Positions 1 to 48,823 of a DNA stretch of 48,823 nucleotides are shown here, piece by piece. The translations under genes were made by a program, and so were the position numbers. Source of the stretch: Calocera cornea HHB12733 (taxonomy: Eukaryota > Basidiomycota > Dacrymycetes > Dacrymycetales > Dacrymycetaceae); contig KV424109.1 in assembly GCA_001632435.1 (NCBI GenBank), forward strand, positions 1-48,823, written 5' to 3'. Below the pieces are notes generated by a model that was given only the letters and a program-made list of their open reading frames with translations, ran no database searches and was not told the DNA's origin. The stretch's first letter is position 1. Each line of letters begins with the position of its first letter.

Positions 1-339
1 GATTCCGAAAGGTAAACATCGGGTTAGGCAGATAAAAGCCGGATTCTCCTTCTCCGAAAGGGGGGCCGGCTTCCGACATCTTCTCTTTACCATACGCCTC
101 TACTTCCCCAGATCTCCTACTGCTCCCTACACTTTACACTCTATTCCGGACCTTCCTAACTAATTACACCTATCCCGTTTGCTATTCCGACTCCGGAATA
201 CCCTTCCGGACCTGCGACGACTTCACGGAATACGACGCCCTCGGATTGCCTATTCAGACGGACTCCGTACAGTCCTAAACTGAGTGGTGCAGACACCGCG
301 CCTCCCGGTCATCCTGGGCGATGTAGCATTCTGGTTGTC
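1..339. other. Left-edge region, no gene recognised
   Basis: Several copies of short TTCCGGA/GGAATA-type words lie at about 140-240. The frame of the next gene is open from about position 250, so an upstream exon spliced at the TTCAG near 255 is possible. I see no clear coding content or repeat unit. Confidence 0.3.
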
Positions 340-1856
340 ATGGCCAAATCTCGTAGTGACATCGCGGAGAGATACCTGATCCGACATGGACGACTCAATG
401 CAGCGTCCTTCGATATAGAGCAGGGCATTATGCGCACGACACTGGACGCGGCGATGGAGATCGTGTTGACCAACGTGAGCCCTCAGCAGGGATGGACCAC
501 GTATGAAATCTGTCACGAGCTCTGGCTCTCACGGGTGCCGGCTGCCATCCACGCGACAGACCCTATGCAGCACGGAGGATGGTGGCTGTCGAGCGCCCGC
601 GATGCCATTCGGGGCGAGGCCATAACGGCCATACGAATTAGCTCTGTGCTACCCGGTTCGCCAATCACCCGTCAATTTGTGGTTGACCATCTGCGCATGG
701 TCAACATGGATGAACCCCTCTTTGTGTTGTGCTTCGAGCTATACAAGGTACGTTCTCCGCTCTCAGCTCGCTGGATCGGGTGATGTTCAACTGGATGAGG
801 GCATACTGACGAGAACATGAATAGGGCCACAGCATCCCAGGTCGCGATCCGATGCCGGATGAGTCGGACAGCACCGAATCTGCCCCTCTGCAGGTGCGAC
901 ATCTCCCACATCCCCCTTTAGGAGAAGATATACCATTACTGTCGGCGCATTCTCCTGATCGAGTGCTCAGCCACGAACTCGAACCGTGTCAACACGTCGC
1001 ATTATCTCCGGTCGAGGCTGATGCCTCGGTACGTGCGAGGACGGGCGATGAGCGGATCCCCATCGAGACCCATTTCCTCGACGGGCAAGCATCGTCAAGG
1101 AATGAGGCGCCCGCGTCGGTCCATGCACCACGGACTCAGCCTCTCAGCGAGCATCCAGCAGCGTCCCGGGGAGTACCGAATGGTCCCCCTCAGTCTAGAG
1201 CCGTACCCACCCTCCATGGGATCGAACCATCGTCCAACAACGCAATGGTGCTCCACTCTCCTTCCACGGCGACCTTACCCGGAAGTACCACCTTTACGAG
1301 TCCGGTGCTTCATCAAGGAACCATACCTGGCGCCCTGGAAGAACACCTTCAGGTTTGGCTCCGCGATATGCCTGACGCGGATGCCTTGCTGCCCCTAGCC
1401 CAACGGCCCACACAGGAGCGTTCTCCGGCGATCGTGAAATTCCGCCGTTGGCACGCTGTCAAAGCAGTCTTGCGACATCTTCAAGTGATCGACCAAGCCG
1501 CCCACGCGGAAGGTTGTCTGTATGTCAATGGGGTGCCTGTGATCGCCAGCCAGGTGTTGGCTTGGCTGGGATACCCCTACAACACGTTCAAGAACAAGCG
1601 CACGCTCGTGAAGCTGTTTGATGACATCCTCACTGAGACCGACGATATTGGTTGCGAATGCGATCCCGATTTGCCGGACATTCTGAGGTACTTCGTGGAC
1701 CCCAATCGTCCCTGGCCTCTACCTAAGGGAACTGGAACAACCGTGGGGGAACGCACTGCAGCAACAATCAACGAAAAGGATTTACACGCTCGTGCCAGGG
1801 AGGTGCTCCCTTTCCTCTCCAGTCGCGGCCGGAATATCAAGAATCGTCGGGGCTGA
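340..1856 (+). CDS. Unknown protein, two exons, about 479 aa
   Basis: Two exons are supported: 340-747 and 825-1856, split by a phase-0 intron with donor GTACGT and acceptor ATAG; together they encode about 479 aa in frame. The N-terminal 136 residues look globular, with Trp and His scattered through them (for example EICHELWLSR). A Pro/Ser/His-rich middle of about 190 residues follows. The last 150 residues are again globular and basic, with KFRRWHAVKAVLRHL and a stretch containing LAWLGYPYN and KLFDDILTE, and end in a basic tail. I do not recognise the family. The start is the first ATG of the open frame; the frame is also open upstream, so an extra 5' exon cannot be excluded. The gene sits beside a DUF6532 gene in what looks like an accessory region. 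Confidence 0.55.
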
Positions 1857-2480
1857 GGTGGGATTGCGATGGCTCCGACACGTTGGGGCGACGCCCATAT
1901 CTCACGCTACGATATGATCTTGATCACATGTATGTTCCTGTTCCGCTTACATAGCGGTACATGAAGAGAGCTACGTTCCACTCGAAGGTCTCTGCTGTAC
2001 TACAGTGTACCGCCTAATGAAATAACGTGCCCTATGAATGCAGTTCCCGTACGGGCGGAGGGTCCGTGACGCACACCTCATGGGTACGAGTCCGTACGAC
2101 GCCCCCGCTGCACAGGTGGACGGTAAGCGGTGATACTGCCATTACTGATTAGACCTGGTACGTAATAGTGATCTAACCAAGTCCATCCACGAGGACAGAC
2201 ATATGCTCTGAAGCGAGTGGATGGTGTAGACTAAGGCGGGGGAGTAAAAAGCGACAGGGAATGAAAGGGAGTAAACTGCCCGACGGGCGATGGCAATGTA
2301 CAGAGGGCGAGTAGATGCTACGGGAAATAAAGGCCGGAGATCGGGGTCTGAATGAACTGTTTGAGGCTAAGGAATGCCACTCAGTGTTGGGGTCGATACC
2401 ATAGGAACGCCGGGGAAGACATTGACTGGTAGGGGACAGTATGGGAGGGTAGGCGTTGAAGAACATATGGTTGGGCGAGT
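1857..2480. other. Convergent intergenic region
   Basis: Space between the 3' end of the unknown + strand gene and the 3' end of the DUF6532 gene. Short ORFs here have no coding character. I see no repeat or RNA gene. Confidence 0.4.
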
Positions 2481-4659
2481 TCAATCGGACACAATATCGT
2501 GGGCGAGAAAGTTGTCAGCTTCTTCCTGCTCGTCAACAGGCCTGGCCGATGCCTGCGCGGCCTGGGCCTGCTGCGCCACAGTTTGACTGTCAATGGACAT
2601 TAGAAACGAGTATGGTGGATCAGTCGAGTGCGTACCTCGCCACGTCAAGTAAGTCGAGGAGGATTTCCTCGTACCGCCCTCGTCTGTGTTCTTTATACCA
2701 CGCTACGGCTCGGCGTATGCCATCATACTCAGGCTTGAAGACAGTCTCGTTGAAGATCGAATCGACGTAATTGCCCGTCTGGTACTGCCTCAGAGCAAAC
2801 AGGAGCTGAGCGAAAGGAACGGGGGTCAGCCAAAGGGATACCAGCCAGTACGGAAAGGGGACATACGGCGGCGCTGGCTGCGGCGATGGCTCCGTCCGGT
2901 TCACGCTCGGCCAAGAATAGTTCAGGATAGCGATGGCCATCGCCGTGCTTTCCGGTGCCGAACCAGCTTTGTCTGATCATGGCCTTGACGGCGGGGTGGC
3001 CAAACGGGCCGTGACGCGACAGCCTGCGTGTGCGTTTCTCCACGCCATTGCGCATTTCGGTGTCAAAGACCACCTCCACCTCCCGGAATAAGAAAGAGTT
3101 CTCCTCCAGCAAAAGCGCGACCGCATCCTTTCGTTGACGAGTTTGCATGGTGGTGTCGGTGAGCTGGGAATAGCACTGCTTCACGACTGATTGAGCGACC
3201 TCCTTCAACACCGTGCGGCCCCACGGTCCGTAATGTGCAATCTGCGCGGGTCGAGTTCATGAGTTAAGTGGTCCAGAAGGTTACCAGAGCTTACCAATGG
3301 ACTCGCCAAGGTACGAGCCGTGCCCTGAAGCGTGCCATTGATCGCGAGAGGGTCACCTTTGGACATGCGGTCTAACCATCGCACCTCAGCTGCCTTATTG
3401 GCTAGAAGGATGGCGGTGTCCAAGAACTCTTGCTTCTGCTGCTCGTCCGCGTAGAGATAGATACTGTAGTATTGCAGGCGCAATATAATCTTAGCGTCCT
3501 GGATCGTGTCCTGGTGTTCACGACAGAAGTTTTTCAGGGTGTAGGTGTCGCCCACTTTCTCCGGAGGGGTGGGATCGGGCGGATCGTGTACATTGCGGGA
3601 CGTGCGGGCACTGGACTTACGCGTCGGCGCGTTGTTGGAAGCAGCAGCAGAATGAGACGCTCTCTCTCCGGCGGAGTTTCGGGTCTTGCGTCCGGATTTG
3701 CCCACGGGCTGAACGGATGACACTCAGATATCGTCCTGGATGAGAAGGCGACGAGCCGGCGTACCTCAGGTTTAACCTCTGCACGGTCGACCAGGCGGCG
3801 TCTCTTCGATCGACCGGGAGGGTCCGTGGGGCTCCGGGTAGACCGTGAGGTGCCAAATTTCGAACCCTACCGTGATAGTCAGTATATGCGCGTCCATGGG
3901 CGGGAGGTACGATCACGTACAGTATACTCAATTTCCATATCTGAGTGAGAATCCGAAGGTGTCGCATCATCGTCTGGATTATAGGAGTCATCACTTTGGA
4001 GTGTGAGGTTCGGGGCGCGCGTGTTTGCAGCTGAAGTGGGCCGTTGGCTCCGCGTGCTGGACGATCCAGTAGTGGTGGGCTGTGCATTGGCCACTTGACG
4101 TGCAAAGTAACCTGAGGGCCCGGACGAAGCTGTCAAAGAGTGTGAGATTAGGGCGAACGGAACGGGAGCGCGTCGTGCTTACTACGGGGCGGGTGAGAGG
4201 AGCCGGGGGCCGTAGGGGGGCGAGCGCTTGTCGCTTGCTCGGCCGACGCCGGTAGCGTAGCCTTGGTAGCCGAGGAGACTTGCTCAGAAGATAAGGGAGC
4301 TGTGGTAATGGAGCTGGCGAGGAAGGACACATCGTGTTGGGGAGGCCCGAACCGCAAAGCCCCACCACCGGACGCCTGAAGAGCAACAACTGGAGTTAGC
4401 GGGAGTCTCGTCTGACGTATGCATGGTGACTTACGTCTGATATGACTGGGTAGAACGTAGTAAAGGACGTCAGGGGCATCTCTGTCCCGGTCCGTGCCGA
4501 GGGCCGGTCCATGGCCAGAATGTATGAAGGGGACGACGCCTGTGGGAGGAGTGGTGTAGCGGGGAGAGGAGAGTGATCCCGGCCAGTACACGCGAGGAGG
4601 AGGGGTTGTGGTAGATGGTAGATGGAGGGTGCAACGTCCTGCACGCTGGTAGAGGGCAA
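2481..4659 (-). CDS. DUF6532-domain protein, eight exons
   Basis: Exons read on the minus strand: 4435-4659 (or from an internal ATG at 4512), 4183-4375, 3921-4129, 3765-3866, 3295-3708, 2867-3241, 2636-2805 and 2481-2586. They sum in frame to 548 aa (start 4512) or 597 aa (start 4659). The first half is Ser/Thr/Pro-rich and disordered, with an acidic patch and a basic nuclear-localisation-like run (RSKRRRL). The second half matches what I recall of DUF6532, a domain abundant in Agaricomycetes: an N-terminal helical part ending in AHYGPWGR, then HPAVKAMIRQSWF, YPELF, an Ala-rich segment, LRQYQTG and YDGIRRAV. The tail is Gln/Ala-rich and ends DNFLAHDIVSD. An apparent frame change near 2.9 kb is explained by a 61-nt intron with donor GTATGT (2806-2866), so the gene looks intact. 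The molecular function of DUF6532 is not known to me. Confidence 0.65.
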
Positions 4660-4780
4660 GCGTCAGTCTGCGACAGTAGCCCCTGGAGGGGATAAGCGAG
4701 GAGAGGGCGGTCGGAGGAGGGGATGGCGGCCACCACAACCAGCAGAGGACGGTGAGGAGAGCGTAGGAGGAAGGGGTACT

Positions 4781-4803
4781 GACTGGTACTGTCAGTACCA
4801 GTC
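4781..4803. repeat. Perfect inverted repeat, 11-bp arms
   Basis: GACTGGTACTG, one T, then the exact reverse complement CAGTACCAGTC. It lies upstream of the DUF6532 gene start and could be a dimeric factor site or a hairpin. Confidence 0.7.
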
Positions 4804-4852
4804 ATGGGCGAAAAGGGAGAGTGGCGCGGCCCAGCGGAGATAGAACACGCAC

Positions 4853-4876
4853 GATGCTTCCGCACGCGGAAGCATC
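4853..4876. repeat. Perfect inverted repeat, 10-bp arms
   Basis: GATGCTTCCG, loop CACG, then CGGAAGCATC. It is the second perfect palindrome within 100 bp upstream of the DUF6532 gene, with a different sequence from the first. Confidence 0.7.
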
Positions 4877-5536
4877 CATGCGACGGAGGCGGATGGGCCA
4901 ATGGCGTGCAATGGGGGACCAGGGCAAGGGGTGTCCGGGGGCCTTGCCAGGGCCCTTGCCGGGACGGAAACAGGAAGATGTTCCGGCGGATCCGATTGTT
5001 GATCCTCATATGCAGGCCAGGGATGCTATAACAGGCCCGACGGCGAGACAATGTTAGGCTTTTCCCCGCCGGTGCATGCTGAGCTTCCGTAGCTTCATCG
5101 ATGGAGTGGGGTGCCATGAAACGAACGGCTGGGAAGGGCCTGGGCTGACGGTAAACTGGCAGGAAGTCGCCCTACCACTTCGCCGCAATGCGCTTATGTG
5201 GACTAGCGCGCCGCCGAGAGAGAAGGCGGCATGATTCTGCTTTCTTTTGATGCTCGTTGCGAGGGCGGGAATGAATTGAGAGGAGGAGATCCTGCACCAT
5301 ACGGAGGCGTAGTGAAAGGGGTAACCCTGGAATTTGGTATATAACGAGCGAGCAAGGGGAAACGCTGCCTCTCATGTCACTTGGTACTACTGCGTCACCG
5401 CGATCACCGGGCGTAAGTGATCGGCCGAAAACAGTAACAGAGCAACCATATGCCGAAAGCGGTGCGCCAAGGTGAATGATGGGATTGCTTTCACTACGAT
5501 CTATGTTGAAACCTCTCTCTTAAAACAGCATCGCGG

Positions 5537-6245
5537 ATGAGCACAGGTGGAAGAGTCCCGAAGCGTTACGCGAGCTCCCGCGTCGCAGTGGCCGACACAA
5601 TCCCGTCGCAGGTAGGGGCTACTGTGAACTTCTCTCGATGTGGTCGGCTGATACGTGATCAGTCGTTGGTTAATACTCTTACGGATGTCAGAACGGAAGA
5701 AGAAGTGACGGCAGGCACAGTGCACGTGTCAGTCAATCCAGCGGGAGCACAGAGTGAGTCCGTGGTCACTGCTCCGGCCTGCATACTCATATGTACGATG
5801 ACTGGAAGACGTCGAAGCGGACTCCGACGACGGGACGGGATCCGAGCTGGAGCGGTATGAGCGGTGGAACGGCCGCCGAACGCCCGAGATCGCAACGGCA
5901 AGGCTTGCAGACGCGATCCAAGAGTACACCATTGGACCCGCTGCCGATGCAGTCGAGTATGATACCGCGGAGAAGCAGATAGAGGTGATGGCGGAATGCT
6001 TCTGCACAAGTGTGCTCTTCCTCAAGCGTAAATACCGGGGGACTCGGAACGGACAGGTATCGAGAGGACTTTGGGAGACGCTGTCGCGCCAAGTAAGCCA
6101 TCTTGATACGGAGTATTGTAAGGTGTTCATGTGAGAGCAGTACAGACCCATCAAAACGATCAATGCCTGGAAATCGCAGTTCAAAAAAAACGAAGGAAGA
6201 GTGCGGAAGCGTGCCCGGGAGCTAGCGGCGGTGAAAAGGGGATGA
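5537..6245 (+). CDS. Unknown small protein, three exons, about 201 aa
   Basis: Exons 5537-5753, 5809-6092 and 6141-6245 sum in frame to 201 aa. Donors are GTGAGT and GTAAGC; introns are 55 and 48 nt. The first exon is plain; the second has an acidic start (VEADSDDGTGSELERYERW) and a helical stretch with AECFCTSVLFLKRKY; the third is strongly basic (FKKNEGRVRKRARELA). The basic end after a helical region could bind nucleic acid, but I recognise no domain. Overlapping minus-strand ORFs lack this consistent splicing. The exact N-terminal start is uncertain, since a GTAGGG site near 5611 could be an additional donor. Confidence 0.5.
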
Positions 6246-6980
6246 ATGTATGCTATGGGGAGGTAGTACATGCACCAAGTGGATAATACCAAAAGAGCTG
6301 ATGAGGAGACGCATGGTGGCCGCAAACATAAACATTTCATGGTGCGGGTGAAGGTAGTGATAAACCAAATGCAATACAGGGTTTGAGGAAGAATTAACCG
6401 ACAGGCCCGTGATAGACAGATGTAATGCAAGGCGGGTGGTAAGTGCAGCTGATCATGATGTACATGCCAGTGGTGCAAGGTAAACGCCGCTGATTATTGT
6501 GTACGTCCCAGTACTGGGGCTTACCGGGTGAAGTAGGACACGAGGTATAGTGAACTACGCCGAGGTAAGCTCCCGACAGGGTACGTAGCAGCCAAAAGTG
6601 GGGTTTTACGGAGTACCATGTAAACTTTTCGGGTAAGGGGGCCATGGAGGAAAGAGTTTAGCTAGCTGAGCAACTACGTATAGAAGGGAAACAGACTTGG
6701 TGTAGAGATTTCCAAATATACAAGCGAACGAATGAGTGGACCTATCTGCTCGCTGGAATCTGTGTAATTTCAAGGATCATGAGGCGAATAAGACGTTGTG
6801 TGCTGCAGGCGGCGAGTAATACCGAGGAATAGTAATACTAATGGCACTTTTTTTTTGGGGGGGCGTGAAGGTGGCAGGAATGTCAACACGTCTAATCCCC
6901 GGAATGAATCTATATATTGGGTAGAGTACATCGAAGTATCATTAGAGATAAGTGACGAAGAGGGCACCGCGGTAGGGTCG
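6246..6980. other. Convergent intergenic region
   Basis: Between two convergent 3' ends. It contains a perfect 12-bp GTAC-centred palindrome (CCCAGTACTGGG at 6507-6518) and a homopolymer T/G run near 6848. No gene is supported. Confidence 0.4.
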
Positions 6981-9900
6981 TTAGACCATATTCATAGACA
7001 GGGTTTCACCCAGCCGCGCATCTCCAATGATCTGAATGAACAGCATAGCTTCGAAATGATGTTGCCAATCAGGGCTATCTTGCAGGTACCACGGTGAAGT
7101 GCCGTGCTCGAGTGGGAGATATACCTGTTTGGTACACGCGTGGAACTTACAATGAGTGAGGTTGTGGTCCAACTGAATCTGATGAGCAGGTATGAGACCG
7201 GAGTGGCACGTATAAAGGTGGTAGGTGGAGGAAACGTACATAGATAGGAGACGCGGGCAGAAGATAAGGGACACCTGTTGCGACTCGATAGAAGGTTACG
7301 GCTCGGTAGAGAGGGTCGGCAGTGGCATCTTGGGAGTAAGACGAGGGAGGAACCCAATCCCCGACAGACTGCATCGCTGACGCCCGGAGTGGGACTCCTG
7401 TGCCTTGGAGGAATTCAGAGAAAGCGCGATGGAGGGCGAGCTGTTTGGGAAGGGCAAGTAGATCCGTCGGCACGTCGTCCCATCGAATGAATTTAATGAC
7501 ATCTTGGGGCGTTCGAATGAGACGGTCAGGCCACATGGAGCGAATAAACGAGAGCGGGGAGATGCCATTGGGGGTTAAGAACTGAAAGTGAAGATCAGTA
7601 CGCGCATGTAGAGGGAGGTAAGTGTGGGGACGGACGATGTGGCTCAAAGTTTCCGGAGCGAAGGGGGCATTGATGCCTGCGGTGAAGGCGTCTAATGCAT
7701 GTGTATCATGGCGATCGGACAGGAACAAGACTCGATATAGTATAGAAGACAACCAAGCCCGATGCAAGGCTGGTGTTCGGACGGTAGCCAAGTCTCCGTC
7801 CTACAACAACAAGGATGGTAGGAGTCAATGAGAGAAAGCAAGCAAAGGTAGGGGAAAGCAAGGCTAACCTCAACATTACCTGCGCCGTATATGATGGAAG
7901 CAAGAAAATGTTCAGGGTGGTGTGGTTCCTGGATATCGTGAGAGTAAGTAAGTAAGAGGGGAACATGGTGGTAGGAGATGGTAACGGTGAGTAACGTACC
8001 ATACTGTGCGCGATAGGCTTGAGACGCCCGCTGGGTCCCATGGAGTGAAACTCTTCTACAAACCGGGCAATTTCGGGCGCAAAACAACGAAGGGAACGCA
8101 AGTTGATAGTATCCTCTCCAGCGATAGCGACGAGGACAGTGAATGGGGAGAGAGAGGCGGGACCAAACTGGAAGAGCCTCATAAAGACGACGACCAGGAG
8201 TCCTAGAGCAGCAAACTCCACCCGAGCCTCGTCCGTAAGCGTCCGGGCTTCCGGAGGGGCACTGGGACCGAATGACCTGATGCGCAAGGTAGTGTACTGC
8301 CCAAAGGAGAGGGGCATTAAGTGGGTATTGAAGCTTTCGAAAGCCGCTTGACAGATTTCAAGAGCTGCGCCGAGACCGACGCCACGACCTCTAGAGATCA
8401 GGCAGAGGAACTCTAAGCAATAAGGTCTTTCCTGAGGAGGGGAGGAACGTACGCCATGATCGGAAAATGCAGTTCAGACATTAGTGACGGGATAGATCGT
8501 GGGATGTCGGGTACCAGTCCAAGGACGGGTTTGACAGCATCCCGCAGATAGTACCGCAAGGCTTGCGCGGCATCCTGGAGGTTGCTGAACGCCGGATAGT
8601 AGTCTAGATCCAGAGGGGATGGAAGAGGAATGGTGTTGGCGAGGGTGAGCTTCCAAGAAGACATGATTTGAAAGTCGCTGAGGGTTGTCAGAGTGGCGGA
8701 GGGGGCCGGTAAAGGAAGCGCGGGAGGTACTGTAGGGGTCACTGCGGCGGCGGTATTGGTAGGCGTGGGTAAGGGTAATGGGCTGGCAAAGTGAACGGAG
8801 GGACGAATGGGGGGCGGCGGGGCATGTGATGCTGGGGGAGAGGCGAGAGCAGTAAGATCGACAATGGACGAGGAACACGGAGGACGGGGTGGGATGAATT
8901 GCAGGGAGGCGGCGGAAGAGATGGCACCACTGTCGTGAGGATAGGGAGGATAGTGAAAGTGCGGGATACCGGCAGATGGATCTCGGGGGGCAAGGTCGGG
9001 TACAAGGTCGGCAAGAGGGGGTTTCAAAGGTGAAGGTGATCGCATAGGGGGAGGCGTGGGCGACGATGGTGAGGTTCGCGGCCGAAGACGACTCAGAGAC
9101 GAAGAAGGTGGTAGGATGGGTTGTAGAGGTGGTTGAGAGAAGAGGGAGGGGAGCTGCACGGAGGATGCGGACGGTGGAATATTGGGTGAAGTCGTGGGCG
9201 GGACGCGATGAACGGCGGGGACTACGGAAGGCAGCGGGCGGTAGCGAGCAGGAGAGCGGGGGGCAGCCTCGTCGTGAGCTGAAGGAGGATGAGGAGGGCG
9301 AGAGGAGGGAGAGGAAGACTGATGGGGCTGGGTCGGAAGCAGGGACATGGACATGGGGATTTCCGGAGGATGGTTGGGGAGTGGAGGAGGTATCCATGGT
9401 GAGGTGCTGATAATGGGATGGGTTCTAGATTGCAGAGCAGAGGTGGAAATTTCTCGAAGCTCGGAAAGGGCGATAGGTGCCTTTGTTACGGATTAAGTGG
9501 GACGACAGCGGGTGGAAAGCGCACAGACCTTAGAAAGGTGAACACTCGATGGTATGGAATCACTTCGGAAATGGTCCATAAATGGCCAATGGTCGGCAGG
9601 CGAAGAGGGGGACGGCCGTTGAGTGATGGGGCCATAGGGAGAAGCTGGTGGGATATGAAAATTCAGCATACATAAGGGTGGGGATGATAAGTAGGGTGGT
9701 ACGGACCGAATTCAATGACCAAAGGTAAACCGTTGGCTTTGCGCTGCCCACGTACGTATCTAGAAAGAATCTTGAGAATTTGATCGACAGTTTGATCTTG
9801 AACGGCATTCGGGGGGGACATCTGGCCACGATCAGGTAATAGAGGGACGAGGGGCAACGGGGCCTGACAGGAAGGGTAGACGGGCTGGGAATGGTGGGTG

Positions 9901-10890
9901 GAGGTAGGAATAGAGATATGACCAAAAAGGACGAGTAATTGCGGGACGAGCTGGTACATGGTGGTACTGGGCGGTACTGTGACGGACGCCAATAATCCAG
10001 CCGCATTGCTGCTAAGGGAAAGTCAGGCTAGGCCCTCCAAGACTGGGAGAAGACGGTACGCTTCAAGGAAGGGCATATAAGCGGTGATGTAGCGCTTGTG
10101 AATGAGGGGCTGAGCCTAGATGAGAGGATGATCGAAAGAGTGCTGGAAGAAGGGCAGGAAACGAAGTGGGACGTACCGGAGCATTCTCAGGATGGGACCC
10201 GAATACACGTAACAGTACAAGGAATTCGACAGAGGTAGGTGGTAGGTGGGGTTGAACTCGTCGAGAACGAATGGGTCGTGCACGTAAATGGGCGTCCTCA
10301 GCGGTCGGAGCAGTATGCCGCTGCATGCTGCGACTGCGAGAGGAGAGCGCATAGTCGCGTGCGGAAGATTGGGTAAGGGGGAGAGGGGGAGGAGGGAGGA
10401 GGGAATGGGAGGGTGGTCCTGGTCCTCGAGTGTCTTGAGAAGCAGAAGCAGAGTCTTGTTGATGAGACGCTAGGATGCGGCGAACTGCATCTTGGGCGGT
10501 ATTGGGGCCAGGTCCGGTAGGGGCAAGAATACTGAGTAGGTTTTGGGCAAGAGCTGGGTCGTGGTCGCTTGCCTGGTCAAAGAAGTTGGGGAAGGTGAAG
10601 GGAGGGATAGCTGGGGAAGAAGCGGATGGTTCTTGAGGTGGGGAGGGTAGAGGTTGGGAAGGGAGATGGCGGAAGAGGGGATGGCCGCAAGTGTGGCACG
10701 GAAGGCGAAGTGTCGTCGAGTCCATTGGGGGATATACGCCATTAGAAATAGAAAATCCGGGATGATCACGAGGAAGGATATAACAAGTGCAGTTGCACGG
10801 GGAGTTAGGGGGGAAGGTTTGGGAGGTGGAGGGAATGCAAGGATGGAGGTAGTGACGAATAGTAGTATTGTTGGTGATGGGTCGCGCCAT
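6981..10890 (-). CDS. Large Agaricomycete-type protein with Cys-rich N-terminus and HECT-like C-terminal region
   Basis: Eight exons on the minus strand: 10177-10890, 10060-10115, 9707-10011, 9529-9644, 8453-9480, 8000-8390, 7240-7800 and 6981-7178. They sum in frame to 1122 aa, which supports one gene rather than several fragments. Near the N-terminus are Cys/His clusters (CNCTC, then CHTCGHPLFRH at about residues 62-72) that could bind zinc. A very long Pro/Ser-rich segment follows. The last 380 residues are globular: AGRGVGLGAALEICQ, a hydrophobic stretch (LGLLVVVFMRLFQFG), SPFTVLVAIAG, and further on LHRAFSEFLQGTG and VATGVPYLLP. From memory this order resembles the HECT-like region of multi-copy proteins found only in mushroom-forming fungi; that assignment is inference. 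A seeming frameshift at 8.4 kb is a 62-nt intron (8391-8452). The start is the first ATG before the Cys cluster; the frame is open further upstream. Confidence 0.6.
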
Positions 10891-11967
10891 TGAAGGGGTA
10901 AAAAGGGGTAGAGGAGCGCCTGGCGTAGTGGGACGTTGTTGAGGGGTTAAGGTAACTAGTTGGGTAGGACGAGAAGGACGGCCAGGAAAGGGCGGGGTGG
11001 GTAACAGGGGGGAATGGGTGAGAGATGCGTAGGAAATGGGTTGGGGATAAAAAAGGGGAAATTGAGAAAGATAGTCGGCGTGATGGGTAATAAACAGATG
11101 ACGTGGAGAGGGCGTAGACCCCCGTAACAATACAAGTTGGGCGATAGGCGGGGTAAGGTTGGGCGGGGAAAGGGACGCGAATAAACCGGTGCGTAGAAAG
11201 AGGGAAAAAGGCGATACCGTGGGTATCGGACAGTACGGGGTCCGCGATGGCGCTATGAGTGGAAGGTGGAGCGAAAGAAGGTAGGTTGTCGGTATGGGTC
11301 GGTACCAGTCAGTATGGGTCAGTATACGTGGGTACGGGATGGTACACAAACGGATACAAAGAAGCAGAGTATGAAGCCGGAAGTATATGGACACGGTGTA
11401 TGGATACAGCACGGATACGGACAAATACCGTCAGTACCGGTCGGTACAGGTCGGTACCGGCCAGTACGGGCCGGTACGGGTCGGTACGGGTCGGTACAGG
11501 TCGGTACAGGCCAGGATAGCCTCCGTGGTATAGGTTTTGTCCGATCTGCGCTGCGTTACAGGAGCGCGGTCCTACTGCCTCACCCACGCAGAGACAAAGG
11601 GACGGGCAGAGGCGGTGCACCCATCGCCGCATCGCCGCATCGCCGCGTCGCCGCATCGCATCACCACGGCAACGGCAACAGCACCGCGCCGCCGGATCGC
11701 CCGTCAGATGGGCCCGGGGCCGATGGTTGGTGGATGGTGGATGGACGGTACGGTACGGTATGGTATGGTATGCGATACTTACTGGGGCGCACGGTGATGC
11801 GCGGTGGTGGCCAGCGGTCAATTTGTGGCCGCGTACATACTGTACGCTCCCTCCCCGTCCACCCAGTCAGTACACCAACTTAATTATCCGGCCAGACCCG
11901 TGCCACACAGCTTCCATCCGGTCTACTCTACCCCCACCGTGAACCACCCCTACCCCTATCCCTACAC
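10891..11967. other. Intergenic region rich in GTAC-type repeats
   Basis: Upstream region of the large minus-strand gene and downstream of the amidohydrolase gene. It contains the GGTAC-rich array listed separately, CGCATCGCCG repeats at about 11626-11660, and a short GGTAC/GGTATG run at about 11740-11772. ORFs here are low-complexity and unsupported. Confidence 0.4.
11291..11515. repeat. Degenerate tandem array of about 10-bp GTCGGTACNG units
   Basis: Units such as GTCGGTACAG, GTCGGTACGG and GGCCAGTACG follow each other, most densely at 11430-11515. Each unit carries a GTAC core, and most are about 10 bp long, close to one DNA turn. Confidence 0.6.
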
Positions 11968-14753
11968 CTACACCTTCCCCCAGCCCACCCTCCCATCAAC
12001 GATCGTCGCCCTGACCCGCGTGCGCAGTATCCGCTCCAGGGGCACAGTCATGATATCCTGGTCGAGGACGACGAGGTCGGCGCGCTTGCCGACCCTGAGC
12101 GAGCCCAGCTGCGTCTCCTGGAACGCCGCGTACGCCGCGCCGAGCGTCAGGCCGTGCAGCGCTTCCTGGCGAGAGAGCGCCTGGGCCGGGTACCTGCGGG
12201 CCACCACACCACCACACCACACCACACCACACCACAGAGGACAAGGACAAGGACAAGGACAGATATTAGTTAGCGCTGGTCTTGCCATGCCATGAATGAG
12301 TACCCACCACCCTCCGGGCCCGTGGGGCGACGTTCCATCCGGCCGCAAGCGCGTCACCGCCGCGTAGAAGCCGAGCAGGGGGTTGATGCCCTCTACTGGG
12401 AAGTCCGAGCCGAGCGCGAGGCGTGCTCCGTTCTCCACGAGCGAGCGCCACGCATAGGCGCCCTTGATGCGCTCTGGGCCCTGCGGGAGCGTTCGGGGCT
12501 GGTGAGTGCTGACCGCGAACGGGATGGGAAGGCACGAGGCACGAGGCACGAGGTACCAACTTACCAGACGCTGCTCCGCGTAGCCCATGTCGCTCGTCCT
12601 GTTGCAGGGGCGGTGTTATAACAGGAGTGCAAGAGCGCGGGATGAATACGCACGCGTGGGTAGGCTGCACACTTGCGATGACTGTCCCCCTTTGCTCAGC
12701 GCGCCGTTGGAGCCGAGCGAAGCCAACCGATCACGCACCTCCCAGCTTGCCGAAGCGCCTGAGGTCCCCCGGCGTCAGGATCTGCGCATGCTCTATGCGG
12801 GGCCGCCGATCACCGTGCGTGTGCTTCGCGAGCGCAGTCTCCAATGCGTCCAGTACGATGTTGTTTGCGCGGTCCTTGAGCCGCTCTGGTCAGCACACTG
12901 GCTCGATCGCGGGCCTGCGGAGACCGCGTACGCACCCCGATACAGTGTACGTTCTGCGTGTGAGAGTGCGGGTCAGTCAGTGCGGACGATGCCTGAATGC
13001 CACGCACCACTTGCCAGTCCTGCCCCGGTTCTCGTCAGCGCCGCGCGCTCTCCAAGCACATACACAGCTCACATCAGCGATGAACTGGTCAATCAGCTTC
13101 AGCATGGCCTGAGGCTGGCTCAGCAGCAGCCCGTGCTCAGTGGGCTTATCTGCAGCCCTGGTTCAGCACTGGACTCGCCTTTATCAGATTCGCTTACCGG
13201 AGTAGGGCTCTATCATCGCCGCTCCCCACGATCCAAGCGCACCTGTGAGTTCAGTCACTTGAGCTAACGCACTCCGACAGCTGTAGAAATCGCGAACCGT
13301 CCATGAAGAGCTTCACACTTCGCATCGTCAGCCGATTATCGGCATACCCAAAGAGCTTTGTGAAATTCCCTCCCCAGTAATCATCGCCATCAATATGCGC
13401 CATCAGAGTGAGGCGGATCTGTGCTTGCGTGATCAACCGCCGGGGCGCGAGCGGTACGCGTGATCGCTCACGGGAAGCATGTTCTTGTCGGCCATACTGC
13501 AACCCCCGATCAGTGTCACGGTAGGATGAGAAGGAGGACGCAAATACGCACTTCACAAAGAAGTCGACATAGTTCGGATAGGTCGCTGCGTCCTGGATAT
13601 GCGTCAGTCCATGCTCCAGAGCATCCCGCATTGCCGTCTTGTAGTATGCGAAAAGCTGTGCCTCGGTATCTGGTGGTTTCCTGGCCGCTATCGAACGGGC
13701 TCAGCAACTAGTATCTGTCAGGTCGAGATCTCTCACCGATAAGCTGCCGAGCATTGTCGACGAACACCCCAGTCGGCGCGCCATCGCCGTCTCGAATGAT
13801 GTGCCCGCCTTCAACACCATCAGGGAGAGGACTCAGGATCTCCAACACACGTGATGACACCCATGAGGCATGGACATCAATGCGGTCAAGAACAATGGGG
13901 CGACCCTTCAAGACGGGATCGGCGTCCAGATCTCTCTAGCGCGGCTGTTAGAGAACATTCTCGGGAGCGGCCCACCTACGCACCCAAGTTGGGAACTCGC
14001 CGCCCTCCCACAGCGTCTGGTCCCATCCTCCTCCCTGTATCCATATAGACGTGTCGTTGAGGACATCCGGGTGTCGCTCGATGTACTCGCGGGTACGCTT
14101 GACAATCTCTGCCACGCACTCGTCAGTCTTGACAGGCTCAGCAAGTCGTGCTCTCATACCCTCTACGGAACGGGATCCCGCCAAGGGAAGCTGCATTGTC
14201 TTGCCATAGTCAAGCACGTGAGCATGACTATCCGAGAGGCCCGGGACGACAGCGTGGCCTTTAGGCAGAGTCTTGAAGACGAGGCCGCTCTTCGCCACGG
14301 ACTGCGGCGACCCTGGTATTGGTCCAGTCTTGTACTTGTCGCCCCATCGCTGAGTGATGTCCTCTACAGATATCGTCAGAAAGTCTCAGGATCCTGTAGT
14401 GCATAGGGCGGACCTCTTGAACCCAAGTCTGCAATGTACGCGCCATCCACCACTACGCATTCTACTGTCGGCAGGTCCGGCTCAACCGTGTAGATTTGCC
14501 TCGACTTCGAACACAGTGCGTATGTTGTGGGAAGACTCGATTTAGGAGACTTCCATAGTATGAACACAGCAGCAATGACCACGGCGCTGACTAGAGCCTG
14601 CACGCGAGCACGTATGGTGAGGAAGTCGGTGCCTCGTCGCGGTGGTCGAGGCGGCGTTGCTCCCACTGTTGCGTTCTTCCGCAAAGCGTCTTGCATCATG
14701 AGACGTTCTGTGGCACGGTCTGCAGCCATCTTCCTTCTTCTAAGCTCAAACAT
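11968..14753 (-). CDS. Membrane-anchored YtcJ-like amidohydrolase (Amidohydro_3 family)
   Basis: Multi-exon gene ending with GWGKV at 11968. The first exon, 14414-14753, encodes a short basic N-terminus and one hydrophobic segment at about residues 50-67 (VQALVSAVVIAAVFILW), which suggests a signal anchor placing the enzyme in the ER lumen or outside the cell. The catalytic part shows the metal-dependent hydrolase pattern: VVPGLSDSHAHVLDYGK (first metal site), VKLFMDGS, RPRIEHAQILTPGD, VQPTHATSDM and LALGSDFPVEGINPL near the end, then a C-terminal strand with ADLVVLDQDIMTVP. Family members hydrolyse amide or ester bonds of small molecules; the substrate is unknown. One intron near 12.2 kb contains CCACA and GGACAA microsatellites. 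The gene is divergent from COG7 with 248 bp between start codons. I did not fix every internal exon boundary. Confidence 0.8.
12205..12260. repeat. Microsatellites inside an amidohydrolase intron
   Basis: A run of CCACA pentamers followed by GGACAA hexamers. On the minus strand both lie between the exon ending GPGGW and the one starting YPAQALSRQ, so they are intronic. Confidence 0.6.
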
Positions 14754-15001
14754 GAGTGGGATAGCAGGTCAGGTTACAAAGTCCTCCAAACCAGGCTGCC
14801 ATTGAGGTCGTCGGTGAAGATGTCGGAGGCAATACAAGGGTCGACGAGGACGCGCCTTCACGCGACGTCTACCGCGTTCTTGACACGTCTACCCCGATCC
14901 CAGCAAAGACGTGGCCTTGAGTATTCCTCTGCTAATCCACGCTATCTCAACGATACATCTCTAATCAGGCGTCGAGTCTATGTCATTGGAGTCGGGTTTC
15001 A
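14754..15001. promoter_or_regulatory. Shared divergent promoter region of amidohydrolase and COG7 genes
   Basis: A 248-bp space between two divergent start codons must hold both 5' regions. I see no clear TATA box. Confidence 0.45.
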
Positions 15002-17773
15002 ATGACATCGCCATCACACCCCGTCGTCCCGCCTCCGTTCGTCAACGGCAACTACACCGACGTCGACAATGATGCGCCATTCTCTATTCCATCATCCGAC
15101 CTGATCGCATCTTTGGACGAGTACGATGGAGATGTGGTGGGATGGATCAACGATCTCCTAGACGGTCCGCCTCAGGCAGACGGCGAACGCAAAGAGTCGA
15201 CGGCGTTACCGCTCTCCGAGGTCGACAAGCGAGTCAATCAGCTATCAAGACGACTCGAGATTGCATCTCAGGATACGGCTGGACAACTAGAACGAACCAT
15301 TGACGATATTACTCGCACGGTACCTCGATTGACCTACGATCTGCAATTCATGCGTGAGAGCGCAATCTCCCTCAAAAGCGCCCTGGAAACGGTTCAGACT
15401 CGGTCAAATCTGCGTATTGCGGGTACACAGACGGAGGAGACAACAAAGGCACTTGAACTGCTGCAATACCTGGATACCGTCAAGACTCGAATGGAAGCGT
15501 CGCTAGAGGTGCTGCGCGAGGCGGAAAGCTGGAGCACGTTGGAATCCGAGGTCACTGGGCTCATCGCCGAGCAACAATACGACCGCGCCTCGGACAGGCT
15601 CGCTGAAGCGAACAAGTCTATGCCACTGTTTCAGAACACGCCCGAATACGAGAGTAGACGAGCACTCATGGTTTCGCTACAAAATCAGCTGGAGGCATCG
15701 CTCAGCTCAGCCCTCGTTGCGGCCATCAACAGTCGCGATACGAATGCATGCAAGACGTTCTACTCCATCTTCACGCGTATCCAGCGAGAATCTGAGTTCC
15801 GCAACTACTACTATGGTTCAAGGAGAGCAAATATCGTATCTATGTGGCAGCGAACGCCCCTGTCGGACTGTGCGGAAGAGACGATCATGCTGGATGCGGC
15901 TGGGTTGGACATCACGCCTCAGCAAACGAATATTCCTATCAAATTCTCCCTGTTTCTCTCCCAAGTCTTCACGGAGCTCCTCAGCATTCTCAATGAAGAG
16001 CGAACATATATCCCGGCAATATTTCCCGATCCCCAATATACTCTATCAGCATTCATCCAGTCTGTGATCGACGCTCTAAACCCGTCCTTGCCGCAACGTC
16101 TATCAGCCGTGCTGGACTTCTACGGAGCAACAGCATTACCCGAACTGATCGACGCATTTCGATCTACAGAATCGTTTGCAGTTGAGACAGAGAAGATAAT
16201 GGAGAAGGTGGGAAACTCTGCCTTCTTCGCGGCTGCAGTATCCGGTGAAGAACACTTGCGGCCGCCGCTCAGTACCGCTCAAAAGCGCTCTTCAAAAAGG
16301 ATGTCGATCTCCCGTCGCATGGGAGCCGGGCGAACATCCATTAGCCTGCTTCCTGGCCAGATCCCATCAAGCATTGCTCCTTGGGAACAGTCACTATTTG
16401 AGCCCTTCACAGAATACCAAAACGATTACGGCAGCTTGGAGAAGGCTTTCCTGGAGGATAACTATCGGTTAGCTTCCCAGCGAGCCCGTGTCTCAGCTAC
16501 GGACGGCGACGAACAGGTCGATATTGCACGGCTGCTTCGTGCCCAATCAGCAGAAGTGTTCAGCATGGCTGAAGATTCAATTGCTCGGTGTATGGCGCTT
16601 ACGCATGGCTATGGTGGGGGTGCTCTGGTCACGGTCCTTGACTATCTCTTCGGCCTCTTCCTCGATGGATGCCGATCCGACGTGTCTTCCTTGCGCAAGC
16701 CACCAACTGGTATACCAGCAGCACAATTCGGGGCAGATCCTCCTGATATCGACTACTCCACCGAGGATTGGAACGTATTTCAGCTTGGGCTGCATCTTCT
16801 GGAGACATGTCGAGCCATCAAGGAGAGGTTGGCTGTATTGGAGAACAGAATACGAAACAACATGGGCCAAATCAGCCCCGCACTTCGTCTAGCGCGGGTC
16901 GATCCTGCTTCACACCCCTTACCTGGGACGACGAGTGGAGCGGCCTTGATTTTGGCTCAATCAGGATTGAACTCATTGGCGCTGCAGGGTCTGTTGGACG
17001 TCCTCGATAAACCCGCATCGTCCGCGTCTCCAATACTTGGCGGTGCAAGATCGGCGATAGTGGCGCTCACGAAAAGCTGCCAGACCCTTCTGCAAAACAT
17101 TATCCTGTCACCTCTCCATACACATCTTGTGGCATATCCGTTCCTTTCTGTTTGGTCGGCAACAAAGGACCAGCGTAGCAAGGGTGCTTTTGACCTCAAC
17201 ATACCGACTTTCTCCCTCTCTCCCACGCCGATCGTTGCCCGGGTCGCTGAAGGCTTGCTCAATCTACCTCGACTATTTGAAGTTTATGCCGATGACGACG
17301 CACTTGCATTCTCGATAGAGACACTGCCGTTTGTCGATGGGGATTCGCTCGATGCGTTGGGCCGAGAATCGCCTGTGGGTGAGCCTTTGAGTAGGGTACA
17401 ATCCCACGTCTCCGGCGCAGCCCCACCCAGTGAAGTACCCGGCCCAGCTGAGACGCCCATTGTACTGAGCGCAGAAATGGTTTCGTCCACGTGGCTGAGT
17501 TCGCTTGCACTCTCCCTTCTTGCTCATTTGACAGCGGACATCTTGCCAACTATCCCGGCGCTATCTCCCACTGGCACGGCACAGCTGGCATCGGATCTCT
17601 CGTACCTGTCCAATATCGTACGAGCACTGAACGTAGAGTGGGACGATCTCGAACGATGGAAGGAGCTCGCAGAGTTGTCGGACGAAGAAGGCAAAGAAAG
17701 AGTGGGGCTTGCCCCTTTGGACGAGCAAGATGCTCCAATGAAAAGCATCGCCAGGATGCGCAGCTGGGCATGA
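15002..17773 (+). CDS. COG7: Conserved oligomeric Golgi complex subunit 7
   Basis: A single uninterrupted frame of 923 aa. Subunit 7 belongs to lobe B of the COG tethering complex, which acts on the cytosolic face of the Golgi in retrograde vesicle traffic and keeps glycosylation enzymes in place. The order fits COG7: FSIPSSDLIASLDEYDGDV, then WINDLLD, a coiled-coil region at about residues 70-180 (RRLEIASQDTAGQLERTIDD, DLQFMRESAISLKSALE), the helical body with ERTYIPAIFPDPQYTLS, and a long helical C-terminus. The length is in the usual range. No intron is present, unlike almost all its neighbours. The gene is convergent with the RNA-binding protein gene, with only 77 bp between stop codons. 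Confidence 0.85.
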   Translation: MTSPSHPVVPPPFVNGNYTDVDNDAPFSIPSSDLIASLDEYDGDVVGWINDLLDGPPQADGERKESTALPLSEVDKRVNQLSRRLEIASQDTAGQLERTIDDITRTVPRLTYDLQFMRESAISLKSALETVQTRSNLRIAGTQTEETTKALELLQYLDTVKTRMEASLEVLREAESWSTLESEVTGLIAEQQYDRASDRLAEANKSMPLFQNTPEYESRRALMVSLQNQLEASLSSALVAAINSRDTNACKTFYSIFTRIQRESEFRNYYYGSRRANIVSMWQRTPLSDCAEETIMLDAAGLDITPQQTNIPIKFSLFLSQVFTELLSILNEERTYIPAIFPDPQYTLSAFIQSVIDALNPSLPQRLSAVLDFYGATALPELIDAFRSTESFAVETEKIMEKVGNSAFFAAAVSGEEHLRPPLSTAQKRSSKRMSISRRMGAGRTSISLLPGQIPSSIAPWEQSLFEPFTEYQNDYGSLEKAFLEDNYRLASQRARVSATDGDEQVDIARLLRAQSAEVFSMAEDSIARCMALTHGYGGGALVTVLDYLFGLFLDGCRSDVSSLRKPPTGIPAAQFGADPPDIDYSTEDWNVFQLGLHLLETCRAIKERLAVLENRIRNNMGQISPALRLARVDPASHPLPGTTSGAALILAQSGLNSLALQGLLDVLDKPASSASPILGGARSAIVALTKSCQTLLQNIILSPLHTHLVAYPFLSVWSATKDQRSKGAFDLNIPTFSLSPTPIVARVAEGLLNLPRLFEVYADDDALAFSIETLPFVDGDSLDALGRESPVGEPLSRVQSHVSGAAPPSEVPGPAETPIVLSAEMVSSTWLSSLALSLLAHLTADILPTIPALSPTGTAQLASDLSYLSNIVRALNVEWDDLERWKELAELSDEEGKERVGLAPLDEQDAPMKSIARMRSWA

Positions 17774-17850
17774 TGTACGCTAGTGAATCGGCCAATGATA
17801 ATTTCATACATATCACGCAAGCGGAGTAATACAAGGCACGCCAGAACAGC

Positions 17851-20029
17851 TCAGCGGCCGTACGGATGGTAGTTGTGCTGACCACGGTTGCCCTGGCGCA
17901 TCGGTCCGACACCACCTGGACCACCAGGAGGACCACCAGCACGCATAGCAGCGGGCCCACGAGGCGCGTTGGGAACTGGTCCTCCTGGAAGCTTTTGCCC
18001 GGACGGGTTGGCAGGAGGGCTCTGGCTCTGGCTATGACCGGTGCCGCCAGCGATACTTTGAGGAGGGCTCTGTATGCCCGCCTGTCCTTGAGGTGCGCCC
18101 ATCGGACCGCCCATCCCCATGCCAGGGCCTCCAGCACCACGACCCATCCCCATGCCGCCCATACCCATTCCCTGCATACCCATCCCTGGCATCCCGCCCA
18201 TACGCCCCATGCCACCCATCATGCCCATGTTACCACCCATCATGCCCATGTTGCCCATGCCCATCGGATTCATGCCCATGCCCATGCCCGGCATCCCACC
18301 CATCCCGCCCATACCCATCCCGCCCATCTGCTGCTGCATCATCATCTTCTGCCAGAGTTGCGCCATTGCTTGGGGATCAAAGGTGCTCCCCACATTGCTG
18401 GTCGGTGCAGGCTGACCGCTGCTCATGCTGGGAGCGCCTCGCTGATTGAACCCGCCTTGCTGCTGTCCTCCGTAGCGGTTGGATCCACCATCGTTTTCCT
18501 TCTTGATTGCACCTCGAGGCTGAGCGAGCTTCACTTCGATCTAGCGACTGATGAGCCATGATAGAGCATACGAGCTGATAATGTGCATACCGGCTTGCCA
18601 TCGATGGAAAGGATGCCCTGCCCTACCAGCGTCTCCGCCCCCTGACCATCTTCGAACGTAACGAATCCAAATCCTTTACTGCGCCCTGATTCACGATCTA
18701 CCATCACTGTCGAATCTATCACGGTGCCAAATTGGCTGAAGAATTCTCGCATGGACTCGGACGTGACTGAAGGTGCCAGGCCGCCAATGAACAGCTTCTG
18801 TGTCTTCTGATGCTCAAGACGTGGGATCGCTCTCTTAGGGTCGATCTGACACAACTCTAAGTAAACTATTGGAGGTGTCCTCAAGGGAAACTGCTTACGG
18901 TCTTGCCGTCCAGATGATGCTCCCGTACCATTACAGCGTTAACGGCGGCGGGGTCTCTGAAGGTAAGGAATGCAAAGCCCCTCGAACGGCCACCAGCATC
19001 GCGCATGATAGTACAAGCATCGACTTCCCCAAATTGTTCGAAGTATCGACGTAAAGATTCTACACAAAAGGAAGGATCGCTTAGTCTAATCAGTAACAAC
19101 TATCAAGGAAATCAAATACCATCAGTCGTATCCCAGTTCAGCCCACCAACGAACATCTTCCTGAAAGAGGTAACCCGTGCGCAAGTGAGCACAGCGTTAC
19201 AATAGGCCAATAATTGACGAGGTTTGATAGTATAGAAGAAACACGTGAATTGGTCAGCATATAGTCAACGGTTATTAGGCAAGGTAAATGGATAACGTAG
19301 CGACTCGGCATCGAGCGTCTAACCAGTGCTAGCGTACACATGTCTAGACTGTGTGAGGAAAGCACGGGTCTGAAGGAGCTACGTATCATCGTGACTGCCC
19401 CTCGCCCATCGCCGCACCCGAATAGACGCCTCGACCCCGAGCCGCCTTGTCGAGATGGATGAAACAGTACTAACCCTTCATCCGGCATCTCGCTCGGCCG
19501 CACGTTGCTTTGGAACCCACTCCGAGGGGCTTGTTGCTGATTGCCATCCTCGAAAGACTTATTGAAATGAGGGAACGCAGCCGGGACACTATCGCCAAAT
19601 CCACCGCCAGGTGGACCAGAGAACCGCGTCTGCTTGGGTTGCTCGGTATCGGAGGAATATGTCATAATCGGTTGAGTATTGAGCGGTGGCTCTACTCTAG
19701 GCTGGGGCGCCGGAGAGGCGGATGTAGCAGTACCAGTAGGAGCAGACGTAGGAGCAGAAGTAAAGCTTGCAGTAGCACCAGTACTAGGCGTCGTAGACGA
19801 CGCAGGAGCAGCAGGCATAGTAGGTAGACCAGGTAAGTCAGCTGATGCAGACTCCACCACCTTCACCGCTTCAGGCGCTTGCTCTATGCTAGCATCTGGG
19901 GCCGGGGCATCTTCATTATCTTCGGCGCCGTAGAGGTCTGAGACAAGCCACGTCAGCTGCCAACACATAACAGACGGTGGAGTTGTGCGCACCGGCGTAC
20001 AGATCGGCTTCATCGTCGACGGATGCCAT
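17851..20029 (-). CDS. Hrp1/hnRNP-like protein with two RRM domains and a Met/Gly-rich tail
   Basis: Six exons: 19993-20029, 19475-19937, 19120-19160, 18899-19059, 18591-18845 and 17851-18540, summing in frame to 548 aa. After an Ala/Pro/Ser-rich N-terminus, RRM1 starts at about residue 167 (KMFVGGLNWDTTDESLRRYF, RNP1-like SRGFAFLTF) and RRM2 at about 250 (KLFIGGLAP, RNP1 KGFGFVTF). The linker IDPKRAIPR is typical of the Hrp1/Musashi/DAZAP group. The tail has many GMGM and MGGM repeats and Gln, ending in a Gly/Pro/Arg-rich stretch. In yeast, Hrp1 binds the polyadenylation enhancer as cleavage factor IB; that role is inferred here from similarity. The low-complexity tail could drive condensation. 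A 37-nt first exon gives the start MASVDDEADLY. Divergent from the F-box gene. Confidence 0.85.
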
Positions 20030-20744
20030 TGTTCGACGCTTGTATGTAAGATGTCTTTAGAAGAGGGCTGAGTCAAGAGAGGAGAAGAGGCGGATGGTCG
20101 GCTGGAAGGAAGGTGAGGTATCCGTGTGCCGGGCCAGAGTGGCGACTCACTGCCTCCGGGCCAATTTTGTCCACGCGGTATGTTGATTAGGGCAAGCACC
20201 TGAGCCTCACAGCCACTGATCTCAGTAAACAAACTCGGTAACCTTCCATTCGATCGAGTCTCCGTGCCAGCAAGAAAAATATCTGTCATGGCTATTCCAT
20301 GAACCGTATGCTCTGTCAGCCCTTTTCATGCTCTGTCAGCCCTTTTCATGCTCTGTCAGCCCACAATCAACAGCGGTCGCTACTGCGCGAAGCGGACAGT
20401 TCCGGACCATGGTCTTCGGTGGAGGAGGGCTTCTGATGGTGCTAAAAGCATTATATCACCGATGCGGCTGGGCCATTGCGTACTTGCTTCTTCGACATTC
20501 TTGCATCCGGCAGGCTCCAAGTTGATCTCTTGGTATAAAAAGACGTAACTCGTCTGTGGGCGTCCCTGGCTGTGATCAGTCTTAAGGCAGCCCTAGGTAT
20601 ACTGTAAGTGCTCAAGTCCTACATCGGGCGCTCCTCTCCCACGCAGTTTCCACGCCATCAATCTCACCCTGGTACGAGATGTATATCTGCATGCGATATT
20701 TCGTTGACAAGGCGCGGGGTATCCTCGCTGCCTAGACCATCACC
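20030..20744. promoter_or_regulatory. Divergent promoter region of RNA-binding protein and F-box genes
   Basis: Contains the 20-bp tandem repeat and a TATAAAAA box at 20534-20541, about 200 bp upstream of the F-box ATG on the + strand. ORFs here are not supported. Confidence 0.4.
20308..20362. repeat. 20-bp tandem repeat, 2.75 copies
   Basis: Unit ATGCTCTGTCAGCCCTTTTC, two identical full copies and a third partial one. It lies in the divergent region between the RNA-binding protein and F-box genes. Confidence 0.85.
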
Positions 20745-22340
20745 ATGATGGAATCGAGCGCTTTGCAGCAACCGGACACGCTCCATATCATATGTGGCTT
20801 CCTACCAAGTGGATCACTTCCGAAACTTGCGAGGGTATCACGAACTCTGCACCATTTGGTCTTGCCCTATATTTGGAAGAAGCTGGACCAACGAACGATC
20901 GCCTGCTTGACGCGCGAAATACGCCTGACCCAGCAACTCACGGGGCATTTCAAGCTGCATGCATCGCTTGTCCGAGACTTTACCTTGGATTTCTATCGCG
21001 AGCGACGTTTCCGTCAATCACTCATATCTGCCTTGAACGAGATCGTTGCGTACTCATCTCCCACCGAGTCTGTCCTTCCAAATTTGCGAAGATTCCGCAT
21101 CTGTGCGAGCGAGGCCGTCGATCTCACCTACACTCACTACTTCCTCGGCCCGTCACTATATCACCTCGAGATCGGTTGCGGTGGATTCAATAATCAGATT
21201 ATGGACGATGGTTACTCGGAGAAAGTCATCAACGAGCTCCTACTTGCGATCCGAGAGCGCTGTACCAGTTTGCATACCCTCTCATTCGGTGGAATGCCTT
21301 GGCTCAGAGACTTGCCGGAGATGGAACGGCTTCTCGACAGCCTACCAACCGTCACGACATATTATGGCGACGGAGTGGCATTATCTCCGCGAATTCTGAC
21401 CGCCTTGTGCCGCTCAACGAACATACGCCGCTTGAAGATGCACATTTTGCCGTCTCAATACGATGTTTTCGACCCATGGGGCGACCTTCCTCTGGACGGC
21501 GTGTATACAGACGCGGCACCCTTGCTTGAGAGTATCGAGCGGTCTGTTTCTGACAGGAGCTTTCTCTCAATGCGCCACATCGACCTCAACTGTGATGTTG
21601 TTGTGGCGAGCACCTTCCTTGGAAGGCTTCGCTCGAATCTACAGAGTGTCACTCTCCATTGCTCGAATCGCCGAAGTCTCATCCCCCAGCAAGATATCCA
21701 CGGCTTACTCCAAAACATCACGCGATTTAGTCACTCGCTTCAAGATATGGACTTGACCTTCATCGAGTCCTCCGACCCCCTCCTTCGAAGATCTCAGCCG
21801 GTCTCGTGGCAGACATTTGCACCACTTTTGCAGTGCAGCGAGATCCAGCGGTTCAACCTCGTGTACGACACATCGGATGATTTCGACTTTTCACGGAGCT
21901 ATCTTTCCGATATCACCCGCTCATGGAGAAACCTCGAGTCATTCGTTCTCGATTGGGATCCTCCTGCAAGGCACCGAACGAAAGGCGTACATCATACCGG
22001 GCTGCACGATCCTCGTGGCCTGCACCTTCGTGATCTCCTCCTTTTCGCTTCCAACTGCCCTCGGCTACATACGCTGTTGGTTTCCTGGTTGGACGCGTCC
22101 GGTAATTTGGAAGACCCGAAAGACTTGCCAACGGTGGCATGGCCTTTAATGCTTGGCGTTGGATATGGGCAGATGGAATCCGTGCCAGATGTGGCGGCTT
22201 TCCTGCGGAAGGTGCGTCCTGGCGTTCGGGTGGAGTGCAGGCCATCGTACGGGCTAGAGGGGCCACGTATTGCATGGAGGAAGGTGCAAGAGCTGTTGGA
22301 TATGCCGAGTAGTATGCTGAGTGGAGCGAGGCTTGCTTAA
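20745..22340 (+). CDS. F-box protein with leucine-rich-repeat-like body
   Basis: Single exon of 531 aa. Residues 10-50 fit the F-box pattern used to bind Skp1 in SCF ubiquitin ligases: LHIICGFLPSGSLPKLARVS, then TLHHLVLPYIWKKL. The rest has spaced leucine-rich stretches (LHTLSFGGMPWL, NIRRLKMHIL, LQSVTLHCSN, LHTLLVSWLD) like the degenerate LRRs of the many Agaricomycete F-box proteins, which choose substrates for ubiquitination. The substrate is unknown. Two Met codons stand at the start; the first is used here. Confidence 0.75.
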   Translation: MMESSALQQPDTLHIICGFLPSGSLPKLARVSRTLHHLVLPYIWKKLDQRTIACLTREIRLTQQLTGHFKLHASLVRDFTLDFYRERRFRQSLISALNEIVAYSSPTESVLPNLRRFRICASEAVDLTYTHYFLGPSLYHLEIGCGGFNNQIMDDGYSEKVINELLLAIRERCTSLHTLSFGGMPWLRDLPEMERLLDSLPTVTTYYGDGVALSPRILTALCRSTNIRRLKMHILPSQYDVFDPWGDLPLDGVYTDAAPLLESIERSVSDRSFLSMRHIDLNCDVVVASTFLGRLRSNLQSVTLHCSNRRSLIPQQDIHGLLQNITRFSHSLQDMDLTFIESSDPLLRRSQPVSWQTFAPLLQCSEIQRFNLVYDTSDDFDFSRSYLSDITRSWRNLESFVLDWDPPARHRTKGVHHTGLHDPRGLHLRDLLLFASNCPRLHTLLVSWLDASGNLEDPKDLPTVAWPLMLGVGYGQMESVPDVAAFLRKVRPGVRVECRPSYGLEGPRIAWRKVQELLDMPSSMLSGARLA

Positions 22341-23203
22341 AGGGGTAGGTTGCCGTTCATGGACGGCTTGGAGGGGAATTTAGACTTGCATGGGCGGAGC
22401 ACTGGACTGCGTAGGACACGGCGTCTCGCCATAATGACAGTCCTTTTCGATTAATTTGCTATGCGGCAATATTACCGCTCCTCTCGCGTGCACCTGATAT
22501 CGGCGTTAGAATGCAAAGAATGTGGAACAGTCTCGTAAGAAACGCTCGGGGTGGTCAATGGTGGAACAAGATTGGGCCAGCGCGTGCAATCGATTTTGGC
22601 TTTAAGTCAGAACTATTACGGCTGTCTCCAGGTCTATTTTCCCACACAGTGGAGGATGCACGCCTAGAATGATATTCTGATCGTTCGACGGCATGTAGGA
22701 TTTGCCTATTCAATCTGGCTGCCGTATGTGGATGACACAAAGCCTTCCACGGTTCTCGAGCTTCGATATGGCGGTCAGTAAGAAGTCACAGTACTTATTC
22801 TGAGATACGTCATTGTACGTGAATACAATCCGATCCAGTATCCGTGAAAGCCTCACAGCTTAAAAGAAAGGCAGTTGCGAGAAACTCGATTTGGCGGCTA
22901 CAAAACACCGCGGCGGAGGCGCGTCCCGCAGAATGCGTGAAATGGGCGGAAGCAAATGGCCGCTCACGAAAAAGTGCTCAGAGGCACGCGCCGTCCCGGG
23001 CCACTTCACATTGACTCGAGTCGTCAGCGCCCAAAAGGTCATCAACGGCCACAACCCACACACTCGGGTTTTCAGTACATTCGCCTCGACAACGACAGCT
23101 ACTGCATTATTTGCTTAGACTTAGTTGCCACCATCCACGATATATCGTCTCTGGGCACTCTCAAGCGCATATCTGAGCGCTTTCCGATACCTATATCGCA
23201 ATC
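22341..23203. other. Intergenic region before eIF2-gamma
   Basis: No coding exon found. The 3' region of the F-box gene and the promoter of the eIF2-gamma gene must lie here. I see no clear TATA box. Confidence 0.4.
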
Positions 23204-24944
23204 ATGGCTGAGACGAAAACCAATGGCCTGCCTGAACAGGTCGAGATCCCGGTGGAGGAGATGACGCCGTTGACTCCTAGCATTATAGCGGTGCGCGATG
23301 GTAGTCCTCCCAACAATTTCAGCTGCTGACTGGTACATGCAGAGGCAAGCAACTATCAACATTGGCACCATCGGTCACGTCGCCCACGGCAAATCAACCG
23401 TCGTAAAGGCTATCTCCGGAGTCCTGACTGTGCGGTTTAAGAATGAACTGGAACGTAATATTACAATCAAGCTCGGATACGCGAATGCCAAGGTGAGCAC
23501 CGTTACAGATTATACATGAGCATTGACTGACTGTTCCATCAGATCTACAAGTGCTCCAACCCTGCTTGCCCTCGACCGGGCTGCTACAAGTCATATCGTT
23601 CTGACAAGGAGGAGCACCCAATGTGCGAGCGGCCAGGATGCAACTCTCGAATGAACCTCGTTCGGCACATCAGCTTCGTCGACTGCCCTGGTCACGACAT
23701 TCGTGAGCCATACGCATTTATCGTCGGAAGTTTCTTGCTAATTGACAAATCAGTCATGGCCACCATGTTGAATGGTGCAGCAGTCATGGATGCTGCTCTG
23801 CTCCTCATTGCTGGTAACGAGTCTTGCCCTCAACCTCAGACGTCCGAGCATCTTGCCGCGGTCGAGATCATGAAGCTCCAGCACATCATCATTCTGCAGA
23901 ACAAGGTGGACCTTATTCGTGAGCAGGCCGCTTTGGAGCATCACAAGAGCATAGTAGATTTCGTCAAAGGTGCGCATATATCTCATGTTATACGTTGAAT
24001 CAGGGAGCTGACAAAACTTCCAGGCACCGTTGCCGAATCATCCCCGATTGTCCCCATATCCGCCCAGCTAAAGTACAACATCGACGCCGTGAACGAATAC
24101 ATCGTAAAGCGGATACCTATACCCGTTCGAGACTTCACTTCTGACCCTCGTCTGATCGTCATTCGGTCTTTCGATGTCAACAAGCCTGGTGCAGAGGTCG
24201 ATGACTTGAAGGGAGGGGTTGCTGGTGGCAGTATCCTGACGGGTGTCTTACGAGTGAGTGGCCGCAACCCACATACTATTATGCGTTGTCTAACAGTACA
24301 CTAGGTGGGGCAAGAGATTGAGGTTCGACCCGGTATAGTCACGAAGGATAATGACGGCCGAGTGCATTGCCGACCTATCATGAGCCGCATTGTGTCTCTC
24401 TTCGCTGAGCACAACGACTTGAAGTACGCTGTGCCCGGAGGCCTTATTGGTGTGGGGACGCGGATTGACCCCACTCTTTGCCGTGCCGATCGCTTGGTGG
24501 GTCAAGTCTTGGGTGCGGTAGGCAAGTTGCCGGCCATCTACACTGGTAAGCGGAGCGGAAAGAAATGTAAACACTCTAATTCCATTTCAGAGCTCGAGAT
24601 CAGTCTCTTCTTACTTCGTCGATTGCTGGGTGTCAAGTCCGATGACAAGAAGCAGACCAAGGTGCAGAAGTTGACCAAGGGCGAAGTACTCATGGTCAAC
24701 ATTGGCTCCACCTCTACCGGCGGCCGTGTCATGAGTGTCAAGGCCGATCTTGCAAAGATTGTCCTTACCAGCCCGGCGTGCACCGAGATTGGTGAGAAGG
24801 TAGCGCTCAGCAGGAGAATTGAGAAGCACTGGCGGTTGGTTGGTGAGTGGTACTTCTCAAAGCCCGGTCGGTGGTGGTCGCTAATGGTTTGCTGCAGGGT
24901 GGGGTAGTGTCAGGCGTGGAGTTACTCTCGATGTGGATCAGTAG
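23204..24944 (+). CDS. GCD11: Translation initiation factor eIF2 subunit gamma
   Basis: Eight exons: 23204-23290, 23343-23492, 23543-23702, 23754-23969, 24024-24253, 24305-24545, 24591-24842 and 24898-24944, summing in frame to 460 aa, close to the usual fungal length. This GTPase subunit of eIF2 brings initiator Met-tRNA to the 40S ribosome. The G1 motif is [12 protein letters not shown], the G3 motif DCPGHD (split by an intron just after), and the G4 motif NKVDL. The zinc-knuckle loop between G1 and G3 has [11 protein letters not shown] and CERPGC. Domains II and III follow, with [33 protein letters not shown] and [14 protein letters not shown]. The last exon encodes only the tail ending TLDVDQ. 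Confidence 0.95.
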
Positions 24945-25252
24945 ACGCTATATGTACGGGTTGGACGTCCAATTTTTTGCATGCGCCGTGTACCCTTGCT
25001 CATGCTTGATGACATGATATCTCTGTATTTTCGCTGAACGTGGTCTTCATTGAGGGATCCGCTTTCCTCCATGAGTGCGTATAAGCACTGCTCGCCTCGT
25101 TCTGTCGCACTTCTCTACCGTCTACAACTAATGAGGGCCGCTGTTTGCTGAAGCAATGACTAGGATGGATTGAGCATCTGGGCGCTGACATCGACAACTC
25201 AAGCTTACCCTGGTCTGCCTTCTCTTCGTTCTTGGAGTGAAGCTTCTTCGCA
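24945..25252. other. Short convergent intergenic region
   Basis: Between the 3' ends of eIF2-gamma and the next minus-strand gene. Nothing recognised. Confidence 0.4.
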
Positions 25253-25695
25253 TCAACTTTCTGCTCGTTTTGTGAGTCTTAATCTCGTGTTCAGGAAGGA
25301 AAATCCGCGCACCGCCAGATCGCCTTCGATATTCTGCAGCCCCTTCTCATTCTTCTTGGCCTGACGCATCGCGCCGAGACTGTACTTGCCCTGGTCCTGT
25401 GTATCCACAATACCCTGGCCATATCTAGTGATTTTATTAGCTCCCCCCTGTCGGTGCCGTCCACCCTTGCGCACTTCTTGGCATCCTCGGCATGTCTCGC
25501 AGCAGTGTCCTTATCGATCATCCCCTCGTCAAGCTGACGCCGATTGTCCTCCTGCACTTGCTCGGCCAGCTCTGTCCCGCGCGCATTGGCGTCCACAACG
25601 TTGTGCTCTTTGAACTGCTCATGAAGCTTGCTTCCCGCTGCGCCACCGACGGTGCCAAGAGGTCTGAGGAGAGTGCCGCTGACTGGGTCTGCCAT
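25253..25695 (-). CDS. Small hydrophilic unknown protein, two exons
   Basis: Exons 25475-25695 and 25253-25434, joined across a 40-nt intron (donor GTGCGC, acceptor CACTAG). The protein of about 133 aa starts MADPVSGTLLRPLG with a short Gly-rich stretch, then becomes strongly charged and helical (SKLHEQFKEHNVVDANARG, QVQEDNRRQLDEGMIDKDTA), and continues after the splice with AMRQAKKNEKGLQNIEGDL. It has no hydrophobic segment. It could be a stress or desiccation-type disordered protein, but I do not recognise a family. The intron is at the short end for this genome, which lowers confidence in the second exon. Confidence 0.45.
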
Positions 25696-25977
25696 GTTCG
25701 GGGATTGCATATAAGGGTGTGATTCGAGGTTTGGGTACAGTGAGTTATGTTACAGGATTTGTTCAATTTATGTTAGATCTATACGGGCTCTTTGAGTTCG
25801 GGACGTGGTGCAATGATGCATTTGAGCATGTTGAAGTAGAGATATGAATGGGGGTGACGACAAGCGAGGTGGATGACGCATTGAGAAGTTCGGAAGGCGA
25901 TGATGCATAGGGATCAGAAGTAGGCGGCATTGAGGTTCTACCTGCTCCTTGGTGTGCTCGGTGCTGTCTCGAAGGGG

Positions 25978-26553
25978 TCACTGTTCCCATGTGAAACACA
26001 AGAGGGGCCCCGGGCTGTTCCGTGGATAGCGAGGGGTGGAGCAATGGTACACGCTCAGTGTGCAGGACTCTCCTAAATGGGCCAGGTTCGTCAGTATTCT
26101 CATTTCTTCCTCTTCCCACTCATAACCCACCTCGATCTGCGGCATGACATCGGTAGGCCGCTTCTTCCTCTTAACCGGGGAGAGCGTGTGCCACCAGGCT
26201 TCTCTCCCTTCGCCCGCCTTCTTCAGCCTCTCGTTCCCTCTCGAGCCTCCACCGCTTAGGGGCGTAGCTGGCTGAACTTGTGCAGGCGACCTGGTGGGCG
26301 TGGCCGGCGGTCCGGCAATGAGCGGATCCTGCTCTTCTTCGACGGAGAACAACGGCGGTGCAGGTGGTGGCCGGGGTGGGGGAGAGCGTTCCGGCTCAGT
26401 ACTAGTAGCAGCACGGGCAGCACTGGCAGCCTGCACGGGAGAGCCGTAGTAGTCCGTGGTATCCCATGCTGCCGGGGTGTTGGCGAAGGAAGACGAAGGG
26501 CGGATGTCCGTGCCTGCCGCCGACGGCTGCTTCTTCCGGCGAAAGAGGAACAT
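25978..26553 (-). CDS. Unknown Pro-rich protein, 3' end uncertain
   Basis: Reading starts at an ATG giving MFLFRRKKQPSAAG. The sequence is rich in Pro, Ser and Ala, contains ESPPPRP-like runs of proline, then AWWHTLSPVKRKKRPTD and the acidic stretch GYEWEEEEM. The basic PVKRKKRP could be a nuclear-localisation signal. After ILTNLAHLG the frame loses clear character and an intron is likely; the coding region may continue in another frame down to about 25763. No family recognised. Confidence 0.4.
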   Translation of the reverse strand: MFLFRRKKQPSAAGTDIRPSSSFANTPAAWDTTDYYGSPVQAASAARAATSTEPERSPPPRPPPAPPLFSVEEEQDPLIAGPPATPTRSPAQVQPATPLSGGGSRGNERLKKAGEGREAWWHTLSPVKRKKRPTDVMPQIEVGYEWEEEEMRILTNLAHLGESCTLSVYHCSTPRYPRNSPGPLLCFTWEQ

Positions 26554-28352
26554 CCCGCGTTCCGCTCCGGTGGGCCGCGTGGCCTCTGGGAAGATTTGCT
26601 GGACCCGTTCCAAGCTGAGGGCGTGTGTGTGGGAAGAAAAACTGCCCCAGTCAGCTCTTATATGCACGTTCTTCGCATGCTGCACTCATGCACTCTCCGG
26701 ATTGCCTAACCTCTCATCGCCTGCTGGTCATGCCCAGGAACATTGAACTGCGTGGACTGCATTGCGCACCAGTATGGCAGTATCCCAGGACCAATGGCCA
26801 CCCCTGATAGTGCGGCAGCGTGCCTCGAACGTTGGTCGTTGAGCAGCGCTACAAGCGTGCTTCTCCCAGGGCCGACCAGGACGTCATGCTTAATCTTACC
26901 GTACTACCATCCCTGTGCGCTAAGGGCAAGGGACTGTGTGCACTGTATGGCTGCCATGTATGTATGCGGAGGGGGGAAGTGAGACACGGGCGGGAGTCTA
27001 GTTGGGACAGACTCAGTACCTCCCGTGCTCGGCGCGCTCGGAGCGGCGTGGCCAGGGCCACGGCCCACGGGTCAGGGTGCGACTGGGTCATTGGCCTCAT
27101 TACGGACAAATGACTAATCACTGGCACCTTCAGACGGGGGACGAGGGAGCGCGGCCGGTCCCGTGACGGGGGTGGGTGGCATAGGGGATATGGGATATGG
27201 GACATGGGACATAGGCCGCGCATTGTGGCCGTCAGGGAAATTAAGCGCTAGAAGGCTGCGGGCGCTCGGCAGGGCTGTCAGAGGGCGCGCTACAGTACTG
27301 TATGCTGGCATTTATTCATAGGGTGGGTTTATGGACTTGGTGGTACCTACACTAACACCAACACCCTGAGTGTGCGTAATCGCCGCGCACTGTGCACTGC
27401 TCAGTACTGTCACTGAGGTGGTATGTGGGTTGGGTGACGGCCTCAGGTTCAGTTTGCCGAGTGTGCGGGTCCCGAGAATACTCAGTATGTAAATGTATGC
27501 AGTACGCAAGGGCGCCGTGAGACACGGAACAGGGTACGGGAAGTACGGTACACTGAACCTCTGAAGCAGCTAGCCAACCCATGAGCCTCACTCCCCAGCC
27601 CAGCAGCACCGAGAGCCTAGTACCACTACTGAGTAACTCGCCCCTGCGCAGCCCCCCTCAGAAGCAGGCTCGAGGTGGATACTGTACATTGGCAGTCCAG
27701 AACAACTGACCCTCGCGCGCACCCTGACGTCCCTGTCGGTCGGGTCAGGTTGGAACTTGGGGTGGGTTTGGCGTGTTTAGCGCCGGACAGGGTTCGGCCG
27801 GGTTTGTGCGCAAGGGGTTGGTGTGGTCAGGGTCGCGCGCTTGTGTGTGGACAGGCGCCGCCCCCGCACCTTACGGCAGGACACGTAATATGCCGCCCTG
27901 AGCACGCGTCGTCGCGTTGCGCTGCCCGCCCCCTCCGTCGCGGTTACAGTGGGTGTGTTGCTCCTCGATCCGCACTCTGCACGCCCGGTCTGGACACCGC
28001 CTGCCCAGCTGAGCTGACGATGTTAATGCGGCGGTGGGGAGGCCAGCCACTGGCACATGCTCTGTGCTGCCCCTAGGCTGCGCTGGCCGGGGTCAGACCG
28101 CGCCCACCGGCTGGACTGTCTCGGGCGGTCGAGCGTGCTTGGGCCGATCGCGGTGTGTGGACGGAAGAGGGGCGTTTAACCGCACCATCGGCCCACTGCA
28201 CCGTGCTACAAATACCCTCGGGTCACCTCACGATCGGCCCTGCCTGCCTGTCCTGGACCGCCCGCCTGCTTCTGTTTACCTCCCTCCCCTCCGCCTCTTC
28301 TAGCCGCCCCCAACCCTCCCCTCCTGCCCCCAACGGCCACCATCCGTCAACA
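26554..28352. other. Gene-poor GC-rich region
   Basis: About 1.8 kb without a supportable gene. It contains 7-bp repeats of the GATATGG/GACATGG type at 27186-27214, a perfect 12-bp palindrome TACAGTACTGTA at 27291-27302, and other CAGTAC words. Base composition becomes clearly GC-rich towards 28 kb. Pyrimidine-rich DNA precedes the ATG at 28353, as is common for fungal promoters. Confidence 0.4.
27186..27214. repeat. Short 7-bp tandem repeat
   Basis: Four units of GATATGG/GACATGG type in a row. Confidence 0.6.
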
Positions 28353-30089
28353 ATGGCCGCCGTCCTCACAGCACTGCGCAGCACAGGCCTTCTCCGCCCC
28401 CGCAGGCTGAGCGCCACGGCCGCCGCCCCGCCCCCGGTGCCTCCAAAGCCCCGCTCCATGCGCAGGCAGCGGGCCAGGGCGTTCACCCTCGCCGCTCGCT
28501 CGGCCTCCCAGGGCGCCCCAGCAGCACCAGCATCGTCGAGCGGTCCTCCGACAGGGGAGGAGCGGACAGCAGGAATGGCGACGGGGACAAGCACAGGCAA
28601 ACCGCTCCCCCCGCGCCCGCGCGCCCTCACCGTCCTCACCGTCCTCCCCGCGCGCCCGGCCCGGCCCGCCCTGCCAGTGCGCCCAAAGTCCCCCGGCCCC
28701 CTCTTGCGCCTCAGGCGGCTCACGGTCCGGCGCAAGGTCTCCTCCCCGTCCCCCGCGTTGCCCGGCCAGGACCAGGCCGGGACCGGGCCCGGGCTCAAGA
28801 GGGAGAAGACGGTCAAGCGGCTGAGGGGGATGGGCGTGTTTGTGGTTACGCAGGTGGAGCAGGTGCAGCTCCTCTCCTCTCCTCTCCTCTCCTCTCCTTG
28901 GCATCCTTCTCCTCCTCCTCTCCCTCTCCCTCTCCCTCTGCTCTCCTTCCTCTGGGCGCGGGGTGGCATCAAGCTCACAAGAATACTGTACAGATATACG
29001 AGCACTCCCTCGTCCCCTTCGTCGGCCCCTCCCACTCCCACTCCCGCAACCCCTCCCGCACCCGCAGCGGCTCCCCCGCTCGCCTCCCCCCAAAGCGCGC
29101 ATCGACCCTCTCCTTCCCCCATGTGCACAATTCCTCCTCCTCGTCCTCTTGGGCCTCCGGTGTGGGGACAGCAAAGCACACCCGCACCGTCTCCTCCTCT
29201 GCGGCTGCGCCTTCCCAGGCCCATGGGAAACAGTGGAAGCAGGCGCGGGGGTACGGGCACGGGCACGGACGCGCCAAGTCCTCCTCCTCTTTGCTGAGGG
29301 ACAAGCGCGCCTCCCTCGGCCTGGGGATCGGAGGGGTCGGGGGCAGGCGGTTCAGTAACATGGTGCGTCCCGCTCCGGTCTTGTCATGGGGCCGCTCTTG
29401 GAAAGGTGCTGAGACGCTGTGGTGGCGTAGGTGAGTAGGAGGGCGAGCTTGCAGCTCATGGGCGCTATGAACATGCTCGAGCTGGCTGAGCGCCCGACGA
29501 CGGCGGCCGCGTCCTCGCCAGCCGCGGCGGCCCCCCAACCCGACCCGGTCGACCCTGCGTCCCCAGCAGCTGAAGTGGGGTCGGGGCCGCTGCCTCCGCC
29601 CCTGGCTTCCCCAGCTGCGCAGGCAGAGCTCGGCCCGCTGCCTACTGTCCCAGCCTCGCCGGCAGCCCCGCTGGCCACCGTCCCGGCTTCTCCACCCCCC
29701 GAGTCCCCGGCACGTCTTGCTACACTGCCCACCGTCCCAGCTTCACCATCCTCCCCCGACCCAGTGATACAAGCAGCCGCCCCCAGTGCACCCCCCGCAC
29801 GAGAGCCAATGCAGGCAGCCGCCCCTCCCCTTACAGCTTCTGCTTCTGCTTCTGCTTCTGTGCGCCCCGCCCGCCCCGCCCCGCCAAGCAGCTTCCCCTC
29901 CTCCGCCTCGCGCGTCGCGAGCCTGGCGCAGGGGGACAGTCTGGTGCTGAGCGAGCGGGGGCTGGCCAGGCTTATGGTGCGTCTTTCCCTTCTCGGTCGG
30001 GCCTGGCAAGGGATGCTGAGGATACCCCGTGTCGGCAGGCGTTGGAGACGCGGAGCGCGAGTCGGCTCGCGCTGCTGCGGCCGCAGTAG
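28353..30089 (+). CDS. Pro/Ala/Ser-rich unknown protein, four exons, 480 aa
   Basis: Exons 28353-28853, 28994-29362, 29455-29976 and 30039-30089. All three introns are phase 0 and the total is in frame (480 aa). The N-terminus is basic with Pro clusters (PPPVPPKPRSMRRQRARAF); the second exon has Ser-rich stretches and GYGHGHGRAKSSSSLLRDKR with a Gly-rich end (LGLGIGGVGG); the third is a long Ala/Pro repeat region around VPASPAAP and TVPASPSSPD. The protein is probably mostly disordered. I recognise no domain. The GC-rich DNA also gives long open frames on the opposite strand, but these lack consistent splicing. The first intron (28854-28993) holds a CCTCT pentamer run. Confidence 0.5.
28868..28944. 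repeat. CCTCT/CCCTCT microsatellite in an intron
   Basis: Repeated CTCCT pentamers followed by CTCCCT hexamers, within the first intron of the Pro/Ala-rich gene. Confidence 0.7.
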
Positions 30090-31056
30090 GGGGACCGGAC
30101 GCCGCGGACACGTCCTCCAGTGAGGGGAGGGACGTGCAGCTGCAGGCGGAGAGGTTCCAGGCTCAGATTCTCAGATTCTCAGATTCTCGCATTCTCAGAT
30201 CGATCTCGTCCTCCCACAGTAATAGCAACACTGCACACCTTCACTTGCACGTCCCTCTTTTGTACACATCGCTCCTTTCCCTTCACGTTTGGCCACATGC
30301 GCACTCGTCACTCGTTCTTTGGCCACTACACACGCGCCGCATCCGCTCTTTTTTTCCTGAAACAGTATAGTTATGGTTATGGCTGTAATTACGGGCTGTT
30401 GTAATATGGGATTGGGGGGTGGGGGTGGGGGGGGGGCAGGGATGGGCTGGGGAGGGCTACAGTCTTGTTTGCAAATAGCGTTGCACTATTTGCGAGTGTG
30501 ACTGTGTATATGTAGGTGAGAGCATGTACTGTAATTGAAGACAACCAACTCTTTGCACCCTGGTGAAAACCCTGGGGATCATGGGATCATGAGGACCATT
30601 GGGCAAAATGTTTAGGTGTGAGACAGTACCGTACGGGTATGTATTGTACGCACGACAGCATCGGAGCCCACATTCCCTTTGGACAAGAGGACAGGTCAGG
30701 CACGGTCGTTCGGTGGTTGATGTTCTTGCAATACTGTAACGACAGCACAAGGTACAGTACGGTTCTATGACAAACGCTTCTGATGATGGGCCCCCTCGGC
30801 CTTTGCTAGAGAGTACGAACGAGCGTCATCAACATCTGCCCCACGCCCCGTCGCCGGCGAGCGAGTTTGACCACGTGTTCGCCACAGAGAGCGCTTCTCG
30901 CGAGAATATTGCCGTCCTGGTAAAGCGCATACTGTACAAGAGACAAAGACAATGCATAGCACAATGCATGCTGCATGACAATGCCAATTGCCGCTTCAAC
31001 CGCGACCAACAGGATAGAGAGACTATAACAGTGATAAAAATATGCGCCTATCGGGA
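30090..31056. other. Intergenic region between convergent genes
   Basis: Contains a 9-bp CTCAGATTC-type repeat at about 30161-30205, poly-G runs near 30414-30438, and several CAGTAC/GTACTG words near 30625-30760. No gene supported. Confidence 0.4.
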
Positions 31057-34000
31057 TCACAATCCTGCCAATGCCTTGAGCTCATCCACGTCGGCACTGT
31101 CTTCTACGAGGCTGGCAAAGATGCCTCCGCTCCTGATGAGATTCGCTGGCTGTTGAAGGGTCAGACACGGCTGTCCATCGCTTGCCAAGTTAGTACTGAC
31201 CGTGTCGAATTCCTTGATCTCGCCCTTGTCTAGCACGAGCACCTTATCGAACGTAATGATGGAGCGCAACCTGACAATACCGATCTTGTTAGAAACTGCA
31301 CCCATGAACACAGCCATCTACATACCGATGTGCAATTGTGAGTATGGTACAATTGCCGAATTCAACCTGCAGAGAGGCTTGGATCCGTTCATCGGTGTCT
31401 CTGTCCACACTCGCGGTGGCCTCGTCTAACAGCAGGATCTGCAAAGTTAGGTCAGTCCCATCACTGTGCTGGACTGATTGAGCACCCACCTTGCATCTTC
31501 GCACAATGGCCCGGGCAAGTGCGAGGATTTGACGTTGCCCTAAACAGCTTAGAATACGGCCATTACGGAACTGTGTTTATTCACCTTGTGAAAAGTTTTG
31601 ACCTCCCTCAGACACTTGCGTGTCCAGAGTGATGTACTTCTCTCCGTCCGGAGATTTAGGAGCGGCGTCATCTGCCATGGAGTTTAAGCCAACTGACGAC
31701 ACTGCCCTAGACTGTAGGCGCGAAGGTCGCATGGACTCCATAATGCCAGAACTGTTGAGTGCTGCATTGAGTTCTGCGTCGTCATGGGTATCTGACATGG
31801 TAGTCTTAGCAATTCTGAGACACTTGATGAGATTAGGCGCATACCAAAGGGATCCAGGTTGCTGCGTGTCGTGCCTGAGAACAATAATGGCTCTTGCGGT
31901 ATAAGTGATATGTTTTGGCGTAGATCATCCAAGTTCAACCTGTCTATGTCGACTCCATCGATCAATATCTGTCCACTTGCTTTGGGGATCAGTCTCAAAA
32001 GAGCAAGGGCAAGGGTCGATTTGCCAGAGCCTGTCCTTCCCACGATGCCGATCTTTTCGCCCGCCTCGATGGTAAAGCTGAGGTTCTTGAGGACATCCGG
32101 AGCATCGTCAAAGTATCGCACACAAAGGTTGCGAACCTCTATCTTGCCTGCCGCAGGCCAAGCTGCCGGCGGCTTCCCCGTTGGTGTTGGAGGGGGTTCT
32201 ATGTTCAGAACTGTGTACTCCATAAGGCGCTGGTATGACACGAGCTCCACCTCAAAGTCGTTTAGACCGCGGAGAAGAGTCATGAGGGTCTAGGGCTCCG
32301 GTCAGTCATTGTCCCACAAAGCGAGTAGGATGGAGCTTACCAGGGACATGCCAATTGCGTTGTTTAGCGAGAAGCCAACAAGGCTCGCATTCACATTGGT
32401 CATGTAGAGGGCCAACGCTCCCGCAGAGATCGCGACGGTCCCGCCGGCCCAGTCGATCCTAACGCAGAACCACCTATTCGAGTTGAAATTTGCTTCCAAC
32501 GCTCGACTGTGCCTTGCTAATGAAGCTTGGAGCTGGGAGAGGAACATTTGTTGCACGTCAAAGGCTCTGATCGTCTCTGCGCCTCGGAGCGTGTCGGCGA
32601 TGGTGTTGAAGATCGGGCTCTGCTCCACGGCGACTATGCGCTTAACGGACATCTGAGTGGCGGTATAAAGATTCCCAGCCCAGTATGCAAAGTACGTCGT
32701 GAAGATCGCTGGGACGGCGAACACAGGGAGGATGCTGGTGATAGCGGCGAGACGGAAAACAGCGCGAAGGCTGTTGTCGACAACCATCTTGAGCAGCGGC
32801 AGGATGAGGGTGTCGATCGAGAGAAAGTCGCGAGAGAACCTGTTCTGAATTCGGCCGAGGGGATTGGTGTCGAACCAGCCTATCGGAGAACGGAAGACGG
32901 CGACCACAACGCGCTTGTGGATCTTCCTGGTTGCATTCCAAGCGCCCGAGTAGAGGATGACGGATGATGCAGCGCTGAAACACACATAGACACCGAGCAC
33001 GGCGGCAAACCCACCACAGTAGTATCCGAGGTGGGAGGTGGAGTCGGGGGCGTTCGTCCATAATGCGATCCAGAAGGACGTGGAGAGGAAGGAGAACTGG
33101 GTTGCACAGGCCACAGTGATCGCGAGGATGAACACGGGCCAGCCTCCAAACTGCAACATGTACTTAAAGATCATCGTCTTGGGGAGCCGGCCCACAGCGC
33201 GCTCCTCATCCTTGACAAGCCTGATCGCATTCGGATTGCCGTTCAAGATTGAATGGATTGGAGGCAATTCTGGGTCGACGGCCGTTTCCTCCGAACCAGC
33301 GGAATCCGCAACGGCGGCGATCTTGACCTCCTCCATGCGGCCATCCACGACACGGAGGACAAGCGCAGCAACGGGCGCGACCAAGTCTTCGAAGTGGGTG
33401 ACGAGGATGACGGTGCGATCTTGCAGGATCTCGCCGCGTATGCAGTTGTCGAAGACGTGGTGGATCGTGTGCACATCGAGTGCCGAGAACACATCGTCGA
33501 GCAGGACGGTGTGCGCCGAGGAATAGACCGCCCGTGCCAAGGACAGGCGAGCGCGCTGACCACCGGACAGCGTCGCGCCCTTCTCGCCCAGCTCCGTCTG
33601 GTCGCCGTACTCCAACAGCCTCAGGTCCGGGATCAGCCCGCAGGCGAACAGCACCCGATGGTACCTCTTCTCGTCGTACGCGCAGCCGAAGAGGATGTTC
33701 TCCCGGACCGTGGCGTTCCTGAGCCACGCGCTCTGCGCAACGTAGGCGATGCCCCTCGGCAACCTGGGCAGGCAGAAGCGGCCCTCGACGACGGGCATCT
33801 CGCCGAGCAGCGCGAGCAGGAGCGAGCTCTTCCCGCTCCCCGTAGGGCCGACGATGACGTTCAGGCCGCCCTTGACGAACTCGACGTCCATGTTGGTGAG
33901 CCTGAAGCCGGTCGAGGGCCACTCGAACGTCCCGCCCTTGATCCACGGCGCGTCGTCCGCCTGCTCCGCGACCTGCCCCGCGCGCGCGGCGTCGGCCGCG

Positions 34001-36156
34001 TCGATGTCCGCCTGCTCCTGCAGGAAGGCGTTGAGCCGGCCGAGCGAGGCGACGCCGTTGGCGCACAGGCGGGCGATGTTGCCTGCGTAGACGAACTGCT
34101 GGCGCAGGAGCTCGAAGACGGCCATCGCCGTGAAGGCCGTGCTGCTGTCCAGGCGGTGTCCCATCACGACGGTGTGCTGCGGCGAGTCAGCGCATGTTCA
34201 TCCACGGGAGAGCGGGGCGCTCACAAAGAAGAACGTGACGAGCATGGTGAGCATCGGCGTGGAGTCGGCGACAGTGGCAATGGCGACGCTCCAGATATTG
34301 CGCATCCACATCCTGGCGAGCTCCTTGGCGCGCACGGCATGCACGCGCTCGATGACGACGGGGTCCCACCCGAACGCCTTGAACACCTTTATGCTCTGGA
34401 GGAGCTCGGTGATCGCGCCCATGCGCGCGTCCGTCATGCGCATGACGGAGCGCTGGCAGGCGGTGAGCTGCCGCGTGAGGAAGGCGGGCAGCGGGACCGA
34501 GGCGAGCATCACGAGGAAGCCGAAGAGCGAGGAGGCGCCCATGATGTTGTACAGGAAGATGATCGCGATCGTGATCTCTATCGGGGCGGTGGTGGAGATG
34601 TGCTGCAGGTCGTCAGTCTGACGCGCACGGTGCCCGCGACGGGAGGCCGGGTACGCACGACGATGTCCCTCGCGTTGAAGATGTTCTCGACGTCCGTGCT
34701 CATGAGGTTGCTGATCCTCCCCACGACACTCTCGTCCTCCTCGCTCGCCGGCCTGGCCAGCAGCTTGGCGCGGAGGGCGACCTCGTACAGCTCCTGGACG
34801 AAGGCGAGCCTGATCCTGACGATCAAGCGTGTGCTCACGAACAGGTACGCCTGCCAGCAGGCGCCCCTGAACACGGGCATGGCGAACATGAGGAAGACCC
34901 ACACGCCGGGCCGGACGCGCGCTTGGGTCGGGTCCTCCAGGTACCGCAGCAGGCGGTTCATCGCGAGGGGCCCGCCGAGGTCGAAGACGGCTATGCCGAG
35001 GGCGAAGAAGTACTGGCCGGCGATGTTGCGCCGCAGGCAGAGGATGACGGTGAGGAGCTGTGCGCATACATGTGTGTTGTCAGCCTCGCAGGCTCTTGGG
35101 GCAGAGATGGGGAGGGCGGGAAACGCACCGTCTTCCGGATCTTGCCCTCCCGCCGCGGCACCCAGCGCCTCATCCACCCGGGCATCCACTCGCCATACCT
35201 GGCCCAGCGCACCTCCTCCCTCCACAGCTCGGGATCATCGTACGCCGGGAGCGGGGGCAGGTCGTCCAGATCGAGCGTCCTGGCGTAGCCGAGCCTGACG
35301 AGGGGCTCCAGCCAGAGGTAGGTGAAGAAGTAGTGGATGGGCGGGGTGGTCTGTTCGGGCGAGACGGTGTAGGGCGGGCGGGGGCGGGCGAAGCGCGGGG
35401 TCAGGCCGACGCTGAGGATGTGGAAGAGGAGGAGGAGGGTCAGCGAGATGTCGGCGTAGGAGCGGAGGGAGGTGGTCGGGAAGTGGAGGAGGAGGGAGGG
35501 GAAGATGTAGCTGCTGAAGCAGGTCAGGAAGAGCAGGATCACCAGCGTGTTCAGGTGCCAGGTGAGGCGTGGGCGCAGGAAGGTCGGGCGCAGGCGGAGC
35601 GTGGCTAGGTGCAGGGTGTACAGCTGCTGCTGATTAGCATACACAGAGGGGCGAGGGGGGGAAGGGCGCACCAGGACAGCAAGCATGGCCCCGTCCTCCC
35701 AGTCCCGCTTCACCCGCACGAGCGCGGTAACCTTCGTCCCCACCGCGCACAGCAGCAAGAGCACGCCCAGGACCGCCCAGCGCAGCCGCTCCCCCTCCAG
35801 CCCCTCTACCAGCTCCCCGCCATCCTCCTCCCCCTCCTGTAAGCCATCATGGGGCGTAGCGAGCAGGGGCTTGCGCTCCGGGGCCAGGCGGCGGGAGCGG
35901 TGCTTGTATGCCTGCCGGCCGAGGAGGAGGGCGGAGAGCAGGCTTGCGCCGAGCGGGACCCAGGCGGGCATGCGGGGGATAGCGAACGGCAGGGCTGCGG
36001 GGGTGTCGGGCTGGGGGAGGGCGAGTATGCTCCTGAGCCTGTGGGAGATCAGCCAGGTTCGCGGGAGGGGCCACGGGGGACGTACGGGGCGGCGGATGCT
36101 GCGGGGGCGCCGGGCAGCCAGGGGAGCTCGGCGGTCCCGGCGTACAGCCCGTCCAT
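31057..36156 (-). CDS. ABCC/MRP-type full-length ABC transporter
   Basis: Eleven exons: 36086-36156, 35129-36038, 34659-35057, 34225-34617, 32341-34176, 31845-32289, 31585-31791, 31490-31539, 31326-31438, 31201-31270 and 31057-31149, summing in frame to 1528 aa. The N-terminal hydrophobic segments resemble TMD0. TMD1 is followed by NBD1 with Walker [10 protein letters not shown] at about residue 700, signature [14 protein letters not shown] and Walker [16 protein letters not shown]2 contains [24 protein letters not shown]2 has Walker [10 protein letters not shown] at about 1287, signature-region [13 protein letters not shown] and Walker [16 protein letters not shown]1 has Asp instead of the catalytic Glu after Walker B, common in this family. 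Members export glutathione conjugates, toxins or metabolites from cytosol or into the vacuole; the substrate is unknown. An apparent 29-nt gap at 34.2 kb is a 48-nt intron with donor GTGAGC. A Ser-rich insert of about 50 residues lies before the NBD2 signature. Confidence 0.9.
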
Positions 36157-36961
36157 GTGTGGTTGGAGATGCAGGTGCCTATGCCGGGGCTGGGGCAGTC
36201 ACTCGATCACTCACAGCAGCAGCAGCAGCAGCGCGCCCACCGCAGGCAGGTCATAGGCAGCGAAGGCTCGCCTGCAAAGTGCAACCCGCGGGATATAAGA
36301 GGCCCAGCCGGTACAGTACGGCGCGGCACAAGGCGGAGAAGCACGCCCGCACGCCGGAGCCGCGGGAGACGGCCGCGGTGGTTCCCGCTGCCCCGACCAT
36401 ATGGAAAGGCAGAGTTGACAGCTCGATTTGAGGCACTGGGTCTGGTGAGACCCAGCTAGGGTCCCACCCAATTTACCTTTTCTGAGTAAATTAGTCATCC
36501 TAATTTGGGCGCCGACCGAAATGCGGCGCGCAGGCCCGGCTATGAGCCACGGATGACCTCATCATTGTCAGTTTCATTGTTCGTTTCCACTGGGTTCAAG
36601 CACCAACCCTCCCCCCCCCACTCTCCAAACTGTTAAACAATGTTATTTATTCACTAGATTATCATAGTAAATCGATGTTATAGTATACTATACTATGTTG
36701 ATCCAGTTCTGAAGTGGTATCTTGGTGTGCGCCAACGGCGCTCTACGCGATCCAGCAAGTAAGCTGCGCGAAAGAAACAAGATACTCCCCCCGGCCATTG
36801 AACGCCGCGCTCTGGTCCATTGAAGGATGGAAATCGAATACAGTTGGCGTGGTAAGCAATCGCGCACTCCGTGCTCTAGACTATAACCAGGGAACCATGG
36901 GCGTTCCGAACTCGCATTGATATCGTTGATACGTCGTGAAGCACGTCTCGTCGGTAGTGCT
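36157..36961. other. Intergenic region with AT-rich block and one dispersed element copy
   Basis: Upstream of the ABC transporter and downstream of cofilin. It holds a short CAG run near 36213-36231, an AT-rich stretch at about 36635-36700, and one copy of the dispersed element. No gene is seen. Confidence 0.4.
36711..36732 (-). repeat. Dispersed 20-26 bp element, copy 1
   Basis: Reads GCACACCAAGATACCACTTC on the minus strand, one mismatch to the core. It lies downstream of the cofilin 3' end. Confidence 0.75.
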
Positions 36962-37329
36962 TCATGCCTTCGCAACTTTGCTGAGCACTGCAATGATCTC
37001 AGCAGTAAGTGTTTGCCAAGATAACGCAATAGAGGTTCAGAACATACCAATCTCATAGGCGACTTCAGAGTAATCGGTCCTCTGCACTTCGGCAGCAATG
37101 GCATCCGACTGGAGCTTCCTCTTCAAAGCCTCCTTCGACGACGCATATATCATCTTCTGCTTGACCTTGGCATCATCGGTCATCCTGAATAATCAAGTAA
37201 GATCGAAGTGCACTAAGCGGACGCGATAACGGGCAGGGATACCAGGAGATTAGGACGATCTTGTTTCTCTTGCCCCCATCATCCACTTCGAAAGCGAAGT
37301 CGTAGATAGCCCACTTGCACTCATTCTCC

Positions 37330-37945
37330 AGCAAGTAAGCGAAGGGCCCCACGAGGGTGGAAGGGGGGGAGCGAAGGGCCGAGCGAGCGAGCGAGAAGCC
37401 TCGCGAGGGAGGGAGGGGCCTCGCGAGCAAGGCAGGCAGGCCCCGAGCGAGCGAGCAAGGGGGGGCAGCGCAGGGGCCGCGAGCGAGAGGGGCCGCGAGG
37501 GAGCGAGGTGGAGAGGGAGGTACTTGAGTACCTTCCCCAGCCTCAGTTCCTCGAACTTGGCGACACATTCGTCAGAGAGGGAGGTACTTGAGTACCTTCC
37601 CCAGCCTCAGTTCCTCGAACTTGGCGACGCATTCGTCAGAGACACCGATTCCGTTCGTCCAAGGCGAGCGAGCGAGCGAGGGGGGGAGCGACGGGCCCCG
37701 CGAGAGACAGAAGAGCACCGCAAGCGAGCGAGAGGGGGAGCGAAGGGCCCCGCGAGTCAGCGAGGGCGGGTGGGGGGCGCAGAGGCCAGCGAGCAAGCGA
37801 GAGCGCGAGCGAGCGAGAGCGCGAGCGAGCGAGAAGGCCGGCGAGCGAGAGCGCCCGGCGGAGACAGCAAACGAGAGAGGGGCAGCGAGCGAGGCGGACA
37901 GAGAACGAGAGGGGCAGCGAGCGAGGCGGACAGCGAGCGAGCTTG
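37330..37945. repeat. GAGC/GCGA simple-repeat tract inside cofilin
   Basis: Long runs of GAGCGAGC, GGGGGAGCG and GCGAGAGC words fill the space where the middle of cofilin should be. Confidence 0.85.
37517..37652 (-). repeat. Two partial tandem copies of the cofilin N-terminal exon
   Basis: Two copies 64 bp apart of a segment encoding [20 protein letters not shown]; a more divergent third copy ([18 protein letters not shown]) is at 37941-38013. The copies differ at several bases, so they are not simple read duplication of one sequence. Confidence 0.85.
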
Positions 37946-38173
37946 AGTACTTTCCCCAGCCTCAGTTCCTCGAACTTGGCGACGCTTTCGTTAGAGACAC
38001 CGATTCCAGAAGACTGGGTATATAGCCTCGTCAACAGGGATCGACCGAATCAAACAGTGAGACACGAACCGTGATGGGCAGCGACAATGAAGGGGTTCTA
38101 AAGTGTGTGGTGTTGACAGACGGTGGACAAGTAGATGAAGGTTGCTCGCGAGGTGACTTGCGTTGAGCGAGTC

Positions 38174-38193
38174 AAGTAGTATCTTGGTGTGCG
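38174..38193 (-). repeat. Dispersed element, copy 2
   Basis: GCACACCAAGATACTACTTG on the minus strand, about 160 bp upstream of the first recognisable cofilin exon. Confidence 0.75.
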
Positions 38194-38308
38194 TTCTCCA
38201 GGATTCGTGCGTACCACCAATCAAACCAAAGCCAATAAGGGGATCAAACGAGTGACATTCATAGCGTGCATACTGCTGGATACAGGACCGTACAACCTCT
38301 CGCTCCCC

Positions 38309-39217
38309 TCACTCCTTCTTTGCCTTGTACGAGTCGATGCTCTGGATGAGCACCTGCCAGGGGCTAACACCGCGCGCAAGCATCACGATCCAGATGACTG
38401 ACGTTGCTATCAGTGTATGATCGTCGTGCGAGCAAACGGAGACGTACCGAGGACCGCGAGCGCCTTCAACGGGTTCTCGGCGGCAGCTTTCTTCAGCGGC
38501 CCGAGCAGGGCAGCGAGCGCCCAGAGAACCCAGCCGAAAAGGATCGTCACGCCGAGCCAGATGTACTCGTACCACTTGAGCTTCTCGCGAGCAGTTTCGT
38601 CACCAACTGCAGCTCCGTGAGCGGTGCCGAACCCCTCGCAGATGTCGCCTATGAAGGTCTTCAAGGATGCGTATCCGGCGGCAGCACGCATCCCCAGCTT
38701 CTTCTGGCTCTTGAGCAGCTCCTCCTGCTCGCTGTCCTGGAAAATATATCAGCAATGAGAAGCGTACACCAAGATACTACTTCAGACTCACCTCATCCGC
38801 CTTTCCTTCTTCCATCATCCCCAGCTCCTCTGCCCGAGCAGCCCGTCCCGCCGCCGTAAAGTGCGCTCCGTTTGCGCGCAAAACCCCCAGCACGGCGATC
38901 TCCCTGCCCGTTGCGCGTGTGTCGATGAGCTCCACGCAATCGTCGGTGGTAGAAGCCGAGTACGCGGTCGGGCGATTGGCTGTCTCAGCGACGGCGGCGG
39001 CAATGGTCGAAACGGCGGGCTTGGCCGTTGACCCCCCGCTGGCGTCGAGCTCGACCGTCGAGAACGAGGCGGTCGACGAGCGGGATGGAGTCTTCTTGCC
39101 CTCATCGGGCAGCTTGAACGCGCCCACGAGGGCATTACTGACGCCGATCAGAGCCCTGTCCGGCGTATCGAGCTCGTTATCGCTGTCGAGCAGCGAAACG
39201 GTATCATCCGAGTCCAT
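38309..39217 (-). CDS. Small membrane protein of unknown function, three exons, 267 aa
   Basis: Exons 38792-39217, 38448-38736 and 38309-38397 sum in frame to 267 aa. The N-terminal half is acidic and Ser/Thr-rich (MDSDDTVSLLDSDNELDTPD). A helical stretch follows (KSQKKLGMRAAAGYASLKTF), and the C-terminal part has two hydrophobic segments, around YIWLGVTILFGWVLWALAAL and LAVLVIWIVMLARG, ending in YKAKKE. The KAKKE tail fits a cytosolic di-lysine-type ER signal, so an ER or Golgi membrane protein is plausible; this is inference. The first intron (38737-38791) carries a copy of the dispersed element in reverse orientation to transcription. Confidence 0.65.
38763..38784 (+). repeat. Dispersed element, copy 3, inside an intron
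   Basis: GTACACCAAGATACTACTTC lies within the 55-nt intron 1 of the membrane protein gene and takes up over a third of it, a few bases from the donor. Confidence 0.85.
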
Positions 39218-39857
39218 GACGTTGTCGTCCTTGTGGTATGCGAGTTTCTTGAAGAGGTATTGATGATTGAAGGTGAGAGGAAGAGCAAACGGCGTGCGTT
39301 AGTGCTGGCAAGGGTAGTCTCCGTTGCACCCGCTCGGATTCGCACGGGCGGTGCACATGCCTTGCTTCTTCCCCTATTCAAACACGTGTTCGAGCAGGGG
39401 AGGCACGCCGCGCTCCTTCCTTCACTGATAATCTGTCATTATTATCTATACAGACCCGCGCGCATTGACTCACTCAACACTTGCTACCAGTACCCTATCC
39501 CGAGTTACCTTTGCTGTTGAGATAGACAACGACCAGGAGAGCGGCGTACCTCACCACGGCATTGTTCTGCATTTCGATGTCGACCAGACCCTGAGCATCG
39601 TAACACGCGCCAGGCACGAGGCTGGGCGTCAAAGTCACGTGGCTTGCACAGCGTTCTCTTGGAGCGCTGGCAGCGGATTCAGATCCCCTCCTTTCTCTTT
39701 GCAACGTCCACCAATAGCTCACATATCTCTACGCCTCGAATCGAATCACAGAATACCCAGTCCTACTAACTTCCACTGAAGTGAGCATTGATACCCTACT
39801 TCTATACCTCACTTGTGTTTGCCTTGGCTCAACCAAACCTCCCTTCCCCAGCGATCA
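39218..39857. other. Divergent intergenic region
   Basis: Between divergent starts of the membrane-protein gene and the tandem-repeat gene. Pyrimidine-rich DNA precedes the start at 39858. No further gene supported. Confidence 0.4.
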
Positions 39858-40992
39858 ATGAAGATCGACAGCGGTAACGACCCTGCTCTTATCGGAGACA
39901 CGACGGGGGTCATAGGTCCAGGTACGTGTTCTTGCAATACAAACTATCACATCCACTGATACTTAATAAGACAACCCTCATCCCTCCAACCTGGAGTCGA
40001 GGAGCGCACACCAAGATACTACTTCAAGCCACACGACCGGCGTGTCCGGCGTCGGCACCCACCCCGGTGGTCCGGGCTCTGACCCTGGTCCTGGCATTGG
40101 AGTCGCGCGGACGACCAGCATGCCGAAGAGCGCACACCAAGATACTACTTCAAGCCACACGACCGGCGTGTCCGGCGTCGGCACCCACCCCGGTGGTCCG
40201 GGCTCTGACCCTGGTCCTGGCATTGGAGTCGCGCGGACGACCAGCATGCCGAAGAGCGCACACCAAGATACTACTTCAAGCCACACGACCGGTGTGTCCG
40301 GCGTCGGCACCCACCCCGGTGGTCCGGGCTCTGACCCTGGTCCTGGCATTGGAGTCGCGCGGACGACCAGCATGCCGAAGAGCGCACACCAAGATACTAC
40401 TTCAAGCCACACCACCCGCGACGAGCGCCGTGTCAGATCTCCCAATATGAACCGATCTACCGGTCCTTCTGCTATGGACGAAGCCCAAGACGTCTTCAAG
40501 CTCTTCTATCAGTTGCAAGCCGAACCACGCGACAACTGCGCCAACGTCGCAGCTCAAGGCCCCGTCCGTCCTGACTCCGCCAGCAAGTCCAACTCCTGGG
40601 CGCAACAACGCAATGCTGCGGACGTCCTTTGGGACGCGGACGAACTTCCGCCCTATGAACTTGTCCCGAGCGATTCTATTCCGGTGCCTTCTGCCCTCCT
40701 CCGGCCCAGCCAGAGCAACAACACGCGTAGGCTTAAAGTTCCAACGACACACGACACTCGTTCCTACTACAGACGCCGCTACGAGAAAGGATTCAAGCAT
40801 GGGGTGCTCTTGCACAAGGAGGGAAAGAACATCGGACAAGCGGGTCTAGAGCGGATTGGGTTGACATCTCACGACAACTGGGGCCATACTTGGCAGGCTT
40901 GGTGGAACACGCTTTGCATCGGCTACACCCCTGTTATTTCGGTGGAACCCGAGGATGGGGTGTTGAGCGCTCGTGTGGTGCCAACTTTCTGA
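39858..40992 (+). CDS. Unknown protein with 42-aa tandem repeats derived from the dispersed element
   Basis: Exons 39858-39921 and 39971-40992 (49-nt intron) sum in frame to 361 aa. After a short N-terminus (MKIDSGNDPALIGDTTG) come three 42-residue repeats, each with SAHQDTTSSHTTGVSG followed by a Gly/Pro-rich stretch and ARTTSMP, and a fourth partial unit. The C-terminal 180 residues look globular and unique: DEAQDVFKLFYQLQAE, DVLWDADELPPYELVP, RSYYRRRYEKGFKHGVLLHK, and WGHTWQAWWNTLCIGYTPV. I recognise no family. The repeat lies within the open frame and its unit length is a multiple of three, so copy number can change without breaking the frame. Transcription and the N-terminal start are unproven. 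Confidence 0.6.
40005..40408 (+). repeat. 126-bp tandem repeat, three copies plus a partial fourth
   Basis: Exact period 126 bp, with about one base difference between copies in the unit core. Each unit starts with a copy of the dispersed element (cores at 40005, 40131, 40257 and 40383). Confidence 0.95.
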
Positions 40993-41305
40993 TCCTCGTG
41001 ATGGATACCCCGAATCGACTCATGCCGTTGTTTGTTTACCTATAACGTGAACCTATGCCGCTCCTGTAACGCTTGTGTCCGTACGCTCTGTAAGAGCGTA
41101 CACTTACAGGCTACCACTCATTTAATACACTCGTTATTTGTCATTTTCTGTGTTGAAGACCTTGTTTGACCTGTTTTACATACGCTGCAGCTTTTGCAAA
41201 TCAGGGCGATCTGAGCCGATATCGGGACCAATCACTCGATTTAGGGCTCACCATCTCTGCTCACCCCGTCTATGCCCGCTCACCCCATCCATTTCCCACA
41301 TCAAC
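40993..41305. other. Short intergenic region
   Basis: 3' region of the repeat gene and upstream region of the next. It contains a short inverted pair, TACGCTCT and AGAGCGTA, at about 41083-41100. Nothing else seen. Confidence 0.35.
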
Positions 41306-44300
41306 ATGGCAAGCGGCAAGAAACCAAGACGCACAAAGACAAGGTCGATCGCTCCCTTGTACCCGAACTTCAAGCACTGGAGTTCACCTCCTGTATCGAC
41401 GACGGCACCGTACTGGGGTGGGGATGATGCTGCGCCCGAGGCGGACTCTCCCCCGTCTACCGAGGGCGCTGCCATGGAACACCTTCGAGCCACGTTATTT
41501 CCCACTTATTCACGATTTCGCAAGTCGGCTGCAGAGCCTGTGCAGGAGCAGCGGGAGAGAGAAGATTCTGAAGCTGCGGATTCGCCTCCCTCGTCCCAAC
41601 AACCTCCGCCCATCTCCCAATTTGGCCAGGCTCGATATCCTTTCTCTGCTCCTCAAGAGGTCACTGCTCGCACCTCCGACATCATCCCATCAAGTCAATC
41701 AGTAACGTACTCTCCGCTAGAGACACCGACCAGTACTCCGTCGCAGCGGTTATCAGCCTTAGCTACCCCGCCTGAACGGACTCCGCAACCCCCTCGAGTT
41801 TCGAATACGCCTGGCTACCGCAGAAGGCTGGAGCGATATCGCATGCGTCTGGAGGCTAGAAAGAGGCGAGATGAAGCAGAGGCATTTGTCATTCAAGAGT
41901 TGCCCAGCAGTCCTGCATTCGATGGTGAACATGACATGGCCATCGTCGACTTTGAAGAGTTCACCCAGCCGTCCGAGCCTCCATCTGATACCCAATCCGA
42001 CTCGGGTGCTTCACGAAGCGCGACACACGAATCCGACAAGTCCCCTTCTGATTCAGACAGCTGGAAACCTCCTGGCTCGGACGAGGAGGACGAGGATATG
42101 ACATCAGAAGGTGAACAGCAATCCATCCATCCCGACGACTGGGAAGCGGAGCATACCGATGACGACAATGCTATGGACGAGGATCCAAACGATTCCGATA
42201 TCGCCGAGGCTTGGAGAGAAGATCAGGATGGGGCGGTCCTTGAAGAGGATAGCGAGGACGATGACATTGAAGAGTATGGAGACGATGTTGAGATGGAGGA
42301 AGAAGAGGACGACGAGCCTGCCCGGGGCAAGCGTAGACAGGTGGTCGAGGCTGACGATCTGATTGAGTCCGATGAGGATGGGAATGAGAACGGGGACGAC
42401 GTGGTCATGCCGGAGCCTCACGTACAGCGTGAGGCTGAGGAGTTTCCTGCAGTAGAGGAGGACGAGGAGGACGAGGAGGACGAGGCAGAGTACTATGTGC
42501 GTCCTGGCGTCTCTGCCTCGCTGACTTACGCTAATCTCTCGTGCCAGCAACATGTCACAGACATACTCGGAGAACTGGGGGAAATAACATTCCGTGGCAA
42601 ACCCAACAGCTCGGATTCAGCAAGTTCGAGTTATAGTCAAGACCTCCAGCGAGTTTGCGCTGCTAGGGAGCGTGCGGAGGAGACGTTGTTCGATCTCGCT
42701 AAAAGCAAGCCTGGCGATGCCTCTGAAGCAGAGTTTCCGGATTGGCAGAAGAAGTTAATGACTTGTAGTGTACGTGCTTTTCATCCTATGACATCGCAGA
42801 GGTTTGACATTAGAGCGCAGAACTTCATAATCAACTGGATGAAGGTAACTCTGCCTACGGAGACCGAGCGCATCAAGACTGTCATTCGCGTCCTGAGGGC
42901 ACACAGCCAGCATCTTCTAGGCAAGAGAGACAGGGGAGGTGGGGGAGGAGGCGATGCTCGCCCGAAACGTGAAGAAGAGGAAGATCTGGAGGATGTTGCC
43001 GACTTGATCACCATCGCACAACTCAGTCCAGCACAGCGAATACTACGGTGTATGTCGTCCCAGGAGCTCATCGATGACATGGAACGCGATCCTCCGATTC
43101 CTTTCTTCTCCCAAGTTAATCTTCCGGATGCCATTATTGCAGTTCGCAAGAGGTGTGAGTACCTGGTAAGTGTCATCTCGCTACCTCAAATCGAGTGGTC
43201 AGCTCACACATTGTCAGTCCGCCTATTTCGGACTGATCAAGGCTGGAACAGCCAAGGCATGGCTTCAAATGCGTGGACCTCTGGCGGTAACACTTATCAA
43301 TATCTGGACCTGGCATTGCGAGTTCGACGTAGAAGCGATCATAGACCATGTTCGGGATGTTGATCTTGCCTTTGGCGATGATTGGAGCATTCTGGAGCTT
43401 CTGCGGTCCGTCGAGATTGGAGAAGTAGGCTCGGTAGCCGAGCGCTGGTATACCGATCTCTACTCAAAGCGATACCTGCGGCGTATGCTCGCACTCACCC
43501 GCCCTTGGCCGAGCTTTCCGAATTCTAACCTGTCTCGTGTCTCTGCTTTCATGACTCAATCTGGAAGACACTTTGTGCGCATCATTTACAGGTTCTCCTC
43601 CTAACTCATTCTCACTGGCCTCGCTACAGAAAGACACAATCGATCATCGCCGTATGTGGCGCTCACCGCCAACTCACTTCTTCGCACAGATGTTCTTCGA
43701 GTTCATCCGCTACTGCCAGAAATGGCATCTCAATGCCGACATAGAAGAATGGCCAGTACCGCTATATGGATGGCCTCAAGCCGTCGTCGACCAACTCGTG
43801 AATGAGATGTACAACATCGCACCGCCGGGTCCTCTCTTTGCCGACGAGGAGATGGCCGATCTGCAGAATGGAGGGAGACCACTGACTGTCGATGAAGTCT
43901 ACGAGCGTATCGTTCAGCACACAAAGCATATCCTCAACAGACACGACAGAACAATCGCGCATGTTCACAAGAAGCATAAGCGAAAGTCGAGACGGAAACC
44001 GTTTGGCAATATTGCCCCAACGGCACTCCGCGCACCAGCGCCCGGCTTAGAAGCTGACTCGATCATCCCAGATGAAGAAGAGTGCCGCGCAGCGAAGACT
44101 ACCCGAGTCAAGAATGTCCTGCAACACCCGTTTGTTGTGAGTCGATCGGAGTGCTTCCTGCCATGGTACTTATTTGCGTCTTTCTCGACAGTCTGCATAC
44201 GGAACCGAGATGTGCTACCACTGCCGCCATCGTAAACTCGAATCTCGAACGGGACTGAAACGCGGTTGTCATCGCTATGAAGGTAATGGGTGCACGTACT

Positions 44301-44698
44301 GTAGGCGCAGCAACTTGAGATGCTTCTGGAGAAATCCTGCCAAACGGTTGAAGAAAAGTGCGTGTGCTGGATCCCTATTTATTCCGAACAGCCGCTGACA
44401 CTTGACACTAGTACCCAGCAAGGATTGGGACACAAACAAGCCGAATCGGAACCTGGCGCTGAGCATTGACGATCTAGAAGAGGCGATTGCTGTTGCTCAT
44501 TACGAAGGCCATCCTGAGCTCGACAACGCTCCTCCGGAGGTGTGGGAAGAACTGGACGATGAACTGTGGCTGGACGTCTCTGGCGTAGAGAAGCTGGTCA
44601 AAAGGCAGCGACGGGAGGCGAAGGAGAAGAAAGACGCGGAGCGCGTGCGCAGATCTGCTTCGAACCTGTCCACCATACGAGAAAGACCGGAGGAGTGA
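41306..44698 (+). CDS. Acidic, probably nuclear protein with C-terminal six-cysteine motif, 1058 aa
   Basis: Exons 41306-43165, 43218-43574, 43630-44136, 44192-44357 and 44412-44698 sum in frame to 1058 aa. Residues 1-190 are basic and Pro/Ser-rich; 190-410 form a very acidic region (runs such as EEDEEDEEDEAEYY); a helical region with RGGGGGGDARPKREEEE follows; then globular stretches with IWTWHCEFDVEAIIDHV and FFEFIRYCQKWHL. A lysine/arginine run (HKKHKRKSRRKPFG) precedes a Cys-rich motif at about residues 914-950: CYHCRHRKL, then GC, GCTYCRR and LRCFW, giving a C-x2-C ... C ... C-x2-C ... C arrangement that recalls fungal Zn-cysteine DNA-binding motifs without being a standard Zn2Cys6. A charged helical tail ends the protein. 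A chromatin or transcription role is inference. Confidence 0.65.
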
Positions 44699-45333
44699 AT
44701 GCTGGGAGGGTTCATTGTCTGCTACTGTATTATTCGTACGACATAATGATATCCGTCATACTTCTATGTCCGAGTTCACATCCCCCTTGGGCACGCCAAG
44801 ATACTACTTCATCTCCCTGCACACACCAAGATACTACTTCATCTCCCTGCGCACACCAAGATACTACTTCATCTCCCTGCGCACACCAAGATACTAACTA
44901 CTTCATCTCCCTGCACACACCAAGATACTACTTCATCTCCCTGCGCACACCAAGATACTACTTCATCTCCCTGCGCACACCAAGATACTAACTACTTCAT
45001 CTCCCTGCACACACCAAGATACTACTTCATCTCCCTGCACACACCAAGATACTACTTCATAGCGCGATTGCTGCTCGATTTGGGGCATTTGTCAGGGCGG
45101 TGCCTGATACAGCAGGGCGGGGTTGCCTAACACCCTTACCCCGAATCGAGCCACACGACAAATAACATAAACAATAATTATCATTATTAGTATGTTGCGA
45201 TCAAACAGCATAGTATCCAGTAGATCTAAGGTACCTAAGTGTGTAAGGAGCGATTGTGGGCAAGATCGAGAAGGAGCGTGGTGATGCAAAGGCGTGTACT
45301 ATGTTCAAACGGATGTCGCATACGGCGACAGGA
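44699..45333. other. Convergent intergenic region
   Basis: Mostly occupied by the 30-bp array; the rest (45061-45333) is AT-rich and shows no gene. It lies between the 3' ends of the acidic-protein and alpha-kinase genes. Confidence 0.45.
44791..45060 (+). repeat. 30-bp tandem array of the dispersed element, nine units
   Basis: Unit ACACCAAGATACTACTTC plus ATCTCCCTGCGC. Seven units are 30 bp; two (starting 44881 and about 44975) are 34 bp because of a 4-base insertion making TACTAAC. It starts 93 bp after the stop codon of the preceding gene. Confidence 0.95.
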
Positions 45334-47930
45334 TCACTTGTCGCCTTGCTCTGTAGGAGGATGTTCTTCTGGGACGTTGTCTGCCCTCATCGAGTCATTG
45401 AAGCTCTTCAGTCCATAAGCAATGCAGTAGGTGGTACAGACATGCTGTGTCTCAAATGCAGCAAATGCCTTCGGTACATTCCCGTCACCAAAGAGCTTCT
45501 TGCGATCTTTGATCTCCCTATCGTCTAGTAGTCAGTGCCTGATCCGCTACCAGTTGCTTGTGCTTACGGGCTTGTCATGATCTGTGGGTCTGTGAGCAGC
45601 CCGTTGCAGCCTGGGTCAAATGAGCATAATGTAATTTGAGAGGCTTCGCCAGGACACACACCTTGGAAGTCGGTAACATAGACCAGTTTTCCAGTCGCCT
45701 CGTATTGTACATGTTGGCAGAAGGAGAGGAACGTCGCTATGTTACCCTCCAATCCCGTGGTAACTCGAGGAACCGCACTGCTGTTATGAATGTACTTGAC
45801 GAACTTCTCCGGTTGACCGTCAGTCGGAATGAGCTCTTCCACAAGGTAAGGTGTGCAGTGCCTCGTAGCTCGGTTCTTGTTCTTTGGAATGGTCGCCAGC
45901 TGAACACGGAACAAGCCGCAGCGAACAAATCGGACCTTAGGAAAGGTAATCAAGTTGATGAGATCATCGGGCCCCGCGGCTGCCTTCGCTTTATCGATGA
46001 GTCGGTAGACGTGTGCTTGCAGAGAGCTCGCCCACGTCGAGCAAGTGATCTCACCCGCGAGCTTTTCCTCTTCCTGCTCCTTGCCCAGACGGACCAGGCC
46101 CTTCTGGGACCCAGTGGCAGGTGGTGTACTGCCGTCTGTGACGGGCACATACCAGCGCTTGAAAGCGACATCCACCTTCGTGTTGATGGCAAACGGAGAC
46201 TCCGACGAGTGGAGATGGTCTTTAGAGATCTCGTGCAGAACAAACGTGCCTGGATGCGCGGTTTTGAAAGATCCCTTTGGACCAAGAGCAGATGCAGCCC
46301 GTTCGTCGACCGTAATCCGCGCAGTCGATCCCAGCATAACCCAATCAACCACAAAGCGAATGCGATACCGAATGAGGTCGTCGAACTGGCATACAGGAGC
46401 CGGAATAAAGATCCCAGAGTCGCAGAAGACGCCTAGAAGGTGGGGTCATTGCGCAGCCGACGACAGAGGGTAAACAAGACCGACCATATGGCAGTGAGTG
46501 ACTACCAATCGAGGCTTCGCTTTGCAAGAGAGCTTCGCGGATCTCTCCAGGATCCAAGGGGTCGATAGGCGTGCCCCAGCTGTCGCCAGAGGCTGGAGGG
46601 TTAACGCCAGAGCCGGTGGACTTGGAGACCTGAGTACTAGGAAGATCCGAAGTAGTATCTTGGCGTGCGCTCCTATGCACGGGAGCAGCGGGGACAGGGC
46701 GATCCTGTCTATCTGCTTCGTGGGAAGGAATAGATTGCATGCGCTTAGCTTGAGGTGTGCTTTGTGCACTTGTCGACTGGCACATGGGATCAGTAATAGA
46801 GCTTCCCCCGATAGGATTGCTGAAACTCACCTGTTGCGTGCCACGACTCCGCTTCCTCCCAGTGCACTTTCGAGGTGTTGTTGACATAGGAGAGGCACTC
46901 GTGTTGAGCTGGAGGGACACTTCTTCTATGTGAAGCTGGACTTTATCGTAGATATCGGGCTCCATCACGAGGCGAACATTGAAGGATTTTCCGGCGATAA
47001 AGACACGTGCGCTTGATTTTCCGTGTTGTCCGAAACATTCTCCGTAGAAAAGAGGATCGGATGGGGGGAACCGCTCATAATAAGTCCCATCTTGTCCTCG
47101 GAGGGTGAAGTGTTCAAGGTGGAATACGAAACCAAAGGTCTTCTCCATAAGGGGTCGCTGAACCATGGAGAAGAGCATCGATTTGAGGTCAATGCGATTG
47201 ATCTTGGCCGGAACTTGCTTCTCACGATCTTCAATGTTCTATGACAGATGAGAATGGCGCGCTCAACCAATAGAAGGAGCTCACATAGAAGCTCTTTGAG
47301 CCAGATCGACCGTGCTCCAAATAATGTACCAGCACCTTAACGCTGATCATTTCCGGTTTGAATGAAGCTGCATAGGCTTGCTTGGAGCGCTTGGCAAGCT
47401 CGGATTGATAATGCAGATGCTCTCTGGTATAGCCTCGCGAAACGGGTAGCGAGGGATACAGGACTGGAGCGGCGTGTAGAGGTTGACCACGCGGAAGATT
47501 CAGTGTCCCAATGGCCTGCACCTGCGACCCGCCAACTGAGAGAGTTGTCAGATACTCATTGAGCTCTCTAAGTACTATCGTACTTACTCTGCTGCTTGGC
47601 TCGATGATTCATTGTCCTGAGTGTGTCCGGGTCGGGCAGTTGAAAGGGGTAGCGCTCGTAACCGGTGGGGTGTGTCGAGGGGCGCAGCTCCGTTCGTTTC
47701 GCCGTGCTTTGCCTTGATTCGTACTTTGCCCAGCAAGGAGGACAGACGGAGATGAGAGAATGACCGTCAAGGTCCTTCATGCGATGGAAAAGCTGGCCGA
47801 CAGGAATGATATGATTCGGACCAGAAAGGCATTGATCTTGGCGATCACACGGAACTGGGTTCCGGGCCTTGAAGGTCATGGCCGAGGGAAACAGGAGCAC
47901 GTCGTCGGTATTAGGGGGGAGAGGGGGCAT
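45334..47930 (-). CDS. Atypical alpha-kinase family protein, 798 aa
   Basis: Exons 47588-47930, 47285-47535, 46485-47238, 45568-46432 and 45334-45517 sum in frame to 798 aa. Alpha-kinases (MHCK/eEF2K type) phosphorylate Ser/Thr in helical targets and are expanded in Agaricomycetes. The kinase domain is at about residues 450-785: VAFKRWYVP (likely ATP-binding Lys), FVKYIHNSSAV, FLSFCQHVQYEATG, VTDFQGV, LLTDPQIM, then FGDGNV, and the zinc-site-like HVCTTYC near the C-terminus. The N-terminal 114 residues have a Cys/His cluster (PCDRQDQC, H, CPPC) that may bind zinc; a middle region with LVHYLEHG and VRLVMEPD leads to a Ser/Pro-rich linker. That linker contains ARQDTTS at about residues 387-395, encoded by the dispersed element. 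The target protein is unknown. Confidence 0.8.
46649..46670 (-). repeat. Dispersed element, coding copy in the alpha-kinase gene
   Basis: GCACGCCAAGATACTACTTC on the minus strand, in frame within the linker exon. Confidence 0.9.
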
Positions 47931-48668
47931 ATTGAGAGAGGACTGAAGGAGGGTTGAGGCGTCTTAGTGCATATGCCGGACCACAGTCGTGGTAGGCTGC
48001 TTATATGGTTTTGGGGGGATGGTGATGAGGGTGCTGGGGGGGGGGGTGAAGTAGTATCTTGGCGTCGTTCTCCTGCCAACTGAGATCCGTCTTGCCAGGA
48101 AACTGGCTGACTCAGTGCTCCAGGAGTGTGCACCAAATTAAACGTGGTTCCGAGCGAAAAGCGGCCAACAATTGCTAAAGAGGCCAAATACACGGCCTTA
48201 GAAGCTAGAACCGAAGTTGAGGGAGCTGGTCGGCAGGCCGACATTCCCACCTCGGGCGGATAGGCGGAGCATCGCTCTCATCAAGGGATACGAAAAAGAA
48301 GAAGAAGGACCGTATACACTCGGCCGCTGCAATTAGCACGGCATATCGGGCGTATAGAATGATTGGACGTGTTTGTGGCCTGGATCTGCCTGTCAGCCGA
48401 CTGACAGCATTCCGCATTTCGGAATGGACAGGTTGATGGTTTCAATCAGCAGAAAATATAATATTACACGGGAGGTGCAGGAAGCAGGCGCCCCGTTTCC
48501 ATTTTCCATGATATTTGACAGTGGTATTCGATTCAGGGCACCGGAGAGAAAGCGCCGAGCGATCATCAGGCGTTGTAACTGTAAGCCCTGCTTACCCAGA
48601 ATTCCATTCACACCACTCCTACAACTTTCATATACGACACTCCTAATATTTCCTGAACGTCAACTGTT
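47931..48668. other. Upstream region of alpha-kinase
   Basis: Contains one dispersed element copy and a poly-G run near 48036-48046. Short ORFs here have no clear coding character. Confidence 0.4.
48048..48068 (-). repeat. Dispersed element, copy upstream of alpha-kinase
   Basis: ACGCCAAGATACTACTTCAC on the minus strand, about 120 bp before the alpha-kinase ATG, next to a poly-G/C run. Confidence 0.85.
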
Positions 48669-48823
48669 GGGCCCCACTGGGGCTGCATGCCGAGGGCTAA
48701 ACCCTGACACCCTCTCAACATGCCGGAGCCGCATCCCCGGAGCCCCCGAGGGGCTGTGCACCCAGGTGATCCCTGACGCCCTCTCAACATGCCGGAGCCG
48801 CATTCCCGGGCCCCACTGGGGCC
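48669..48823. repeat. Tandem repeat of about 70 bp, cut by the window edge
   Basis: Units begin near 48669, 48738 and 48808; each includes CCCTGACRCCCTCTCAACAT and GCCGGAGCCGCAT, and a GGGGCYSSR-type GC palindrome. The period is 69-70 bp. The array continues beyond the window, so it may be a satellite or the edge of a longer element. Confidence 0.8.

What the first reader, a model, noticed from the sequence alone, without database searches (positions are those of the whole stretch)
36711..48068. A short element scattered in both orientations over 11 kb
The word GCACACCAAGATACTACTTC, with near-matching flanks (usually GGAGC before and A after), occurs at about 18 places: 36711, 38174, 38763, 40005 (four in tandem), 44791 (nine in tandem), 46649 and 48048. 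I noticed no copy in the first 36 kb. It sits in intergenic DNA, an intron and two coding exons. Such dense, near-identical copies in mixed orientation imply recent mobilisation or conversion. It is too short to encode anything and I see no terminal inverted repeats or constant target duplications. It may be a new class of short insert, a recombination or binding site, or the conserved part of a larger degraded element.
Basis: seen in the sequence. Interest (0 to 1): 0.8.

Follow-up and report, generated by a model that had tools for sequence, protein, structure and literature searches.

The report
Jumping gene with private self-marking sites
The repeated word is a set of roughly 24-letter sites that a large fungal jumping gene carries along its length; related jumping genes in the same genome carry such sites at the same places but each with its own spelling, as if each used a private password to recognise its own DNA.

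Summary
In detail: 18 copies, none in the first 36 kb, none expected by chance. They are not short mobile inserts. The window is one contig of the fungus Calocera cornea; its end adjoins contig C48 through a 31-bp overlap, and two more copies lie there. All 20 lie inside one 15,244-bp DNA transposon, E1 (36400 to C48:2851), with inverted ends TATGG..CCATA and a 6-bp target duplication. It encodes an integrase-type transposase, an alpha-kinase and a protein labelled Zn2Cys6, and fits the IS3EU superfamily. Three related elements of the genome (E2, E3, E4) each carry a private motif of their own at the homologous places and, with one exception, in the same orientation. Among E1-E3 the spelling has turned over in concert: identity 0.83-0.85 within an element, 0.35-0.58 between elements, no better at orthologous than at other sites. 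Best reading: binding sites of a fast-evolving DNA-binding protein of the element, working like VANC/VANDAL self-recognition (anti-silencing) in plants. The protein and its effect are inferred, not shown.

The parts
36400..48823 (+). Part of transposon E1 that lies in the window; it continues in contig C48 to base 2851 (15,244 bp in all)
   Evidence: 31-bp contig overlap, inverted ends and duplication
36394..36399 (.). Target duplication CGACCA, left copy (right copy follows C48:2851)
36400..36435 (+). Left terminal inverted repeat, 36 bp identical to the right one
   Evidence: no other genome match to its inner 22 bp with up to 3 mismatches
36711..36730 (-). Site S0, near the left end
38173..38192 (-). 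Site S1, beyond the 3' end of gene A
38310..39217 (-). Gene A (approximate limits; protein with a probable membrane segment by eye)
   Evidence: colinear homologues in E2 and E3; no Pfam match
38764..38783 (+). Site S2, in a predicted intron of gene A
39858..40992 (+). Gene B (two exons by my reading), no known family
   Evidence: E3 homologue; no Pfam match
40006..40403 (+). Site S4, four copies in a 126-bp in-frame tandem in gene B
41306..44698 (+). Gene C, labelled 'Putative Zn2Cys6 domain' (PF26625); candidate reader of the sites
   Evidence: P0121; six-cysteine pattern in E1, E2 and E3 frames; not matched by the Pfam copy here
44791..45058 (+). Site S5, nine copies in a 30-bp tandem just beyond the stop codon of gene C
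45564..47930 (-). Gene D, alpha-kinase domain
   Evidence: PF02816, E 1.7e-6
46649..46668 (-). Site S6, in a variable coding linker of gene D
48048..48067 (-). Site S7, upstream of gene D
48793..48823 (.). 31 bp shared with the start of contig C48, which holds the integrase gene (about C48:590-2290), site S8 (C48:2321 and 2345) and the right end

Best explanation
The 20-mer is the visible part of a roughly 24-bp site repeated along one IS3EU-type DNA transposon (E1). SHOWN by sequence: all copies found lie in that element; related elements E2, E3 and E4 have their own, differently spelled sites at the homologous places and nearly always in the same orientation; among E1-E3 the spelling changed in concert within each element while the terminal repeats stayed alike. 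INFERRED: the sites are double-stranded DNA targets of one sequence-specific, fast-evolving protein of the element (best candidate gene C, labelled Zn2Cys6), so that each element marks its own DNA along its length. INFERRED, less surely: the bound protein keeps the element from being silenced and lets its genes be expressed, as VANC proteins do for VANDAL transposons of Arabidopsis.
For: Element with 36-bp inverted ends and 6-bp duplication encloses all 20 copies. Private motifs in E2 (8 of 9 exact genome hits inside it), E3 (10 sites) and E4 (6 of 9 exact genome hits inside it). Places conserved: E2 to E3 7 of 8 within 62 bp (0 of 20,000 random), E2 to E1 6 of 8 within 105 bp (4 of 20,000), E3 to E1 5 of 9 within 200 bp (111 of 20,000); E4 to E3 6 of 6 within 54 bp and same orientation (0 of 200,000 random for position alone). 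Concerted change: within 0.83-0.85, between 0.35-0.58, orthologous no better than non-orthologous. Seven control stretches have no 11-mer with more than 3 spread copies; E1, E2, E3 reach 7. Ends agree at 21-22 of 25 bp, so a factor other than the end-binding transposase reads the motif. Sites in coding sequence give unrelated peptides in E1, E2, E3, so DNA is what is kept. VANC precedent: passages of PMC5735166, abstract of PMC10398659.
Against: No binding, expression or chromatin data. The Zn2Cys6 label of gene C comes from precomputed data and is not reproduced by the Pfam copy here; its structure model is poor (pLDDT 42.9). The sites are about 24 bp and sparse, VANC motifs 8-9 bp. Of the motifs only the E2 core is strongly palindromic (0.86; E4 0.67, E1 0.55, E3 0.50). 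C18, with a related integrase, shows no such repeats. S8 has the opposite orientation in E3 and E4 compared with E1 and E2; S3 is missing in E1; S7 is 335-586 bp off in E3 comparisons. Most other integrase loci could not be read at full length.
Confidence: 0.6

Rival explanations
1. The sites are extra binding sites of the transposase itself: internal or subterminal transposition enhancers, or marks that stop self-insertion.
For: Subterminal repeats in both orientations are common in DNA transposons (general knowledge); sites S0 and S8 lie within about 1 kb of the ends.
Against: Ends agree at 21-22 of 25 bp between elements while E1 sites resemble those of E2-E3 no more than shuffles do; sites run through the whole interior, including an intron and two coding exons. 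A different word, CAAATCGAG, that is also in the ends is a better candidate for transposase sites.
Confidence: 0.13
2. The sites are targets of an element-borne small RNA of about 23-24 nt, perhaps made from the S5 tandem array, acting on all sites in trans.
For: Unit length of about 24 bp is kept while the sequence changes, with sharp borders; tandem array at S5 in E1 and E2.
Against: Several columns inside the unit are degenerate while others are invariant, more like a protein site; orientation relative to the genes is mixed but conserved.
Confidence: 0.1
3. The sites are ordinary gene-control signals (promoter, terminator or insulator elements) for the element's own genes, read by an element or host factor, without any role against silencing.
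For: Sites lie at or near each of the five genes, some just beyond stop codons or upstream of starts.
Against: Sites also lie inside exons and an intron and in both orientations relative to genes; a host factor would not explain a different spelling in each element of one genome.
Confidence: 0.14
4. A short mobile insert or gene conversion spread the word recently.
For: Near-identical copies in mixed orientation over 11 kb.
Against: Places and orientations conserved between diverged elements; no copy with at most one core mismatch outside E1; flank identity near chance with no duplication; 24-bp tracts are short for gene conversion (general knowledge).
Confidence: 0.03

Closest known systems
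IS3EU DNA transposons of fungi (PMC12730594, PMC10045372; passages seen)
   Same: Ends TAYGG..CCRTA, inverted repeats over 30 bp, 6-bp duplications, alpha-kinase gene beside the transposase in the opposite orientation
   Different: No TET/JBP gene found in E1; private dispersed sites, which the passages and the section seen do not mention
VANC anti-silencing system of VANDAL (Mutator-like) transposons in Arabidopsis (PMC5735166 passages, PMC10398659 abstract)
   Same: Short motifs along the element, partly in tandem, differing between related elements and changing together
   Different: Unrelated transposase; motif about 24 bp instead of 8-9; sites sparse, at fixed inherited places; binding protein not demonstrated
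Subterminal repeats of DNA transposons such as Spm/CACTA (recalled, not searched)
   Same: Short sites in both orientations read by an element protein
   Different: Those cluster near the ends; these run through the interior, while the ends themselves are conserved

Membership tests
IS3EU superfamily | TA..TA termini (TAYGG..CCRTA in fungi) | tested here: met
   E1 TATGG..CCATA, E2 TACGG..CCGTA; E3 right end fits (TATGG), its left end is altered; E4 ends not read outside the 17-bp core
IS3EU superfamily | 6-bp target duplication | tested here: met
   E1 CGACCA, E2 TCATTC; none clear in E3; E4 not read
IS3EU superfamily | Transposase falls within IS3EU in a tree with Repbase members | not testable with these tools
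   Only Pfam PF24764 integrase core, E 5.8e-9; Repbase sequences not held
IS3EU superfamily (fungal, with alpha-kinase) | Alpha-kinase gene beside the transposase in the opposite orientation | tested here: met
   E1, E2, E3, E4: 4 of 4
TET/JBP-bearing IS3EU | TET/JBP gene between transposase and alpha-kinase | tested here: not met
   No such domain in the E1 pieces scanned: 9, 6; E2-E4 not scanned
VANDAL/VANC | Mutator-type transposase | tested here: not met
   Integrase core PF24764 is the family matched
VANDAL/VANC | Private short motifs along the element, often in tandem, changing between related elements | tested here: met
VANDAL/VANC | Encoded protein binds the motif and removes silencing marks | not testable with these tools
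   Needs binding and chromatin experiments

The most novel reading that the evidence does not exclude
Fungal IS3EU transposons have independently evolved a sequence-specific self-recognition (anti-silencing) system: each element marks itself at fixed, inherited places with its own address of about 24 bp, and address and reader protein change together, so that related elements in one genome no longer help each other.
Probability: 0.4. Interest if true: 0.9.

Novelty: new variant of a known kind. Interest (0 to 1): 0.74.

Why it matters
Conserved places with concertedly replaced sequence are a natural record of many DNA sites changing together, presumably with the protein that reads them. If the reader protein is found, the question of how a DNA-binding protein changes its address without losing all its sites at once becomes directly testable, with four worked examples in one genome and more related loci (24 alpha-kinase matches). 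It would also give a fungal counterpart to plant VANC, in elements where the TET/JBP gene described for other fungal IS3EU transposons was not found.

Tried and rejected
Rfam: no match in the window at gathering score. tRNA genes: none. Short mobile insert or gene conversion: rejected on place, orientation and flanks. Peptide-level explanation (the word reads SAHQDTTS in gene B and SARQDTTS in gene D of E1): rejected, because six of the eight places in E1 are non-coding by my gene reading and E2 and E3 encode other peptides at the same places. My first site mapping by raw coordinates (note) was wrong for the left part and was replaced by gene-anchored mapping. Gene C profile against solved structures: best E 0.58, not used. 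Structure of a gene C homologue (P0128): mean pLDDT 42.9, so no fold search was made. Words of C43 and C5 tested genome-wide as 12-mers were weak: 3 of 14 and 3 of 25 hits in the expected contig, with reversed controls of 9 and 25, although shorter words, chosen after looking, are very dense in the 3.5-kb pieces held. That scan of 50 loci (some overlap) found 2 with 5 or more spread 9-mers; sites as sparse as those of E2-E4 would not show in such pieces. C18 is a negative. Motifs compared with shuffles, number reaching the observed score of 2000: E2-E3 0, E2-E4 13, E3-E4 53, E1-E2 115, E1-E4 606, E1-E3 657. The limits 62 and 105 bp quoted for one search were read off its output afterwards; its preset limit was 200 bp and its random test used that limit and the median. 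In one search tandem copies were entered as one site, and the two S8 copies of E1 and of E3 as their midpoint. In one search low-complexity words were left out. The collections of viral and bacterial contigs were not searched.
Full report
WHAT IS THERE. The word GCACACCAAGATACTACTTC has 18 matches with up to 3 mismatches in the window, none expected by chance, all between 36711 and 48067 and on both strands; four belong to a 126-bp tandem and nine to a 30-bp tandem. The window is the whole of contig C196 (48,823 bp) of a 32.1-Mb genome in 302 contigs. The genome is that of Calocera cornea HHB12733: the integrase of the adjoining contig matches CALCODRAFT_433971 at 99%, on a contig of 196,321 bp, the length of C48; class Dacrymycetes. 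With at most one mismatch to the 17-bp core there are 18 genome matches, 16 in C196 and 2 in C48 (2321 and 2345); 12 more with two mismatches are scattered, against 4 for the reversed pattern.

THE ELEMENT. The last 31 bp of C196 equal the first 31 bp of C48. Across that junction, 36400-36435 of the window is repeated, inverted and identical over 36 bp, at the far end (outer base C48:2851), and CGACCA stands on both outer sides. This defines a 15,244-bp element, E1, that holds all 20 copies. The inner 22 bp of its end matches nothing else in the genome with up to 3 mismatches, so E1 appears to be single-copy. The contig break lies in repeat-rich sequence (my reading), so the true length there may differ. 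Its genes, from the left: A (minus, probable membrane segment by eye), B (plus), C (plus; 'Putative Zn2Cys6 domain' PF26625 in precomputed data for 8 of the 10 proteins listed, six cysteines visible in E1, E2 and E3 frames, but no match in the Pfam copy held here), D (minus; alpha-kinase PF02816, E 1.7e-6) and E (plus, in C48; integrase core PF24764, E 5.8e-9). No TET/JBP domain was found in the 15 E1 pieces scanned.

WHICH KIND. Fungal IS3EU transposons are described with inverted repeats over 30 bp, ends TAYGG..CCRTA and 6-bp target duplications, and, in those that bear a TET/JBP gene, with that gene between transposase and alpha-kinase genes that run in opposite orientations (PMC12730594; passages, section 26). 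TA..TA ends and usual 6-bp duplications of IS3EU are also in passages of PMC10045372. E1 fits all but the TET/JBP gene. I could not place its integrase in a tree with Repbase sequences.

RELATIVES. The integrase query gave 91 matching pieces over many loci of the same genome. Three relatives are closed by inverted repeats: E2 in C260 (10649-23298, 12,650 bp, duplication TCATTC), E3 in C78 (105797-118664, 12,868 bp by the aligned repeats, no clear duplication) and E4 in C8 (repeat cores at 9522 and 22254). The end core GGCWRAGTKGACAGCTC has 10 exact genome matches: eight are these four pairs, one each is in C54 and C9. Proteins of E1, E2 and E3 are colinear across the element, with chained pieces 35-88% identical (a few of these pieces are shadow frames). 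For E4 only the integrase, the alpha-kinase, the ends and the sites are known.

PRIVATE MOTIFS. Each element has its own repeated word. E2: GTGACATTTCACC, 8 of 9 exact genome hits inside E2; with up to 2 mismatches ten sites, besides three reverse matches that overlap sites because the core is near-palindromic. E3: AGTCACCTTTTACC, ten sites with up to 2 mismatches and a doubtful one with 3. E4: GTGACATTTTAY, 6 of 9 exact genome hits inside E4. In seven control stretches (12.0, 12.0, 12.3, 7.1, 10.6, 15.0 and 5.3 kb) no 11-mer has more than 3 spread copies; E1, E2 and E3 have 7 each, and 20 Markov-shuffled versions of each at most 3. One of the controls, C18, carries a related integrase and has no such repeats.

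SAME PLACES, SAME ORIENTATION. With matching protein pieces as anchors and tandem copies counted once, E2 sites map onto E3 sites with a median miss of 23 bp; 7 of 8 fall within 62 bp and the eighth (S7) is 335 bp off; 0 of 20,000 random placements do as well; orientation agrees in 7 of 8 (S8 differs). E2 to E1: 6 of 8 within 105 bp (4 of 20,000 by chance); S1 is 309 bp off beside extra DNA in E1, and S3 is absent in E1; orientation agrees in 7 of 8 nearest pairs. E3 to E1: 5 of 9 within 200 bp (111 of 20,000); orientation agrees in 7 of 9 nearest pairs. E4: 6 of 6 exact sites lie within 54 bp of E3 sites, in the same orientation; 0 of 200,000 random sets do so by position alone.

CONCERTED CHANGE. 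With one copy per place, 24-bp sites agree at 0.85 (E1), 0.83 (E2) and 0.85 (E3) within elements. Between elements orthologous sites agree at 0.41 (E1-E2), 0.35 (E1-E3) and 0.58 (E2-E3), non-orthologous sites at 0.41, 0.37 and 0.56, shuffled ones at 0.37, 0.36 and 0.37: there is no memory of place. Column identity falls to near chance just outside about 24 bp. The first 25 bp of the ends agree at 22, 21 and 22 of 25. E2 and E3 motifs are alike beyond shuffles (0 of 2000), E2 and E4 too (13 of 2000); E1 is not clearly alike to them (115, 657 and 606 of 2000). So the spelling seems to drift stepwise among E2-E4 and further to E1 (inference).

DNA, NOT PEPTIDE. S4 (gene B) and S6 (gene D) lie in open frames in E1, E2 and E3 but give unrelated peptides in the three elements. 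S2 lies in a predicted intron in E1 and E3 and between the same anchors in E2. S5 is tandem in E1 (9 copies, 30 bp) and E2 (3 copies, 45 bp) and single in E3.

HOW IT MOST LIKELY WORKS. A factor that acts on all sites of one element and not on those of its cousins explains private spelling, concerted change and fixed places. Because the ends are conserved while the motif is not, this factor is probably not the transposase. The E2 core GGTGACATTTCACC is 86% palindromic, as for a dimeric protein; the others are less so or not. Gene C is the best candidate by its label. VANC proteins bind short motifs, often in tandem, in VANDAL elements, cause loss of methylation throughout them and are proposed to evolve together with the motifs (PMC5735166, passages; PMC10398659, abstract). 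I propose the same kind of self-recognition here. Shown: the sites, their places and their turnover. Inferred: protein binding, gene C as the binder, the anti-silencing effect.

WIDER. Two more distant integrase loci have very dense short words in the pieces of about 3.5 kb that are held: ACTGGTC 19 times in L055 (C43) and CGACCA 28 times in L062 (C5). Of 50 loci (some overlapping) these two reach 5 or more spread 9-mers; 11 control chunks reach at most 3. Genome-wide tests of longer forms were weak.

NOT IN PRINT, AS FAR AS SEARCHED. Searches for IS3EU with alpha-kinase (one paper, PMC12730594), for Calocera cornea with transposon (one unrelated paper, listing), for Dacrymycetes or Calocera with transposable elements (two papers, listing) and for anti-silencing, transposon-encoded, basidiomycete and sequence-specific (10 of 13 listed) showed me no such site sets in fungi. 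Only open PMC papers were searched.

Noticed in passing
window 37041-37940: Between S0 and S1, E1 carries a fragment of a cofilin gene (Pfam Cofilin_ADF E 4.2e-24 for a hand-spliced query), with a 64-bp stretch in two tandem copies and GC-rich GAGCGAGCGAG repeats: probably captured host DNA that makes E1 longer than E2 and E3.
   Followed up: partly
window 36422, 43187, 45074; C48 289, 2550, 2821: A second word, CAAATCGAG, occurs six times in E1, including in both ends, and once elsewhere in the 58.8-kb joined sequence (22885). Similar CCTAAATCGAA is in E3 (3 copies) and L061 of E4 (2 copies): possible transposase subterminal sites.
   Followed up: partly
L055 (C43) and L062 (C5): Two distant integrase loci are packed with their own short words (ACTGGTC 19 copies, CGACCA 28 copies in about 3.5 kb each), a much denser pattern than in E1-E4.
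   Followed up: partly
G000:C54:175382 and G000:C9:326627: Single exact matches to the end core without a found partner; C54 also has an integrase and a GATGACATTTTACAAAG word, so it may be a fifth element cut by the contig end.
   Followed up: no
window 48660-48823: The contig breaks in repeated sequence (CCTGACGCCCTCTCAACATGCCGGAGCCGCAT and variants), so tandem copies may be collapsed there (read).
   Followed up: no
G000:C34:215290, C94:124645, C2:387164 and others: Another set of loci scores far better against PF24764 (E to 2.5e-63) than E1's integrase; its elements were not studied.
   Followed up: no
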